64,000 bases of DNA from the NCBI GenBank assembly GCA_013822275.1, contig PNKC01000007.1, positions 1-64,000 of the forward strand, in the 5' to 3' direction. The stretch comes from Anaerolinea sp. Lineage in GTDB: Bacteria > Chloroflexota > Dehalococcoidia > Tepidiformales > Tepidiformaceae. The number at the start of each line of letters is the position of its first letter. Position 1 is the stretch's first letter. Under the pieces are notes generated by a model. It was not told the DNA's origin, ran no database searches, and saw nothing but the letters and a program-made list of their open reading frames with translations. Positions 1-64,000 of the stretch are shown here, piece by piece. Both the position numbers and the translations under genes were made by a program.

Positions 1-450
1 AGCTCGAGGACGCGCGGTATGACCATCTCGGCGGACGTGACACCGGGCAGGATTTCTTCTAGGAACGCCTCCGGCGGCAGAATCGGGAGCTGTTTCACGA
101 TGAAGAAATTCATGTGGGTACCGCCGACGGAGAATCGGGCGGCCCAATCGAGGATGATCGAGTCGAAGTTCCCCAGGAGTACAGCGGCCGCCGCCGCAAC
201 CTTTGGCGCCAGTTCGTAGAGCGCGGCTGTGTTCCCCATGCCTCCGGTGCCCGCGGCAGTGCTCACGACCGTCCGCTCGTCGGTCGCTCGCGCAATATCG
301 CGAAACGCGGTCAACCAGAATGGCTCAGCCACTGGAGTTCCTCCGTAGCGGGCGCATCACCGACGCTGTGTGTCCTAGGGCGGTGGGCGGAATCACTGCG
401 AAGATCGCCGTCCTCTCGTCCGTGCCGCGGACAATGTCGCGAAACGCGAA
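1..450 (-). pseudogene. Out-of-frame 3' continuation of the adjacent methyltransferase (C-terminal target-recognition-like segments)
   Basis: Reverse-strand translation gives AGWVFAFRDIVRGTDERTAIFAVIPPTALGHTASVMRPL and, further on, EPFWLTAFRDIARATDERTVVSTAAG...NFDSIILDWAARFSVGGTHMNFFIVKQLPILPPEAF, the expected C-terminus of Eco57I/DrmMI-type MTases, but split from the main ORF by frame changes. Confidence 0.6.
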
Positions 451-3400
451 GACCCAGCCAGCGGCTTCATGAGGGACGCGGTCTCTCCGGGCGCGATCGG
501 CGGTATCACGGCGAGAATCGCTGTCCGGACGTCGGTCGCTCGAGCGAATTGCCGGAACGCCAGATGCCAGCGGCCAACTCGCGGAGTTGCTCGAAGGCCG
601 CTGTCCGTTTCGAAGAGGTGCGTACCCCCCCCCGTGTTATTGTCAAGTCGCAGGGCGACTTGATCGGCCCGGACCCAATAGCGGGGGATGACGACAGTTT
701 CGGGGTCGGCTTTCTCCGCCGCGGTCATGTCGTGCGCGTTGCCGGCCTTCAGGTCCTCCTTAGTCGCGCCGTCGAAAGTCGCGAAGCGGTGGTCGTACTG
801 GTGGAACAGCTTCGCCTCGTAGAGCGGCAGGTACTCGCGACCGTCCGCGTGGATGAGTGCATTGCCCGCCAGCCGGAAACCGTCGCTCTCCAGTTCGTCC
901 CGTGTACGGAAGAGACCGGAATCGCTCGTCATGTTGAACATCTGCTGGAAGCCGACTCCCCAGGGATTCTCTTCAGGTTCGGCTCCGCGTGCCTCTTTCC
1001 AGAACACACCCGTTCGCCGGTACATCTTCGTCGCGATTTCTGCATCACGCTTGCTCCGGAACACCGGGCACGTGCGCGTGTTCGGGTTGAACAGCGCGAA
1101 ATCCTCGGCAGTTAGCGTGAAGTGACGGTCCGGTTCGCGGAGGTGGTCGATGAGTGAGCAGAAGAACGCCAGATCAGACGATGATTCCCAGTCGGGCGCG
1201 CCCCGCAAGGTCAGGAGGCAGAACTTGTACTCTGGATGGACATTCTCGAAGAAGATCGACTTCGGCCCCTTGACCTCAGCTCCGGCTTCGTCGCGGCGGC
1301 TTTCTTCGCGATTTCGGAAGTCGTAGAGGCTGACGATTCGGCCTGCTGCGAACTCTCCGAAGAGTGCCTTTGTGCTGTCGTCGGTCGCGATGCCAGTTGG
1401 GCAGACGATGCCCGAATATCCTGTTTCTGAAACCAGCGACGCAAGCACCTCCCCGAACACGGCATAGAGGTTGATCCGCCCCGACGCGCCGTCCGGGAAT
1501 CGTCCGGAATCCTTGAGGAATGTCACGGTCCGCTGAATGCGCGCCTGGTAGCTTCGCCACGACTCAAACAGTGTCGGGTCGGATGTTTCGAGAGCCGCGA
1601 TTGCGCGCTTCCGGCGGTCTCCGGCCAGGGCCGCCAGTTCGGGCGCGTGATTCTCAAAGAACTCCTGCTCCTTGGGCTCGAATTTCTCCCAAGGCGGGTT
1701 GCCGAGCATGCAGTCGAAGCCACCCTTCCGCTCGTCGAACACCTCGGGGAACTCCAACTCCCAGTGGAACGGCCGGACCTCTTCAACCACGCGAGCCAGC
1801 TGTAGCTCGAACGCGTTGCCCATCTCCTGCTCGCGGACGGCGCGATGGTGGAGGAGCGTGGATTGCGTGGGCGGCGCAGGGACTTCGTCGCGCAGTGGCC
1901 AGAAGAAGGCAGCGGTCCAGAGGTCGGCGGCGCGCTTCTTGTGCGCCAGTTTCGCCGCGAACTCCACGTATTCCTCTTCCTTGAGCACCACGTCTTCGGG
2001 CGCGTCCTCTTCGAAGTCGGCGATGGCCCGCGCTTCCTTCGCTTCCGCGGCACTCGGGCCGCCGGACTCCAGACCGCTTGACTCGAAGAGCCGGAGCTGC
2101 GGCCTCTCCAGCTCCTGGCGGTTCTGCTTCTTCACCTCCTTCGCGAGGTCCTTGCTATCGCCTTCGACCGGCTCGAACGCCTCAGTCGGGATACCCTTCT
2201 CGATCAGCTCCGCAGTCGCGCCGACAAGCGAGTTGCCGCACTTGATCCGGTGATCGAGGAAGCCGAGCGGCCGGCCCGGCTCGTGCCCTTCGAGCCAGAG
2301 CGCAAGCCGGCATAGGTCGGCGGCGAGCGGATTGAGGTCCACCCCGTAGACGCAATGCGTAATCGCCTCGCGGATGGAGTGGCGGAGGACGGCCGGGTCA
2401 GGCTCGTGCTCACCGCTCGCCAGTCGCGCCAGCTCGCGGCCGATGCGACGGGCCGCTGCGAGGAGGAAGTGACCGCTCCCGCAGGCGGGGTCGCAGACCG
2501 CGAGGTCAAGCAGCGCCCTTCGCTTTCCTGCGATGTCCGGCGTTGATGCGAGCGCCTGCTGGATGACGGGGTCAAGTGCGCTCCGGATCAACTCCTGTAC
2601 CAGTACCGAAGGGGTGTAGTAGGAGCCGGTGGACTTCCGTTCGCCGCCGGCAGCCAGGTCGAACTGCGGCTTTCCTCCGTCCGCCCGGAGGGACGGCTGT
2701 TCGTCGAGCAAGCTCTCGTATACGGAACCAAGCTCCTCGACATCGAGGTCGCGGTAATTGATGCGCCGGTAGCCGGACTTCGTGGGCGCGCGCGAAAGTC
2801 CTTTGACCGCGTCCTTGAGTGCCGCGTTTCGGAGCTGCGCCTCCTCAAGGTCGGGACACATTCGCTGATCGAAGATGCCGCCGCCAAGCGCGGGCAGCCC
2901 GAGGTTCACGTTCCCGGCTCGCAGGAGGTCGAATGCGACGCGGTGGGCGCGCCAGAGGTCGTCGTGGCGCTCATCGCCGCGGTCGCGGCGGAGCCGTTCG
3001 CGCAACCGCGAGACGGAGTAGTTGTCTGCGTAGATCGCTCGGCCTCGCGGGTCGGCGTGGGGCGGGAAGAGCAGGTCACGCTCCTCCGCAACAAGCAGGA
3101 ACAACAGCCTGTAGACGACGCGGAGGAGCTGCCGGTAGTACCCGGACTGGTCGAGATCACCCGCGGCGAGCTTCGCGCGCAATGCTTCGTTCTCCGGATG
3201 GTCGAGGAATCCCTGACCCAGTGCGCGGATCGCCTGCTCGACACCGAGGCGGAGGTCGCCCAGCGCACGCGCCCCCCGGACGAGCGCAGCCTCGTACCAT
3301 TTCTCCAGGAAGCAACTCGTCGCGTCTGTCGGGCCCTTCGGCAGGCGGGTGCGGTGCGCCACCATCCAGAGGAGCGTGAAGTCGGCGAAGACACCGCCCT

Positions 3401-4007
3401 CCATCATCCCTTCGAGGTCGAACTCCAGGTAGGCGGGACGGGTGAGACTCGCGTTATCTCGCAGGATGCGAAGCTGGCGACCGTTGCTGACGATGCCCCA
3501 AAGGTGGTCCGTCTCGTTGAGGTAGGACTGGAGGAACCCGTGCGGGCTCGCTTTCGGGCTGGGCGATGAGGGATCGGTTTTGTCCAAGGGTTGCGAGGCG
3601 GCGACCAGGTGCAGGGGCGGCGCCCCGGCTTCGCCGGTCGCTCGGTGGGAGACATGGAAATCGCGACTCCCGACAGTCTCAGCCTGCTGGCGGTAGGTGA
3701 GGTCTTCGTAGCCGAGTTCCGCGAGTAGCGGAACGAGCCATTGCTGGCGCGTGACCCCGAGTTCGGCGCCGGGTCGCGAGCTTTCGAGCCGTGCCTTAAA
3801 GGCGCCCCAGTAGGCCTTCGCGTGTTCCCAACTACGGGCGGCCGCTTCGGTGATCCGGAGGTTCTCCGGGAGGCCGTAGTCCCGGACCGAGTCGAGACCC
3901 GCCAGTTCACGCTCCCTGGGGTCGGCCACCCGCTCCAGAAGGTCCGGCGGGAGGAGTCCGCCTTCGGAACGGACGGTCGGCCGGTAGTCGAGGGTGCGTC
4001 GCGCCAT
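393..4007 (-). CDS. Eco57I/DrmMI-like N6-adenine DNA methyltransferase, apparently truncated by frameshift
   Basis: SAM motif AVCDPACGSGHFLLAAARRIG, catalytic NPPWE, FDCMLGNPPWEKF context; ATGA overlap with upstream SNF2 gene. Confidence 0.8.
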   Translation of the reverse strand: MARRTLDYRPTVRSEGGLLPPDLLERVADPRERELAGLDSVRDYGLPENLRITEAAARSWEHAKAYWGAFKARLESSRPGAELGVTRQQWLVPLLAELGYEDLTYRQQAETVGSRDFHVSHRATGEAGAPPLHLVAASQPLDKTDPSSPSPKASPHGFLQSYLNETDHLWGIVSNGRQLRILRDNASLTRPAYLEFDLEGMMEGGVFADFTLLWMVAHRTRLPKGPTDATSCFLEKWYEAALVRGARALGDLRLGVEQAIRALGQGFLDHPENEALRAKLAAGDLDQSGYYRQLLRVVYRLLFLLVAEERDLLFPPHADPRGRAIYADNYSVSRLRERLRRDRGDERHDDLWRAHRVAFDLLRAGNVNLGLPALGGGIFDQRMCPDLEEAQLRNAALKDAVKGLSRAPTKSGYRRINYRDLDVEELGSVYESLLDEQPSLRADGGKPQFDLAAGGERKSTGSYYTPSVLVQELIRSALDPVIQQALASTPDIAGKRRALLDLAVCDPACGSGHFLLAAARRIGRELARLASGEHEPDPAVLRHSIREAITHCVYGVDLNPLAADLCRLALWLEGHEPGRPLGFLDHRIKCGNSLVGATAELIEKGIPTEAFEPVEGDSKDLAKEVKKQNRQELERPQLRLFESSGLESGGPSAAEAKEARAIADFEEDAPEDVVLKEEEYVEFAAKLAHKKRAADLWTAAFFWPLRDEVPAPPTQSTLLHHRAVREQEMGNAFELQLARVVEEVRPFHWELEFPEVFDERKGGFDCMLGNPPWEKFEPKEQEFFENHAPELAALAGDRRKRAIAALETSDPTLFESWRSYQARIQRTVTFLKDSGRFPDGASGRINLYAVFGEVLASLVSETGYSGIVCPTGIATDDSTKALFGEFAAGRIVSLYDFRNREESRRDEAGAEVKGPKSIFFENVHPEYKFCLLTLRGAPDWESSSDLAFFCSLIDHLREPDRHFTLTAEDFALFNPNTRTCPVFRSKRDAEIATKMYRRTGVFWKEARGAEPEENPWGVGFQQMFNMTSDSGLFRTRDELESDGFRLAGNALIHADGREYLPLYEAKLFHQYDHRFATFDGATKEDLKAGNAHDMTAAEKADPETVVIPRYWVRADQVALRLDNNTGGGTHLFETDSGLRATPRVGRWHLAFRQFARATDVRTAILAVIPPIAPGETASLMKPLAGSSRFATLSAARTRGRRSSQ

Positions 4008-6850
4008 CAGCCCACCACCGGGGCGATGATGTAGCAACCGAGGACGTCGGCCGGCAGGTGCGGTTCGACGCTGTAACGGACATCCGTGCGAGTGAGTCCC
4101 GTGGCCTTGCGCACGCGCTCATGCGCGGCGAGAAGTGCGGCGGCTCGCTCCCGCGCCCTGCCCGCGATCTGCGGATCGAGCGTTGGCAGTGCCTCCACAG
4201 CACGAGCGAGCCAGGCGGTGCGCTGGCCTTCGGGTATGTTCGCATCGGCCCGCGCGCCGAGCAGAAAGAGAGCCTCAGCGTCCGGCAGCCATTCGGGCGT
4301 GGAAGCATCACCTCGGTAGCCGAGCACGAGGCACTCCTCGGCGAGAAGTGCTTCGGTGTCGCCACGGCGAGTGACGTCGAGCTGGAAGCGCAGCCTGAGC
4401 AAGAGGAGCGTGGTGGTGCGCTTCACCGCGTTCGAACGGATCGCCGCGGAACGAGCAGCGACGCCGTCGTGCGCCCCTTCCAGCGCCGAACCCACGAGGT
4501 AGTTCGCCACGGACTCGACCAGCGGGTGAACGCGCGGGATATGGATCGCATCTTGGGGCACTGGCAGGTGGAAGCCGATGCGCTTGCGGCCGGTGAGCCC
4601 GCTGCCCTCTTTGACGGCGGTTGGCAGTTGCGAGGCGTCGGAGACGTCTATGACCAGTGCTTTCCGTTCCGCGCCCAGCGGCTGTCCCAGGCGCGTGGTC
4701 GCCTCGCGCACAAACCGCTCCACGTCATTGGAGTCGCCAAGCGCGCCTGCCGACTCCCGGAGTTCGGCCATGACCTCATCCGGGTGCAGAGCGTGCTGGG
4801 CAAAGATCGTGCGGCTCGCTTTCTCGCGCTCGACCGCACGATTCCAGCCCAACTGCTGCTCGGCCTGGTCGAACTCGAATTGCATCTGCCGGTTGTCCTC
4901 GCGCTTCAGGAGCACGGCTTCGAGGATGGCCTCGAGTACTTTGTCTGACTCGGTCGGCACGGGCACCGAGACGCCGAGGGTCTGGCGAATCTGTTCAGCT
5001 TTGCGGATGATGACCTTGAGCACCGCACCATCGACCGGGTTGTCCTGCCCATAGATGAGGATGCTGCGGACCTCTGGCGAGGGCTGGGCATAGCGGTCGA
5101 CCCGACCGTCGCGTTGCTCGTGGCGCGTGGGATTCCAGCTCAGGTCGTAGTGGACAACGGCGTCGAAGTGCTGCTGTAGGTCGATGCCCTCGGAAAGACA
5201 GTCGGTGGCGACCAGCACCCGCCGGGGTGATTCGCCGAGCACTTCCACTCGTTGTCTCCGCACCTCAGGCGGCAGCACGCCAGTGACCGACTCCACGGTC
5301 ACCGCGGGACGGCCGCGGCGATTCAAGCGGTGCCCCAGCTCGTCGGCCACGTAATTCGCAGTCGCGATGTAGCGGCAGAAGATGATCGGGCTGAAGCCAT
5401 CGTTGAGAAGGGCCTCGATATCAGTCGCAAGCCTGACCAACTTTCGATCGTCGTCACCGCCCAATCTCTCGGCCTCGCGAGCCATTTCCAGCAGCCGGCG
5501 CCGCTCCCTGGCGTCAGGCGCTTCCGCCGCAATTGCGTCGGCGCCGGGAACAGCGTCGTCTTCGTCCGCCGACTCGTTTGACTCCTGGTCGAAAACGGAG
5601 CGCAGCCCACGCTCGTCGATCTCGGAGACGTCGCCTTCGGTTTCTCCTGCTCCGCCGGCGCGCGTGCGGAGAGCCGCCGCGGCCGCCATCGGGCTTGAAC
5701 CCACGCAGCGCAGGAGCGCCAGAGCGGCCCACCAACGGACGCGTTGTTGGAATCGTGTCGCGCCCTCATTCGAACGCACCATCTCGGTGGCGTAATCCAG
5801 CACGCGGTCCAGGAGCACGCGATATGCGGGCGACATCGTGTACGGCAGTTCCGTTGCGGTTCGCATTGGGAAATTGGTGCGCTCACCGGAGAATTGCAGC
5901 ACATCGCCACGACGGCGTTGCACGAAGTGACGAGCTAACCGCCTGCGGAGCTGCTCATGCTGCTGGGAGCCCAGGTTCTCCGGGATGGCGCCGAAGTCCG
6001 AGTCGAGGAGCCCGAGCAAAGAGTAAAAAGCCGACTCGACTCCGCTGTGCGGCGTGGCGGTGCAGAGAACCAGGTGGCGCGTCGGGTCGGCGGCAAGCTC
6101 CTTCACGAGCCGGTGGCGTTGCTGCTGGCCGCCGCTTGCCGCTGCGCCCTCGGCACACGTGTGGGCTTCATCGATGATGACGAACTCGGGGCATGCCCGA
6201 AGGAAATCGGCGCGCCGGCGGTCCGACTTGATGTAGTCGATCGAAATCACGACGAACGGGTACTCGTCGAACAGCGAGCGGCCGATGGGCAGGCCACGCT
6301 CCAGGCGTGTCACCGTTCCCGGCCGGACGACTTCTGCGTCGATACGGAACTTCGTCGCCAATTGCTCCTGCCACTGCTCGCACAGGTGCGGTGGACAGAG
6401 CACCGCGATGCGCCGGATTTCCGCGCGGTCGAGGAGTTCCCGGGCGATGAGCGCCGACTCGATGGTCTTCCCGATGCCGACATCGTCTGCGATAAGCAGC
6501 CGCACCGGGTCCTGGCGCAGTGCCATCAAAAGCGGGACCACCTGATACGAGCGCGGCTCCACCCCAATCCGGCCGAGCGAGCGGAACGGCCCGGCGCCTG
6601 ACCGGAAGTTGAGCCGGACTGCGTCCATGAGCAGCCGCGCCGACGCGAAGTCCCCGTGGCGGGCTGGGTCCGGCGGAGAGAATGTCGCGGAGCGGACGTC
6701 GTGCCCTTCGACCGGAAGGAAGAGGCCCACCGCTTCGTCGTCTGAGCCGCCAAGCGGGCGGAGCCGGAGGATGTCTTCGTCGCTCTGCGGTAGCACAACC
6801 CAGTCTCGACCACGCGCATGGACCAGCGTTCCGGCGTGATAGGAGGTCAT
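4007..6850 (-). CDS. SNF2-family helicase, DrmD-like (class 1 DISARM-type)
   Basis: [20 protein letters not shown] (Walker A), VIIDEAHTC (DEAH), [37 protein letters not shown] (motifs V/VI); ATGA overlaps on both sides. Confidence 0.8.
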
Positions 6851-9800
6851 GCCTTGCCCTCGCCGAAGACCCACGGGTACCGCGCCACGACCGCCCGCCA
6901 GTCGGCCCGCGCCGTGAACCGGATCACCTCGTAACCAGCGTCGCGCAATCTCGCGTTCGCGGCGCTGTCTCGCGCGGCTCGTTCGGGGTAGTCGTGGTGC
7001 GGACCATCGACATACACACACGCGGCGCTTTCGCCATAGAAGAAGTCGGGATTGGCGCCCAACTCAGAAAAGTGTCTCTGCGCCTCGTCCGGCAAGCGGT
7101 AGTCGCCTGCCTCCAAGAAGCCGAGAAAGTCCTGCTCCAATCGCGACGCTGGGTCTGCGCGCCGCCGAAGCTCGGCAAGCTGTTCTGATCTGCTCTTCCT
7201 GCCCGCGCCGACTTCGGTGGTGGATTGCGCGAGTTCCGAGAGGAGGTCTTTCACCAGCTGCCGATCAAGAAGGTCGTGGTAACGCGTGTTTGAATAGCTC
7301 AGGAGACAGTCGTAGCAGGCCGCCTCGCAGTCCTCTCGCGCATGCGGCGCGCGCCGGACGTCTTCGAGCGTATCCGGATCGAAATGACAGACATCGAGCG
7401 CCGCTCGCGCCACTCGGGCCAAAGCCCCGGGGTCGACTGCCACTCGCTCCAGGACTCCGGCACCCCCCTCTGCGGACTCATAGAAGAGGAGTTGCCGAGG
7501 GTCTTCGGGCGTAGGCAACGGTTCCACCGCAAGCTCCGACGGCTCGACCTGATAGACCGTCTCGATCCCTCGTTTTAGCGCGTACTGGAGCACCAGCGCG
7601 ACATCCGGTGCTAGCTTCTCAGCGGGTCGGATGACAAGCGCATTGCGACGGTCTTCGACGAATGGCACGACGCGCTGCTTGGTCGCGGTCGCTTCCTCGG
7701 GCGCCTCGTCGGCGTCGGCCTCAGGCTCCTGGTTATCCCGATCCCAGAGACCGGTGGAGGTGTTGAGATAGAAGCCGTGCGTCTCCTTGTCCTTTCGGCG
7801 GACCCAGCCGATGTTGAACCGCCAGAGCGTGGCGGTCAGGGCCAGCTCGCCGTAAGCCACGGCTTTGGCATCGCGCTGATAGGTCACCTGGGTGCGGCGG
7901 TCACCGTCCGGACCTGACGCGAACGCGAACGCTGTAAGGACATCGTAGCCAAGGCGCAGGCGCTCTTCCTCGTCGCTAGTGATCCGGGTGGTTCGCCGCG
8001 TCTTTACCCCGGTCAGCCTGAGGAGATCGCTATAGAGGCGTGACGCGCCCTCCACGAGTTCGCCGCAGCCACGGCAACGCTCGTCGTTCAGGTAGGGGGC
8101 GAAATGGGCGTATCCGCACTGGGAGCAGAGCTTGCAGCTCGTCGTCCTGGTTCCGTCCTCCCCAGTGGCCGGCATGATCACGCCGTCGACGCGATACCGC
8201 GAGCCTTCGTGGTAGATGAGGCTTCGTGGCCCGAACTCGGAGACCGCGAGGAAACGCGGCCGTGAGATCGCGGTGGTCTGCCGCCGGTTCATGCCGACGG
8301 CGCGCTCGCCCGGCAGGTACGCCGAGACCGGCAATCGGGGGAAGTTGTACCCGGGGAGGAAGCCTTCGCTGGCGAAGTACCGATAAGGGTAGAAGTCGGA
8401 GTTAAACTCCCGCCCGTCGCCAGCAAGCAGGTCCAACTGGCGTCGTGCCTCGTCGCTCAGCCGGGCCGCGCGGTCCCGGTCGGGCCGTGCGACGGACATG
8501 TCATCAGCGATCTTGCGCTGACTGTCCCTCTGGGTCCTGGCAGCGCGGTACATCATCCGCCAGCGTTCGCACGCGCGGTCAAACTCGTGGACCGCCTGCT
8601 CCAGTCCGCGCTCCAACCAGTCGGCGTCGTACCACCCCGCTGATTCAATCCGGGGCCTGAGCACGTCCAAGATGGGAGCGAACACCTCTCGTGCCCGGGC
8701 TACCGCAGCAGGAGCATGGAGAGAGTCACGGACACCAGGAAGGAGCGGGAGCGCGTCCTCGGAGGAAAGGTCAAGAACCTCCCTCATTGAATTCCCTAGC
8801 GATTGCGACGTCGCAGCAAGCCACTCCGCGTGGAGGTGGGCGCGCACGAGGTCTTCGTTGGCCAGGTCGAGCCGGGGAGGTTGGACCGCACCGGACACCA
8901 TGAGCCGGGGGCGCCGGAAGAAGTACTGGTCGTGCTGGTTCATGGACGAACAGTACGTGGCGACCAGAGCCGGTTGTCCGCTCCGACCAGCACGGCCGCT
9001 TCGTTGTGCGTAATTCGCCGGTGTTGGGGGCACGTTCCTGAGGTTGACCGCGGAGAGGTCCGCAATGTCTACGCCAAGCTCCATCGTCGGCGAGCAGTAC
9101 AGGACCGCCAGGTGGCCAGCGCGGAAACGGTCTTCTCGCTCTTGCCGGTCCTCGACCGCGACCTGGGCGGTGTGTTCTCGGGCCTCGAAGTCCCGGAGCC
9201 CTCGAGCCACCAACTCATAGAGGTCGCGGAAGAAGGCGTTTGCCTCGGCCCGCTCGCCGGACACCCGGGGCGTCCGCGTCAGGTCGGGGGCCGACTTGCC
9301 ATCGCCGGGGAGCCAACGCACCCGTCCCATCCTCAGTCGGAAAAGCAGCGGCCGGCCTTCGCGGTCCTTCGGGTTCTTGAACTCGGCTCCGCCGAACGGC
9401 TCGACGAATCCGTTCAGCGCGAGCACATCGATCAACGATCGAGCGAGCGCAGGGAAATCCTTCGGCGCCATCTTCTTCCCTTGCAGGGCCGTCCAACTTG
9501 AGGGACTCCGGAGGAAGTGCCCGATCGCGCTGCTGGAAGTCAGGGCGATCTCCCGGTCGCGGGAGAACTCCTCGACACGATCCAGCCGGACGACCCTGAA
9601 CCGCTGGGGCCGTTCGTCCAACTCGATGCCCCAGGACAGGCCGCCAGTGGGCGCTGGTTCGTTCACCGAACGCAGATGCTGGCTGCTTCGGCGCATCATC
9701 CTCTCCTGCTCGTCGGGCTCGAGGCAGTCTGCGTTGACCGCCAACTCGCGGCGCATCCAGTCGAGCACCTCCCGGCAAGCTCGCTCTCGCTGCTCCGGCT

Positions 9801-12135
9801 GGGAGAGCGCCAGAACGCTGTGGGAATCCTGCCATTTCGACGCGTCCGCGCAGAGGGTCTGGAGGTGCTCGTACTTCACCGCCAGGAGTCCCGTCTGTTC
9901 GAGATTCGGCGAGGTCAGGCGCCACCCTCGCCGCATGTCGTAGAAGACGCGATACCGAACGACCGACCGCAGGGCGTTCAGTGCGTCGTCGCGCCCGTAC
10001 TCGTCTTCGGGGTTCTTCGCATAGTGGGTGTAATCGAGCCCAAGGGCGGAGGTGACGGCGATGGCGAGGTCTTCGTAAGCAATGCCTGAAGGGCCGGCGT
10101 CGGTGAGCGCTCGAGCGAGGGCGCCGCGCAGCATCGCAACTTGAATGAAGTCGTTGAAATGGCCGGCCTGTAGGGATGCATCCTGACGGTTGTCCGTGAA
10201 GCTGAGGAGCTTGCGAGCCGTCTCCGGCACCTCGTCGGCAGCGCGAAGGGCGCGAACGATCGAGAGCGAGAGAATCGTTGTCGCCGTACTTCGGCCTTCG
10301 GTTGCGAGCTCGGTTAGTTTGCCGATGTCTGACCGTTGTCGGCTGGCGTAGGCGACGCCGCACCGCAGGCACATTCGGAATGGCGTGAGGACGAACCAGG
10401 CGTCGAGGCCGGCCAGACCACTGCCCGGCGAGCAACGCCCGTCCGGTGCGACTCGCACCGGGATAGGAGCGAGACCGCGGAACTGCCGCTGGAGCCGCAT
10501 GAAGCCATCAGGTCCCACTTCCAGCCAGTCGTCTGGAAACTCCTCCGCGTCACCTGTCCAGTCCAGGTTTCGGGCAAGTACGACGTAACCGGAGACGACT
10601 GACTCGTCGTCGCTGTCGGACCGAGACGACACATCGCGTCCACGAAGGCGCCCATCGCGCAGGTTGACCCGGCCGGAGCCGCGCCCAGCGAGTTGCTGGT
10701 CGCGTTGGTCCCAATCGACCACATAGTAGTCTTGGCCGCACTCACGGCAGAATGCCAAAGGGAGCAGAATGCGGGAGCGGTCGCCGGGTTCCTGTGGCAC
10801 GTACTGTTGCGCGTTCAGCGTGGCGTAGCGGCTATCAGCAGCTTCGATCGAGGAGTAGACAGTGTCTCCGCGGGAGATGAACTGATGGAGCCGGAACGCA
10901 AACAGGGGGAGTCCCGTTTGTGGATTCAGGGTTCGGAAGCCAGCCATCAGGACGGCTCTGAGATGAGCCGCACAAGTAGCCTCCACGACCCCTGATTCTT
11001 CGCTCAAGAGGGCCGCCGCCTGGTCGATGTCTCTCGGTTCAGCGCGCATCGGCCTTCCATCTGGCTCGAAGGCGAGACAGAGACGTTGCTCCACCCAGCA
11101 TGCGACCGGATCAGATACAAATTGGTCCGGGTCATTTGAGTAGCTGAGCGGCCCCCCCAGGCGCCGCGCCAGTGCCGTAGGTGACGGCTCGCCTGTCGTG
11201 ACACGCATGAGCGATTCGTCGATCACCTCGTCCGCAGTGACCGAGACACCAAAAATCGAACTCGCGACCTCCGCGACAACACGAAGCCGTTCGGGGCGAG
11301 CACCTTCACCGGCGATTGTGGCCGAGGTCCCGACGAATCGAAGGTGCGGTGCTCTCAAACGCTCCCGCACGCGCCGCACGAGCATCGCGACATCGGCCCC
11401 CTGCCTGCCCCTGTAGGTGTGGAGCTCGTCCAGGACGAGGAAGTCGAGTCTCTGGGCTGCCCGGATGACCTTTCGGTCGATCTCCGTCGGCCGCGTCATG
11501 ATCAGCTCGAGCATCATGAAGTTGGTGAGGAGGATGTCAGGGGGGCTGTTCACGAGCGTCTGTCGCTCGTCAGGCGTCTCCTGGCCCGTATACCGCGCAA
11601 ACCGGACAGGCTCCTGCCCCTTCCCGTACCCATCCTCGAGGAACTTCCGAAGCTCCTCCATCTGGCTGTTGCAAAGCGCGTTCATGGGATAGACGACGAT
11701 CGCCGAGATCCGCTCGCGACGCTGCGCCTCCGGCTTCTTGAGGACGTGGTCTATGATGGGCACCATGTACGCGAGGCTCTTCCCTGAACCGGTACCGGTG
11801 GTCAGGACGTAGGACTTGCCGGTTCTGGCTTTCTCGATTGCCTCGCGCTGGTGGCGATAGAGCCGCATCGTCTCCCCGGGGAGCCGCACGTCCTTGCCCC
11901 GGCGGAAGATCCTGCCGCATTCGGAGTGGAGCAACCCTTCCGCGACCAAGTCGTCGATCGACCCGCCGGGTTGGTATGCCGGATTGAGCTGGATCAGGGG
12001 GTCGGGCCAGAGAACCCCGCTCTCGAGCTGTTCGTCAACGAACTCACGGAGGCGGGCGTCACGAATCCTCACGAAGCTCTGCACATAACGGGCGTAGTCG
12101 TCTATGACGCGATTTCTGAGGCCGAAGACATCCAT
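6847..12135 (-). CDS. Large DEAD/DEAH helicase with DUF1998/MZB-type Cys clusters and a putative C-terminal PD-(D/E)XK/Vsr-like nuclease domain (DISARM/Druantia superfamily)
   Basis: [52 protein letters not shown]...[21 protein letters not shown]-terminal [46 protein letters not shown]. Confidence 0.75.
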
Positions 12136-12319
12136 GGGCGCGCTCCCGTCACCCTCGCGGGGCGTGTGCGCCTGCCGCCGCTGAGTATGTCATGTTGGTG
12201 GATTGAACCACTACTCCGCAAGCGCGCCAGCAGTTGTCGTGGAAGGGATTGTGCCTTGGCTACCGCCAGGCAAAGAGGCACTGCGTTGGCCCGAGTCACA
12301 TGGCGGGGCGCGGCACCGG

Positions 12320-15300
12320 TTATCTGCTCACTGCTGCCTGAGTCGTCAGAACCTCCACTAGCTTCGCCGTCTCCGGGAGCGGTGCGGCGTTATCATCCTC
12401 CAGCTCCCGCCGGAGCGAGGCCACGAGGTTCTTGTAGGCCCGCTTCACGGCGTTGGTGTCCCCGAGGGCCGCGTAGCAGCGCATCGACCCACGCACGGCT
12501 TCCTCATCGATCGGATCGCGCGGCAGGATCGCCTCGTAGAACTGGATGGCCATCTTCGGGTCGCGGCAGTCGATGGCCAGCTTCGCGGCCCGGTGCGCGG
12601 CGGTAACGAAGCGCTTCTGATAGTCGCGGCGGTAGACCTCCGCCCACTCGTAGATCTCGTCGCCGAGGAAATCGGCGGTGCACAGCGCCAGCGCCCGTTC
12701 GTACTCGACGAGCGCCTCGTAGCCGTGGAGCTTCTCCGCTCGACCGAGGTGCGCGTCGAAGGCGTCCACGTCGACCCGGAACAGCCCGGAGCGCAGGTGA
12801 TAGCGCTGGCTTGCTGTGACCAGCACCTGGTTGTCCACCTCGCCGGCTGCGCGCGTAAGCGTGCGGCGAAGGTAGTAGGCCGCGTTGGAGAGCTGGTGAC
12901 TCACCTGCTCGACATCGCCGTCCGGCCAGAGCGCCTCCGCCACCGTCTCCCGGAGCACCGGCGTGCCACCGTGCGCCACGAGATAGGCGAGGAGCTCACG
13001 CGCCTTCTGGATGGTCCACCCGTTGACCTCTCCCATCGCCGTTTCGACTCGAAACGACCCGAAGAGCCGCACGTGAAAAAGCGGGCCGCCCTGAGCGGAG
13101 GATTCGTCTTCATCGCCCGGCTCAGTCAGCGGTAAGGACGGCTGCCGGTCCATCGCCGGGACAGACGCCGACGGGCGCGGCTGCGAAGGCTCACCGGCCT
13201 CGGCATCGTGGCTGACGGCACCCTCCTCGTTGGGCACTGACACCGGATCCTCCGCGCCATCCTTGGCGGCTACGTGATCGTCCGCAGACTCATCGATGTC
13301 CGGCCCGCCAATCACCGGTTCATTCCCATTGAGGGAAGGCGAGACCGGGGGCAGGAACCCGAGGTCCCCAACCGCTCTGGCTGGCCGATGGGCGGTTTGC
13401 CGTCGCACCGTGACCGGCTCAAGGTCGAGGGGAGGGTGGCGCGGAACATTGAGGGTCAACCCACCGTTCGCGCCGTCGCGCCCCTCGTCTTCGAACGCCA
13501 CACTCGCCCCGAACGCCTGCCGCGCCGCGGAATCCGCGAGGACCTCGGTGCTCGCCACAACGAAGATGCTGTGCTCCGGGCCCTGGCGCAGGACCGCCTC
13601 CAACTCGGTTGTGGCGTCGCCGATGTCCAGGGCCGGTCCGACGAACGCAACCAGCGTCGGACGTTCGTGCCTGCCCCCTTCGTCCTGGACGATCGCCTCT
13701 TCCAGCTGGCGGGCGATAGCGGCGATCGTCGGGGCGCACGCGTCGCCGTCTGGTCTGCACAGGAGCGGCCCGAGGGCATCCCCCAGGAGCTCACTGCCCG
13801 GCCTGTCCGCGACGACGGCCAGCTCCTGGGCCGTGTACAACGAGGTGAGCGTCGCAAGCCACGTCGTGAGGAGATCTCGCGTCTCCAGCCGGCCACCGGC
13901 GACGAGGACGCTACCTGTCGCTGCAAGATTGAGGTAGTAGATCCCGGACTCGGTGGCGCCAACGGGGACGACCAGCGGTTGGCCGAGGGAGGATTCCCCG
14001 AACAAGACGCTCGCGAGACGGCTCAGCCGGGAGAGCTTCAGGCGGACGCGGGTCGGGCTCTCATCCTCTCCGTCGACCACGCAGGCCAATTGGCGTCCCA
14101 GGGTGTGGCGTGCCGCGACGATGGCGTTCGCGTCGCCCGGTGGGCAGTCGAGGGTGAACTCGAGGAAGCGGTCCGACTCGCGCACCAGCAACACCGCGGT
14201 CGCGCTGAAATCAAGATCGGCGAGCGCCGACTGGAGCGCAGCGGTCACGGCCACTACCCGGCCTGCATCGCCCGCCCCGGCCGGACGCAGCTCCCGCTCG
14301 CTCGCGGTTCGCAGCCCAGGCCTGCGTCGCGAGCGCCGAAACACGAGCAACATCGCCGCGCCGCCCGCCGTGACCGCCGCTACCGCTGCCAGGGCCGCGG
14401 TTCCCGGGAGAGGCGGCTTGAACAGGGGCCGCTCGACCCGCGAGTTTGAGCGGTCGTCCGATGCCGTGTCGCCTGCTCCGCCGGTCGCCTCCTCCGTGAC
14501 CTGTGCAACGGCCGCCGGTACCGGCGCCTCGGGCGTTGGCTCCGGGTCTGGCACCGCTGGGGAGGCCGTTGGTTCGGCAGCGGCTGTGGGTTCTCCTTGC
14601 TCCAGGGCTGGCGGCGTGAGGCCCGGCGAGATGGGATCCTGCGGCAGCTCCAGGGTCCAGCCGGGGTAGATCAGGTTCGGGTTCACGAACGGCCGGCCGT
14701 CAGCCATCTGGCGTTGCTGGTTGAGCGCCCAGAGGTCGGTCCAACGGAACCCGTCACCGAGGAAGCGCTCGGAGATGTGCCAGAGGCTATCGCCTGGCAC
14801 GACCGTGTACGAGGCAGGGACCGCCGGCGTGGAGAGTTGCGGCTGCTGGGGCGTGGCCGGCGAGTGATCGGGGACATCGGACGAAGCATGTGCGGGGGAT
14901 ATCCACACCGGCGCCGCCACGGCGGTGACGTCGGCAGTGACGGCCGCCGGCGAAAGCGGTGCATGGAGTGAGGCGTTGATCACGATCACCCCGGCCAGCG
15001 CGCCATCGACAACGCGCCTGACAAAGGGGAGGGTCAGCGGCGCGGTGATCCGCAGCCCGGCCAGCGTCCACCGCGCCTGACCGGTCAGAGACGCTGCGAG
15101 CCCCAGTCCCAGTCGGACGATGATGCTGAGGCCAAGGTAGAGGAGCGCGAGCCAGGCGATCCCGGAAGCCACCGTGATGGCGTCCTCGTCCGCGAGCTGC
15201 GTCCCGCCCAGCACCTCCCGCACACGGCTCCATTCGGGCAGAGCCGCGAGCATTGTGGGCGGTCCGGCGAAACCCCAGAGGGCCGCGGCCAGCGCGAGGC

Positions 15301-15382
15301 AGGTAGCGACCAGGGCGATGAGGCCGAGCTTCGTGCCGCCGGTGGTGCGGCCTCGCCGTACTGTCATGCCTTGCGTCGTCAT
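12320..15382 (-). CDS. Membrane-anchored LysM-domain / SARP-BTAD transcriptional regulator-like protein
   Basis: N-terminal TM segments, LysM YTVVPGDSLWHISERFLGDG...NPNLIYPGWTLELP, C-terminal winged-helix/BTAD HVRLFGSFRVETAMGEVNGWTIQKARELLAYLVAHGG. Confidence 0.75.
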   Translation of the reverse strand: MTTQGMTVRRGRTTGGTKLGLIALVATCLALAAALWGFAGPPTMLAALPEWSRVREVLGGTQLADEDAITVASGIAWLALLYLGLSIIVRLGLGLAASLTGQARWTLAGLRITAPLTLPFVRRVVDGALAGVIVINASLHAPLSPAAVTADVTAVAAPVWISPAHASSDVPDHSPATPQQPQLSTPAVPASYTVVPGDSLWHISERFLGDGFRWTDLWALNQQRQMADGRPFVNPNLIYPGWTLELPQDPISPGLTPPALEQGEPTAAAEPTASPAVPDPEPTPEAPVPAAVAQVTEEATGGAGDTASDDRSNSRVERPLFKPPLPGTAALAAVAAVTAGGAAMLLVFRRSRRRPGLRTASERELRPAGAGDAGRVVAVTAALQSALADLDFSATAVLLVRESDRFLEFTLDCPPGDANAIVAARHTLGRQLACVVDGEDESPTRVRLKLSRLSRLASVLFGESSLGQPLVVPVGATESGIYYLNLAATGSVLVAGGRLETRDLLTTWLATLTSLYTAQELAVVADRPGSELLGDALGPLLCRPDGDACAPTIAAIARQLEEAIVQDEGGRHERPTLVAFVGPALDIGDATTELEAVLRQGPEHSIFVVASTEVLADSAARQAFGASVAFEDEGRDGANGGLTLNVPRHPPLDLEPVTVRRQTAHRPARAVGDLGFLPPVSPSLNGNEPVIGGPDIDESADDHVAAKDGAEDPVSVPNEEGAVSHDAEAGEPSQPRPSASVPAMDRQPSLPLTEPGDEDESSAQGGPLFHVRLFGSFRVETAMGEVNGWTIQKARELLAYLVAHGGTPVLRETVAEALWPDGDVEQVSHQLSNAAYYLRRTLTRAAGEVDNQVLVTASQRYHLRSGLFRVDVDAFDAHLGRAEKLHGYEALVEYERALALCTADFLGDEIYEWAEVYRRDYQKRFVTAAHRAAKLAIDCRDPKMAIQFYEAILPRDPIDEEAVRGSMRCYAALGDTNAVKRAYKNLVASLRRELEDDNAAPLPETAKLVEVLTTQAAVSR

Positions 15383-15386
15383 GCTG

Positions 15387-16319
15387 CTACCGTCCTGTCA
15401 GCACCGACTGAAGTTGTTGTACCGGGTAGTCCGTCGTGAACGACCGGCTGATGGGATCGAGCGGTTGCCAGCCGCCGCCGTTGACGCGGTACTTCGCCGA
15501 GAACGTGACCTCCACGGCGACGCGGTAGGCGCCGCCCGCTGTCAGCGAGGACTGCTCGTAGACGTGCTCGATGTCGCTCTTCGCCGGGTAGGGCTGCCCG
15601 AGGGAGGTGGTCTCGCTGGTCGTCCCATCGCCGAAGGACCACCGGTAGGCCAGCGGCTGCACTTCCACGTCGACTGAGACGCTGCCGAGCACATCGGATG
15701 AGCCGATCACAGCGCCGTCGTAGCCGTCGGCCCAGAACCACGACGGCAGTGCCACGAGCCCGGTCGAGGGATTGGCCTGGATGGCGATGCCGGGGATAGG
15801 GAGGTGGTTCAGGAGCTCCAGGGCGACGGCAACCGGGTCTACAGAACCACCGGAAGTCACGACGACTCGCACGTTCCCGCCTGTCGCCGCATCGATGGGG
15901 ATCCAGACGACGGCGAAGAAGCCGTCGTTGCAGACAACCGTCCACGGGGTGGAGCCCGGGTGAAGCGGCGCCTCCTTCTGGAACCAGGCCGAGAGCGAGT
16001 TGCCGATGTTCATGGCGTCCGCTTTGCAGGAGCGTTGGCTCCCGGTACTGACTGAACCGCTGGCCGACGATGAGCCGCCGGCGCTTCCGGGGGTCTGCTG
16101 GGTGACGGCAATGTAGATCGTCACGCCGTTGGGACCGGACTGAACACTCACCGAACCTCCCGGCGTGCTGGGCCGGGGTGTCGCCGATTGGCCTGGCACC
16201 GGGTCGTCGGCGAAGGCAGTCGCGAGCGGGATCAGGCCCGCCGTAGCGGCCACCATCAGGAAGAGCAGCCGGGAGCCCTTGGAACTCAGTTCTGCCGAAC
16301 GCTTCGAATTACTACCCAT
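15387..16319 (-). CDS. Secreted protein with PKD-like domain (YRWSFGDGTTSETTSLGQPYP), Tad-locus associated
   Basis: Signal-like N-terminus and PKD motif; coordinated strand with tad genes. Confidence 0.6.
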   Translation of the reverse strand: MGSNSKRSAELSSKGSRLLFLMVAATAGLIPLATAFADDPVPGQSATPRPSTPGGSVSVQSGPNGVTIYIAVTQQTPGSAGGSSSASGSVSTGSQRSCKADAMNIGNSLSAWFQKEAPLHPGSTPWTVVCNDGFFAVVWIPIDAATGGNVRVVVTSGGSVDPVAVALELLNHLPIPGIAIQANPSTGLVALPSWFWADGYDGAVIGSSDVLGSVSVDVEVQPLAYRWSFGDGTTSETTSLGQPYPAKSDIEHVYEQSSLTAGGAYRVAVEVTFSAKYRVNGGGWQPLDPISRSFTTDYPVQQLQSVLTGR

Positions 16320-16840
16320 TGTCCATCTACCTTTTCGAGGAAGAACGTGTCCTTCAGCGTTTCGCCACTACCGGGAGCCGAAGGCGGCTTACGCGTCTCC
16401 GGATCGACGTAGAAGCTGTTGTTCGTCATCTCGTCGAAGACGACGGCAGACGTTGCCGAGGCTTCGAGTACTACCGGGCTGTGTTCAATCACGACTCTTA
16501 ACGCAACGCCCTGCCGGCGCAATTCCCTGATCTCTTCCCGGACGCGCTGTACCTCCTCGTCGGATGCAACCTTGGCGACAGGGCTCTCGTCCAGGTTGAG
16601 CACCGCCTCCGTATAGAGGTCCCAGTAACCGAGATAAGCCGCGAGGATCTCGTCCTCCAGGCTCATGGCCGCCGTCGGTGTCGGTGGCACCGTCGGGCTG
16701 GGTCCGGGCAGGGCTGCGGTCACCGCAGGCGTTGGCGTGCCGTCGTCGTCGCCGCGCCCTCCGCAGGCCGCGACCAGCACCAGCAGGCTACCGGCCACCA
16801 CCGCCAGGACTGTCCGAACTTTCATCACCAGCCTCTTCAT
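16286..16840 (-). CDS. Putative lipoprotein of unknown function
   Basis: VLAVVAGSLLVLVAACGG lipobox-like N-terminus. Confidence 0.6.
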   Translation of the reverse strand: MKRLVMKVRTVLAVVAGSLLVLVAACGGRGDDDGTPTPAVTAALPGPSPTVPPTPTAAMSLEDEILAAYLGYWDLYTEAVLNLDESPVAKVASDEEVQRVREEIRELRRQGVALRVVIEHSPVVLEASATSAVVFDEMTNNSFYVDPETRKPPSAPGSGETLKDTFFLEKVDGQWVVIRSVRQN

Positions 16841-17274
16841 GGCCCCGCTCCGTCCACGCCGTAGCGCGGCTCCGCGGAGGCGCTTGCGCTCACGGCCACA
16901 CCGTTGATGCCGATCACTCGCAGGAACCCGGTGGAAGCCTGCCGCGAGACCTCGACGTCCACTCGGTCCGGGAGCACCGAGACCGAATAGGTAACGCTGT
17001 CCTCAGCATCGAGATAGAGGGCGGCCACCTCGCGCGCCATGCGTTCGTCGAGGACCACGCGGCCCTCGGCGCGGTAGACGGCCTCGTCGATCTGCATTGC
17101 CCCGGCCGCAGCGGCGGCGTCGGCGACGTTCTGGAGGTCACGCCGCTGGCTGAACACCAGCCCGCCGTCTGACACCAGCCCCACGACGCCGACCAGGCCG
17201 ACCATCATGAGCGCCACCATGACCAGCACCTGGCCCTCGTCGCCGCCGCCCAGCCGCCGGGTAAGGTGCCTCAT
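16837..17274 (-). CDS. TadG-like pilus assembly protein
   Basis: GQVLVMVALMMVGLVGVVGLVSDGGLVFSQRRDLQNVADAAAAAGA signature. Confidence 0.75.
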   Translation of the reverse strand: MRHLTRRLGGGDEGQVLVMVALMMVGLVGVVGLVSDGGLVFSQRRDLQNVADAAAAAGAMQIDEAVYRAEGRVVLDERMAREVAALYLDAEDSVTYSVSVLPDRVDVEVSRQASTGFLRVIGINGVAVSASASAEPRYGVDGAGP

Positions 17275-17726
17275 CGCGTCACCGCCGCACGGCTCCGGTA
17301 GAGGTCGACCCGCTCCGAATGACTCGCGCTCACCTCGACATCGAAGAAGCTGAGCAGCGGCAGGTCGGACAGCGGGACCGAATACCTCACGTCCGCCGTC
17401 ACGCGCCCGCCTCGCACGAAACCGTCCGCATCCACCTCGACAGTCAGCCGTTCCCCGGCGAGGCCGTAGCCCGCCGCGACCGCATGGCCGGCATCGAGCG
17501 CTTCGGCCATCCCCTGCTCCTCAGACGGCGCAACCGCCAGCGTCCGGCTCGCCTCTCGCGCCGCCGCCTGGACGGCGATCTTCGCCTCCGTGATGCGGCC
17601 CGCGGCGACCACCCCGAAAACCAGCAGGAGGAGGACGGGGATGGCGATGGCCGCTTCCACGAGCGCCTGCCCGGACTCATCGCCCAGGGCGCGAAGGTGG
17701 TTTCGGAAGGGAGGTCTATGGCCCAC
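17271..17726 (-). CDS. TadE-like pseudopilin (GTG start)
   Basis: DESGQALVEAAIAIPVLLLLVFGVVAAGRITEAKIAVQAAAREASR. Confidence 0.75.
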   Translation of the reverse strand: MGHRPPFRNHLRALGDESGQALVEAAIAIPVLLLLVFGVVAAGRITEAKIAVQAAAREASRTLAVAPSEEQGMAEALDAGHAVAAGYGLAGERLTVEVDADGFVRGGRVTADVRYSVPLSDLPLLSFFDVEVSASHSERVDLYRSRAAVTR

Positions 17727-18120
17727 TGCGGAAGCCCTCCTTCCGCATCGTGGCCGAGGCGTCGATCGAGACCGTCCGGCTGCCGAGCCAGGGGAAGATG
17801 AGCGGGTAGGCGCCGGCCGCGTCCACGACGACAGTTTCGCCGGTGTCCGACGCCGTGACCTCGAAGGACTCCGCGGTGCTGCCGAGCCCCGAGCGGAGCA
17901 CGTCCCGCGCCCGTGCCTCGCCGGCAGCGGCGTCGCCGCCCTCCACGGCGGCAAGGCGGGCGCCTTCCTGCGCGGCCGTGGTCGTGACGTTCTGGGCGTG
18001 GTGGACGAGCGCGAACTGGACCACTCCCACGAGGACCAGGAGGAGGATGGGGAGCACGAGCGCGAACTCGACCATGCTTTGGCCCGACTCGCGGCTTCCG
18101 GCATCCCGCAGGCGCCTCAC
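17716..18120 (-). CDS. TadE-like pseudopilin
   Basis: ESGQSMVEFALVLPILLLVLVGVVQFALVHHAQNVTTTAAQEGAR. Confidence 0.8.
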   Translation of the reverse strand: MRRLRDAGSRESGQSMVEFALVLPILLLVLVGVVQFALVHHAQNVTTTAAQEGARLAAVEGGDAAAGEARARDVLRSGLGSTAESFEVTASDTGETVVVDAAGAYPLIFPWLGSRTVSIDASATMRKEGFRSGP

Positions 18121-18121
18121 T

Positions 18122-18301
18122 TCAGATACCCCCGATCGCGCCGGTGATGTTCTCGAAGACTCCGACGATGCCCTCGCCCAGCGTCTGGACGGCGACGAGG
18201 GCGACCACCGCGATCAGGGCCGTGACGAGGGCGTACTCCACCATGGACTGGCCGGATTCGCCGCGCCGGAACAGAAGGCGTACTCGTTGGTGCAGGCTCA
18301 T
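18122..18301 (-). CDS. flp: Flp/Fap family pilin
   Basis: RRGESGQSMVEYALVTALIAVVALVAVQTLGEGIVGVFENI. Confidence 0.85.
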   Translation of the reverse strand: MSLHQRVRLLFRRGESGQSMVEYALVTALIAVVALVAVQTLGEGIVGVFENITGAIGGI

Positions 18302-18330
18302 GGGACTCTCCTTTCTGACACGCCCCGCCG

Positions 18331-19275
18331 TCACTCGCTGAGCCCGAGCAGTTGCACGCCTGCCGGGTAGAGGAGGACGACGAGGAAGACGGGGAAGATG
18401 AAGAGGGTGACAGGGAAGAGCATGCGGACGCTGCTCTTCTCGCCCTCGGCGATGAGGGTGGCGCGCTTCCGGTCGCGCACCGTGTCCGCGAGTGTGAGCA
18501 TGACCTGGCCGAGCGGGAGCCCCTGTTCGAGCGCCGACTGCCAGGCGTCAGCCATCGAGACGATCTCCGGCACGCCCTCCCGGGCAGCCAAGACTCGCAA
18601 GCCCTCGGACTCGGTCATCGTGCCGAGACCGGCCTCACGGGCGACCCCGCGAAGGCCGTCTCCGAGGACTCCGCGCACCTGCTTGCTCACCTCGAGCATC
18701 GACTGCTCCGGCGAGAGGCCGGCGCTGGCGGCCATCGCGAGTAGGTCGAGGACGGTCGGCAGCTCCATGAGGATCGCCTGCCGCCGGCGCGCGGTGCGCC
18801 GTTCCAGCAACCAGTCCGGCTGGAGGAAGCCGAGAAGGAAGCCGCCTAGCCAGGTCCAGACCGGCCAGGGCCCGAAGGGATGGAGGCCAGCCAGGTTCAT
18901 GGCCGGGAAGAAGGCGAAGAAGAGGAGGCCGGCGGCCAGCTTCTGGCCGAAGAACTGCGACGGCGTCGTCCCCGGCCAGCCGGTCGCCAGGCGCTGCTCC
19001 AGGTCTGCCGTGCGGACGCCGACACGCGTGAGCACCCGTCCGATGAGCGCGCCCGCATCCTCGAGGATGGGGCGCAGAAGCCGTTCCAGCGACGGGGAGG
19101 CGAACAGCGCTGGCCCCGTCCGGCGGCTTGCCGCTTCCAGCACCATCCGCCCCTCGGCGGAGAGTAGCCGGAGCTGGGTCGCGAGGTCGGGACGGCGCTG
19201 CGCCCAGGGCAGGCTCGACAGGACCAGCAAAAGCCCCACGCCGAAGAGCCCGCCGAGGACGGCGCCGGCGGTCAC
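18331..19275 (-). CDS. tadC: Type II secretion F-domain protein TadC
   Basis: T2SF-like segment LPTVLDLLAMAASAGLSPEQSMLEVSKQVRG...LGQVMLTLADTVRDRKRATLIAEGEKSSVRMLFPVTLFIFPVFLVVLLYP. Confidence 0.8.
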   Translation of the reverse strand: MTAGAVLGGLFGVGLLLVLSSLPWAQRRPDLATQLRLLSAEGRMVLEAASRRTGPALFASPSLERLLRPILEDAGALIGRVLTRVGVRTADLEQRLATGWPGTTPSQFFGQKLAAGLLFFAFFPAMNLAGLHPFGPWPVWTWLGGFLLGFLQPDWLLERRTARRRQAILMELPTVLDLLAMAASAGLSPEQSMLEVSKQVRGVLGDGLRGVAREAGLGTMTESEGLRVLAAREGVPEIVSMADAWQSALEQGLPLGQVMLTLADTVRDRKRATLIAEGEKSSVRMLFPVTLFIFPVFLVVLLYPAGVQLLGLSE

Positions 19276-20135
19276 TGGAGCACCCGCGCTTCGACGGGTA
19301 GGCGGGTCGCCCGCAGCATGCCCGCGTAGCCGACGGCGACGCTGAGCAGGCAGAGCGCCAGAATGCCCTGGCCCGCCGGGGTGGAGAATACGTCCAAATA
19401 GCCGGGGTTGAGGCCCCGCACGGCCAGGATCAGCATGAGCGGCAGGGCGGCGATGATCCGCGCCGAGAGCACGTTCTTCGCCTGGTGGGCACGCAGCTCC
19501 CGCTCGACCTGGACGGACTGGCGGACCGAGCGGCTGAGGCTGTCGAGGACGGCGCCCAGGTTGCGGCCACCGACGCGGTGGGACATGACGAGCGCGGCCG
19601 CGACGGTGTCGAAGACCGGCTCGGCGAATCGATCCCGCGTGCGCCTGATGCCATCCTCGAAGCCGCTGAGCCGTAGCTCGCGGGCCAGGTCGGCGAAGGA
19701 TGGCCGGAGGATCTCCGGGCCGTTCCGGGCCAGCGAGGCGATCGCCTCCTCGACGCTCATGCCGGACCGCACGGCTGCCCGCAGGGCGTCGACCGCGTCG
19801 GCCAGCCCGGCCTGAACGGCGGCTCGATGACGCTCGTGGCGGTTGCGGAAGTACCAGGCGGGGAGCAGGAGTCCGACGGCGAACGTCGCCGCGCTCACGG
19901 CCGGCCAGCCGAGGCCAAGCTGCGTAACAAACGCCACCCCGAGTCCGCTGCCACTGCTCAGGAGGACGAAGTCTCGCGGGGTCAGCTCGCCCGCGCCGTT
20001 ACCCACCAGGAAGGCCCGCAACGCGGCGCTGAGGCTCCGGCCATCCTCGCGTTGCGGCGGCGCCCAGCGGGCGGTCGCCGACATGAAGATCAGCAGGATC
20101 CCCGCGGCGAAGGTCAGTGACAGGATGAGCGGCAT
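19272..20135 (-). CDS. tadB: Type II secretion F-domain protein TadB
   Basis: DAVDALRAAVRSGMSVEEAIASLARNGPEILRPSF...VLDSLSRSVRQSVQVERELRAHQAKNVLSARIIAALPLMLILAV; start set at MPLILSL. Confidence 0.8.
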   Translation of the reverse strand: MPLILSLTFAAGILLIFMSATARWAPPQREDGRSLSAALRAFLVGNGAGELTPRDFVLLSSGSGLGVAFVTQLGLGWPAVSAATFAVGLLLPAWYFRNRHERHRAAVQAGLADAVDALRAAVRSGMSVEEAIASLARNGPEILRPSFADLARELRLSGFEDGIRRTRDRFAEPVFDTVAAALVMSHRVGGRNLGAVLDSLSRSVRQSVQVERELRAHQAKNVLSARIIAALPLMLILAVRGLNPGYLDVFSTPAGQGILALCLLSVAVGYAGMLRATRLPVEARVLQ

Positions 20136-20202
20136 AAGCTCCCTCCCCGACCCTCCATGCTGCCCGCGGCAGGTCCAGTTCCACTCCAACGCGAGCCCGT
20201 CA

Positions 20203-21516
20203 TCACTCCAACCCCCGCCCGTTCCGCTCCAATCCCGGCCCAGGAGCCACCGGCTCCAGCCGGTCCCAGGCGAAGGCGCCGCCCTCGAGCCGTGCGGCGC
20301 AGCGCGGCCGGATACCGGTCCAGCGCAGGGCGCCGTCCGTGACCGTGAAGAGGTCGCTGCCCGCGACCGTGTCTCCCTCCAGTCCGGTGACTTCGTAAAT
20401 GTTGGTGACAACGCGCCGGTCGCTCGCCGGCTCCAGCCGGAGATGCACGACGAGGTTGATGGCCTCGGCGATCATCTCCGTGACGGCCTCGGCGGGGAGG
20501 GACTCGTCCGCCATCATGGCGTACATTCGCAGCTTCGAAAGCGCCTGACGCGGGCCGTTGGCGTGGATCGTGCACATCGAGCCCTCATGCCCGCTGTTCA
20601 TGGCCGAGAGCATGTCCAGGGCCTCGGCGCCCCGCACTTCGCCCACGATGATCCGCGTCGGCCGCATGCGGAGGGCGTTCTTGACAAGGCTCCTGATGGG
20701 GAAGGCGCCGGCGCCCTCGATGTTGGGCAGCCGGGCCTGGAGCGCGACGCAATCGGGGAGCATCGCCTCCAGCTGGAGCTCGCCCGTCTCTTCGATCGTC
20801 ACCACGCGTTCGTCGCCGCCGGCGATGGAGGCGCCGAGCGCATTCAGGCAGGTCGTCTTGCCGCTGCCGGTGCCGCCGGAGATCAGCATGTTGAGGCCTC
20901 CCCGCACGGCCGCCTCCAGGAAGGCCGCGGCGCCGGCGCTGAGCGTCCCCAGGGCCACGAGGTCGTCCAGCGTCCGTGCCCGCAGCAGGAACTTGCGCAC
21001 GGTCACGTGCGTCCAGCGGGAGGTGAGCGGAGGGATGACGGCGTTGAGACGGGAACCGTCCGCGAGACGCGCGTCGACCAGCGGGCTCGTCTCGTCCAGC
21101 CGCCGCCCGAGGCGGCCGACCGCGCGCCGCACCACCCGGAGCAGCTCCTCGTCGTCCGCGAAGACGACCTCGGTCAGGCGCTTGCGGCCGTGCTCGATAG
21201 CGAATACCCGGTGCGGGCCGTTGACGATGATCTCCTCGACGGCCGGGTCATCCAGCAGGGTCTGGAGCGGGCCAAGCCCGAGGATCTCGTCCACAAGCCG
21301 ACGGGCCAGCCCGTCCGGGTCGGGGAGCGGCGCCTCGCCAACGGTTGCGGCGCGATGGTTGGCGGCGTCGACGAGGCCGCGCACGACGTTCCGGACCTCC
21401 TCCGCCCCGGCTGCGCCCGGTTCGGCGAGCGTGTCGAGGTCCAGGCTCCGGCGGAGCTCCTCGCGGACCTCTTCGCGCAGTGCCTGTTCGCGACGGGCAG
21501 TATTGGTGTGGGCCAT
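20203..21516 (-). CDS. tadA: TadA/CpaF secretion ATPase
   Basis: NMLISGGTGSGKTTCLNALGASIAGGDERVVTIEETGELQL, RMRPTRIIVGEVRGAEALDMLSAMNSGHEGSMCTIHAN. Confidence 0.9.
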   Translation of the reverse strand: MAHTNTARREQALREEVREELRRSLDLDTLAEPGAAGAEEVRNVVRGLVDAANHRAATVGEAPLPDPDGLARRLVDEILGLGPLQTLLDDPAVEEIIVNGPHRVFAIEHGRKRLTEVVFADDEELLRVVRRAVGRLGRRLDETSPLVDARLADGSRLNAVIPPLTSRWTHVTVRKFLLRARTLDDLVALGTLSAGAAAFLEAAVRGGLNMLISGGTGSGKTTCLNALGASIAGGDERVVTIEETGELQLEAMLPDCVALQARLPNIEGAGAFPIRSLVKNALRMRPTRIIVGEVRGAEALDMLSAMNSGHEGSMCTIHANGPRQALSKLRMYAMMADESLPAEAVTEMIAEAINLVVHLRLEPASDRRVVTNIYEVTGLEGDTVAGSDLFTVTDGALRWTGIRPRCAARLEGGAFAWDRLEPVAPGPGLERNGRGLE

Positions 21517-21517
21517 C

Positions 21518-22762
21518 TCAGCGCCTCCCCTCGGCCGGCTGGCGTCGCCAGCGCCACCTTGCCCGGTCGTCCGCCGGGGCCTCTTCAGCTGCAGTGGACG
21601 CCGATTCCGTCACTCGCATTGCGAGCGCTCGAAGGTGGCGCGCGGCTCCGCCGCCGCCCACGGCGAAAGGCTGTTGTTCCTGGCGCGCCTTGCGGGCCGC
21701 ACGTGAGTCTTCTGGGATCATCGCGAGCACCGGGACGCCAAGGGCGCGCTCCACCTCTGCCGCGCTGTGGTGCTCCCGGCCAACGTGGCGGTTGATGACG
21801 ACTGATACCGACTCGGATGGGATGCCGGGGGACGCCGCAAGGTAGCGCAGGCAGGAGCGCGCGTTCCAGAGGCCGATGAGGTCTGCGGTCGTGACGACCA
21901 GGACACGGCCGGCGAGCCGGATGAAAGCGTTCGCAGCGGGCGACGGCCTGCCCGCGATCGCCTCGCCGGCGTCGATCACCACCCGGTCGAAGCCACGCCC
22001 GGCGGCGCGCACGGCAGTGGGGATGTGCTCGGCCGCCAGCCGCTCCCGCATCTCGGGCCGCTCGATGCCCGCAAGCACGGAGAAGGACGGGCCGTCCTGC
22101 AACTCGCTGGCAAGATCGGGAGGCTCACCGCTGTTCCCGACGGTGAGGCCCACCAGGCCCCGGCGCGGGTCGAGGTCGAGATAGGGACCGACGCTGCCGC
22201 CCCGGAGGTCGCCGTCGACCAGAAGCACACGCTTCCCGGTCTCAGCGATAGCCCCAGCCAGCCCGATGGCGACGGTCGTCGTGCCGGGCGCGCCTTTGCC
22301 GCTGACGAGGGCGATGACCTCGCAGCCATCGCCTCGCCCTTCCGCCATCGGGCCATCTCCCGGAGGCGCCTTTCTCGGAGCGTGGCCGGAAACAACGCCT
22401 CGCCGGACGGCCTCCTGGACGGCCGCGACGACCTCCGGTCCAGCGCTGCCGTTCGGGAGGAGGTAGGCGAGGCCCTCGAATTTCCTCACCTCGTCCGGCG
22501 CCACGAGCAAGAGGAGCGGTACTCGCGCCTCCCGCACCGCCACGAGCGCATCCCGGGTGAGCCGGTGCAGGTCCGTCGAGGCGATCGCCGCGCCAACCCC
22601 GGTCGCGCGCGCCTGCTCGACGAGCGACGGTCCGTCGAGACATCGCCCGGCAACGGTCAGCCCGCCGTCGGCAAGAGCGCCCAGCAGCAGCCGCTCTCGC
22701 TCAGGGTTCCCGACCGCGACGACGATGGCGGTCGGCGGGCGTTGCTCGTTGCCCTGGCTCAT
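21518..22762 (-). CDS. CpaE/TadZ-like ParA/MinD-family ATPase
   Basis: VIALVSGKGAPGTTTVAIGLAGAIAETGKRVLLVDGDLRGGSV. Confidence 0.8.
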   Translation of the reverse strand: MSQGNEQRPPTAIVVAVGNPERERLLLGALADGGLTVAGRCLDGPSLVEQARATGVGAAIASTDLHRLTRDALVAVREARVPLLLLVAPDEVRKFEGLAYLLPNGSAGPEVVAAVQEAVRRGVVSGHAPRKAPPGDGPMAEGRGDGCEVIALVSGKGAPGTTTVAIGLAGAIAETGKRVLLVDGDLRGGSVGPYLDLDPRRGLVGLTVGNSGEPPDLASELQDGPSFSVLAGIERPEMRERLAAEHIPTAVRAAGRGFDRVVIDAGEAIAGRPSPAANAFIRLAGRVLVVTTADLIGLWNARSCLRYLAASPGIPSESVSVVINRHVGREHHSAAEVERALGVPVLAMIPEDSRAARKARQEQQPFAVGGGGAARHLRALAMRVTESASTAAEEAPADDRARWRWRRQPAEGRR

Positions 22763-22781
22763 GGCGTTACACCTCCCGCCC

Positions 22782-23483
22782 TCAGGGACCCGGCGGCTGA
22801 GAGCTGCGCTCCTGCCGGGACAGGAGGACGATGGTCAGTTGCGCGTTGGCGATGGCGTTGGCGACCACCTCCGCTTGGGAACGTGGTATAGCGACGGTGA
22901 TGTGCTTCAGCTCCCCGCCATCGTCCGGGTTGCCGGCCGGCACCGACCGGATGATTCGTCGCTCCAGCCCGACGTCGAACACCGTCGCACGGTCGAGCAG
23001 CGTCACCGTCTTGCTGTCAGCCTTGCCCGCGTTGCTGGTCGCCAGGACTGCGACCTCATCGCCGGGCCGGAGACCGGGGTGGACGGTGTCTGGCTTCACG
23101 GGAATCGTGACGGCCACCTGGTCGGGGCCGAGGACAGGCCCCGTGGCGAGGTCCGGACGTACGAGCATCTCGCCCGCGTGGACCGTATTGCCTGCGATGC
23201 GCCCAACTGCTTCCGCCAGATCGCTATCGGTGAGGGCAAGCGCGGACAGGCTGCCGTCGAGACGCGCCTCCGCCAGGCGAAGGTCGTCACGCTGGATGAC
23301 CTGGCCCGGCTGGATGTCAGCGGCGGCAACGAGGACGGTGGTGGTGGCGGTAGCGCCCCTCCAGAGGCTGAGGCCGCCTGCTACCGAGAGCCCCACCAGC
23401 AGAATGCCGGCGAGCATCCGTCGTTCCACACGGAACGGGAGAGCAGCTACCGTCCGGCGGCGCGTGCCGGGCACGGCTGCCAT
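22782..23483 (-). CDS. cpaB: CpaB/RcpC-like Flp pilus assembly protein (SAF domain)
   Basis: VLVAAADIQPGQVIQRDDLRLAEARLD; VTIPVKPDTVHPGLRPGDEVAVLAT. Confidence 0.75.
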   Translation of the reverse strand: MAAVPGTRRRTVAALPFRVERRMLAGILLVGLSVAGGLSLWRGATATTTVLVAAADIQPGQVIQRDDLRLAEARLDGSLSALALTDSDLAEAVGRIAGNTVHAGEMLVRPDLATGPVLGPDQVAVTIPVKPDTVHPGLRPGDEVAVLATSNAGKADSKTVTLLDRATVFDVGLERRIIRSVPAGNPDDGGELKHITVAIPRSQAEVVANAIANAQLTIVLLSRQERSSQPPGP

Positions 23484-23704
23484 GGATCAGACTCCATTTG
23501 CATCCGAGCACCTCCGTGCTGGGATTCCAGGGGGAGCGCGCCTGGTCATGGCAGGGTGCCATAAGGTGAACGCCCGGTGTCGCTGTCCCGGGCGGTTTCT
23601 GCCGGATCTGAACAGTTCGGATGAAGAATTTACGCCCGGTACACAAACCTGCCGCAGCCGTTTTGCAAAGGTTAAGAGCAGCGGGCCATTGCTTGCCGGA
23701 ACCC

Positions 23705-24592
23705 TCAGCGCCAGTTAACGCACGTCAGAACACGATCTCGGACCCGACCGTCTGGGCCGCGGTACGGGGCGTACATTGAACGGCACTCTGCTTGGTGTAC
23801 GCGCGTCGAAGTTGGTAACTGCTCGATGCCTTGGGTCGTGGTCCGCTCCGTCCACGCACGCCCTATTACAGTTTCACTACCTATCGATTTATTCAGGGCC
23901 AGAAACGGTGAATCAGGATGACCGTAGATCCGTCTCGCACGGAGCTTGGCCTCAGGTTTCATCGTGCCATCGTCAAAGCCAGGGAGTACCTTTTGGTCAA
24001 GGCGCGCGAGCTCCACCTTCCGGTATCCGGGTTCCCAAAAAACGAACGTCGCGTTCCAAATCCTCATACGTGAAACTTGGAATGCAGTTGCTTCCAGCGA
24101 GGCGCCAGCGTGGTCGCCGATCTCGAGCAATGCTTCCAAAGTCGGACTACTAGACTCAAGCCTCGGTTGGAGCCAGGCCGGGTGTAGTAGCATTCGTCCG
24201 GCCCCGACGTCACAGAGGTACTCCTCATCACTCCTCTCATCGTAGCGGCCTGTCCACTCCGGAGGGTTCACAGGGGTGACTTGTTGTGCCTCGTGGAAGA
24301 ACGTGTGGCAAATCTCGTGAGCGACCGTAAATCGCTGCCGTGAAGCCGAGTCCTCAGCATTGACCACGACGATATAATGACCGCCCTCCCGTTGCAGCTG
24401 TCCGGAGCGGGGCATTTCTGCGACGGAGATCTCGCGGATCCCCCGAAACGAGGCGACCACTTCCAGCGGAACTGGAGGGAGGTCCGCCTCTGCCATCTCC
24501 AGGAGTTTGTCGACCAGCGCTTCGATCGCCGCGATTGGCTGGTCCCTATCTGCGAGTCGGCAGAGCGCTTGCGCCGCTGAAGTCATCGCCAT
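23705..24592 (-). CDS. ImmA/IrrE-family metallopeptidase
   Basis: HExxH motif in RFTVAHEICHTFFHEAQQV; immediately downstream of an XRE gene. Confidence 0.8.
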   Translation of the reverse strand: MAMTSAAQALCRLADRDQPIAAIEALVDKLLEMAEADLPPVPLEVVASFRGIREISVAEMPRSGQLQREGGHYIVVVNAEDSASRQRFTVAHEICHTFFHEAQQVTPVNPPEWTGRYDERSDEEYLCDVGAGRMLLHPAWLQPRLESSSPTLEALLEIGDHAGASLEATAFQVSRMRIWNATFVFWEPGYRKVELARLDQKVLPGFDDGTMKPEAKLRARRIYGHPDSPFLALNKSIGSETVIGRAWTERTTTQGIEQLPTSTRVHQAECRSMYAPYRGPDGRVRDRVLTCVNWR

Positions 24593-24604
24593 CGCGGAGA
24601 ACCC

Positions 24605-25021
24605 TCACCGGTCGCGTTGTTCCTGGATTCGCATCCGGATGGAGTCGTAGATGTACGCCCAGTCCTCGGACGATACGGGCTTCTGACCGCGATAGCTGAT
24701 TCCCATCAGCATCTGGATATCCGCTTCAGGCAGTCCTCTGTCCTTAGCGAACGTCCGAAGCCCGTCTGGAATCTCCCGGTGGGCCGGGGCCTCGCCCTTG
24801 TCCTCAGGATCAAGGAGGTCAGCCACCGTCGCACCAAGTTGCTTTGCGATTCGGTACAGCGTTGCCGCCGAAGGCCTCCCGGCCGAGCCTGACTCCAACT
24901 CGTAGAGATATCCCTTTGAGACTTGGGCCATCCGCGCGAGCTCAGGCAGCGTCAGGCCCTGTTCGAGTCGTTTTTGCCTGATGCTCTCTCCAACTCGCAT
25001 GCCGCTCATAGTACCGGCCAT
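24605..25021 (-). CDS. XRE-family helix-turn-helix regulator
   Basis: MRVGESIRQKRLEQGLTLPELARMAQVSKGYLYELESGSAGRPSAATLYRIAKQLGATVADLL. Confidence 0.85.
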   Translation of the reverse strand: MAGTMSGMRVGESIRQKRLEQGLTLPELARMAQVSKGYLYELESGSAGRPSAATLYRIAKQLGATVADLLDPEDKGEAPAHREIPDGLRTFAKDRGLPEADIQMLMGISYRGQKPVSSEDWAYIYDSIRMRIQEQRDR

Positions 25022-25092
25022 GGTTCTCCAGCGCGAACCGCACAAGTCTTGACGAGCGAACTCTGAACCTGCTAGGTTCTCTATCGAGAACC
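25022..25092. promoter_or_regulatory. Divergent promoter/operator region with five GGTTC/GAACC half-sites
   Basis: ggttc 25022-26, gaacc 25035-39, gaacc 25065-69, ggttctc 25075-81, gagaacc 25086-92; plus-strand promoter-like ttgacg(25049)-18-taggtt(25073). Confidence 0.5.
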
Positions 25093-25135
25093 CAGGGTGG
25101 CGTGCGGATTCGCCGCCACAGGAGGAGACGCCGGC

Positions 25136-25426
25136 ATGGCCGAGAACCACAGGGTTACGTGCATCAACAAAAGCGACCGGTATAACCCGCATGAGCGCAT
25201 ACGTTCTATCGGGGGGAAGAACGCGGATGGCACAGCCTGGAAGTTGACCCAGCAGGCCGCGATCGAAGGCATCGAGTCGGGCAAGTGGTCCTTCTATGTC
25301 GAGAGGCCGGCTGGCGACCGAGTGCGGGTGGTTGTTGCCCTCAGCGCGGCCGGCAACAAGTACCTTAAGACCGAGGCAGATGGAGACCAGCCGAACAACC
25401 TCCTGGCGCTCCCGGAGTGCCCGTGA
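25136..25426 (+). CDS. DUF3892-domain protein
   Basis: MAENHRVTCINKSDRYNPHERIRSIGG...QQAAIEGIESGKWSFYV...KYLKTEADGDQPNNLLALPECP. Confidence 0.75.
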   Translation: MAENHRVTCINKSDRYNPHERIRSIGGKNADGTAWKLTQQAAIEGIESGKWSFYVERPAGDRVRVVVALSAAGNKYLKTEADGDQPNNLLALPECP

Positions 25427-25569
25427 TACGTCGCGCCGCCTTATGGCGCCCTTGCCAACGGGCCACCTCGCGCGCCTGGCCTGTTCGCATCCGTCATCTG
25501 GGGAGAAACGGCTCACCGGTCAGAAGGAGCGCCGTGGTGGGGATCCCTCATACTTCGCGTGAGCATTGA

Positions 25570-27279
25570 ATGGTGGTACTCGTGGGCGTTCAGAGTGCAG
25601 GTCCGGAACCGGTCGGCTTTGTCCTTGGGACCGAGGATGCAACCCCGCTCGACTTCTGGGTCGCAGTGCAGCCGGGGTCCTACCTCCAGCTGGATGATGT
25701 GGTCGCGCTAGAGCGCGTCCTTCCATCGGGCGAGGTCGTGGGCATCTTCGGCGTCGTCAGCCAGGTCCGCGCCCGGCACGAGGGTGCCCGGTTCGACAGC
25801 GACGTGTTCCTTATCCGCAGCGGCGTCCTTCCGGCGGAAGTTGTTGAGGCCGCGAACATAACATCGACGCGCTTCGAACCCGAACTCTTCGTCCCGCCGA
25901 TCCCGGGCTCGCCAGTGCGCAAAGCCGAGGGTGCAGAGCGCGAGCAGGCGCTCTACTTCGACGGCATGGAGCGACGGCTGCCTATCGGCCTTTCCCGCGA
26001 TGGCCAGCCAGTCTTCGCGAACTTCGACTTCATGGACGGTACACGCGGCGCACATGTCAACATCAGTGGCATCTCCGGAGTCGCAACCAAAACCTCGTAC
26101 GCCTGCTTCCTTCTCTACAGCCTCTTCCGCTCAAAGCTGATGGGCGGCGCCGGTCTCAATGCGAAGGCGCTCATCTTCAACGTGAAGAGCGAAGACCTCC
26201 TCTTCCTCGACAAGCCGAACCTGCGCCTCGACGTGCAACGGCGCGCCCGGTATGAGTCCCTCGGCCTTCCTGCCGGGCCCTTCCCTTCGGTCGAGTTCTG
26301 GGCGCCACCCCGACGGAATGTGCCTTCCGCGATCCCAGATGTGCACGGCCGGACCGAGGGAGTGACGGCCTTCTTCTGGACTCTAGCCGACTTCTGCAGC
26401 AGCGACCTCCTCCCATTCCTCTTCGCCGACGCCGAGGACGAACGGGCGCAGTACCCGATCGTCCTCCACAACGTTATGGCGAAGCTGCGCCAGGGAAAGG
26501 CCGGCACGGACGGCGCAGTCATCATCGAAGGGGAGACCTGCCGTACCTTCCGTGAGCTCGTGGATCTCATCGCCGGTCGTGTCGATGACGACACCACCGA
26601 CTGGGGAGGGCGCGCAGTCACACCCGGCACGCGAAACGCCTTCATCCGTCGGCTCGAAGGCGCTGTCCGCCACATCGGCCACCTCATCCGCGCGGACATC
26701 CCCGGTGCCACCGACCACGCCATCCGCTTCCAGCAGCAGGTCACCGTCGTCGACATTCACAACCTCAACGACCGGGCCCAGCGCTTCGTTGTGGGGGTCA
26801 TCCTCCGCCAGGTTTTGGACACCAAGGAGCGCCAGGGTCGGCCAGACCCCCTTCAGTTCGTGGTTTTGGACGAGCTGAACAAGTACGCACCCCGTGAGGG
26901 CTCAAGCCCGATCAAGGAGATTCTTCTCGACATCGCTGAACGAGGCCGCTCGCTCGGCATCAGCCTGATCGGCGCCGAACAGACCGCGAGCGAAGTCGAG
27001 CGACGAATCGTCGCGAACTCGTCCCTGCGCGTCGTCGGCCGCCTCGACAGCGCGGAGGCGGGCCGCGAAGAGTATGGATTCCTGCCGGTCAGCACCCGCC
27101 AGCGCGCGACCATCCTCAAGCCTGGCACTATGGTAGTCTCGCAGCCGGAGATCCCGGTCCCACTCGTCATCGAGTTCCCGTTCCCAGCATGGGCTACCCG
27201 CAATGACGAGGCTGGCCCGGCGCCCGGCTCCGTGCCGCTCGACCCATTTGATGGCCTCGTGGAGGAGCCTTCTCAATGA
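25570..27279 (+). CDS. HerA-like (DUF87) DNA translocase ATPase
   Basis: N-terminal HAS-barrel-like region, GISGVATKTSYACFLLYSLF P-loop-like, VVLDELNKYAPREGSSPIKEILLDIAERGRSLGISLIGAEQTASEV; first gene of a coupled operon. Confidence 0.75.
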   Translation: MVVLVGVQSAGPEPVGFVLGTEDATPLDFWVAVQPGSYLQLDDVVALERVLPSGEVVGIFGVVSQVRARHEGARFDSDVFLIRSGVLPAEVVEAANITSTRFEPELFVPPIPGSPVRKAEGAEREQALYFDGMERRLPIGLSRDGQPVFANFDFMDGTRGAHVNISGISGVATKTSYACFLLYSLFRSKLMGGAGLNAKALIFNVKSEDLLFLDKPNLRLDVQRRARYESLGLPAGPFPSVEFWAPPRRNVPSAIPDVHGRTEGVTAFFWTLADFCSSDLLPFLFADAEDERAQYPIVLHNVMAKLRQGKAGTDGAVIIEGETCRTFRELVDLIAGRVDDDTTDWGGRAVTPGTRNAFIRRLEGAVRHIGHLIRADIPGATDHAIRFQQQVTVVDIHNLNDRAQRFVVGVILRQVLDTKERQGRPDPLQFVVLDELNKYAPREGSSPIKEILLDIAERGRSLGISLIGAEQTASEVERRIVANSSLRVVGRLDSAEAGREEYGFLPVSTRQRATILKPGTMVVSQPEIPVPLVIEFPFPAWATRNDEAGPAPGSVPLDPFDGLVEEPSQ

Positions 27280-28469
27280 GGATCCTCCACACTTCCGATT
27301 GGCATGCTGGGCGGACCGTCCGCGGTCGCAGCCGCGACGACGAGCTCCGCGCGGTCCTATCCGAGATCACCGGGATCGCTCGCGATGAGGGCGTTGATAT
27401 CGTTGTCGTGCCCGGTGACACGTTCGACCACGCTGCGCCATCGGCTGCGGCGGAGACGATCGTCTACGATGCGCTCCTCGCCCTTCGTGATGCCGGCGCG
27501 CGCGTGGTTCTTGTTAGCGGAAACCACGACAGCGCCCTCCGCCTCCATGCGGTGAAGCCCTTGCTGGAGCGCCTCGGCGTTGTCACTGGAGCCCTGCTTC
27601 AGCGGCCGGGCGAGGGTGGTTGCGTCAACATCTCGGTCGAACGCACAGGCGAGGTCGCGCGCGTCGCTCTCCTCCCGTGGATGAGCCAGCGCGGCATCAT
27701 CACCGCCCAGACGCTGATGGAGCAGGAGACGGCCGCCCAGCAGCTGAAGTACGCGGCGCGCTGTGCCTCGGTGCTGGCTGCCCTGTGCGACGGCATGGAC
27801 AGCAGCCAGAGCGTTAACATTCTCGCCTCCCACATTTGCCTCGCCAACGCCGCCCTCCCTGATGGAGGCGACGACCGCACGTTCGCCTCGCTCCTTGGCG
27901 GCGGCGAACGCAGGGCCGAAACCATCTTCGACTACTGGGTATCGCCGCAAGCGCTTCCCTCACACCTGCACTACGCCGCCCTCGGTCACATCCATCGCCA
28001 GCAGCAGATCGGCGCCGCGGGATGCCCGGCCTGGTACTGTGGCGCGCCCATGCAACTCGATTTTGGCGAGAAGCCCGTCGGCCAGGGCGTCCTCCTTATT
28101 GACGCCGCGCCCGGCAAGCCCGCCAGCGTTCGGCCGATCCCGCTCGGCTCGGGCCGCAAGATGCTCATCGTCACCGGCTCACTCGCGGAGGTTCGGGCAA
28201 AGATCGAGAACGGCGCCACCGCCGATGCGTGGCTGCGCGTCGACCTTGATGAGGTCCCGCGCCCCGGGCTCGCTGAGGAACTGCGGGACCTATCCGCGAA
28301 CATCGTCGACATCCGGCTCATCCGGGAGGCAGGGGCAGCAGAAGGGTCCGTCGCGACCCGCCCCGATGGCCCCATGGAACTCTTCCACGCCTACCTCGAA
28401 TCGCGCGGCGAGGTTGAGCCGGCGGTCGAGACCCTCTTCGCCGAACTCCTCTCGGAGGTTGCAGACTGA
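27276..28469 (+). CDS. SbcD/Mre11-family nuclease
   Basis: RILHTSDWHAGRT, VVVPGDTFDHAAPS, VLVSGNHDSALRL, YAALGHIHRQQQI; ATGA overlap with herA-like gene. Confidence 0.85.
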   Translation: MRILHTSDWHAGRTVRGRSRDDELRAVLSEITGIARDEGVDIVVVPGDTFDHAAPSAAAETIVYDALLALRDAGARVVLVSGNHDSALRLHAVKPLLERLGVVTGALLQRPGEGGCVNISVERTGEVARVALLPWMSQRGIITAQTLMEQETAAQQLKYAARCASVLAALCDGMDSSQSVNILASHICLANAALPDGGDDRTFASLLGGGERRAETIFDYWVSPQALPSHLHYAALGHIHRQQQIGAAGCPAWYCGAPMQLDFGEKPVGQGVLLIDAAPGKPASVRPIPLGSGRKMLIVTGSLAEVRAKIENGATADAWLRVDLDEVPRPGLAEELRDLSANIVDIRLIREAGAAEGSVATRPDGPMELFHAYLESRGEVEPAVETLFAELLSEVAD

Positions 28470-30907
28470 TGCGTCCCATCCTGCTCGAAATGGAGGGCTT
28501 TTCATCGTTCCGGCAGAAAGCCGTGCTTCGCTTCGACGACTGCGATCTGTTCGTCCTCACTGGCCGCACCGGCTCCGGCAAGTCCAGCGTAATCGACGCC
28601 CTCACGTTTGCCCTCTACGGCTCCATCTCCCGGCTCGATAACGCTGGCGCGGTCGCGCCCGTTATCAACCAGGGCTCAATTCGGGCGCGCGTCAGTCTGA
28701 CGTTTATGGCCGGCAGCCACCGCTACACGCTTACCCGCGAGGTCTCGCGGAAATCAAGCACAAAGGCCGCGTTGGAGCGCGACGATGTCCCCGTCGCAGC
28801 CTCTGTGCGTGAGGTCGACCGCGAGATCGAGTCGCTGCTCGGCTTGAGCTTCGAGCAGTTCACGAAGTCCGTCGTCCTCCCCCAGGGCGATTTCGCCGAA
28901 TTCCTCCACGCCAACACGAAGGACCGCCAGGACCTCTTGGTGAAGCTGCTCGACGCCGAGCTCTTCCGCCGTGTCCAGAAGCAGGCGAGCGGACGTGCCG
29001 CGACCCTGAAGGCGGACCTCGACGCTACAGAGAACAACATCGTCCGCGAACAGACGACCATCCGTCGCCGCTCTTCGGTGCTCGGCTTCGAGCTCCTCGA
29101 CGACCACCTGTCGGAGGAAGACGAGGACGCCGCGATCGACGCCGGCACGCTTCGTGTCGGTGCACTCTCGTCACTGGTGAAGGGCGTTGAAGCGGCTGTC
29201 GCGGAGCTTCAGCGCCTCGCCGCAGAAAAGCGCGCCATCGACGACGAATCGGCGCGCTGCCGGACGGCTTCCTCCCAGTTGGAAGCAGTCGTAGCCCCGC
29301 CCGCGCTGCAGGACCTTCACCAACGTCTCGACGGCGCGCGGGCGGCCGTCCGTGCCGCCCAAGAGGCGCTGCAAGTGGCAGAGGATGCGCAGCTCGAAGC
29401 CGAGAAGTCCCTGACCGCTCTCCCGCCGCGCGCCGATGTCACTGCGATCGTGAAGCTCTGGGGACAGAATGCCGCCCAACTCGACCTGCTTGGACCAGCC
29501 GAGGATGCCCTCGTGACGGCGGTGGCGAATGCCGTCAACGCCGTCGCCGAGCACCAGTCGGCCGAGATGTTTGCCGCGCGCGCGATGGCTGAGCGCGAGC
29601 GCGTGCTCCAGCAAAATCATGCCTTCGCTGCCGCACGAGGACTCGCTGCAGGCGATGCCTGCCCAATCTGTGGCGAAACCCTGGCGGATGCCCCAGCTCT
29701 CCCCACACCGGAGGGCATCGACGCCGCACAGACGGCGCTCGCCCGGGCCGAGGGTGCGGTGGAGGCTGCCCGCCGCATCGTGAACACGACCGGCAAGACT
29801 GAGGCCGTAGCTCGCGAAAGACTCGATGGCCTCATCGCCCTTAAGGCCCAGATCGAGCGAGAACTCGACGGCAAGGACGCGTTGTCCGCCTGTCGTGACA
29901 CTCTCGGTCAGATTGCGCTAGCCGAAGCTGCAGTAAGCCAAGCGCGCGGTGCGCTGACCGCCGCGCGGGACACGCTCACGAATGGACGCAAGGCGCTCTC
30001 CGCCCTCGACGACGAGACCACTGCCGCCTGGGCAACCTTCAGTGAGCGCACCACCGCCTGCGCGGCCCTTGGCACGCCACCTTATCGCAAAGAGAACGAC
30101 CTCGCTGGAAGCTGGGCCGCGCTCGAAGTATGGGCTCGTGCCGAAGCAGCCGGCTACCACGAGAAGGCGCAGGTCGCCGCAACCACGGCAACCCAACTTG
30201 CGGAGCAGGCCCAAGCCCAAGCCCACGCCCAGTACAACGACTGTGCCGCGCTGGCCGTCGTCGTCGAGCCCGGCCAGCAGCCGCTCCTCGCTGCCAACGC
30301 CGCACACACCCACGCGGAGCGCGACCTCGCGGATCTTCAGGCCGCGACTGGCGAGCGCCGTCGCCTGGACAACGAGCGCACATTGCTCCGCACCAACTGG
30401 CAGGCGGCCGAATCGCTCAACAGCCACCTCCGCGCCAATCGCTTCGAACAGTGGTACCTCGAAGAAGCACTCAGCCGCCTCCTCGAGGGCGCCTCGGCGA
30501 CGCTGCGCGAACTGAGCGCTGGCCAGTACTCCCTCAAGCTCGACGAAAACCGCAAAGACTTCCTCGTCATCGACCACACCAACGCCGACGAGACACGACC
30601 GGTTAAGACGCTCTCCGGCGGCGAAACCTTCCTCGCCTCTCTCTCGCTTGCTCTCGCCCTCGCCGACGAGATCGCCCTTCTCGCGCCCGCCACCGCACCC
30701 CGGCTCGAAGCCCTCTTCCTCGACGAAGGCTTCGGCACGCTTGACCCCGACACGCTCGACACCGTCGCCGGGGCTATCGAAGAACTTGGCGCACGCGGAC
30801 GCATGGTCGGCATCGTCACCCATGTGCCCGAGCTCGCCGAACGCGTGCCCGTCCGGTTCAGGGTCACGAAAGTGGGCGGCACTTCCCGCATCGACCGAGA
30901 ACCATGA
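28469..30907 (+). CDS. SbcC/Rad50-family ATPase
   Basis: LTGRTGSGKSSVIDALTFALYG, Zn-hook CPICGE, TLSGGETFLASLSLALALADEI, LEALFLDEGFGTLDPDTLDTV. Confidence 0.85.
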   Translation: MRPILLEMEGFSSFRQKAVLRFDDCDLFVLTGRTGSGKSSVIDALTFALYGSISRLDNAGAVAPVINQGSIRARVSLTFMAGSHRYTLTREVSRKSSTKAALERDDVPVAASVREVDREIESLLGLSFEQFTKSVVLPQGDFAEFLHANTKDRQDLLVKLLDAELFRRVQKQASGRAATLKADLDATENNIVREQTTIRRRSSVLGFELLDDHLSEEDEDAAIDAGTLRVGALSSLVKGVEAAVAELQRLAAEKRAIDDESARCRTASSQLEAVVAPPALQDLHQRLDGARAAVRAAQEALQVAEDAQLEAEKSLTALPPRADVTAIVKLWGQNAAQLDLLGPAEDALVTAVANAVNAVAEHQSAEMFAARAMAERERVLQQNHAFAAARGLAAGDACPICGETLADAPALPTPEGIDAAQTALARAEGAVEAARRIVNTTGKTEAVARERLDGLIALKAQIERELDGKDALSACRDTLGQIALAEAAVSQARGALTAARDTLTNGRKALSALDDETTAAWATFSERTTACAALGTPPYRKENDLAGSWAALEVWARAEAAGYHEKAQVAATTATQLAEQAQAQAHAQYNDCAALAVVVEPGQQPLLAANAAHTHAERDLADLQAATGERRRLDNERTLLRTNWQAAESLNSHLRANRFEQWYLEEALSRLLEGASATLRELSAGQYSLKLDENRKDFLVIDHTNADETRPVKTLSGGETFLASLSLALALADEIALLAPATAPRLEALFLDEGFGTLDPDTLDTVAGAIEELGARGRMVGIVTHVPELAERVPVRFRVTKVGGTSRIDREP

Positions 30908-31833
30908 GCAAGCGCTTTACCGTCGAGTCCTGGGCCCCCGAGTTCGGCGCTCCCTTCGACGTCGATCCGGAACCCGACGATCACAAGGCCAGAGTCGACG
31001 CCAGTGTCGAGATGGACCCGGGCGCTTGGCGTGCGATCCAAGTCCATTCACCACCAGCGCAAGCCGTGGCCTTCGTCGACGGCGTCCGTCGCATTGATGC
31101 GCGCCTCTGGGTGGAGGAGGAAGATAGCGTCCGGCTTGCGCTGTGTGCGTCCTACGCGGCGGGCGCCGTTCACTGTGACGGTGTAGCCAAGGTAGTCTCC
31201 GCTCAGGTTGCGAGAAGCGTCGTCGGGCCGGCTAGCCTGGGCCCGATTCTCAGCAGCGTCGGCACGTTCGAAGCCATCCCGGCCGCCACGGACGCTCTCC
31301 CAGACCTCGTGAACCACGTCCAGATCGCGCTCCAGGAGCTCGAGGCTTCGGTCACCCAGTCACTCGGGCCGGTGCCACTCCTCGTTGTCGATGGTTCCCT
31401 CACGGGCCGCGAGAACGTACCCAACGTTGTCGGCTACCTGAAGAGCCATCAGGTTGTCTATCTCGACGGCGCGCCCGGACAGGTTGTCGCCCAACTCACA
31501 CCAGGTGAGCGGACGCCCGTATTCCTCGTCGAGACGACCTGGAGCCGCTATTCCTGGTACTTGCGCCTCCCCGGTGGCCGCGGGCATCCCTGGTCCGGTA
31601 TCGTCCGGTGCGAGGCCTCGGCCTCGCGCTCGCCCGCCGACGCCATCCACCTCGCCGATCTTGCTGCCGCCACGATCCCCGCCTTCGCTTCGGAAGAGTA
31701 CAAGGACCCGCGAGCACCGCAGAACCTGTATCCCGTAGCGGGCCTCGAGCGTGAGCTCAAACGGCGCCTGGGGGATCCCGGCCTGGTTTATCGCGGCCTC
31801 CTTCGGGCGAGCCAGGTTTCCGCGCCGAGCTAA
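30904..31833 (+). CDS. NurA-like nuclease
   Basis: AVAFVDGVRRIDARLW and PLLVVDGSLTGRENVPNVVGYLKSH fit NurA motifs; genomic context with HerA/Mre11/Rad50; ATGA overlap. Confidence 0.65.
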   Translation: MSKRFTVESWAPEFGAPFDVDPEPDDHKARVDASVEMDPGAWRAIQVHSPPAQAVAFVDGVRRIDARLWVEEEDSVRLALCASYAAGAVHCDGVAKVVSAQVARSVVGPASLGPILSSVGTFEAIPAATDALPDLVNHVQIALQELEASVTQSLGPVPLLVVDGSLTGRENVPNVVGYLKSHQVVYLDGAPGQVVAQLTPGERTPVFLVETTWSRYSWYLRLPGGRGHPWSGIVRCEASASRSPADAIHLADLAAATIPAFASEEYKDPRAPQNLYPVAGLERELKRRLGDPGLVYRGLLRASQVSAPS

Positions 31834-31844
31834 CCTTCTGGCGG

Positions 31845-33995
31845 CTAAACCGGCTCTCGTCGGCCGCTCCGGGTGCGGTCAAACACAGCCAGAACTCCTG
31901 CCGCACACATTAGCCGCTCGCCATCGGCGATGACGTTCGTGATGCTCTTGGAGAACTGGGCAGTCCAGACTGCATGCCCACTCCTATCGACCACCGCGAG
32001 CCGGTTCCGGTACCAGACGAACAGGTCGTTTCCTACGAGGCCAATGTCCCGGGGCGGCTCTTCGAACTCCGCGAAGCTCCGCAGCTCGTCCTCCTCGAGG
32101 CAGAACAAGATGCCGTCGCACCACGCGGCGGCCAAGGAGCCGTTGCGACCGACGACTGGTCTCGCCCACCCGTTGCCGAGCGCATGCGTCCCGCGGACAC
32201 GTCCCGTCGAATCCAGGTGGAGTAGCTTTCCATCGCTCGAGCCTACGAAGACGGAACCGAGCGCAGGCGCGAGGTGCGAGACCGTCGGGCCAGGCCCCGT
32301 GAGCGTCACTGTAATGCCGAGGAAGGACTCATCGTCATCGTCGGGGCCGTTCCTCATCAGGGTCTCGTATGCGGCGTGAACCCGCCTGAAACGGTCGGCT
32401 GTGGCTGCGTCACCGGGGTGCCGGTCAGGGTGGGTGTCCATGGCCCGAAGTCGGTACGCCCGCTTCACGTCGTCCGGAGTCGCACCGCGCTCCAACCCGA
32501 GCTCTGAACGCGCCTCCTGAGACGAGAGGCCGTCACTGAGTGGCACGGACAGTGTGTAGCTTTTGGGCTCGCTCGGCAGCTCGAAGTGCCAGACCGTCTT
32601 GCCGGCCGGGCTGATACCGTAGAGATGCCCCATGCTCGAAACGACGACCTGTTCGCCTGTCCAGGTCACGTAGTAAGGGCACGGGCGGGAGTAGGCATCG
32701 CCATCCTTGTTTGCCCCGGGCGTGGTCCAGCGCCAGAGCGCTTTCCCGTCGAGACCGAACGCATGGAGGCCGCCGTCCCGGCAGCCGACGTACCAGGAGT
32801 CTCGGCCGGCGGCAATCTGCGATGTCGCATCCGGGACCTGTCCGGCGTTGATGACATCGGCATCGGGCGAGATGAACCACAACCGTGTCGGTCCCTCGCC
32901 GATTCTTGCGGTTCGCGCGGCTCCAATGCTCCACCCGGATTGAGAGAACCGAGCCTCAGTGAAGCCGGGCAAATTGTCGCGGCGAGCGAGTCCGGCGCCG
33001 TCCGCCAGCGCGAGATCGACGATGCTTCCCACGTCCTTGCTAACGCCGTAGGCGCGGACCATTCCGTCCAGGACCGCCAGCTCACGAATCGGCGGGCTCA
33101 CTCGGACCTGGAAGCGAAGCTCGAACGCCCCGTCCCCTTCCCGAACCGAGAATGCGGCCACGTCGGCCCGCTTCCTTCGTTCAGTCCTCGCCTGGCAGCG
33201 TTCCAGCCGTTTGCGGAGTTGCTCCTCAACATTGGCAGGCATCTTGCGCCGAAGCGCTTCTTCGATGACCCCGATAGCGCCAGCGTAATCCTTCCGCCGT
33301 TCGAGGTGCATCGAGAGCCTGTTGGCGGTCGTCGGATCGTCGCTGCCGTCTTCGAACGCGTCTTTCCAAAGGCGGAGGGCTTCGGCGAGTTCACCGGAAC
33401 GCTCGAGTATCTCCCCGAGATCTCCTATCGCCGCCCAGCATGCCGCTGTCACGCCCGCCTTCGCTGTCGAATCCACGACTCTCCTGGCCACCGCCAGCGC
33501 GAAGCCCGACGCGCCTGACCGGTCGGCGCGGCGGGCATGCGCAAGAAGTTCCTCCCACGGAACCTCAGCGGCATCATTGGTACCCCCCAGCGCTGGCGCC
33601 GAGCGCAACGCGGTATCGAACAGGCCGTCTATGTCCTGGCGCTTGGCCATTACCGTCATGTAGTCGTACCAGATGGCCGGGATATCGGTGCCCAACGCGA
33701 TGGCTTCCGCGAGCGTCTCAGATGCTTGGTCCACCTGTTCCAGGTCCAGAAGGAACGCGCCCAAGCGTCCCAGGGCATAGTGGACGTCTGCGGGTTCGTG
33801 GCGGCGATAAGCCTCGACTCCCTGTCTCAGAAGCCGCTCGGCGCCTACGAAGTCCTTCGCTTCCCAGGCCTGCAATCCTTCGGAGACATAGTCAATGGGC
33901 CGCTCGTACCTGATCGTCCGACGAATTTGGCTGTTGTTCGTTCGGCTCTCCTCCGTGTCAGGCGGTGGGCCGAACAGCCGCTTCAACCAACTCAC
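31845..33995 (-). CDS. TPR / beta-propeller-like protein with an internal DnaJ domain
   Basis: N-terminal TPR-like helices; PQQ/WD-like repeats (GRDSWYVGCRDGGLHAFGLDGKALWRW; VVSSMGHLYGISPAGKTVWHFELP; SVFVGSSDGKLLHLDSTGRV); J-domain ARSELGLERGATPDDVKRAYRLRAMDTHPDRHPGDAATADRFRRVHAAYETLM. Confidence 0.65.
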   Translation of the reverse strand: MSWLKRLFGPPPDTEESRTNNSQIRRTIRYERPIDYVSEGLQAWEAKDFVGAERLLRQGVEAYRRHEPADVHYALGRLGAFLLDLEQVDQASETLAEAIALGTDIPAIWYDYMTVMAKRQDIDGLFDTALRSAPALGGTNDAAEVPWEELLAHARRADRSGASGFALAVARRVVDSTAKAGVTAACWAAIGDLGEILERSGELAEALRLWKDAFEDGSDDPTTANRLSMHLERRKDYAGAIGVIEEALRRKMPANVEEQLRKRLERCQARTERRKRADVAAFSVREGDGAFELRFQVRVSPPIRELAVLDGMVRAYGVSKDVGSIVDLALADGAGLARRDNLPGFTEARFSQSGWSIGAARTARIGEGPTRLWFISPDADVINAGQVPDATSQIAAGRDSWYVGCRDGGLHAFGLDGKALWRWTTPGANKDGDAYSRPCPYYVTWTGEQVVVSSMGHLYGISPAGKTVWHFELPSEPKSYTLSVPLSDGLSSQEARSELGLERGATPDDVKRAYRLRAMDTHPDRHPGDAATADRFRRVHAAYETLMRNGPDDDDESFLGITVTLTGPGPTVSHLAPALGSVFVGSSDGKLLHLDSTGRVRGTHALGNGWARPVVGRNGSLAAAWCDGILFCLEEDELRSFAEFEEPPRDIGLVGNDLFVWYRNRLAVVDRSGHAVWTAQFSKSITNVIADGERLMCAAGVLAVFDRTRSGRREPV

Positions 33996-34026
33996 TCTTG
34001 CCCCCTTGTTGCCAGCGCGGCCACTC

Positions 34027-35382
34027 TCAGTCGACGGCTATGCCGATCAGCTGCCAGAAGACCGCCTCGGCGATAATCCGGCTTCCGTACGTTCGAGCCT
34101 TCCTCGCCTTGCCTGACGCTGATTGCGGATCTGCCACGACGAGAACGTCCAGCTTCTTTGTTACAGACTCAAGAACGACGAGGCCGGCTACACGCGCAAA
34201 CTCATGCGCTTGTTCTCGGGTCACTGCGCAGCCGTTGATTGTCGCCTGCAGCGCACCGGTGAAGCAGACGGTGGTTCCGGCGGGAAGCGCCGCGGGCCGG
34301 GTGTGCTCGGGTGCCCCTGCCTCGACGCCAGGCGATCGAGTGATGGCGCCCTCAACCAGGGCCGCGCCCAATCCCAGGAACTGACCGACGAGACGGAGAT
34401 CCGCCGCCTCCATATCGGATACCACGCCATCCTGCCAGGCGGTCCTGGTTAGCGACTCAAAAAGGTGGCGATGGAGCCCTTCAACAACCGCCGCCGAGAG
34501 CTCTTCAGACTGGGCCACAGATGCGAGCTGGCGTGCTTCCTCCGGGGAGAGGTATCGATCTTCGAGCGCCCTCTCCAGCAGGTCCAGATAGACAGCTTCG
34601 TTGGGGGAAGTGCCCGCGGTCTCCGTGGGGAGCTCTGCAACAAGCCGTGCGAGGTAGCCACGTTCGAACACGGCGAGCCGACTGGCCTCGCTCCGCAACA
34701 GTACTCGTCCCGTCGCGGGCAGCGGGGGCCATGCCTCGGGTTTCGGCTCGCAAAGGCACCCACACGAATTTAGGTCCAGCGTGACTCTCGCCGGGCGCGC
34801 CTGATACCAATGCGTGAGGACTTCGGCTGCTGCCCTGGCATCATTGATGGCCGTGTGCGACCCCGTGTAGTTGATTCCCAGGCTGGAACAGACCTCCGCC
34901 AGCCTGCGGCCTAAGCCTCCGCTGGCCGCAAGGCGCATCGTGCAAAGATGCGGTAGCGCTGGCGCATCGATCCCGGCCCGATGAAACTCCGCATCCAGGA
35001 ACCCGATGTCGAAGCGCGAGTTGTGGGCAACGATGACCCGGGTGCGAAGTGCGGTTACTACATCGGGGCCGATCTCAGCGAACGAAGGGGCGTGTGCCAG
35101 GTCAGCCATGCGGAGACCATGGATGTGCTGCGCGCCGAGATCTCGAGATGGGTTGACGAGCGTCTCGTACTCACATTCGATGCCGCCATCCAGGCTGAAG
35201 AGGACGATTCCCACCTCAACGACGCGGTCGTGTGCCTGGGGAAACAGGCCTGTGGTCTCGAGATCGAGCGCGGCGAACCCGTAGTCCCTCAGGCTTCGCC
35301 CCCTGGCAACGGTTGCCGGCATTTCCTGTGGTGCCGTCGTCGGTGTCGAGGGCTGAGCTGGCCTGAGGAACCTTCGAAGCAT
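34027..35382 (-). CDS. DnaQ-like 3'-5' exonuclease with C-terminal BRCT domain
   Basis: FAALDLETTGLFPQAHDRVVEVGIV, VIVAHNSRFDIGFLDAEF, GSHTAINDARAAAEVL; C-terminal TVCFTGALQATINGCAVTREQAHEFARVAGLVVLESVTKKLDVLVVAD. Confidence 0.8.
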   Translation of the reverse strand: MLRRFLRPAQPSTPTTAPQEMPATVARGRSLRDYGFAALDLETTGLFPQAHDRVVEVGIVLFSLDGGIECEYETLVNPSRDLGAQHIHGLRMADLAHAPSFAEIGPDVVTALRTRVIVAHNSRFDIGFLDAEFHRAGIDAPALPHLCTMRLAASGGLGRRLAEVCSSLGINYTGSHTAINDARAAAEVLTHWYQARPARVTLDLNSCGCLCEPKPEAWPPLPATGRVLLRSEASRLAVFERGYLARLVAELPTETAGTSPNEAVYLDLLERALEDRYLSPEEARQLASVAQSEELSAAVVEGLHRHLFESLTRTAWQDGVVSDMEAADLRLVGQFLGLGAALVEGAITRSPGVEAGAPEHTRPAALPAGTTVCFTGALQATINGCAVTREQAHEFARVAGLVVLESVTKKLDVLVVADPQSASGKARKARTYGSRIIAEAVFWQLIGIAVD

Positions 35383-35555
35383 TGTCTGTCTCGCTCCCGC
35401 CCGAACTATACGCTGAGAGGCCTCGGCTGCTCACGCGCCGTGCGCGCGGCCGCCAGGATGTGGCTTGCGAGCCGGTGCGACGGGTTCGGCCTGCGATTAA
35501 GCGCCAGAACCGGATCAGCGCCCAGCTCCTTTGTCGCCGCCGTCCCCCGCGTTTC

Positions 35556-35624
35556 GTGGCACTATGCCCACATCTGCCGGGTTAGGGACGGTTGATGCTG
35601 CCTTACCTTGAGGCTATCGGTTGA
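35556..35624 (+). pseudogene. AbiEi-like antitoxin C-terminal remnant
   Basis: gtggcactatgcccacatctgccgggttagggac...taccttgaggctatcggttga closely matches the 3' end of the intact AbiEi gene at ~49476-49541, with a small insertion. Confidence 0.7.
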
Positions 35625-35665
35625 CCCTCAAACGCGGACTCTTACGAAGGCCGGACAGGCGATCC

Positions 35666-35778
35666 TGTACGATGATGTTGGTAGAATCGCTCAGAGAGTG
35701 ACTATGGCAACAGCGACATATAGCGAGGATCAGCGCCGCCCGTATGGAGAACTGGCGGGTGTTAGATCGACGGCGTAA
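35666..35778 (+). pseudogene. Leader plus N-terminal remnant of an AbiEi-like gene
   Basis: tgtacgatgatgttg...gagtgactatggcaaca...cgcccgtatggagaactggcggg resembles 48023-48118; MATATYSEDQRRPYGELAGVRSTA* vs MTTRSYNNERPDRPYGELAGLRLLG. Confidence 0.6.
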
Positions 35779-35804
35779 CCGACTCGATCGAGTGACATCG
35801 TGCC

Positions 35805-36464
35805 TCACATCTGTGGCTCGAATTCCACGTCTGGTCCCGGATCGGCCCAGCGATTGTGGTGGATGGCCCCTGCGAGAGGCCTCCGCTCGCGCCAGCCAGT
35901 TCGCTCCAGGTCCGGAGCGTCTTCAAGGTGCGTCACGGGGCCAAGGCAGAGCCACGCCACTGGCTGAATCCGGGACGGCAGATGGAGCAGATCCCCCGGG
36001 AACTCCTCCCGGTAGAACGACACCCAGCCCACGCCCAGGCCCTCCGCGGTCGCGGGCAGCCAGAGATTTTGGATTGCCATGCAGACGGAGTAGACGCCCG
36101 TTGATGCGATAGTGCTGCGGCCAAGGACGGTCGGAGCGCCCCGGCTCTCGTCGTAGGTCACGACAAGCGAGATGCTCGATTCAAGAATGCCTTCGATCTT
36201 TAGCCTGGCGAATAGGGAGGATCTCTCGCCATCGAGCAGGGCGGCGAACGCCGCGCGCTCATCCTGCACGTGCCGCCAGAATGCCTGCCTGATCGGCTGG
36301 TCGTCGATGATGATGAAATCCCACGGCTGGCTCAGGCCGACGCTGGGAGCGGCGTGTGCGGCTTCGAGGATCCGCCAGAGCGCACTCGGATCGATGGGGT
36401 CGCCGGTGAACTGCGCGCGAACGTCCCGGCGCTGGGTGATCGTCTCGTAGAGGTCGTGCGTCAT
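35805..36464 (-). CDS. bluB: 5,6-dimethylbenzimidazole synthase BluB
   Basis: Nitroreductase-fold DLYETITQRRDVRAQFTGDPIDPSALWRILEAAHAAPSVGLSQPWDFIII; inside cobalamin operon. Confidence 0.85.
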   Translation of the reverse strand: MTHDLYETITQRRDVRAQFTGDPIDPSALWRILEAAHAAPSVGLSQPWDFIIIDDQPIRQAFWRHVQDERAAFAALLDGERSSLFARLKIEGILESSISLVVTYDESRGAPTVLGRSTIASTGVYSVCMAIQNLWLPATAEGLGVGWVSFYREEFPGDLLHLPSRIQPVAWLCLGPVTHLEDAPDLERTGWRERRPLAGAIHHNRWADPGPDVEFEPQM

Positions 36465-37039
36465 CCCTGTTCCGCTGCCCGCCCCCGACGCTTCAGCCAC
36501 AGTGGCAGTCCGCTGGCGAGAAGGACGGCCTCGTCGGCGGCGGTGGCAAAGCGCTGGTTCACCAGCCCGAGGGCGTCGCGGTAGTACCGCGACAGCCTGT
36601 CCGCGGGCACGATTCCCCACCCGACCTCGTTCGAGACGGCAATCATGGCGCCGGGACGCCGTTGCTGCTCAGCCAGGAGTCCGTCGGCCGCATCGAGACA
36701 GGCCGCAATGACCCGTTCAAAGGTCTCCGGCGACTCGTCCCCGGCCCCGGCATCGCGCATGAATACATTGGCGACCCAGAGGCTCACACAGTCGAGCAGC
36801 ACGGTCGCAGCGGGGTCTCCGGTCCGCAGCGCCCCGACGAGGTCGAGCGGCTCTTCGATGGTCTGCCATTGCCGGGAACGGCGAGCCCGGTGGCGTGCGA
36901 TCCGCCCGGTCGTCTCCTCGTCGAGCGCTTCCATCGTGGCGAGGTAGACGACCGGGCCCCGGTTCCGCGCGGCGACATCCTCGGCGAAGAGGCTCTTCCC
37001 GCTGCGGGCGCCGCCGGTGACGAACGTCAGGAGTCCCAT
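36461..37039 (-). CDS. cobU: Adenosylcobinamide kinase/guanylyltransferase
   Basis: LTFVTGGARSGKSLFAEDVA, VSNEVGWGIVPADRLSRYYRDALGLVNQRFA. Confidence 0.9.
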   Translation of the reverse strand: MGLLTFVTGGARSGKSLFAEDVAARNRGPVVYLATMEALDEETTGRIARHRARRSRQWQTIEEPLDLVGALRTGDPAATVLLDCVSLWVANVFMRDAGAGDESPETFERVIAACLDAADGLLAEQQRRPGAMIAVSNEVGWGIVPADRLSRYYRDALGLVNQRFATAADEAVLLASGLPLWLKRRGRAAEQG

Positions 37040-38544
37040 CTGAACTCCCGCCCCGCGAGCGCGAAGATGCGCGGCAGGTCCAGCGAAGACCGGAAGACGT
37101 CCGCGACACGGTCGAAGCGGGCATCGAGACTCTGGATCTCAGACGGCCGGTATGGCTTCCCGCGCAGCGCAGCCACCCGCCCGAGGAATGCGTGTCGAAA
37201 CGCGTCGTTCGCGAACAGTCCGTGCAGATAGCAGCCGAACGCCAGCCCCTGGTTGGCGATGGCTCCCAGCGGCTGACCGCCGTCGTCCCCCGTCAAGGCG
37301 ACCTCGCCGGGATTGATCCCGGTGATGCCGGCGTGGATCTCGTAGCCAGCCACGGCTGTTCCTCCAGCGCCATTGAGAACCCCCGTGTTGGCGACGACGT
37401 GGGCCACGGACTGGCGCGTGACCTTCGATCGGCGAAACTCCGTCACCACGTCGAGCATGCCCAGGCCGTCGACGATGCCAGCCGGCCCTTCGACGCCGAG
37501 CGGGTCCTCGATGCGCCTCCCCAGCATCTGAAACCCTCCGCAGATGCCCACCACGGGCACACCCGTCTGCTGCGCGGCCGCGATCGCCTCCGGGAATCCC
37601 CGCTCGCGCAACCAGGCGAGGTCGTCCCGCGTCGCCTTTGTGCCGGGGAGGACGATGAGGTCGGCGCCGGTGAGCTGCTCCGGGCCGTCAGCGTATCGGA
37701 GGCAGATGTCCTGCTCCGCCGCCAGGGGATCGAAGTCGTCGAAGTTGGAAATACGGGGCAGCCGGACGACTGCGACGCAAAGCTGTCCAGATACGAACGG
37801 TTGGTCGGAGGCCCGCTCGAGAGCAACGGCATCCTCCTCGGGCAGCCCGTGCTGGTGGACCCATGGCACCACGCCAACGACGGGGACGCCGGTGAGCTTC
37901 TCGATGTCGGTCAGGCCCGGTTCCAGGAGGGATGGGTCGCCGCGGAAGCGGTTGATGATGAAACCACGGACGAGCCGTTGCTCCTCCGGGTCGAGCAGGT
38001 GGTGCGTCCCGAAGAGGTGCGCAAAGACGCCGCCGCGATCAATATCACCCACGAGCAGAACGGGCGCCTGCGCGTAGAGCGCGACGCGCATGTTGGCGAT
38101 GTCGCGCGCCTTGAGGTTGATCTCCGCGGGGCTGCCGGCCCCCTCGATGATCACGAGGTCGAAGACGGCCCGCAGCCGATCGAGGGCGGCGGTGACCTCG
38201 CCCCAGATGACTGCCTTCGCATCCTGGTACTGGGCCGCCGCCAGCCTTGCGAACGGCCTGCCGTTGACGATCACCTGCGAGCGGTGGTCCGCTTCCGGCT
38301 TGAGCAGGACCGGGTTCATATCGACATGCGGCGCAAGGCGGGCGGCGAGCGCCTGCACCGCCTGCGCCCGGCCGATCTCGTGCCCCTCGAACGTGACGGC
38401 CGCGTTGTTCGACATGTTCTGCGCTTTGAACGGCGCGACTCGTACACCTTCCTGTTCAAACAACCGGCAGAGGCCGGCCACGAGGAAGCTCTTCCCCGCA
38501 GATGACGCCGTCCCCTGTACCATCAGCACGGTTCCCTGGCTCAT
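37027..38544 (-). CDS. cobQ: Cobyric acid synthase
   Basis: VLMVQGTASSAGKSFLVAGLCRLFEQEGVRVAPFKAQNMSNNA; PVVGICGGFQMLG. Confidence 0.9.
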   Translation of the reverse strand: MSQGTVLMVQGTASSAGKSFLVAGLCRLFEQEGVRVAPFKAQNMSNNAAVTFEGHEIGRAQAVQALAARLAPHVDMNPVLLKPEADHRSQVIVNGRPFARLAAAQYQDAKAVIWGEVTAALDRLRAVFDLVIIEGAGSPAEINLKARDIANMRVALYAQAPVLLVGDIDRGGVFAHLFGTHHLLDPEEQRLVRGFIINRFRGDPSLLEPGLTDIEKLTGVPVVGVVPWVHQHGLPEEDAVALERASDQPFVSGQLCVAVVRLPRISNFDDFDPLAAEQDICLRYADGPEQLTGADLIVLPGTKATRDDLAWLRERGFPEAIAAAQQTGVPVVGICGGFQMLGRRIEDPLGVEGPAGIVDGLGMLDVVTEFRRSKVTRQSVAHVVANTGVLNGAGGTAVAGYEIHAGITGINPGEVALTGDDGGQPLGAIANQGLAFGCYLHGLFANDAFRHAFLGRVAALRGKPYRPSEIQSLDARFDRVADVFRSSLDLPRIFALAGREFRWDS

Positions 38545-39590
38545 GAGACACACTCCAGAAGGTCGCCGAGCAGCCGGTCTGCCTGCCCGGCGCGGGGGAT
38601 AGCGACGCGAATGTGCGTCGGCAAGCCGAAGGACGAGCAGTCGCGGACGACCCATCCGCGCTGCAGGAGCGCCTTCCGTACCCGCGGCGCATCGCCCGCG
38701 CGGAGGAGGACGAAGTTGGCGGACGACGGGCCGGTGGGGATCCCGGCCACGGAGAGCGCACGTTGAACGTGAGCGCGGGTCGCCGCGACGAGCTCGCGCG
38801 ATTCGTCTGCGAACGCCCGCTCATTGAGCGCCTGCAGTCCGGCTGCTGCCGCCGGGGCACTTACGCTCCAGCACGGCTGCAGCCGTTCCACGGCAGCGAT
38901 GATCCCCGGTTCGGCGGCAAGGAAACCGAGCCGAAGCCCGGGGACCGCGTGTAACTTCGTCAGTGACCTCACGAGTGCAAGCCCGGGAGCCGGCTGCATC
39001 CGCTCGTCCCGCGGCCAGGCGAAGTCCATGTACGCCTCATCGACGACCAGAACGCCCCCGGCGTCAACGACGCACTGGTGCATGCGGTAGAGAACCGAAC
39101 GGGGGACCAGCAGCCCGGTCGGATTGTTCGGGTTGCAGAGGAAAACCAGGCCGGGTCTTAGCTCCTGAATCGCCTCGCTCAGTGCCACCTCCGGGAGGGC
39201 GAACTCAGGCGGCTCGGCCCGCACCTCCGCGACCGTCATGCCGGCTGCCTCCGCCGCGGCCCGGTACTCGCCGAAGGTGGGGCCCACGATGAGCGCCGTG
39301 CTCGACTGCCGCGCGAAGGCCTGGCAGAGCAGGTACAAGACCTCGGTGGAGCCGTTGCCCGCGAGGACCTGGCAAGGGTCGACGACGGCGGCCTCCGCGT
39401 ACCGGTTGCGAAGCGTCGCCGCATCCGGCTCCGGGTAGCGTTCGAGCACGGCCGTCCGCGCCGCGGCCACGACCCGCTCATGTGGGCCGTAGGGGTTCAG
39501 GCTCGCACTCAGGTCGATGAGCGCGATTCCCTGCGCCTCTGCCTCCCGGAGCTCCGCAACCGTGACCCCACCGTGGATTACGCGCGCCAT
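38541..39590 (-). CDS. cobD: Threonine-phosphate decarboxylase
   Basis: DLSASLNPYGPHERVV, LVFLCNPNNPTGLLVPR, LTKLHAVPGLRLGFLA. Confidence 0.85.
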   Translation of the reverse strand: MARVIHGGVTVAELREAEAQGIALIDLSASLNPYGPHERVVAAARTAVLERYPEPDAATLRNRYAEAAVVDPCQVLAGNGSTEVLYLLCQAFARQSSTALIVGPTFGEYRAAAEAAGMTVAEVRAEPPEFALPEVALSEAIQELRPGLVFLCNPNNPTGLLVPRSVLYRMHQCVVDAGGVLVVDEAYMDFAWPRDERMQPAPGLALVRSLTKLHAVPGLRLGFLAAEPGIIAAVERLQPCWSVSAPAAAAGLQALNERAFADESRELVAATRAHVQRALSVAGIPTGPSSANFVLLRAGDAPRVRKALLQRGWVVRDCSSFGLPTHIRVAIPRAGQADRLLGDLLECVS

Positions 39591-40504
39591 CGGCGTCCTC
39601 CTTCGTAAACGGCTCCCACGGTCAGCAACAGTGCGGCGCCGAGGGCCAATACGCCCGTGTGGTTGGCGCGCATGATGTCTGCAGGTCCCGGCGGCCGCCC
39701 TGGCGCGTTGAGGACGTGATGGCCTCGCTTTTCGAGGCGAACCGCAAGCCCATGGGCCATCGCCGCCATCGGCCACCCGGAGTTCGGACTTGGCGTGGCA
39801 GCGTGGTCGCTCCAGGCGCCGCGCAGGGCAGCCCGGGGTGCCCCACCGGCGCAGGCGATCAGCAGTGCCGTCAGCCGCGCCGGGACGAAGTTGAGCAGGT
39901 CGTCCAGCCGCGCCGCCGGCGTGCCGAACCAGCCCCTGGCGTGGTAGCCGACCATTGCATCGAGCGTGTTCACCGCGCGATACGCGAACGCTGCCTCGAG
40001 ACCGGCGAGAAGATACCAGCCCAAGGGTGCGACCACGCTATCCGAGAGGTTCTCCGCGACCGACTCGACCGCCGCGGAGGCGAGCAGCGCTTGGTCCAGT
40101 GAACCCGTGTCGCGACTGACCATGCGCGCCGCGGCCGAGCGCGCGGCGTCGAGAGCGCCCAGCGCGAGTGGCTCCCGAACAGCCTCCGCATGGGCGAGGA
40201 GGGCCCGCGCCGCGAACGCTTGCTTAAGAAGCGCCGCTTCCACGGGCACGCTGAGCCAGCCCGGGAGCGTATCGGAACAACGGCGCCCGAGCTGCCCGAC
40301 GCCGATCGCCGTGGCCAGCGCAGCCGCGAGCAGCCCCACGCCGGCGGCCGGGGCTGAACGCCGTCCCGAGTGCGGCGCCATCCGGTCGAAAAGCGCGGCG
40401 CCCCGCCCGAGCCAGGCGACCGGGTGGTACTGGTTCGGCAGCTCCCCGAAGGCGGCGTCGAGCGCGAGCGCGGTCAGAACGACCGCAACCCGTCGGCGGA
40501 TCAT
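39578..40504 (-). CDS. cbiB: Adenosylcobinamide-phosphate synthase
   Basis: LDAAFGELPNQYHPVAWLGRGAALFDRMAP, VESVAENLSDSVVAPLGWYLLAGLEAAFAYRAVNTLDAMVGYH. Confidence 0.85.
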   Translation of the reverse strand: MIRRRVAVVLTALALDAAFGELPNQYHPVAWLGRGAALFDRMAPHSGRRSAPAAGVGLLAAALATAIGVGQLGRRCSDTLPGWLSVPVEAALLKQAFAARALLAHAEAVREPLALGALDAARSAAARMVSRDTGSLDQALLASAAVESVAENLSDSVVAPLGWYLLAGLEAAFAYRAVNTLDAMVGYHARGWFGTPAARLDDLLNFVPARLTALLIACAGGAPRAALRGAWSDHAATPSPNSGWPMAAMAHGLAVRLEKRGHHVLNAPGRPPGPADIMRANHTGVLALGAALLLTVGAVYEGGRRWRA

Positions 40505-41262
40505 GGAAGCCCCCATCCGCTGCGCATCCCCGGGTGGGCGAGGATGGCTGCGCCGGCCAGCAGGCCGGCTGTCTGGCTGAGCTCGACTGCAGCGCCGAGA
40601 GCATCGCCGTTGAGGCCACCGAACCGCCATGCACACAGGGCCGCAACGCCTGCCGCGGAACCGACCACGACCGCCCAGACAATGAGGCCGGCGACTGAGC
40701 CGAGCGCGGCAGCGATCAGGAACGAGCAGGCAAGCGAAGCGCCTACGGCCCCGTTCGAGGCGCCGTTTCGGGCCGCTGCCACCATGCGGCTTTCCGCCAG
40801 CGGTGGCAGGGCCCGCATCGCCAGGGGCAGCGCCGCGCGAGCCGCCGCCGGCGAGACAAGGAGAAGCAGCGCACCGTGCCAGGGCGAGCAGGCCGAAAGC
40901 GCCGCGACCTGCAGCGTGAGGACAAGCGCCACCGCCACGACCCCGAACGTGCCATGGTGGACGTCGTGCAGGATGGCGATCCGCCGCTCCTGGTCCACAG
41001 GCGCGAGAGCGGCGTCGGACGCGTCGGCAAGGCCGTCGAGGTGGAGCATCCCGGTGACCATTGCCAGCGCCGTCACGGCGAGGGCGCCCGGTACGAGGGT
41101 TCCGGGCCAGACCCATGCCGCAAGGAGCCAGCAGCCGGCGGCGAGGGTGCCAACCAGCAGCCCGGCCACCGCGAACCAACCGAGTCCTGCACCGGGCGCC
41201 TGCAGCCGGCCCGGCACGGGTAGTGCGGTGAGCAGCGCAACTGCGGCGAGAGCCCCGTTCAC
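40501..41262 (-). CDS. cobS: Adenosylcobinamide-GDP ribazoletransferase
   Basis: TGMLHLDGLADASDAALAPVDQERRIAILHDVHHGTFGVVAVAL. Confidence 0.85.
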   Translation of the reverse strand: MNGALAAVALLTALPVPGRLQAPGAGLGWFAVAGLLVGTLAAGCWLLAAWVWPGTLVPGALAVTALAMVTGMLHLDGLADASDAALAPVDQERRIAILHDVHHGTFGVVAVALVLTLQVAALSACSPWHGALLLLVSPAAARAALPLAMRALPPLAESRMVAAARNGASNGAVGASLACSFLIAAALGSVAGLIVWAVVVGSAAGVAALCAWRFGGLNGDALGAAVELSQTAGLLAGAAILAHPGMRSGWGLP

Positions 41263-42341
41263 GCCTCGCCCCGCGATACGCTGGCGGACTCAAAGGTGGC
41301 CATCTCGCACAGCACTCGAGCTGCCGCACGCACCAGGGGGATGGCGAGCGCGGCGCCGCTCCCTTCGCCCAGGCGCAGGTCGAGCGTGAGCAGCGGCTCC
41401 AGCGCCAGCGCGTCGAGCATGATGCGGTGCCCCGGTTCGACAGAACGGTGGCCGGCGATCAAGTACGGCCGTACCCCTGGGGCGATGCGGTCCGCGACGA
41501 GCGCGGCGGCGCCGCAGATGAACCCATCGAGCAATACCGGGATGCCCGCCCTGGCGCCGCCGATGACCAGGCCCGCGAGGGCGGCGATCTCGAATCCGCC
41601 GACGGAGGCCAGCGCGTCAAGCCCGTCGTCCGGGCCAGGCCGGTGCAGATCGAGCGCGGCACAGATGACCCGGCACTTGTTTGCCCAGGCGTTGTCGTCG
41701 ATGCCGGTCCCCCGGCCGGTGACCTCCTCGGGCGGGCGGCCGGTGAGGGCGGCGACGAGCGCCGAGGCTGCCGTCGTGTTGCCGATGCCCATCTCCCCGA
41801 GGGCGAGGAGGTCAGCGCCGGCGGCGGCTTCTTCGGAAGCGACCTGGAGCCCGAAGGCAATGGCGGCGAGTGCTTCGCCCCGGGTCATCGCCGGTTCCCG
41901 CGCGAAGTTGCGGGTGCCCGCGCGAACGCGGCGTACGCGCAGGCCGGGTTGCTCGTTGAGGGCGGCGCGGCTACCGGCATCGAGCACAAGGAGGCCGGCC
42001 CCGGCGGCGGCGGCAAGCACATTGATGGCGGCGCCCCCGGAGAGGAAGTTCGCCAGCATCTGGCCGGTCACCTCGGAGGGGTAGGCCGAAACGCCCTCCT
42101 CCGTGATGCCATGGTCACCCGCGGCGACGACGACGAGCGGACGCTCGACGGCGGGCAGTGCACGGCGCTGAATACCGGCCAGTTGCACGCCGAGGAGTTC
42201 GAGGCGGCCAAGACTTCCCCTCGGTTTCGTGAGCTGGTCCTGGCGATCGAGCGCGGCGGCCATCGCCTCCGCATCCAGCGGCCGGATGGCAGCGATGGCT
42301 TCGCCAAGCGCGGCCTCGTCTCTTCTGGCTTGCTCGTTCAT
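41259..42341 (-). CDS. cobT: Nicotinate-nucleotide--dimethylbenzimidazole phosphoribosyltransferase
   Basis: LTKPRGSLGRLELLGVQLAGIQ, VVAAGDHGITEEGVSAYPSEVTGQMLANFLSGGAAINVLA, LLALGEMGIGNTTAASAL. Confidence 0.9.
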   Translation of the reverse strand: MNEQARRDEAALGEAIAAIRPLDAEAMAAALDRQDQLTKPRGSLGRLELLGVQLAGIQRRALPAVERPLVVVAAGDHGITEEGVSAYPSEVTGQMLANFLSGGAAINVLAAAAGAGLLVLDAGSRAALNEQPGLRVRRVRAGTRNFAREPAMTRGEALAAIAFGLQVASEEAAAGADLLALGEMGIGNTTAASALVAALTGRPPEEVTGRGTGIDDNAWANKCRVICAALDLHRPGPDDGLDALASVGGFEIAALAGLVIGGARAGIPVLLDGFICGAAALVADRIAPGVRPYLIAGHRSVEPGHRIMLDALALEPLLTLDLRLGEGSGAALAIPLVRAAARVLCEMATFESASVSRGEA

Positions 42342-43681
42342 TCCCTGGGTCCTTTACACGTGTCGATGAATCGTTGGGCCGCGTCCGGGGACGCGGCGAA
42401 GTGCAGGTGGAGGTAGGAACTCCAGACCGAGCCCAGGGCGAAGCCATCAAGCCGTCCGGGATCCTGGAACCGCCAGCATGCCGATGCCTCGGACGGTGGT
42501 TCGGCGGCGGAGAGGTGGAACTCGTGGCCGCGAAGGCGATCGCCGGCCTTCGCCACAGGCCCGTCCCGGAGCGCGGTCGCCACGCGGTAGCCAAGCGCGA
42601 GGCGCGTGCCCTGCATCGTGCTCAGCAGAGAGGTAAGCCCGGCCATCTCGTAGCGTGAGCCATCCAGTGCGGTGAGCGATTGCCCGAGGTACATGTGCCC
42701 GCCACACTCGGCGTAGACGGGCAATCCCGCCGCGGCGTGGGCGCGCAGCGCCTCGTGCATCGGGCGGTTCGCCGCGAGTTCGGCGGCGAACACCTCCGGG
42801 TAGCCGCCCCCGATGTACACCCCGCGCGCCCCCGCAGGGAGGGACGCATCCGTCAGCGGCGAGAACGGGAGCAGTTCCGCGCCCCGCGCGACGAGTTCAT
42901 CCAGGCCATCTTCGTAGTAGAAGGAGAAGGCCGCGTCACGGGCGATGGCGATCGGGACGTGCGCCGCCGCTGTCACGGGCTCTTCGCCGGCCTCGTCCGG
43001 GACCTCCGCCGCCAGCGCGAGGAGCGCGTCGATATCGATGCCCCTCGCGGCGGCGGCTGCAATGCTGGCGAGGCTCGTGGACGCGTCTCGTTCGAGCGCG
43101 GAGACGAGGCCAAGGTGCCGCCCCGGAAGCGCGAAGGCGTCGTCGCGGTGCATGAGCCCGAGTACGGGCACCTCCGACTGCCGTTCGATCGCCACCTTTG
43201 CTGCCTCGAAGTGCCGCTCTCCAGCGATACGGTTCAGCACAACGCCTGCCACTCGGAGGCCGGGGTCGAAGGTGGCATAGCCGAGGACCATCGCGGCCGC
43301 GCTGCGGGCCATCGCGCTCGCGTCCACGACCAGTACTACGGGAAGGCCGAGGAGCTTTGCGACCTGCGCGGTGCTGCCCGACTCGTCCTCCCCGCTCCGG
43401 CCGTCGAACAGGCCCATCACGCCCTCGACGATGGCGACGTCCGCTCGCTGTGCGGCTCGTCTGAAGGCTCGCACGATCAGCTCGGGTGGCATGATCCACG
43501 AATCGAGGTTGCGACAGGGCTGGCCCGAAGCGGTGGTGTGGAACGTCGGGTCCAGGTAATCGGGACCGGCCTTGAAGGCCGCGACGCGCAGGCCGCGTGC
43601 GCGAAGGGCGCCGATAATCCCCGCGGTCACGGTGGTCTTGCCGACGCCGCTCTGTGTGCCGCCGATGACGATCGCCTTCAA
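42338..43681 (-). CDS. cbiA: Cobyrinate a,c-diamide synthase
   Basis: IGGTQSGVGKTTVTAGIIGALRARGLRVAAFKAGPDYLDPTFH, AECGGHMYLG. Confidence 0.85.
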   Translation of the reverse strand: MKAIVIGGTQSGVGKTTVTAGIIGALRARGLRVAAFKAGPDYLDPTFHTTASGQPCRNLDSWIMPPELIVRAFRRAAQRADVAIVEGVMGLFDGRSGEDESGSTAQVAKLLGLPVVLVVDASAMARSAAAMVLGYATFDPGLRVAGVVLNRIAGERHFEAAKVAIERQSEVPVLGLMHRDDAFALPGRHLGLVSALERDASTSLASIAAAAARGIDIDALLALAAEVPDEAGEEPVTAAAHVPIAIARDAAFSFYYEDGLDELVARGAELLPFSPLTDASLPAGARGVYIGGGYPEVFAAELAANRPMHEALRAHAAAGLPVYAECGGHMYLGQSLTALDGSRYEMAGLTSLLSTMQGTRLALGYRVATALRDGPVAKAGDRLRGHEFHLSAAEPPSEASACWRFQDPGRLDGFALGSVWSSYLHLHFAASPDAAQRFIDTCKGPRE

Positions 43682-44205
43682 AAGTCTATCCCTCGCTGTG
43701 CCGGGATCCCGCTCTGGTAGGGGTGCTTCACTTCGCGCATCTCGGTTACGAGGTCGGCGGCTTCGACGAGTGCTTCCGGGGCCGCCCGGCCGGTCACGAT
43801 GACGTGCACGTGAGGTGGCCGTGCGGCAATCGTGGCGGCGGCGTCGCTGGCATCGATCCAGAGATACTGGAGCGGATAGGTGAACTCATCGAGCACAACG
43901 AGGTCGTGCTCCCCCGCGGCGATGAGCTCCTTCGCCCGCTCCCAGGCGTCCAACGCCAGCTGCTTCGTATGCTCGATGTCCTTCGAGAGCCAGGTAAAGC
44001 CGTCGCCAAGGGGCACAATCTCGATGCCCAGGCGGCCCGCTGCCAGCCGTTCACCGCTCGCCCGCTTCCCCGACTTGATGAACTGCAGCATGGTGGCCCG
44101 ATAGCCATGGCCGGTCGCCCGCACTACCGCGCCAACAGCCGCCGATGTCTTTCCCTTCCCGTTGCCCGTGTACACCAGGAACAAGCCTCGCACTGGAGCA
44201 GTCAC
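43678..44205 (-). CDS. cobO: Cob(I)yrinic acid a,c-diamide adenosyltransferase
   Basis: LVYTGNGKGKTSAAVGAVVRATGHGYRATMLQFIKS. Confidence 0.9.
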   Translation of the reverse strand: MTAPVRGLFLVYTGNGKGKTSAAVGAVVRATGHGYRATMLQFIKSGKRASGERLAAGRLGIEIVPLGDGFTWLSKDIEHTKQLALDAWERAKELIAAGEHDLVVLDEFTYPLQYLWIDASDAAATIAARPPHVHVIVTGRAAPEALVEAADLVTEMREVKHPYQSGIPAQRGIDF

Positions 44206-45020
44206 GCCTCACCTCCTTGATTGGCTATATGGGGATGCCCCGTGAGCGAATGGACGACGACGGGACTCAGGCACTCCGGGTGCGAAAGCACGCGCAGTGG
44301 CGTCCCGTAGGTCCGAACCAGCAGCGGCGCCGTGAGGACTTCTGCAGGCGGTCCGTAGCCCGCGATTCCCCCATCAGCGAGAAGCAGGAGCCGGTCGCAA
44401 AACAGCGCCGCGAGACTCAGGTCATGAATGACGACGAGCGCCGCCAGCCCCTCGTCCCGGGAGAGGCGACGAACAAGCCCGAGGATGGATGCCTGGAACC
44501 GGAGGTCGAGGTTCGAGGTCGGCTCATCGAGGATGAGGAGCCGCGGTTCCTGTGCCAGCGCCCGGGCGATGCTCACGCGTTGCTGTTCGCCGCCTGAGAG
44601 TTCGCCGATCGGTCGCGAGCCGAGGGAGAAGACACCGGCCCGTTCCATCGCCCGCTCGACTGCGGCTCGGTCCTTCGGCGATTCGGCCCCGAAGAGTCCG
44701 AGGTGCGGCAGCCGGCCGAGCGCAACCAGCTCGCGGACGGCGAAGCCCGGAGGCGCTGCCGGCTGCTGGGCCACGTAGGCGCAGGTCCGCGCGCGCTCCC
44801 CGGGCGATACCGACCGCAGCGCGCTGCCCCTCAAGCGGATGGCGCCCGCAGCGGCTGGCAGGAGCCCGGCCGCCGCGCGCGCGATCGTCGATTTGCCTGC
44901 ACCGTTAGGGCCACAGAGCGCCATGACTTCGCCGTCGCCCAGCTCGAAGGTCACACCGGAAACGACCGCGCGCCCTCCCAAGCGGACCTCCACGCCTTCG
45001 AACGAAAGCTGTGTGTTCAT
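44202..45020 (-). CDS. btuD: Cobalamin/Fe(III)-siderophore-type ABC transporter ATP-binding protein
   Basis: ALCGPNGAGKSTIARAAAGLL, LSGGEQQRVSIARALAQEPRLLILDEPTSNLD. Confidence 0.85.
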   Translation of the reverse strand: MNTQLSFEGVEVRLGGRAVVSGVTFELGDGEVMALCGPNGAGKSTIARAAAGLLPAAAGAIRLRGSALRSVSPGERARTCAYVAQQPAAPPGFAVRELVALGRLPHLGLFGAESPKDRAAVERAMERAGVFSLGSRPIGELSGGEQQRVSIARALAQEPRLLILDEPTSNLDLRFQASILGLVRRLSRDEGLAALVVIHDLSLAALFCDRLLLLADGGIAGYGPPAEVLTAPLLVRTYGTPLRVLSHPECLSPVVVHSLTGHPHIANQGGEA

Positions 45021-46078
45021 GGCAGGCCCCGCCGCTGCCGGCGAAGCAGGATCAGGAAGAAGGGCGACCCCGCGGCCGCCGTGATGATCCCCACGGGCAG
45101 CTCTTGTGGAGCGAGCACCATCCGGGCGCCGAGATCGGCGAGGATGAGGAACGTGGCGCCGAAGAGGAGTGTCACGGGGAAGAGCACGCGATTGTCCGGC
45201 CCAACGAGCAGCCGGCAGGCATGCGGGACGATCAGCCCGACGAAGCCGATCAGCCCTGAGAGCGCCACACACACCGCCGTTCCCAGCGACGCCACCACCA
45301 CCGTCACGATCTTGAGCCGCTCGACGCGGACGCCGAGCGTGGCTGCTTCGTCGTCGCCGAGCTGGAGGGCGTTCAGCCGGTGGGTGCAGAGCAGGAGCAC
45401 CACCCAGGAGGCCCCGACGTATGGCGACGCGAGCTGCAGCTTCTCCCAGCTCGACGTTGTGAAGTCGCCGTATAGCCAGGAGAAGACGACAAAAGCCTTG
45501 GCCTCGTTCAGCATCATCACCAGCGTGGTCGCCGCGGTTGCGGCCGCGGAAACCGCCACGCCCGCGAGCACGTGGTTCGCCGTTGGTACCGTCCGCCCGG
45601 AGCGCGCGAGTTCGTACGTGAGCGCAACGGCAGCCAGTGCCCCTACGAAGGCGAAGAGGGCGACGTAGCCGAAGCCGTAGTAGTTCAGCGGTAGCGGAGA
45701 GACGATCGCGATGGCCGCGCCCAGGCCCGCCCCGGACGCCACGCCGATGAGGTAGGGGTCGGCCAGTGGGTTGCGAAAGACGGACTGGTAGGTGGCGCCG
45801 CTCAATGCCAGCGTCCCGCCCACCATCCCCGCGAGCAGGACGCGCGGCAGCCGGACCTGCCAGACGATGGTGTCTGCGGCCCCAGCGCCACCCTCTCCCT
45901 GGAATGTCACGTGACGGAAGATGCTGGCCGCGACTGTGGTCTGCGGGATGCTCACGGCGCCGACGGAGGTGGCAAAGATCACCGCTGCGACGAGCGTCGG
46001 GATGCCGGCGGCCAGCACGAGGCGCGCGGCCGGCCGCGCCGCCGGCCCGGCAACCATCGAACGCGCTCGCGCGCTCAC
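45017..46078 (-). CDS. btuC: FecCD/BtuC-family permease
   Basis: RLPRVLLAGMVGGTLALSGATYQSVFRNPLADPYLIGVASGAGLGAA. Confidence 0.9.
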   Translation of the reverse strand: MSARARSMVAGPAARPAARLVLAAGIPTLVAAVIFATSVGAVSIPQTTVAASIFRHVTFQGEGGAGAADTIVWQVRLPRVLLAGMVGGTLALSGATYQSVFRNPLADPYLIGVASGAGLGAAIAIVSPLPLNYYGFGYVALFAFVGALAAVALTYELARSGRTVPTANHVLAGVAVSAAATAATTLVMMLNEAKAFVVFSWLYGDFTTSSWEKLQLASPYVGASWVVLLLCTHRLNALQLGDDEAATLGVRVERLKIVTVVVASLGTAVCVALSGLIGFVGLIVPHACRLLVGPDNRVLFPVTLLFGATFLILADLGARMVLAPQELPVGIITAAAGSPFFLILLRRQRRGLP

Positions 46079-47082
46079 TTCAAGTCCGGGTAGAGGATGC
46101 CGACGAGCTGCTCCAGCGCGTCCACAACGCGCGGGCCGGGCCGGTTGAACAGGTTGCTATCGATCACGTGGACGCGCCCATTCTTGACGGCAACAATGCC
46201 CGCCCAGCCCGGGCGGGCCATCACCGTAGCGGGGCTTTGACCGCCGCTGCCGCCGCCGTCGGCGAGGAGGATGACGGCCGGATTCGAACTGATGATTGTC
46301 TCGGCGGAGAGCTGCGGGAAAGCAGTGGTCGCTCCCTGGGCGACGTTCTTCGCCTTCGCGGTTGCCAGCAGCGACCCGATGAACGTTTCCGGCCCGGCCG
46401 TGTGAAGTTCGGGAGAGACCTCATAGAAGACAAGCGGGCCATCGGTCACACCCGCAAGGCGCTTCTGGACGGCATCAATCCGCTGCCGCAAAGCAGCGGC
46501 GACTCGCTCGCCCTCGGCGCCATGGCCGGTGACCTTCCCCAGCGCCCGGACCTGGCCGAGCACGGCCGCAAGATCGGCCGGCTCTTTGAGGAGCAGGACC
46601 GTCATGCCGAGCGCGCGGAACTGCGTGACCTGGCCCTCCTGGCGAGTCGCCATGATCACCAGGTCAGGCTGGAGAGCGAGCGCAGGCTCGGGGGCGGGCT
46701 TCGAATACTCCAGCCTGGTCTTCGTGCTGGTCTCCGGCGGGTAGTCGGAGAACTTGTCCAGTCCAACGACCTGACTGCCGGCGCCGACGGCGAAGAGCAC
46801 CTCTGTCGCACCGGGTGAGTAGGAGATGATGCGTTTCGGCGGTTCGGTGAAGGTCACGGTGGTGCCGCCGGAATCGGTGACGGAAACGGGGAACGGCGCA
46901 GGCACGGAGGCAGCGGCCGAGGCCGAGCCGCCGGGAGTCGTGCCGGACGCTGCGGATGGCGATGCGGGCGGTGACGCCCCCCGGTCGTCGTCGTCGCCGC
47001 CACACGCAGCCGAGAGCAGGGCGACGGCGAGCAGCAGCGCGACGCCGAGGAGCGGGACGCGGAGGAACCGAGGATGTCTCAT
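46075..47082 (-). CDS. btuF: Cobalamin substrate-binding lipoprotein
   Basis: lipobox LLSAACGG; PKRIISYSPGATEVLFAVGAGSQVVGLDKFSDYPPE. Confidence 0.85.
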   Translation of the reverse strand: MRHPRFLRVPLLGVALLLAVALLSAACGGDDDDRGASPPASPSAASGTTPGGSASAAASVPAPFPVSVTDSGGTTVTFTEPPKRIISYSPGATEVLFAVGAGSQVVGLDKFSDYPPETSTKTRLEYSKPAPEPALALQPDLVIMATRQEGQVTQFRALGMTVLLLKEPADLAAVLGQVRALGKVTGHGAEGERVAAALRQRIDAVQKRLAGVTDGPLVFYEVSPELHTAGPETFIGSLLATAKAKNVAQGATTAFPQLSAETIISSNPAVILLADGGGSGGQSPATVMARPGWAGIVAVKNGRVHVIDSNLFNRPGPRVVDALEQLVGILYPDLK

Positions 47083-47186
47083 TTTGGGGATCTCCTTCGA
47101 AGGGTTGCTGAATCCGCGTTCGAAGGAGATGCGAGACGGGGAGACGCCCGGGTATGCCCGGAACTACGACTGAGGCCGGGCACACA

Positions 47187-47210
47187 AAACCCCGGCCTCA
47201 CAGCCGGGGT
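47187..47210 (-). terminator. Intrinsic attenuator/terminator between riboswitch and btuF
   Basis: Minus-strand accccggctgtgaggccggggtttt: GC-rich stem followed by U-run. Confidence 0.65.
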
Positions 47211-47214
47211 CGTG

Positions 47215-47390
47215 GCCGATCGCGGCAGCAACCCACCGCGACGGCTACGTCGATCCTCTTCTGCGAAGGCTTCGAACGCGAATCAGGAGGATTGCGGTTC
47301 CTGGCTGGGCCCACCGAAATGAGCTTCACAGTTGCGCGACAGCCCCGGAATCACACCGGGTTCCCTGCCAATCCACCTGGAGTATTCAGC
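47215..47390 (-). ncRNA. Cobalamin (B12) riboswitch
   Basis: Minus strand gcagggaacccggtgtgattccggggctgtcgcgcaactgtgaag...cccagccaggaacc matches the B12-element consensus; positioned upstream of btuF. Confidence 0.85.
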
Positions 47391-47458
47391 TTTAAGGTAC
47401 GCACGTCTCGCGACGCACCCGGAAGTCTGCGCCTTTCTGCGGCCATCCGCAAGCGCAT

Positions 47459-47928
47459 GTGCGGGTTCTCCTTGCCTCGCACGACAACCCGCCCTGGGGC
47501 ATCTCCGAAGGCACCGCGCTCACGCTTGAGCACGCCTTCAGCGGCGGCCCCGGGCAACTGTCCCCCATCGAGGCGTATCTCGCAGCCGTGTTCAATCACG
47601 GCGGCGTCTACGTCGATCTCTTCGGCTGGAATACCGGGAGCGGCGACGAGTTTGCGAAGTCGACGGCGGGCACTTCCGCCATTGCGGCGTACCAGAAGTT
47701 CCTCTCCGGCGGGGCGCTTCCCGTGCGCCGGGGGGCGCACGGGAAGCGTCGGGCAACGCGCAGCCGGGCGGGGGTCTCCAGGACAAACTGCGGAAGATCC
47801 AGAGCGAGGCGCCGGCCTGGGCCGAGGCCCATCCCGGCAGCCAGCTGGAGCTCCAATCTCTGCTTGAAGAGCTCGACGAATACATCCAGGGCAATGACGC
47901 GACGAATGCAGGGAAGACGGCCGACTAG
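47459..47928 (+). pseudogene. Frameshifted remnant of an unidentified protein
   Basis: HDNPPWGISEGTALTLEHAFSGGPGQLSPIEAYLAAVFNHGGVYVDLFGWNTGSGDEFAKSTAGTSAIAAYQKFLSGG in one frame, continuing as GGLQDKLRKIQSEAPAWAEAHPGSQLELQSLLEELDEYIQGNDATNAGKTAD* in another frame after a hairpin. Confidence 0.55.
47715..47748. repeat. Perfect 15-bp inverted repeat with 4-nt loop
   Basis: cgcttcccgtgcgcc-gggg-ggcgcacgggaagcg. Confidence 0.85.
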
Positions 47929-48022
47929 ATACTGGATCTGATAGAGGCATAGCTCCGGGCCGTGGTGGGCGACCGGATAGCTCCGGGCGCGGGACCTCTC
48001 CGCCGCCTGAACCGCCCGGGCG

Positions 48023-48906
48023 TGTACGATGATGTTGTCTAAATCACCGATGGAGTGACGATGACAACACGGAGCTACAACAACGAACGTCCCGACCGCC
48101 CGTACGGCGAACTGGCTGGCCTCCGTCTTCTGGGCGCGTTGGAATCGGCTGGCATCGACCCGTTTACGGTCGCCCAGGCGACCGCTGAGGGTTCAACGAT
48201 TGGGCTCACCCACCGGCATGTCCTGGGTCTCCTCAACCACCTGACGGCGGCCGGCTCTCGTCACGAGGCTGAAGAAGGGCGTCTACGCCGTCAACGACCC
48301 CATCACCCGGCTACCCCGGGCGCATCCGGTCGCCATCGGCACCGCCCTGGTCACGCCGTCCGCCATCAGCCACTGGTCCGCATTCCAGCACTGGGGATTG
48401 ACGGAGCAGATCCCGGCAACCATTACTCTCTCTTCGGCGGGCCTGGGTGGTGGCCGGGACGCGCTACGAGGCAGTCGTCATCACAGGCCGTCGATTCTTC
48501 GGCGTCGCCAACGTCTGGCTGAGCGAGCGCGGTCAGGTTCCCATTTTCGATCGCGAGCGGGCGCTCCTGGATGCGTTCCAAGCACTTCCATATCTTCGGC
48601 TCTCTCTCCGTCGCGCTTGAGATCCTGGAGACGCACCTCCCGGACTTCGACCTGCATCGGCTGGTCCGCTATGCCGAACAGATGCAGGTGACCGCGGTCG
48701 TGAAGCGGGTGGGGTGGGCGTTGGAGCGGTTCGACGCTCCGGAGGATGTCCTAGAGCCACTCCGCGCTTATCCGGCCAAGGGCGATGCACCGCTCGATCC
48801 GGGACGACCATTACGTGGCCGCCACAACCCCACCTGGCGGGTGATTGAGAATCTCCATGGTGACGCAGATGCGCCGCAGCCTTGTCCTCGGTGGTGTAAA
48901 CTCTAG
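48023..48906 (+). pseudogene. AbiEi-like (type IV TA antitoxin family) gene with multiple frameshifts
   Basis: MTTRSYNNERPDRPYGELAGLRLLGALESAGIDPFTVAQATAEGSTIGLTHRHVLGLLNHLTAAG | LVTRLKKGVYAVNDPITRLPRAHPVAIGTALVTPSAISHWSAFQHWGLTEQIP | AGTRYEAVVITGRRFFGVANVWLSERGQVPIFDRERALLDAF | ILETHLPDFDLHRLVRYAEQMQVTAVVKRVGWALERF in different frames. Confidence 0.7.
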
Positions 48907-48925
48907 GTAGTTATCGAGAACTACC
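48906..48925. promoter_or_regulatory. Operator-like inverted repeat upstream of abiEi
   Basis: ggtagtt-atcgag-aactacc, 7-bp arms, just upstream of AbiEi start. Confidence 0.5.
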
Positions 48926-48938
48926 GAGGTATTGGCCA

Positions 48939-49541
48939 ATGCCCCCGCGCTCCACCGAAGAAGCAGTCCTCCGCCTCGCGGGTGAGCGAGGAGTCATCGG
49001 CCCCCAGGACCTCGTCGCGCGAGACCTCAACCCGAACCAGCTCTCGCGCCTGGCTAGGCGTGGACTCCTCACGCGCGTCGCACGCGGCCTTTACGCGTCG
49101 CCGGATGCACAGGCATCCGAGCACCACACGCTTGCCGAGGCAGCTCGACTCTACCCGAAGGCGGTGGTCTGTCTGCTCTCAGCCCTTGAATTCCACGGAC
49201 TGACGACCCAGGCCCCGTTCCAGGTATGGCTGGCGATCGACGTGAAGGCGTGGAAGCCCACACGCGGTGGCCCTCCGGTCCGCTGGGTGCGTTCCTCCGG
49301 TGCAGCCCTGACCGCAGGGATTGAAGTCCACGAACTTGAAGGCGTTCCCGTACGGGTCTACTCACCCGCCAAGACCGTCGTCGACTGCTTCAAGTTCCGC
49401 AGCAAGGTTGGCCTGGATGTCGCGATCGAGGCGCTCCGCGACTACCGCGCCCGGAAGGGCAGCGTCGACGACCTGTGGCACTATGCCCGCATCTGCCGGG
49501 TCAGGAACGTGATGCAGGCTTACCTTGAGGCCATCGGTTGA
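48939..49541 (+). CDS. AbiEi-family antitoxin
   Basis: HTH N-terminus STEEAVLRLAGERGVIGPQDLVARDLNPNQLSRLARRGLLTRVARGLYAS; C-terminal VYSPAKTVVDCFKFRSKVGLDVAIEALRDY; overlaps the toxin gene. Confidence 0.85.
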   Translation: MPPRSTEEAVLRLAGERGVIGPQDLVARDLNPNQLSRLARRGLLTRVARGLYASPDAQASEHHTLAEAARLYPKAVVCLLSALEFHGLTTQAPFQVWLAIDVKAWKPTRGGPPVRWVRSSGAALTAGIEVHELEGVPVRVYSPAKTVVDCFKFRSKVGLDVAIEALRDYRARKGSVDDLWHYARICRVRNVMQAYLEAIG

Positions 49542-50452
49542 TGCCGGGCGCCACACCCAACATCGGGGCGTCGGTGCGGCAGCGGCTGCTCAATCGGGCT
49601 CGCGAGCGCGGGATCGACTACAACCTCCTCCTGCTTCGCTTCCTCAACGAGCGCGTCCTGTACCGGCTCTCCCGGTCGCCCTACCGCGACTCGTTCGTTC
49701 TCAAAGGTGCGATGACCTTCGACTTCTGGGTTGACGCAGGGCACCGGCCAACCAGGGACATCGATCTCCTCGGCTTCGGCCAGAACGACCCGGACGCTCT
49801 CGCCGCGATGTTCCGGGAAATCCTCGCGACGGAGGTCGAACCCGACGGCCTTGAGTTCGACCCGGAGTCGGTCGAAGGGGAGCGCATTGCCGAAGCCGAC
49901 CGGTACCCGGGCGTGCGCGTGCGAGCTGACGCACGACTCGCGGGCGCGCGCCTGAGGCTCCACATCGACGTCGGGTTCGGTGACGCCGTCACCCCTGAGC
50001 CTTCCGTTGTCTCCTTCCCGACGTTGCTCGACTTCCCCGCTCCCGAAGTGCGCATCTACCCACCGGAAACAGTCGTTGCTGAGAAGTTCGAGGCGATGGT
50101 CGACCTGGGCATCGCAAACACCCGAATGAAGGACTTCTACGACATCTGGCTTCTCGCTGACGCCATCGCCTTCGAACGTCCGGTGCTCGCGAATGCGGTG
50201 AGGTCAACGTTCCTGCGACGCGGCACTCCGCTCCCGACAGGCGTGCCGCCGCTTGCGCTCACCCAAGAGTTCGCTGCGAACCCTGAGAAGGCCCGGCAGT
50301 GGCAAGCATTCCTCAGCCGCACCGGACTGGACGAGGTGCCTGCGCTCGATTCCCTCGTTGATGTCCTCCAGCGATTCCTGCTTCCGGTTCTCCGGGATGA
50401 TGAAGGCGATCGGCATCAGTGGGATCCCGAAGCATGGACATGGCGAGCATAG
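49541..50452 (+). CDS. AbiEii-family nucleotidyltransferase toxin
   Basis: FVLKGAMTFDFWVDAGHRPTRDIDLLGFG; YPPETVVAEKFEAMVDLGIANTRMKDFYDIWLLA. Confidence 0.85.
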   Translation: MPGATPNIGASVRQRLLNRARERGIDYNLLLLRFLNERVLYRLSRSPYRDSFVLKGAMTFDFWVDAGHRPTRDIDLLGFGQNDPDALAAMFREILATEVEPDGLEFDPESVEGERIAEADRYPGVRVRADARLAGARLRLHIDVGFGDAVTPEPSVVSFPTLLDFPAPEVRIYPPETVVAEKFEAMVDLGIANTRMKDFYDIWLLADAIAFERPVLANAVRSTFLRRGTPLPTGVPPLALTQEFAANPEKARQWQAFLSRTGLDEVPALDSLVDVLQRFLLPVLRDDEGDRHQWDPEAWTWRA

Positions 50453-51264
50453 GAACTTCGTCGCTGCGGCTACTACAGCCGGACGCGAGAACACGGGATC
50501 CGAGATCGGTATCCGTACCAGTCTGGTCGTCAGTTGTCGCCAAGAGCAGGAGAGAACCTGAGTACGCTGCGCCCTCCTCCACAGTAGTCCAAGGCACTTA
50601 CTCAAGAAAACAGATCAGTTGCGCTCCTATTTTGGTCCAATGACCTGGGCTTTCCGTCGGCGTGACCCCCTGTGGGCGCCGCGAAACCACGGCTCGCCGT
50701 GGCCGCTGGGACGCATTGACGCGTTGTGCGAGTCGCCTGATTCGGCCTCGGTTCGTCGGCAAGTCGGCTGTCTTGCCGTTTTGAGCGCGCATCTTGGAGT
50801 GTGGTGGGACCCGGCCTCGCTAGCCTTGTGGCAGTAAATCGCGATTTGCCGGTATTGCCAGCCCGAACCACCGGCACGGACTGTTCTTCCGGGACCACAG
50901 CACGGATCAATCCCCTCAGGGAAACGAGCTCGCTCTCCAGGCTGAAGTCGAACAGGGCACGGACCGCAACCCAATCAGAAGGAGACGCCATCCGAGAATC
51001 CTGAACCGAACCCAACACACGCACACCCCAATGAAAGAGACCGCCAGACAGAAAGAGCCCAACCCGCCCAACCCACCACTCGAACTCAGGCCGCAGCCCG
51101 CCGCACTACGCGACGGACACGGCCCTGCAGTCCCCTGCCCGGTCATTGGACGACCACGCTGAGGGCCTGCGCCAACGAGAGCCCCACCCGGTTCGACTCC
51201 CCTCAGGAGGGTCGATGTCCGTGCGGGGCTTTCCGCACGTCCGCATGTCTCCAAGGAGGAATGC

Positions 51265-51387
51265 ATGTCATCGAGACCCTATTGGAGGGGAGACAGGCAG
51301 TGGCCCGCGCGCCTTGTCCGTCTCGCCGCAGCCGCAAGCGTGGCCTGCTCCGCCGTCATCGTGATGGCGAAGAGCTGGCCGCTCTAA
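51265..51387 (+). CDS. Small (40 aa) putative single-pass membrane peptide
   Basis: ccaaggaggaatgcatg RBS; MSSRPYWRGDRQWPARLVRLAAAASVACSAVIVMAKSWPL; sits just upstream of 51409 ORF. Confidence 0.4.
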   Translation: MSSRPYWRGDRQWPARLVRLAAAASVACSAVIVMAKSWPL

Positions 51388-51408
51388 CAGGTCCAGAGGA
51401 GGAAATAG

Positions 51409-52020
51409 ATGGCCACACGACGCAGGTCCAGGAAGCAGCATCGGCTGCGACGCTGGGCCACCAACTCCCGAGCCTTCGTGGCCCGGACACTCGCTGCCAC
51501 CAGGCAGAAGGCGCGGAGGTGTTACCGCCACATCCGCGGCACGCGTCCGGCGGTGCTCATCGACGCCCCTCTACGGGAAGCGTGGCAGCTTCGCCGGCTG
51601 GTGCGGCGTACCGCCCGCACCTACGCGAAAGCCCTCGGCGCGGAGCTGCCGGAAGGGCTTGCCATCATCGCCCAGCGCTTCGTCTTCGACGGCCGCCAGG
51701 TCAACGGCCTGCTCCAGGCATTCGAAGGCGACGGCAAACGGCGCTACGTCATCCAGCTCGCGCTCTCGATCAAAGGGCGCGAGGTCAGCAACGACGAACT
51801 CGTGGCGGCCCTCCGCTACCAGCTCGCCGCCGCCCTTGTCGATGCCATCGGCAAGCCAGTCCTGAACGTCGCCCTCGACCTCGAGGGAATGGCGCCCGCC
51901 CGCACCGGCGGTTCGATCGTCGAGCTCCGGCCCCAGGTACCGGTGGCCAGCAACGGCCACGACAACGACCCCTTCGCCCTTTCGAGGGTGACCGACTTCG
52001 CGGGAGGTGAAGCATCGTGA
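51409..52020 (+). CDS. Hypothetical protein at head of mobile-element module
   Basis: gaggagg RBS 6-12 nt upstream of ATG; overlaps following gene. Confidence 0.65.
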   Translation: MATRRRSRKQHRLRRWATNSRAFVARTLAATRQKARRCYRHIRGTRPAVLIDAPLREAWQLRRLVRRTARTYAKALGAELPEGLAIIAQRFVFDGRQVNGLLQAFEGDGKRRYVIQLALSIKGREVSNDELVAALRYQLAAALVDAIGKPVLNVALDLEGMAPARTGGSIVELRPQVPVASNGHDNDPFALSRVTDFAGGEAS

Positions 52021-53006
52021 CCCAGAGCATCGTCCTCACCGAACTGGCTGACCTCGGACGCTACCGCGACGAGTTCGCCGCCGACCCTGACCCGGTCCAG
52101 CCCGCGGTTGCGCCGGTCGTCCCACCCGACGCGGACCCCGATGCGCTAATCCAGGCGATCAGCCGGGCCGCACGAGAACTGCAACGACTGAACGATTCGG
52201 ACGCCTCGGCCCGTCGCGAAGCCGAAGATATCCTCACGCACTACCGGCGACTGGAGGCAGACGCCAAGCGTCTGCGCGTCCTGGTTGCCGAAGCCACCAC
52301 CGTCTTCACCGGCGCCGGCACGCTTCGCGAACGCGCGTTCCTGCCCGAGAGCCAGTCCCAAGCGGAGCAGCTCGCGACCGGGGCCGCCGCGGTGGTCACC
52401 ATCGCAAGGAACCGGCTGGAGGCGGTTACCGCTCAGATGGCAGTGCTTGAGGAGCGCGACGACCTCTCGCGGCTGCTGGCCGAAGGGCGGGCCGTCGAAG
52501 AGACGCGTCAGCGCGAGGAGCGCGCCCTTGCCGCCATCGAGCGGGCGGAGGTGCTGGCGTCCGAGCACAAGTTAAACGAGGCCCTCAGGCTGCTGGGTTC
52601 GCACTTGAAAGAGAATCCCAACATGCCCGCCGTGGCCTCGTCTTACGACACGATCGCGAGACGGGCGCACGCTGTCAAGACCCTTGAGGTCGAGCGGGCG
52701 CTCGCGGAGGCAAGGCGGCTTCACCGCCGCGAGCCCACACGGGCGGCCGAGGTCCTCGGTGCGCTCGACCTGGCGCGGATGCCCGCGGTCCTCGTGCGCG
52801 ACGTGTACGGCTGCTGGCTCCACGCCTGCCGCAGGCTCGGCCTGGTCGATGCGGTCCACTACAGCCCCGGCGCCGGTCGCGGCGCGGTCCTCGTGCCGGA
52901 TAACAACAGCCGCCTCAAGGTCGTCGCCGCGATCGGCCTCCCGAGCTGGAGGCCGGGTCGCTGTTTCGCGGTGAAGGCGCTCAAGGGCGCCCGGCCGCTG
53001 GCGTAG
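52017..53006 (+). CDS. Hypothetical coiled-coil protein
   Basis: Long helical central region; GTGA overlap with upstream gene. Confidence 0.65.
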   Translation: MTQSIVLTELADLGRYRDEFAADPDPVQPAVAPVVPPDADPDALIQAISRAARELQRLNDSDASARREAEDILTHYRRLEADAKRLRVLVAEATTVFTGAGTLRERAFLPESQSQAEQLATGAAAVVTIARNRLEAVTAQMAVLEERDDLSRLLAEGRAVEETRQREERALAAIERAEVLASEHKLNEALRLLGSHLKENPNMPAVASSYDTIARRAHAVKTLEVERALAEARRLHRREPTRAAEVLGALDLARMPAVLVRDVYGCWLHACRRLGLVDAVHYSPGAGRGAVLVPDNNSRLKVVAAIGLPSWRPGRCFAVKALKGARPLA

Positions 53007-53071
53007 GCCGACACCGCTCAGGTGGAGGGCCGCTCATTCCGGGGCGGCCCTTCGCCTGGCGGGTTACCGGC

Positions 53072-54133
53072 ATGTACGACACCGATACGATCCGGCGCGA
53101 CCACCCCATCGCCGATGTGGCCGTCGCGTCCGGACTTCAACTGCGGCCCAGCGGTGGCCGGTTCACCGGCCTGTGCCCGTTTCACGGGGACAGCCGCCCC
53201 AGCTTCGTCGTCTATCCCGCCACCCGGAGCTACTACTGCTTCGGCTGCGGGGCCGGCGGCGATGTGATCGACTTTGTTGCTCGGCTGAATGGTGTCGCCT
53301 TCAAGGAAGCAGTGGCCCTGCTCGCTGGCACTCCATCGCTCATGGCGCCGGCAAGCATCCTGCGAGATCCGAACGCTGTTGTTCCGCCGGTCCATCCCGG
53401 ACAGGCGCCAGCCATCGTCGAAACGGCGGTCGCCTTCTACCACGCGCGTCTCTGGTCTCATCTGGAGGCGCTGGACTACCTCACAGCACGGGGTATGGGC
53501 GAAGCAACCATCCGCCGCTGCCGCCTCGGCTTTGGAACTCCCGGACTTGCCCGGGAACTCGAAGGTCGCGGCCTGGACTTCGACACAGCGCGCTCCCTCG
53601 GCCTGTTGGCCGGCGATCGGGAGTGTTTCGTGGGCCGGATCATCATCCCTGACTGCCATGGCGGCCGGGCGACCTGGCTCACCGGGCGCCGCCTCGACGA
53701 ACGCGAGCCGCGCTACCTCAACCTCCAACAGGAGAAGCCGCTCCTCGGCCTTGACCGGATCCAGGGGCCGGCGGTCGTCGTGACGGAGGGCCCGTTCGAC
53801 TGGCTGACGGCCGTCGAGTGGGGCATCCCGGCTACGGCGCTGCTCGGGACGCGCGTCTCCAGCCGCACCGAGCAGCAGCTCCACCGCTTCGAGCGTGTCT
53901 ACCTCGCGCTCGACGGCGACGCCGCTGGCCGCGAGGCCACTTCGGAACTCCTCGACCGCCTCGGCGAGCGAGCCATCCCGGTCACACTCCCCTCGGGAGC
54001 CGCCGACCTCAACGACCTCCATCGCCAGCCAGACGGGGGCGCCGCGTTCCTGCGGTGCGTCCGACAGGCGGCGGATCGCCAGGGAAGCCCATGCGCGGCA
54101 GCTGTGGGCGCGTCCGGGCAGCGGGCAGCGTGA
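53072..54133 (+). CDS. DnaG-like primase (CHC2 zinc finger + Toprim)
   Basis: GLCPFHGDSRPSFVVYPATRSYYCFGCGAGGDVIDFVARLNGVAFKEAVALLAG; VVVTEGPFDWLTAVEWGIPATALLGT; VYLALDGDAAGREAT. Confidence 0.85.
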   Translation: MYDTDTIRRDHPIADVAVASGLQLRPSGGRFTGLCPFHGDSRPSFVVYPATRSYYCFGCGAGGDVIDFVARLNGVAFKEAVALLAGTPSLMAPASILRDPNAVVPPVHPGQAPAIVETAVAFYHARLWSHLEALDYLTARGMGEATIRRCRLGFGTPGLARELEGRGLDFDTARSLGLLAGDRECFVGRIIIPDCHGGRATWLTGRRLDEREPRYLNLQQEKPLLGLDRIQGPAVVVTEGPFDWLTAVEWGIPATALLGTRVSSRTEQQLHRFERVYLALDGDAAGREATSELLDRLGERAIPVTLPSGAADLNDLHRQPDGGAAFLRCVRQAADRQGSPCAAAVGASGQRAA

Positions 54134-54792
54134 ACAGCGCTCAGGACACGCGGCTTTCGCGGGAGGCGCTCGACCTCCTCGCCCAGCCGCTCGATAACGC
54201 GCTCATCCAGGAGCGCGCCAGCCGTGACGGCCGCGTCTTTGCCTACCTCGAGGGCCCGGCCGTCATCAGCCAGGCGAACCGCATCTTTGGGTTCGACGGC
54301 TGGGGCGCCGAAGTTATCGGTGACCTCACGTACCACCAGGTAAGCCTCGCCGATTCCAACGGGGAGGTCCTTGCCGTCGGCTTCTACACCGTCACCGTTC
54401 GGGTGACGGTCACCGGCTGTCCGCCCAAGAGCGACGTCGGCTGCGGCTTCGTCCGCGAGCCGACGCCCGAGGCGCACGAGATCGCCAGCAAGGGCGCCGT
54501 CACCGACGGCATCAAGCGAGCCCTGCGGCAGTTCGGGGAGCAGTTCGGGAACAACCTGAACGAGCGCCGGGACGGCGTCCCCGCCTCGCCGGCGAAGCTC
54601 GACGAGATGCGCGGCCGTGTCCTGGCCCTGTCCAACCGGCTGGGCGTGGACGAAGCCCGCACGCGGGCCTGGTTCCAGGATCGCTGTGGCCAGGGCATCG
54701 ACGACGCCGGTGAGCGCGAACTGGCAGGCGCCATCCGGGCGCTCGCGGACGAGCTCAACCAGCGCACCAACCAGCGGCGCAGGGCGGCCTGA
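54130..54792 (+). CDS. Rad52/Rad22-family single-strand annealing protein
   Basis: LLAQPLDNALIQERASRDGRVFAYLEGPAVISQANRIFGFDGWGAEVI...EAHEIASKGAVTDGIKRALRQFGEQFGNNL. Confidence 0.8.
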   Translation: MNSAQDTRLSREALDLLAQPLDNALIQERASRDGRVFAYLEGPAVISQANRIFGFDGWGAEVIGDLTYHQVSLADSNGEVLAVGFYTVTVRVTVTGCPPKSDVGCGFVREPTPEAHEIASKGAVTDGIKRALRQFGEQFGNNLNERRDGVPASPAKLDEMRGRVLALSNRLGVDEARTRAWFQDRCGQGIDDAGERELAGAIRALADELNQRTNQRRRAA

Positions 54793-54793
54793 G

Positions 54794-55012
54794 ATGGCCA
54801 ACCTCCGCCGTCAGCCCGTGCGTGTCATCGAGACCCGCGCAGGCCCACGCCAGATCGTCCAGGTGCGGCAGCTCTCGCCCGACCTCCCCGGCTGGCGGAC
54901 CTATGCGGTCACCGCTTTGGGGCCCGGCCGGGAGGATGGGCCATTGCATCTGACCGTCTACGACCGCAGCGACGAACTGCCCGGAGTGCCGGATGGCCCG
55001 CGCGCTGCGTGA
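54794..55012 (+). CDS. Small hypothetical protein
   Basis: ORF tightly packed between Rad52-like and RadC-like genes. Confidence 0.5.
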   Translation: MANLRRQPVRVIETRAGPRQIVQVRQLSPDLPGWRTYAVTALGPGREDGPLHLTVYDRSDELPGVPDGPRAA

Positions 55013-55517
55013 ATCAACCGGCCAGGCCAACACCCTGGCCCCGGACAACACCGCCCTGCTCCACGTCGTGCAGGAGAACCTGCGTCTCCTCGCCGAGCTC
55101 CGTGCGACTGCGCGCTCCAGCGGCCATGGTGGTCCGCTTGGACGGCAGGTCTCCTGCCCCCAGGACATCTACGACCTCGTGGCCCCGGAGATGGTGAACC
55201 TCCTCCAGGAGCAGGTGCAGGTCATCCTGCTCGACACGAAGTGCCATGTGCTGGACGTCGTCATGGTCTACCAGGGCAACGTCAGCATGGCCGTCGTGCG
55301 GCCGGCCGAGCTGCTGCGCGATGCCGTCATCGCCAACGCGCCGTCGCTCGTGCTCGTCCACAACCATCCCTCCGGCGACCCGGAGCCGAGCCCGCAGGAC
55401 GTCCATGTGACGAAGGACCTCGTGAAAGCGGGTGCCATCCTCGGCATCGAGGTGGCCGACCACCTGGTCGTCGGGCACGGCGCCTTCGTCAGCCTCAAGC
55501 AGCGCGGACTGCTCTGA
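54993..55517 (+). CDS. RadC-like JAB-domain protein
   Basis: SLVLVHNHPSGDPEPSPQDVHVTKDLVKAGAILGIEVADHLVVGHGAFVSLKQRGLL. Confidence 0.85.
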   Translation: MARALRESTGQANTLAPDNTALLHVVQENLRLLAELRATARSSGHGGPLGRQVSCPQDIYDLVAPEMVNLLQEQVQVILLDTKCHVLDVVMVYQGNVSMAVVRPAELLRDAVIANAPSLVLVHNHPSGDPEPSPQDVHVTKDLVKAGAILGIEVADHLVVGHGAFVSLKQRGLL

Positions 55518-55518
55518 C

Positions 55519-56229
55519 GTGGCGCTGGAGTCCATGACCGCCAGCGAGCGGCGCGATCGTCGCCGCCGCTGGCTCACCTTCCCCGCCCCGGCGGAGTACC
55601 TCGCCCAGCGGCGCGCCGGCTTGCCGGCCGCGTCCGCCCTCAGCGTCACCCGCCAACGGGCGACGCCCTTCCTCGCCGAGGCGGAGGACATCGAAGGCCG
55701 CCTGGGAGACCTGGTTGGCCTCCGCTTCTCCTACGACGGCTTCGAGCTGATCGCCCGGCGCGAGTGGGATCCCGACGCCGACACGAGCTGGCTCGGGGAG
55801 TTCCGGCGCGTCCGCGGCGATGGGTACGCCTGGGACGATAGGCCGCCGGCGCCTGATGCGATGCTCGTCCACAACCGCTGGGCCCAGCGAATGTCCGGCG
55901 ACTACCTCTGGTTCATCCCGGCTCCCTGGAGAACCTACCGCGATCTGCGCCAGAGCTTCATCGAGGCGAAGGCGGGCAAGCGCGACGCAGACGCCTTCGC
56001 GCGGTCTGCGATGCGGCACGACATGGACACGCTGGCGGAGGAGGAGTTCTACAGCCTCACCGTCACCGCGTTCCGTGGCGGCATCGAACTGGGCAGGGAT
56101 TCCCTTTCCGAGATCGAGTACGGCTACGACATGCGTGAGGTCATCGTCGACCACGGCATGCACGTCACTGCTGTCGAGGACGCGAGGGCGAGCCTTGCCC
56201 GGCTCTGCCCGGCGGCCGCCCCATCGTAG
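55519..56229 (+). CDS. Hypothetical protein
   Basis: GTG-start ORF immediately following RadC-like gene, same operon. Confidence 0.5.
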   Translation: MALESMTASERRDRRRRWLTFPAPAEYLAQRRAGLPAASALSVTRQRATPFLAEAEDIEGRLGDLVGLRFSYDGFELIARREWDPDADTSWLGEFRRVRGDGYAWDDRPPAPDAMLVHNRWAQRMSGDYLWFIPAPWRTYRDLRQSFIEAKAGKRDADAFARSAMRHDMDTLAEEEFYSLTVTAFRGGIELGRDSLSEIEYGYDMREVIVDHGMHVTAVEDARASLARLCPAAAPS

Positions 56230-56336
56230 CGCCCATCCCACCTACACCGACACGGCGTACAGGAGCCCGGCCCAAAGCCGGGCTTCTCGCCGTGCCGTGT
56301 TTCACGCCTTTCCAACACACGCAAAGGAGGCTCCAC

Positions 56337-56675
56337 ATGGCCACCGTCCACGATCCTGAAGTCAGCACCTTCCAGCGCCGGCCCGCCTATCGCTACATCC
56401 GGGCGAGCGACCCTCTGCCCAGCACCAGCGACGCGATCGACGACCCGTCGCCCATCGCACGCGTGAAGCTCTTCGACCCCGGCAGCAGCTGGACCTGGTA
56501 CATCGCCGGCTACGACCCGGAGACCCGCATCGCCTGGGGCCTGGTCGATGGCTTCGAACAGGAGTACGGCAGCATCGACATGGCCGAGCTCGTCGCCGTC
56601 CGCGGCCGGTTCGGGCTCCCCATCGAACGCGACCTCCACTGGGCGCCGCGTCCGCTCGCGGAGTGCCTCCGGTGA
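56337..56675 (+). CDS. DUF2958-domain protein
   Basis: VKLFDPGSSWTWYIAGYDPETRIAWGLVDGFEQEYGSIDMAELVAVRGRFGLPIERDLHWAPRPLAE. Confidence 0.8.
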   Translation: MATVHDPEVSTFQRRPAYRYIRASDPLPSTSDAIDDPSPIARVKLFDPGSSWTWYIAGYDPETRIAWGLVDGFEQEYGSIDMAELVAVRGRFGLPIERDLHWAPRPLAECLR

Positions 56676-57154
56676 GTCCCTACCCGGACGGCGAGTCCGC
56701 CATCTTCCACTGCACACGGCCAGGAGCGGGCGAGACCGCTTGCCCCTGGCTCGGCTTCCCGGTCGAATCGGACCGCTGCCCGGTGCATCCCACCCGTGGC
56801 CCGCATCGTTTCGAGCCGCTCAACTTCGACGCCTTCAGCTTCGAACCGCTCTGGACCTATGCAGGCGCCTGTGGCCTCTGGCTCCAGCCCTCGGAGTTCA
56901 TGGCGATGGGCTGCCGGGCGCGCTTCATCGACGGCGTCCCGGCCGTCATCTTCGCCTACAAGCACTGCGACACGAGGAACTACCTCCACATCGATGGTCA
57001 TGGCCTCTCAGCCTGGACCACTGGCGCGCACCCCGAGCCGGTGGCGGCCTACCGTGCCGTCCAGCACGCGACCGGCGTGGATCATCGTCACGGCGACGGC
57101 TGTCTCAACGGCTCCCGCATCGTGACCCTCAACCGCCGCCGGAAGGCCGGGTAG
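56672..57154 (+). CDS. Hypothetical protein
   Basis: GTGA overlap with DUF2958 gene. Confidence 0.5.
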   Translation: MSPYPDGESAIFHCTRPGAGETACPWLGFPVESDRCPVHPTRGPHRFEPLNFDAFSFEPLWTYAGACGLWLQPSEFMAMGCRARFIDGVPAVIFAYKHCDTRNYLHIDGHGLSAWTTGAHPEPVAAYRAVQHATGVDHRHGDGCLNGSRIVTLNRRRKAG

Positions 57155-57156
57155 CG

Positions 57157-57414
57157 ATGAGCTCCACGGATCCCGACCGCCGCAACATCGACGCCGCCAG
57201 GGAAGCGGCCCTTCTCTTCCGGGAAGTGACGGCCCTTGGCGACGACCCACGGCCAGAGATGGCGTGGACGGAGACGCTCGCCGACCTCCTCGCCGCTCTC
57301 CACCATCTTGCCGACCACGAGATTGGGCCAGACGGCTTCGAGGTCTGCCTCCGCCGGGCGGAGTTCAACTACGCCTACGAGGCGCCGCGGGACAAGGCCG
57401 GAGACGGGCCATGA
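57157..57414 (+). CDS. Hypothetical protein
   Basis: Operonic ORF with ATGA overlap to next gene. Confidence 0.5.
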   Translation: MSSTDPDRRNIDAAREAALLFREVTALGDDPRPEMAWTETLADLLAALHHLADHEIGPDGFEVCLRRAEFNYAYEAPRDKAGDGP

Positions 57415-57659
57415 CCGCCCCGATCCTCTATCTCGTCCCGCATGGCGAGGACGGTCACTTCGAGTCGCGCGCCTGCGCGGACTGCCGCGAGTTCCTGGAC
57501 GAGCTCGCCCGGCTCGACCGCCAGATGCTCGAACTCTGTGCCTGCGGCCTCGCCGAGGTCGTGAGCACCGACCATCGCGGTGAGCGCAGCTACCGCCTGA
57601 CGTCCAGTGGCCTTGAGTGGATCGAGGCCCAGAAGATCCGGCGCGGCTCTGACCGCTAA
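57411..57659 (+). CDS. Hypothetical protein
   Basis: ATGA overlap with upstream ORF. Confidence 0.5.
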   Translation: MTAPILYLVPHGEDGHFESRACADCREFLDELARLDRQMLELCACGLAEVVSTDHRGERSYRLTSSGLEWIEAQKIRRGSDR

Positions 57660-57725
57660 TCGCGCCTCGGGGGAGCGGGTGGGCCCATTGGCAGCACCCG
57701 CTCTCTTGCTCACGGCGAGGACCCG

Positions 57726-58406
57726 ATGAGCCAGCAGCTCTCGCTCTTCGCGAGCGAAGGCGCGTTGCCCGTTCCTGGGTGGCGCGGCAAGACACCTCCG
57801 GAGATGGCTGACGCCGCTCCGGATCGCTATCACCTCAACCTCGACGGCGAAGAACCGGTCTACGAGCCGTTCGACGGAGACCGCGAGTCCACGGACGAAG
57901 AGGCGGACGAGGGCCTCACCGCGGACCAACGGCGATACACGCCGCGCGAGTGGGCGCCTTATTGCGCCGACACCATTGCCCTCAAGGGCACGATCCGGAA
58001 GCCCGCGGCGCGCCTCGGTGCACTCTGGGTCTGTACCGGTTCGAGTGGCCGGGCGACGGACCGTGGCGAACGCAACGCCCACGTCTATCGGGTCGTCCTG
58101 CTGGCGGAGTACGTCAGCCCGCACCCGGACCTACCGCTCGGCTACCGGGAGCACGCAGCCCTCCCGGCGGAGCATCCGTTCCGCTGGGGCTACGAAGGGA
58201 TGCTCGTCGCCTGGCAGCGGAAGCCGCATGTCCTCACCGATGAGCACGCGGTCTTCAGCCACCCGTACATCCCGGACCCGGATGGCCATGGCTACTTGCC
58301 CGACCCCGAGTGGCATCCCAGGGACGAAGACGCCGTCCGCACGGAGCGCAACGCGTGGCGGAACGACCCCACCGCGTGGCAACCAACAAGGAGGTTGATC
58401 GGATGA
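57726..58406 (+). CDS. Hypothetical protein
   Basis: Operonic ORF, starts MSQQLSLFASEG. Confidence 0.55.
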   Translation: MSQQLSLFASEGALPVPGWRGKTPPEMADAAPDRYHLNLDGEEPVYEPFDGDRESTDEEADEGLTADQRRYTPREWAPYCADTIALKGTIRKPAARLGALWVCTGSSGRATDRGERNAHVYRVVLLAEYVSPHPDLPLGYREHAALPAEHPFRWGYEGMLVAWQRKPHVLTDEHAVFSHPYIPDPDGHGYLPDPEWHPRDEDAVRTERNAWRNDPTAWQPTRRLIG

Positions 58407-58669
58407 ACGACCACGAGATCTTGCGACGTGCCGCCCAGGCGGTCGTCCGCGCTGCTGACTACGAAGCCAGCTTCTACGACGCCCAGTCCCCAGTTGAGGA
58501 CTGGGCGCTTGACGCGCTCCAGGCTGCTGTGAGCGGCGACATCGCCAAAGCGACGACCCTCCTGGACCGCTACGAGAACGCGGAGTGGGAGGAGCGCCGC
58601 GCCTATGCCTTCTCAGACGAGTGGGACGGCCGGTTCTGTACGACTGTCCGCGCTGCCAACGACCGCTGA
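58403..58669 (+). CDS. Hypothetical protein
   Basis: ATGA overlap with upstream ORF. Confidence 0.5.
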   Translation: MNDHEILRRAAQAVVRAADYEASFYDAQSPVEDWALDALQAAVSGDIAKATTLLDRYENAEWEERRAYAFSDEWDGRFCTTVRAANDR

Positions 58670-58836
58670 CCGAGGATGGCCAGCTGCGGTACTGCGACCG
58701 CTGTGCCTACGAACCGCCAGAGAGTGCGGCTCTGCCCGTTACGCCGCCTGCCGGGGACGGAGGCGACAACGAAGCCCCGGCGCAGACCGTCCGCCCGGCG
58801 AAGGGCATGGCTGTGGCCATGAAAGGAGACCAGTGA
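58621..58836 (+). CDS. Small zinc-ribbon-like protein
   Basis: LYDCPRCQRPLTEDGQLRYCDRCAYEPP (paired CxxC); start uncertain. Confidence 0.4.
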   Translation: MGRPVLYDCPRCQRPLTEDGQLRYCDRCAYEPPESAALPVTPPAGDGGDNEAPAQTVRPAKGMAVAMKGDQ

Positions 58837-59423
58837 TGGAACTGCTCACGATCCGTGCCGGCGGCTTCAGCGCAACGGTCGATGGGTATGCCCGCAGCGA
58901 CGACGAACTCTGGTTCGTCTCGATGCTCGGACACCAGCAGGCAGTCCGCGCGATCTGGGCCCGGCTCGTCAAGGGCGAGGCAGCCTACCTGAGCGAGACG
59001 GAGTTGGGCGGCGAACCCGTCCCTCTCGCCCATGAAGCCTGGGGCACCTGGCGCTTCTCGGGCATGCGGCTGCCCTCGGGCTCCGCCTACCACGGGATGC
59101 TCGTGCCGGAGGTCGCCGCCTACGCGGCCGACCGGCGCGACTTCCTCCTCCTCGGGCGACAACCTGACGAGGAAGCGCACCTCCACTACCGCTTCCTCAA
59201 CCGCCGCCTCGACTTGCCACTGCACCCCTCGTGGGCGCAATGGCTCTGGCGGCGCGGTGTCGAGAACGGGGAGATCGAGGAGCTGGTCTCGGTCGGACTG
59301 CGCGCCTTCCGCTGCCGGCCCGAACCGGACGCGCTCCGGGAAGACATCGGTGATGCCGTCCGGCGGCACCTCCTTGCTGTCGACGCAAGTGACGCCGACG
59401 ACATCGAGCTGAAGGCAGCGTAG
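58836..59423 (+). CDS. Hypothetical protein
   Basis: ATG overlapping upstream stop; same operon. Confidence 0.55.
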   Translation: MELLTIRAGGFSATVDGYARSDDELWFVSMLGHQQAVRAIWARLVKGEAAYLSETELGGEPVPLAHEAWGTWRFSGMRLPSGSAYHGMLVPEVAAYAADRRDFLLLGRQPDEEAHLHYRFLNRRLDLPLHPSWAQWLWRRGVENGEIEELVSVGLRAFRCRPEPDALREDIGDAVRRHLLAVDASDADDIELKAA

Positions 59424-59426
59424 CCC

Positions 59427-60482
59427 GTGGCCCGGCTCGAAGGTATCGCGAAGGCGGAGTACTACCCCACTCCGCCTTCGGTCATCGAACGCGTGGCGGC
59501 GCTCGTCCGCCTCGCCCAACCATCATCCCATCGCAGCGTCGCCCGCCTGCTCGACCCATGCTCCGGACCAGGCTCTGCGCTACGGCAGTTCCGGGACGCC
59601 ATTGGCGGAGGCGAGACCTATGGCATCGAGATCGAGCAGCATCGCGCGGAGGAGGCGCGCGTGACGCTCGACCATCTCCTCTCCGGCAGCGCCTTCGCCG
59701 TCCGGCTCGGCCACGAAGCCTTCTCCTGCCTCTGGCTCAACCCGCCCTACGACCAGGACGAGGGCGGCAAGCGGCTGGAGCACAGCTTTCTCACGACCAT
59801 GACGCGCACCCTCGCCCCGGGCGGGCTGCTCGTCTACATCGTCACGCAGGCGCGTCTCGCCGCCTCGGCCCGCTACCTCGCGGCGCACTTCGCTCGTATG
59901 CAGTGCTACCGCTTCCACGATCCGGAGTACGGCGCCTTCAAGCAGTGCGTTCTCCTGGGTATCAAACGCGAAGGTCCGGCAATCGCCGCCGGGGCGAAGG
60001 TCCAGGTCGAGGCCTGGGCGGCCGAGCCACTTGCGGAGCTGCCGGAGCCGGGCTCCGTCCCTGCGGCATTCGATGTGCTTCTTCTCGCCGCAGGTCCGGT
60101 GACCTTCGCCTCACAGTTCTTCGAGCCGGAGACGGCCGCAGCCGAGGCACGCGAACGCGGGCTGTGGGCGAACCCCGTTCTCGTCGAGCGGTTCTGGCCG
60201 GCCGAGGACCGGTCCGTCAGGCCACTCATGCCGCTTCGTCGCGGCCACCTCGCGGTGCTCATCGCTGCGGGCTTCCTCAACAACATCCTCCTCGAGGACG
60301 GCTCTTGGCGCGTTCTCGTCAAAGGCCGGGTCACGAAGGTGAGCCGGCCAGTCGAGTCCGCCGACCCGGACGTCGAGGTCGAACGCGAGTTTCTCCGCAC
60401 CTCGGTGGTCATGCTCGACCTGGCCACGGGATGTTTCGACGACATCGCACACGGCGGCCCCTCGTCGGAGGACGTGTCCTGA
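59427..60482 (+). CDS. DUF6094-like / N6-adenine-type SAM-dependent methyltransferase
   Basis: YYPTPPSVIERVA, LLDPCSGPGSALRQF, CLWLNPPYDQDEGGKRLEHSFL. Confidence 0.75.
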   Translation: MARLEGIAKAEYYPTPPSVIERVAALVRLAQPSSHRSVARLLDPCSGPGSALRQFRDAIGGGETYGIEIEQHRAEEARVTLDHLLSGSAFAVRLGHEAFSCLWLNPPYDQDEGGKRLEHSFLTTMTRTLAPGGLLVYIVTQARLAASARYLAAHFARMQCYRFHDPEYGAFKQCVLLGIKREGPAIAAGAKVQVEAWAAEPLAELPEPGSVPAAFDVLLLAAGPVTFASQFFEPETAAAEARERGLWANPVLVERFWPAEDRSVRPLMPLRRGHLAVLIAAGFLNNILLEDGSWRVLVKGRVTKVSRPVESADPDVEVEREFLRTSVVMLDLATGCFDDIAHGGPSSEDVS

Positions 60483-62665
60483 ACCTCGCCGAGTTCATCG
60501 AGACCTTCCAAGGCGCGATCACCGACGCCGTTGTGAAGGCCTATCCACCCATCTACTCCGCTCGCAACCGCGAGGAGTGGGACTTCGACCTGCGGCGCCT
60601 TGGACGCCGCCCAATGGGTGCGCAAGCAGATGCGATCCGTGCCTGCGCGCTCTCCCTCCAGCGTCATCGCGCCACCAACCTGGTCGGCGAGATGGGCACT
60701 GGCAAGACAACCATCGGCGCGGCGGCTGCAATGCTCGCCGGCTTCGAACGCGTCCTCGTCCTCTGTCCGCCGCACCTGGTGCGGAAGTGGCAGCGGGAGG
60801 TGAAGGCGACCGTCCCGAGTGCTGGCGCTGTCATCGTCCGCAGTATCACCGACCTCGAACGGGTGCGGGGGGCGGGCGGCTGGCCGCTGTTTGTCATCCT
60901 TTCGCGTGAGCAGGCGAAGCTTTCCTATCGTTGGAAGCCGGCCACGCTCTCCCGGCACGTCGTGTTGGGGCGTGAGCTGGCTCGGGACGAGGACGGGTTA
61001 CCAGCCCGGCGCGTCTGCTGCCCGTCCTGTTTCTCCGCCGTTCTGGACGAGGAGGGCCTGCCGCTGGAGGAGGCGGACCTCGCCCGAAAGAAGCGGACGT
61101 GTGAGCGGTGCAAGAGCCCGCTCTGGCAGGCTGACTGTCACGGTCCCCGCCGCTTTCCGCTGGCCGACTACATCGCCCGGCGCATGCCCGGGTTCTTCGA
61201 CCTGTTGCTCATCGACGAGCAGCACGAGTACAAGGCTCGCGGCTCTGCCCAGGGGCTCGCCGCAGGGACGCTCGCCGAGGCCTGCGGAGCGGTCCTCACG
61301 CTCACGGGGACGCTCATGGGCGGCTACGCATCGACACTCTTCTATCTTCTCTGGCGGTTCTCACCGGGAGTGCGGGAGGAGTTCCGCTACAACGACGAGC
61401 CTAAGTGGGTGTCCCGCTATGGCATCGTCGAACGGATCACGCGCCGGAACGGCGACGACGACGCCTACGAGGATGGGCGATCGAGCCGCCGGCGGAGCTA
61501 CCGCACCCGCGTCGTGGAGAAGCCGGGAGTCTCACCCGCCGTCCTCTTCCATCTCATCGGCAACACCGCTTTCCTCCGCCTCGCCGATGTTGCCGCGGGT
61601 CTTCCTGAGTACCAGGAGGAAGTCCACCTCATCGGGCTGGAGACCGGCTCACCTGACGAGCCATCGCAGTCCTCCTACTACCAGCGGCTGGCCGGCGAAC
61701 TCGAGGCTGCCGTCCGCCAGGCGCTCGCGTCAGGCTCGAAGCGGCTGCTTGGCACGTACCTGCAGGCGCTGCTCGCGTACCCCGACGCCTGCACGAAAGG
61801 AGAGCAGGTCATCGACCCGGGCAGCAGCGAGGTCATCGCGGCCGTCCCGCCGCTGCCAGAAGACCGCCGGTATCCAAAGGAACAGGCGCTGCTCGACCTC
61901 GTCGAGGCTGAGCGGCGCCTTGGCCGGAGGGTGCTCGTCTACATCACCCATACTGCCAGCCGCGACATCTCGACACGGCTGGAGTCGGTGCTCGAGGCGG
62001 CCGGCCATCGCGTGGCGAGCCTGAAGGCGGACACCGTCCCTCCCGACCGCCGGGAGGAGTGGGTCGCCCGCAAGGTGAAGGAGGGCATCGACGTCCTCCT
62101 TGTCCATCCTCGCCTCGTCCAGACCGGGCTCGACCTCATCGACTTTCCGACCATTGTCTGGCACGAGGTCGAGTACTCCGTCTACACGATGCGCCAGGCA
62201 AGCCGTCGCTCCTGGCGCATCGGCCAACGCCTCCCGGTCCGCGTCATCTACTTCGCCTACCGGGGCACGCTCCAGGCCAAAGCGCTCACCCTTGTTGCGA
62301 AGAAGCTCCAGGCTTCTCTCGCGGTCGAGGGCGAGCTTAGCGAAGACGGCCTTGCCAGCTTCGGGGACGACGGCGAAGACCTGCTCCTCGCCCTCGCCCG
62401 CAGTCTCACCGGCCAGGTCGAGGCGAACGACGAGTCGCTGGAGGGGTTGTTCGCTGGGCTACGAGAGTCCACGCGGGAAATGGAGGCCAGCCTCGGCGAC
62501 GCCGCTGACCAGGAGCACGTGACCTCCCTGTTCCCGGCCGGCTCTGCAGAGCGAACATTGGAGGTCGTCGTGCCATCGGCCATACGGGCGGAACAAAGCG
62601 TTGTGAGAAGGGAGGCCCCGCCCACACAAGCTGCCGTTGGAGGTAAGCAGCTCAGGTTGCTTTAA
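60479..62665 (+). CDS. SNF2/SF2 helicase with zinc-binding insertion (start codon uncertain)
   Basis: NLVGEMGTGKTTIGAAAAML, CCPSCFSAVLDEEG...CERCKSPLW, LLIDEQHEYKA, WHEVEYSVYTMRQASRRSWRIGQRLPVRVIYFAY. Confidence 0.8.
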   Translation: MNLAEFIETFQGAITDAVVKAYPPIYSARNREEWDFDLRRLGRRPMGAQADAIRACALSLQRHRATNLVGEMGTGKTTIGAAAAMLAGFERVLVLCPPHLVRKWQREVKATVPSAGAVIVRSITDLERVRGAGGWPLFVILSREQAKLSYRWKPATLSRHVVLGRELARDEDGLPARRVCCPSCFSAVLDEEGLPLEEADLARKKRTCERCKSPLWQADCHGPRRFPLADYIARRMPGFFDLLLIDEQHEYKARGSAQGLAAGTLAEACGAVLTLTGTLMGGYASTLFYLLWRFSPGVREEFRYNDEPKWVSRYGIVERITRRNGDDDAYEDGRSSRRRSYRTRVVEKPGVSPAVLFHLIGNTAFLRLADVAAGLPEYQEEVHLIGLETGSPDEPSQSSYYQRLAGELEAAVRQALASGSKRLLGTYLQALLAYPDACTKGEQVIDPGSSEVIAAVPPLPEDRRYPKEQALLDLVEAERRLGRRVLVYITHTASRDISTRLESVLEAAGHRVASLKADTVPPDRREEWVARKVKEGIDVLLVHPRLVQTGLDLIDFPTIVWHEVEYSVYTMRQASRRSWRIGQRLPVRVIYFAYRGTLQAKALTLVAKKLQASLAVEGELSEDGLASFGDDGEDLLLALARSLTGQVEANDESLEGLFAGLRESTREMEASLGDAADQEHVTSLFPAGSAERTLEVVVPSAIRAEQSVVRREAPPTQAAVGGKQLRLL

Positions 62666-62670
62666 GCAAG

Positions 62671-62697
62671 CGTAGGGAGGAGCCGCTCCTCCCTACG
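62671..62697. other. 12-bp perfect stem hairpin after helicase gene (possible terminator)
   Basis: cgtagggaggag-ccg-ctcctccctacg; T6 run ~15 nt downstream at 62713. Confidence 0.5.
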
Positions 62698-62830
62698 TGC
62701 TGACCGAAGTCCTTTTTTGTGCCTGAAGAACGGCGAGCGGAAGCCAGAGATAGACCGAGCAATCCAATCCACCAGTCCGCCGGAACTTCTCGTTTGGGCG
62801 ACCAAGTGATATACTCGCACAAACGTTCGC

Positions 62831-62852
62831 CTCAAACGCTTAAGCGTTTGAG
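62831..62852. promoter_or_regulatory. 22-bp perfect palindrome, probable operator
   Basis: ctcaaacgcttaagcgtttgag; between tatact (62810) and the DUF2188 start (62867). Confidence 0.7.
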
Positions 62853-62866
62853 CAGGAGACGTCACG

Positions 62867-63109
62867 ATGGCACGAAACCAGCGACACGTAGTCCCGAGCG
62901 GCGACGGATGGGCCGTGAAGGCTCCGGGCGCCAAGCGCGCAAGCTCAACGCACGACACTCAGGCCGATGCCGAACGACGCGCGAAGGAGATCCTGGGAAA
63001 CAGCGGCGGCGGTGAAGCCGTGATCCACGGCCGCGATGGCCGCATTCGCGATTCCGATACCGTCGCGCCAGCAAACGACCCGAACCCGCCGATCGATACG
63101 AGGCACTAG
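62867..63109 (+). CDS. DUF2188-domain protein
   Basis: RHVVPSGDGWAVKAPGAKRASSTHDTQADAERRAKEILGNSGGGEAVIHGRDGRIRDSDTV. Confidence 0.8.
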   Translation: MARNQRHVVPSGDGWAVKAPGAKRASSTHDTQADAERRAKEILGNSGGGEAVIHGRDGRIRDSDTVAPANDPNPPIDTRH

Positions 63110-63132
63110 GTACGGCCCGGACGGAGGGCGAC

Positions 63133-64000
63133 GTGACAGGATTCTTTTCGGTCTCGCTCAAGCACTTCCGCCTGATGGGAGATCCACAGCCGCAGTGGCG
63201 AAGACCTCAGCTTGGGGCTTTGACCGCCATGGTTGCTCACTGGAGCCTGAACGACGCGGACCCTTGTGTCCTGTCAATCCCTACGGGCTCGGGCAAGACT
63301 GCCATTGCACTTGCCGCGCCGTTCCTTCGGCAAGAGCCCCCCAAGCGTGTCCTCGTTGTCGCCCCTAGCGTCGCTGTCCGCGAGCAACTCGTGAAGCAGT
63401 TCGAGTCGCAAGCGATTCTCCAACAAATCGGCGCCCTATCTGTTCTGGCTGACCAAGACGACGGGATCCCGGTGCCGAGCGTAGGCGAGTTGAGTGGGCT
63501 TCCTGACTCGTGGGAGAGTCTCCTTGACTACGATGTGGTTGTGGCTCTACCAAACTCAATCAGTCCGATGCACTTCGACGAAGCGCACCAGCCACCTCTT
63601 GACCTGTTCGACATGATAGTCATCGATGAGGCGCATCACGCGCCCGCAGACACATGGAAAGCGATCTTGGACCATTTTGGCCACGTTCCATCCGTGCTCC
63701 TAACTGCGACTCCGATCCGACGTGACCGCAAGCGCATTCCTGGGCGTCTTGTTTACCACTATCCCGTGCGGCGAGCATTGGCCGAAGGCATCTTCCAACC
63801 AGTTGAGGCTCGGCTGCTCCCGATGCCCGCGACGCAGACGCGCGCGAACTCGGATGCACTAATCGCGGATGAAGTCCTTCGTATCTTCCATTCGGAAGCT
63901 CATGGCAACAGCACACTCATGATTCGAGCTGGTTCAATTCAAAGACTCCAGGAGCTAAGTGCTATCTACGAAACTAAGGGGCTAGCCTTGGAGCGACTAC
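63133..64000 (+). CDS. SF2 DEAD/DEAH helicase, 3' truncated by window edge
   Basis: Uninterrupted GTG-started frame to window end: SIPTGSGKTAIALAAPFL, DMIVIDEAHHAPADTW, VLLTATPIRRD. Confidence 0.75.
   Translation, partial: MTGFFSVSLKHFRLMGDPQPQWRRPQLGALTAMVAHWSLNDADPCVLSIPTGSGKTAIALAAPFLRQEPPKRVLVVAPSVAVREQLVKQFESQAILQQIGALSVLADQDDGIPVPSVGELSGLPDSWESLLDYDVVVALPNSISPMHFDEAHQPPLDLFDMIVIDEAHHAPADTWKAILDHFGHVPSVLLTATPIRRDRKRIPGRLVYHYPVRRALAEGIFQPVEARLLPMPATQTRANSDALIADEVLRIFHSEAHGNSTLMIRAGSIQRLQELSAIYETKGLALERL

What the first reader, a model, noticed from the sequence alone, without database searches (positions are those of the whole stretch)
31845..33995. Beta-propeller/TPR protein with a J-domain inserted between propeller repeats
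The J-domain (…YRLRAMDTHPDRHPGDAATADRFRRVHAAYETLM with intact HPD) lies inside the propeller-like C-terminal half, between two groups of GxLxxLxxxGxxxW-type repeats, after an N-terminal TPR region. J-domains are usually terminal. Located tail-to-tail with the NurA gene, it may be a chaperone-recruiting sensor of the island.
Basis: partly seen in the sequence, partly recalled or inferred. Interest (0 to 1): 0.65.

Follow-up and report, generated by a model that had tools for sequence, protein, structure and literature searches.

The report
J-domain inside a propeller, nuclease island
A bacterial gene next to a set of DNA-end-cutting enzymes encodes an unusual protein in which a chaperone-recruiting J-domain sits in the middle of a wheel-shaped (beta-propeller) domain, suggesting, but not proving, that the Hsp70 chaperone machinery is tied to this DNA-repair or anti-phage island.

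Summary
ORF 31845-33995 (-) encodes a 716-aa protein: TPR-like helical solenoid (~34-272), beta-propeller repeats (~282-486), J-domain with intact HPD (~492-549), more propeller repeats (~562-690). The J-domain passes Pfam's cut-off. Profile searches and Foldseek on a partial AlphaFold model both return PQQ/BamB-type propellers.

In Chloroflexota the gene is rare and tied to a NurA/HerA/SbcD/SbcC (archaeal-type end-resection) cassette: three of 38 family genomes carry it, all beside such a cassette. A fourth, distant relative in another class lies just upstream of the cassette but lacks the J-domain. The J-protein is conserved (71-75%) while its neighbouring cassette is of two different lineages (HerA 47% identical), so the association outlived replacement of the nucleases. 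CapH/CapP-like regulators and a PDC-S48 exonuclease flank the island.

The architecture is not restricted to such islands: related propeller-J-propeller proteins occur on Rhodobacterales plasmids and viral contigs without HerA.

Best reading: a class C J-domain co-chaperone whose TPR/propeller binds a client and recruits DnaK, serving as accessory or sensor of a damage-inducible or anti-phage resection island. Architecture and linkage are shown; client, DnaK recruitment and defence role are inferred.

The parts
31845..33995 (-). TPR - propeller - J-domain - propeller protein, 716 aa
   Evidence: ORF; homologues L033, L034
33180..33896 (-). TPR-like helical solenoid, residues about 34-272
   Evidence: Pfam TPR_14; AlphaFold helices, pLDDT mostly 80-90
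32538..33152 (-). propeller repeats before the J-domain, residues about 282-486
   Evidence: PDB profile hits 3hxj, Cake, Bagel; Foldseek
32349..32522 (-). J-domain, residues about 492-549, HPD at 522-524
   Evidence: PF00226 E=4e-12; helices pLDDT about 75-91 in the fragment model
31875..32312 (-). propeller repeats after the J-domain, residues about 562-707
   Evidence: PDB hits 7dxn, 7eq5; strands in the model
30904..31833 (+). NurA-like nuclease, tail-to-tail with the J-gene
   Evidence: aligns with L034 NurA, which matches PF09376 just under the cut-off
28469..30907 (+). SbcC/Rad50-like ATPase with CPIC hook
   Evidence: Pfam/NCBIfam; hook motif
27276..28469 (+). SbcD/Mre11-like nuclease
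   Evidence: TIGR00619 above cut-off
25570..27279 (+). HerA-like ATPase (divergent)
   Evidence: NF040937 HerA E=6e-6; PADLOC HerA/mad8; cassette synteny
24605..25516 (-). XRE regulator, CapH-like
   Evidence: HTH_3; PADLOC capH 1.7e-16
23705..24592 (-). M78/ImmA-IrrE metalloprotease, CapP-like, HEICH motif
   Evidence: PF06114; PADLOC capP 2.7e-18; motif
34027..35382 (-). DEDDh exonuclease with weak C-terminal BRCT match, 31 bp upstream of the J-gene on the same strand
   Evidence: PF00929 3.5e-24; PADLOC PDC-S48 2e-123

Best explanation
It is a class C J-domain protein (J-domain but no DnaJ zinc-finger or G/F body) built on a TPR + PQQ/BamB-like propeller scaffold, and it works as an accessory factor of a HerA-NurA-SbcCD (Mre11-Rad50-type) DNA-end-processing island. 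Proposed mechanism: the TPR and propeller surfaces hold a particular client (a phage or host protein, or a large complex at DNA ends). The J-domain, inserted in an inter-blade linker, triggers DnaK ATP hydrolysis on that client, so that it is remodelled or monitored. CapH/CapP-like regulators probably induce the nuclease operon when ssDNA accumulates. Shown here: domain layout, intact HPD in the J-bearing homologues examined, purifying selection, linkage of all found Chloroflexota copies to the cassette, retention beside two different cassettes. Inferred: DnaK recruitment, client, sensing or remodelling role, inducible control.
For: J-domain passes Pfam's cut-off. HPD kept in 3 Chloroflexota and 3 Rhodobacterales homologues. 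Full DnaK genes in G001, G015 and G404; none found in the 77%-complete G000 MAG. Propeller on both sides of the J-domain. Linkage: J-protein in 3 of 38 family genomes, all among the 6 with the HerA cassette (Fisher p=0.002; not corrected for phylogeny) and all adjacent to it. The J-less G404 relative lies just upstream of NurA in another class. The cassette differs (window vs G015: HerA 47%, SbcD 38%, SbcC 36%, NurA 39%) while the J-protein C-terminus stays 71% identical. dN/dS 0.19 overall, about 0.22 in the J-domain. CapH/CapP-like neighbours; PprI and CapP are reported to be activated by ssDNA (PMC10904395). DnaJ co-chaperone activity is required for bNACHT25 phage sensing (PMC12169576).
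Against: The J-domain is absent from the G404 relative. 18 of 22 Chloroflexota HerA loci examined have no such neighbour in the stretch read, so it is not a core subunit. The J-protein did not diverge with the cassette, which speaks against an intimate fit to HerA or NurA. The same layout exists without HerA in Rhodobacterales. No expression or interaction data; the propeller model has modest confidence.
Confidence: 0.5

Rival explanations
1. Infection sensor (guard) of an anti-phage island: the TPR/propeller captures phage proteins or senses proteostasis disturbance through DnaK and licenses the HerA-NurA-SbcCD nucleases.
For: CapH/CapP-like genes, PDC-S48 neighbour, PDC-S37/Hhe-like helicase-nuclease inserted at the same spot in L033. 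Streptomyces plasmid cassette of the same type beside TIGR02678/02679/02680 and DUF2397 genes (Wadjet-like, from my own knowledge) and near a restriction endonuclease. Patchy distribution. DnaJ precedent bNACHT25.
Against: The J-gene is more diverged than the core, but its dS is also high, so this reflects an older split or recombination rather than positive selection. PADLOC has no model for the protein. HerA-NurA-Mre11-Rad50 is a repair system in archaea.
Confidence: 0.25
2. Assembly chaperone of the large HerA-NurA-SbcCD complex: the J-protein recruits DnaK to assemble or recycle the ring and the Rad50 complex.
For: Constant adjacency in Chloroflexota, same-strand position in G404.
Against: J-protein 71% conserved next to cassettes only 36-47% identical; most cassettes lack it; one TPR-propeller lacks the J-domain.
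Confidence: 0.15
3. Passenger: an independent mobile accessory gene that merely sits in the same island, as its Rhodobacterales relatives sit on plasmids and in viral contigs.
For: Rhodobacterales copies stand alone near repABC, SSB, RadC or phage-like genes; lower GC3 of island genes than flanks; convergent, not co-transcribed with NurA in the window.
Against: 4 of 4 Chloroflexota occurrences abut the cassette, in two classes and with two cassette lineages.
Confidence: 0.1

Closest known systems
Class C J-domain proteins with TPRs (e.g. DNAJC3/P58IPK, DNAJC7; from my own knowledge)
   Same: TPR client-binding scaffold plus J-domain with HPD
   Different: there the J-domain is near the C-terminus and there is no propeller; here it is inserted between propeller repeats
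PQQ/BamB-type beta-propellers (3hxj, YxaL 7dxn, BamB)
   Same: repeat sequence and predicted fold
   Different: split by a J-domain and fused to a TPR solenoid; no PQQ-enzyme or outer-membrane assembly context
HerA-NurA-Mre11-Rad50 end-resection operon of thermophilic archaea (Constantinesco 2004, cited in PMC9960219)
   Same: the same four gene types side by side
   Different: bacterial, divergent, with CapH/CapP-like regulators and, in some loci, the TPR-propeller protein
bNACHT25 with host DnaJ (PMC12169576)
   Same: J-domain/Hsp70 machinery tied to phage sensing
   Different: there the host's own DnaJ is used; here the island itself encodes the J-domain
GAP1-N2 GTPase conflict systems with DnaJ- or TPR-fused FNIII proteins (PMC7159879)
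   Same: J-domain or TPR fused to a beta-rich repeat protein in a proposed conflict system
   Different: FNIII repeats, not a propeller; GTPase/HSP70 context rather than HerA/NurA

Membership tests
J-domain protein (class C) | J-domain sequence with HPD motif | tested here: met
   PF00226 46.4 bits against 27.8; HPD in all J-bearing homologues examined
J-domain protein (class C) | no full-length DnaJ body (G/F, zinc finger, C-terminal domains) | tested here: met
   DnaJ full-length models match only residues 497-548, far below cut-offs
J-domain protein (class C) | stimulates Hsp70 ATPase | not testable with these tools
   needs biochemistry; DnaK present in G001, G015, G404, not found in the incomplete G000 MAG
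PQQ/BamB-like beta-propeller | sequence passes a curated propeller family cut-off | tested here: not met
   Beta-prop_ACSF4 27.2 bits against 133; PQQ_2 26.3 against 27.6 in the G404 relative
PQQ/BamB-like beta-propeller | propeller fold | tested here: met
   profile to PDB 3hxj 2e-14; Foldseek probability 1.00 to propellers, TM-score mostly 0.3-0.4, probably because of the insert and low-confidence parts
PQQ/BamB-like beta-propeller | number of blades | tested here: inconclusive
   residues 270-370 poorly modelled
HerA-NurA-Mre11-Rad50 cassette (neighbourhood) | four genes adjacent | tested here: met
   window and L033, L034, L075, plus most of the further loci read
HerA-NurA-Mre11-Rad50 cassette (neighbourhood) | coupled resection activity | not testable with these tools
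   no biochemistry
catalogued anti-phage defence protein (PADLOC) | match of the J-protein to a defence model | tested here: not met
   0 families at E up to 1
CapH/CapP regulatory pair (neighbours) | XRE regulator plus M78 protease with HEXXH | tested here: met
   capH 1.7e-16, capP 2.7e-18; HEICH; cleavage not tested

The most novel reading that the evidence does not exclude
A new kind of immune or damage sensor: a J-in-propeller protein that couples DnaK-based proteostasis sensing to a CapH/CapP-switched HerA-NurA-Mre11-Rad50 nuclease, with related stand-alone versions carried by Rhodobacterales plasmids and viral contigs.
Probability: 0.2. Interest if true: 0.8.

Novelty: new variant of a known kind. 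Interest (0 to 1): 0.52.

Why it matters
A J-domain placed between propeller repeats is, as far as the searched libraries and papers show, undescribed. It would mean that an island for DNA-end processing encodes its own Hsp70 adaptor. The J-less relative beside the same cassette and the stand-alone Rhodobacterales versions give a natural comparison set to ask what the J-domain adds.

Tried and rejected
Search of plasmids and phages with the full protein gave J-domain hits, mostly matching only the J-domain; Neisseria and Glaesserella hits were followed to unannotated or short J-proteins and dropped. IMG/VR with the Chloroflexota alignment gave J-domain-only hits. Most class- and phylum-level hits outside G001 and G404 are weak and look like generic TPR or PQQ repeats. 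A first guess that 7dxn is Deinococcus RqkA was dropped: Foldseek names it Bacillus YxaL. Faster divergence of the J-protein as a sign of an arms race was rejected: its dS is also about 1 against about 0.3 for the core. No literature found on J-in-propeller proteins or NurA/HerA in Chloroflexota, within an open-access library only. Full-length AlphaFold model too weak for the propeller (pLDDT 55).

Full report
Observation. The ORF at 31845-33995 on the minus strand (716 aa, GTG start) encodes TPR-like repeats, propeller repeats, a J-domain and further propeller repeats. Pfam calls TPR_14 and DnaJ above their cut-offs. The propeller is below every curated Pfam cut-off, but a profile of the family matches the natural PQQ propeller 3hxj at E=2e-14 and designed PQQ-type propellers (the latter E-values are inflated because the designed proteins consist of identical repeats). 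The part after the J-domain alone matches YxaL propellers. AlphaFold with only two sequences gives a good TPR solenoid and a medium-quality propeller plus a good J-domain in the fragment 270-716; Foldseek returns almost only propeller proteins in its best rows. The J-domain takes the place of a short inter-blade linker: in the distant relative of genome G404 the same blades are joined by about 30 residues without a J-domain.

Homologues and context. The window is from a MAG, 77% complete, of the same family as a MAG titled Chloroflexi. In 38 genomes of the family, the protein occurs in G000, G001 (= L033, 72% identity) and G015 (L034, contig ends inside the gene). All three lie tail-to-tail with the end of a cassette of HerA, SbcD, SbcC and NurA genes. 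The HerA profile finds the cassette's ATPase in 6 of these 38 genomes, and the three J-protein genomes are among them (Fisher p=0.002, not corrected for phylogeny). Among samples of 393 class and 400 phylum genomes, the one further convincing relative is in G404, the only genome held of a different class, 155 bp upstream of NurA-HerA-SbcD-SbcC and lacking the J-domain. The other 18 Chloroflexota HerA loci read here show no such neighbour in the stretch read (a few contigs end early), so the protein is an optional partner.

Cassette replacement. Window and L033 have the order HerA-SbcD-SbcC-NurA; G015 and G404 have NurA-HerA-SbcD-SbcC and fall in a separate HerA clade. Window and G015 cassettes are 36-47% identical, but their J-protein C-termini are 71% identical, and the three family members are about equidistant (71-75%). 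So either the core cassette was replaced beside a resident J-gene, or the J-gene moved and landed at the same place. Between window and L033 the core genes have dS 0.26-0.32, the J-gene 0.99 and the CapP-like gene 1.25. The nucleotide identity falls from about 0.9 to about 0.7 inside the J-gene near 32250, as expected if a recombination tract covered the core and ended there. This is an inference from identity, not a formal recombination test.

Island. Next to HerA, divergently, are an XRE regulator and an M78 protease that match CapH and CapP. PprI and CapP proteases are reported to be activated by ssDNA and to derepress downstream genes (PMC10904395). A DEDDh exonuclease matching PDC-S48 at 2e-123 is 31 bp upstream of the J-gene on the same strand; in L033 the two are separated by a 1646-aa helicase-nuclease matching PDC-S37 and Hhe. 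A Streptomyces plasmid has the same ImmA-HerA-SbcD-SbcC-NurA cassette beside TIGR02678/02679/02680 and DUF2397 genes. This favours a defence or damage-response island, but nothing was tested.

Wider family. Rhodobacterales plasmids (L078, L128, L129) and two IMG/VR contigs (L135, L136) carry proteins of about 700 aa; in the plasmid ones the J-domain lies at the equivalent place. Profile-profile alignment with the three plasmid proteins covers 453-711 of the Chloroflexota family at 97.6% probability, including stretches around the J-domain; the viral-contig ones match the plasmid family at 89% and 49%. Their neighbours are plasmid or phage-like genes, not HerA. The alignment score draws partly on the shared J-domain, so homology of the blades is likely but less certain than that of the J-domain, and the profile of the plasmid proteins alone did not hit a propeller of note in the PDB.

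Mechanism. An intact J-domain on a TPR/propeller scaffold is most simply a client-specific Hsp70 adaptor. Because the J-protein did not co-diverge with HerA/NurA, I favour a client or signal outside the core complex, with sensing or remodelling in service of the island. Complete DnaK genes are present in G001, G015 and G404; absence in G000 is probably incompleteness. DnaJ's co-chaperone activity being needed for bNACHT25 phage sensing (PMC12169576) shows that such coupling exists.

Verdict. Observation confirmed; interpretation partly supported; new variant of the J-domain protein kind.

Noticed in passing
window 25570-31833 and L101-L115, L125-L127: Archaeal-type NurA/HerA/SbcD/SbcC cassettes occur patchily across Chloroflexota (HerA in 17 of 400 sampled genomes at E<=1e-60), in two gene orders; the literature found mentions bacterial NurA-HerA mainly in Deinococcus-Thermus.
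   Followed up: partly
window 32250 (inside the J-gene): Identity to L033 drops from about 0.9 to about 0.7 here and dS rises from about 0.3 to about 1, consistent with a recombination breakpoint at the edge of the core cassette.
   Followed up: partly
window 23705-25516: CapP/CapH-like protease and regulator, divergent from HerA; possible ssDNA-triggered switch for the operon.
   Followed up: partly
L033 4819-9759: 1646-aa helicase with MTES_1575 nuclease domain (PDC-S37/Hhe-like) inserted between the DEDDh gene and the J-gene.
   Followed up: partly
L136 7860-9956; L078 7429-9558; L128; L129; L135: Rhodobacterales propeller-J-propeller proteins on plasmids and viral contigs; in L136 downstream of genes that look like phage tail and lysis genes.
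   Followed up: partly
N-termini of window, L033, L078, L129, L136 proteins: Shared short hydrophobic/basic start such as MSWLKRLFG, LGWLRRLLG, VFGIFRKIFG, MAGFLNRLFG; could be an amphipathic helix or docking peptide, or a commonplace start.
   Followed up: no
L137 (Streptomyces plasmid, NZ_CP134205.1): ImmA-HerA-SbcD-SbcC-NurA cassette beside TIGR02678/02679/02680/DUF2397 genes (Wadjet-like) and near a restriction endonuclease, without a J-protein.
   Followed up: partly
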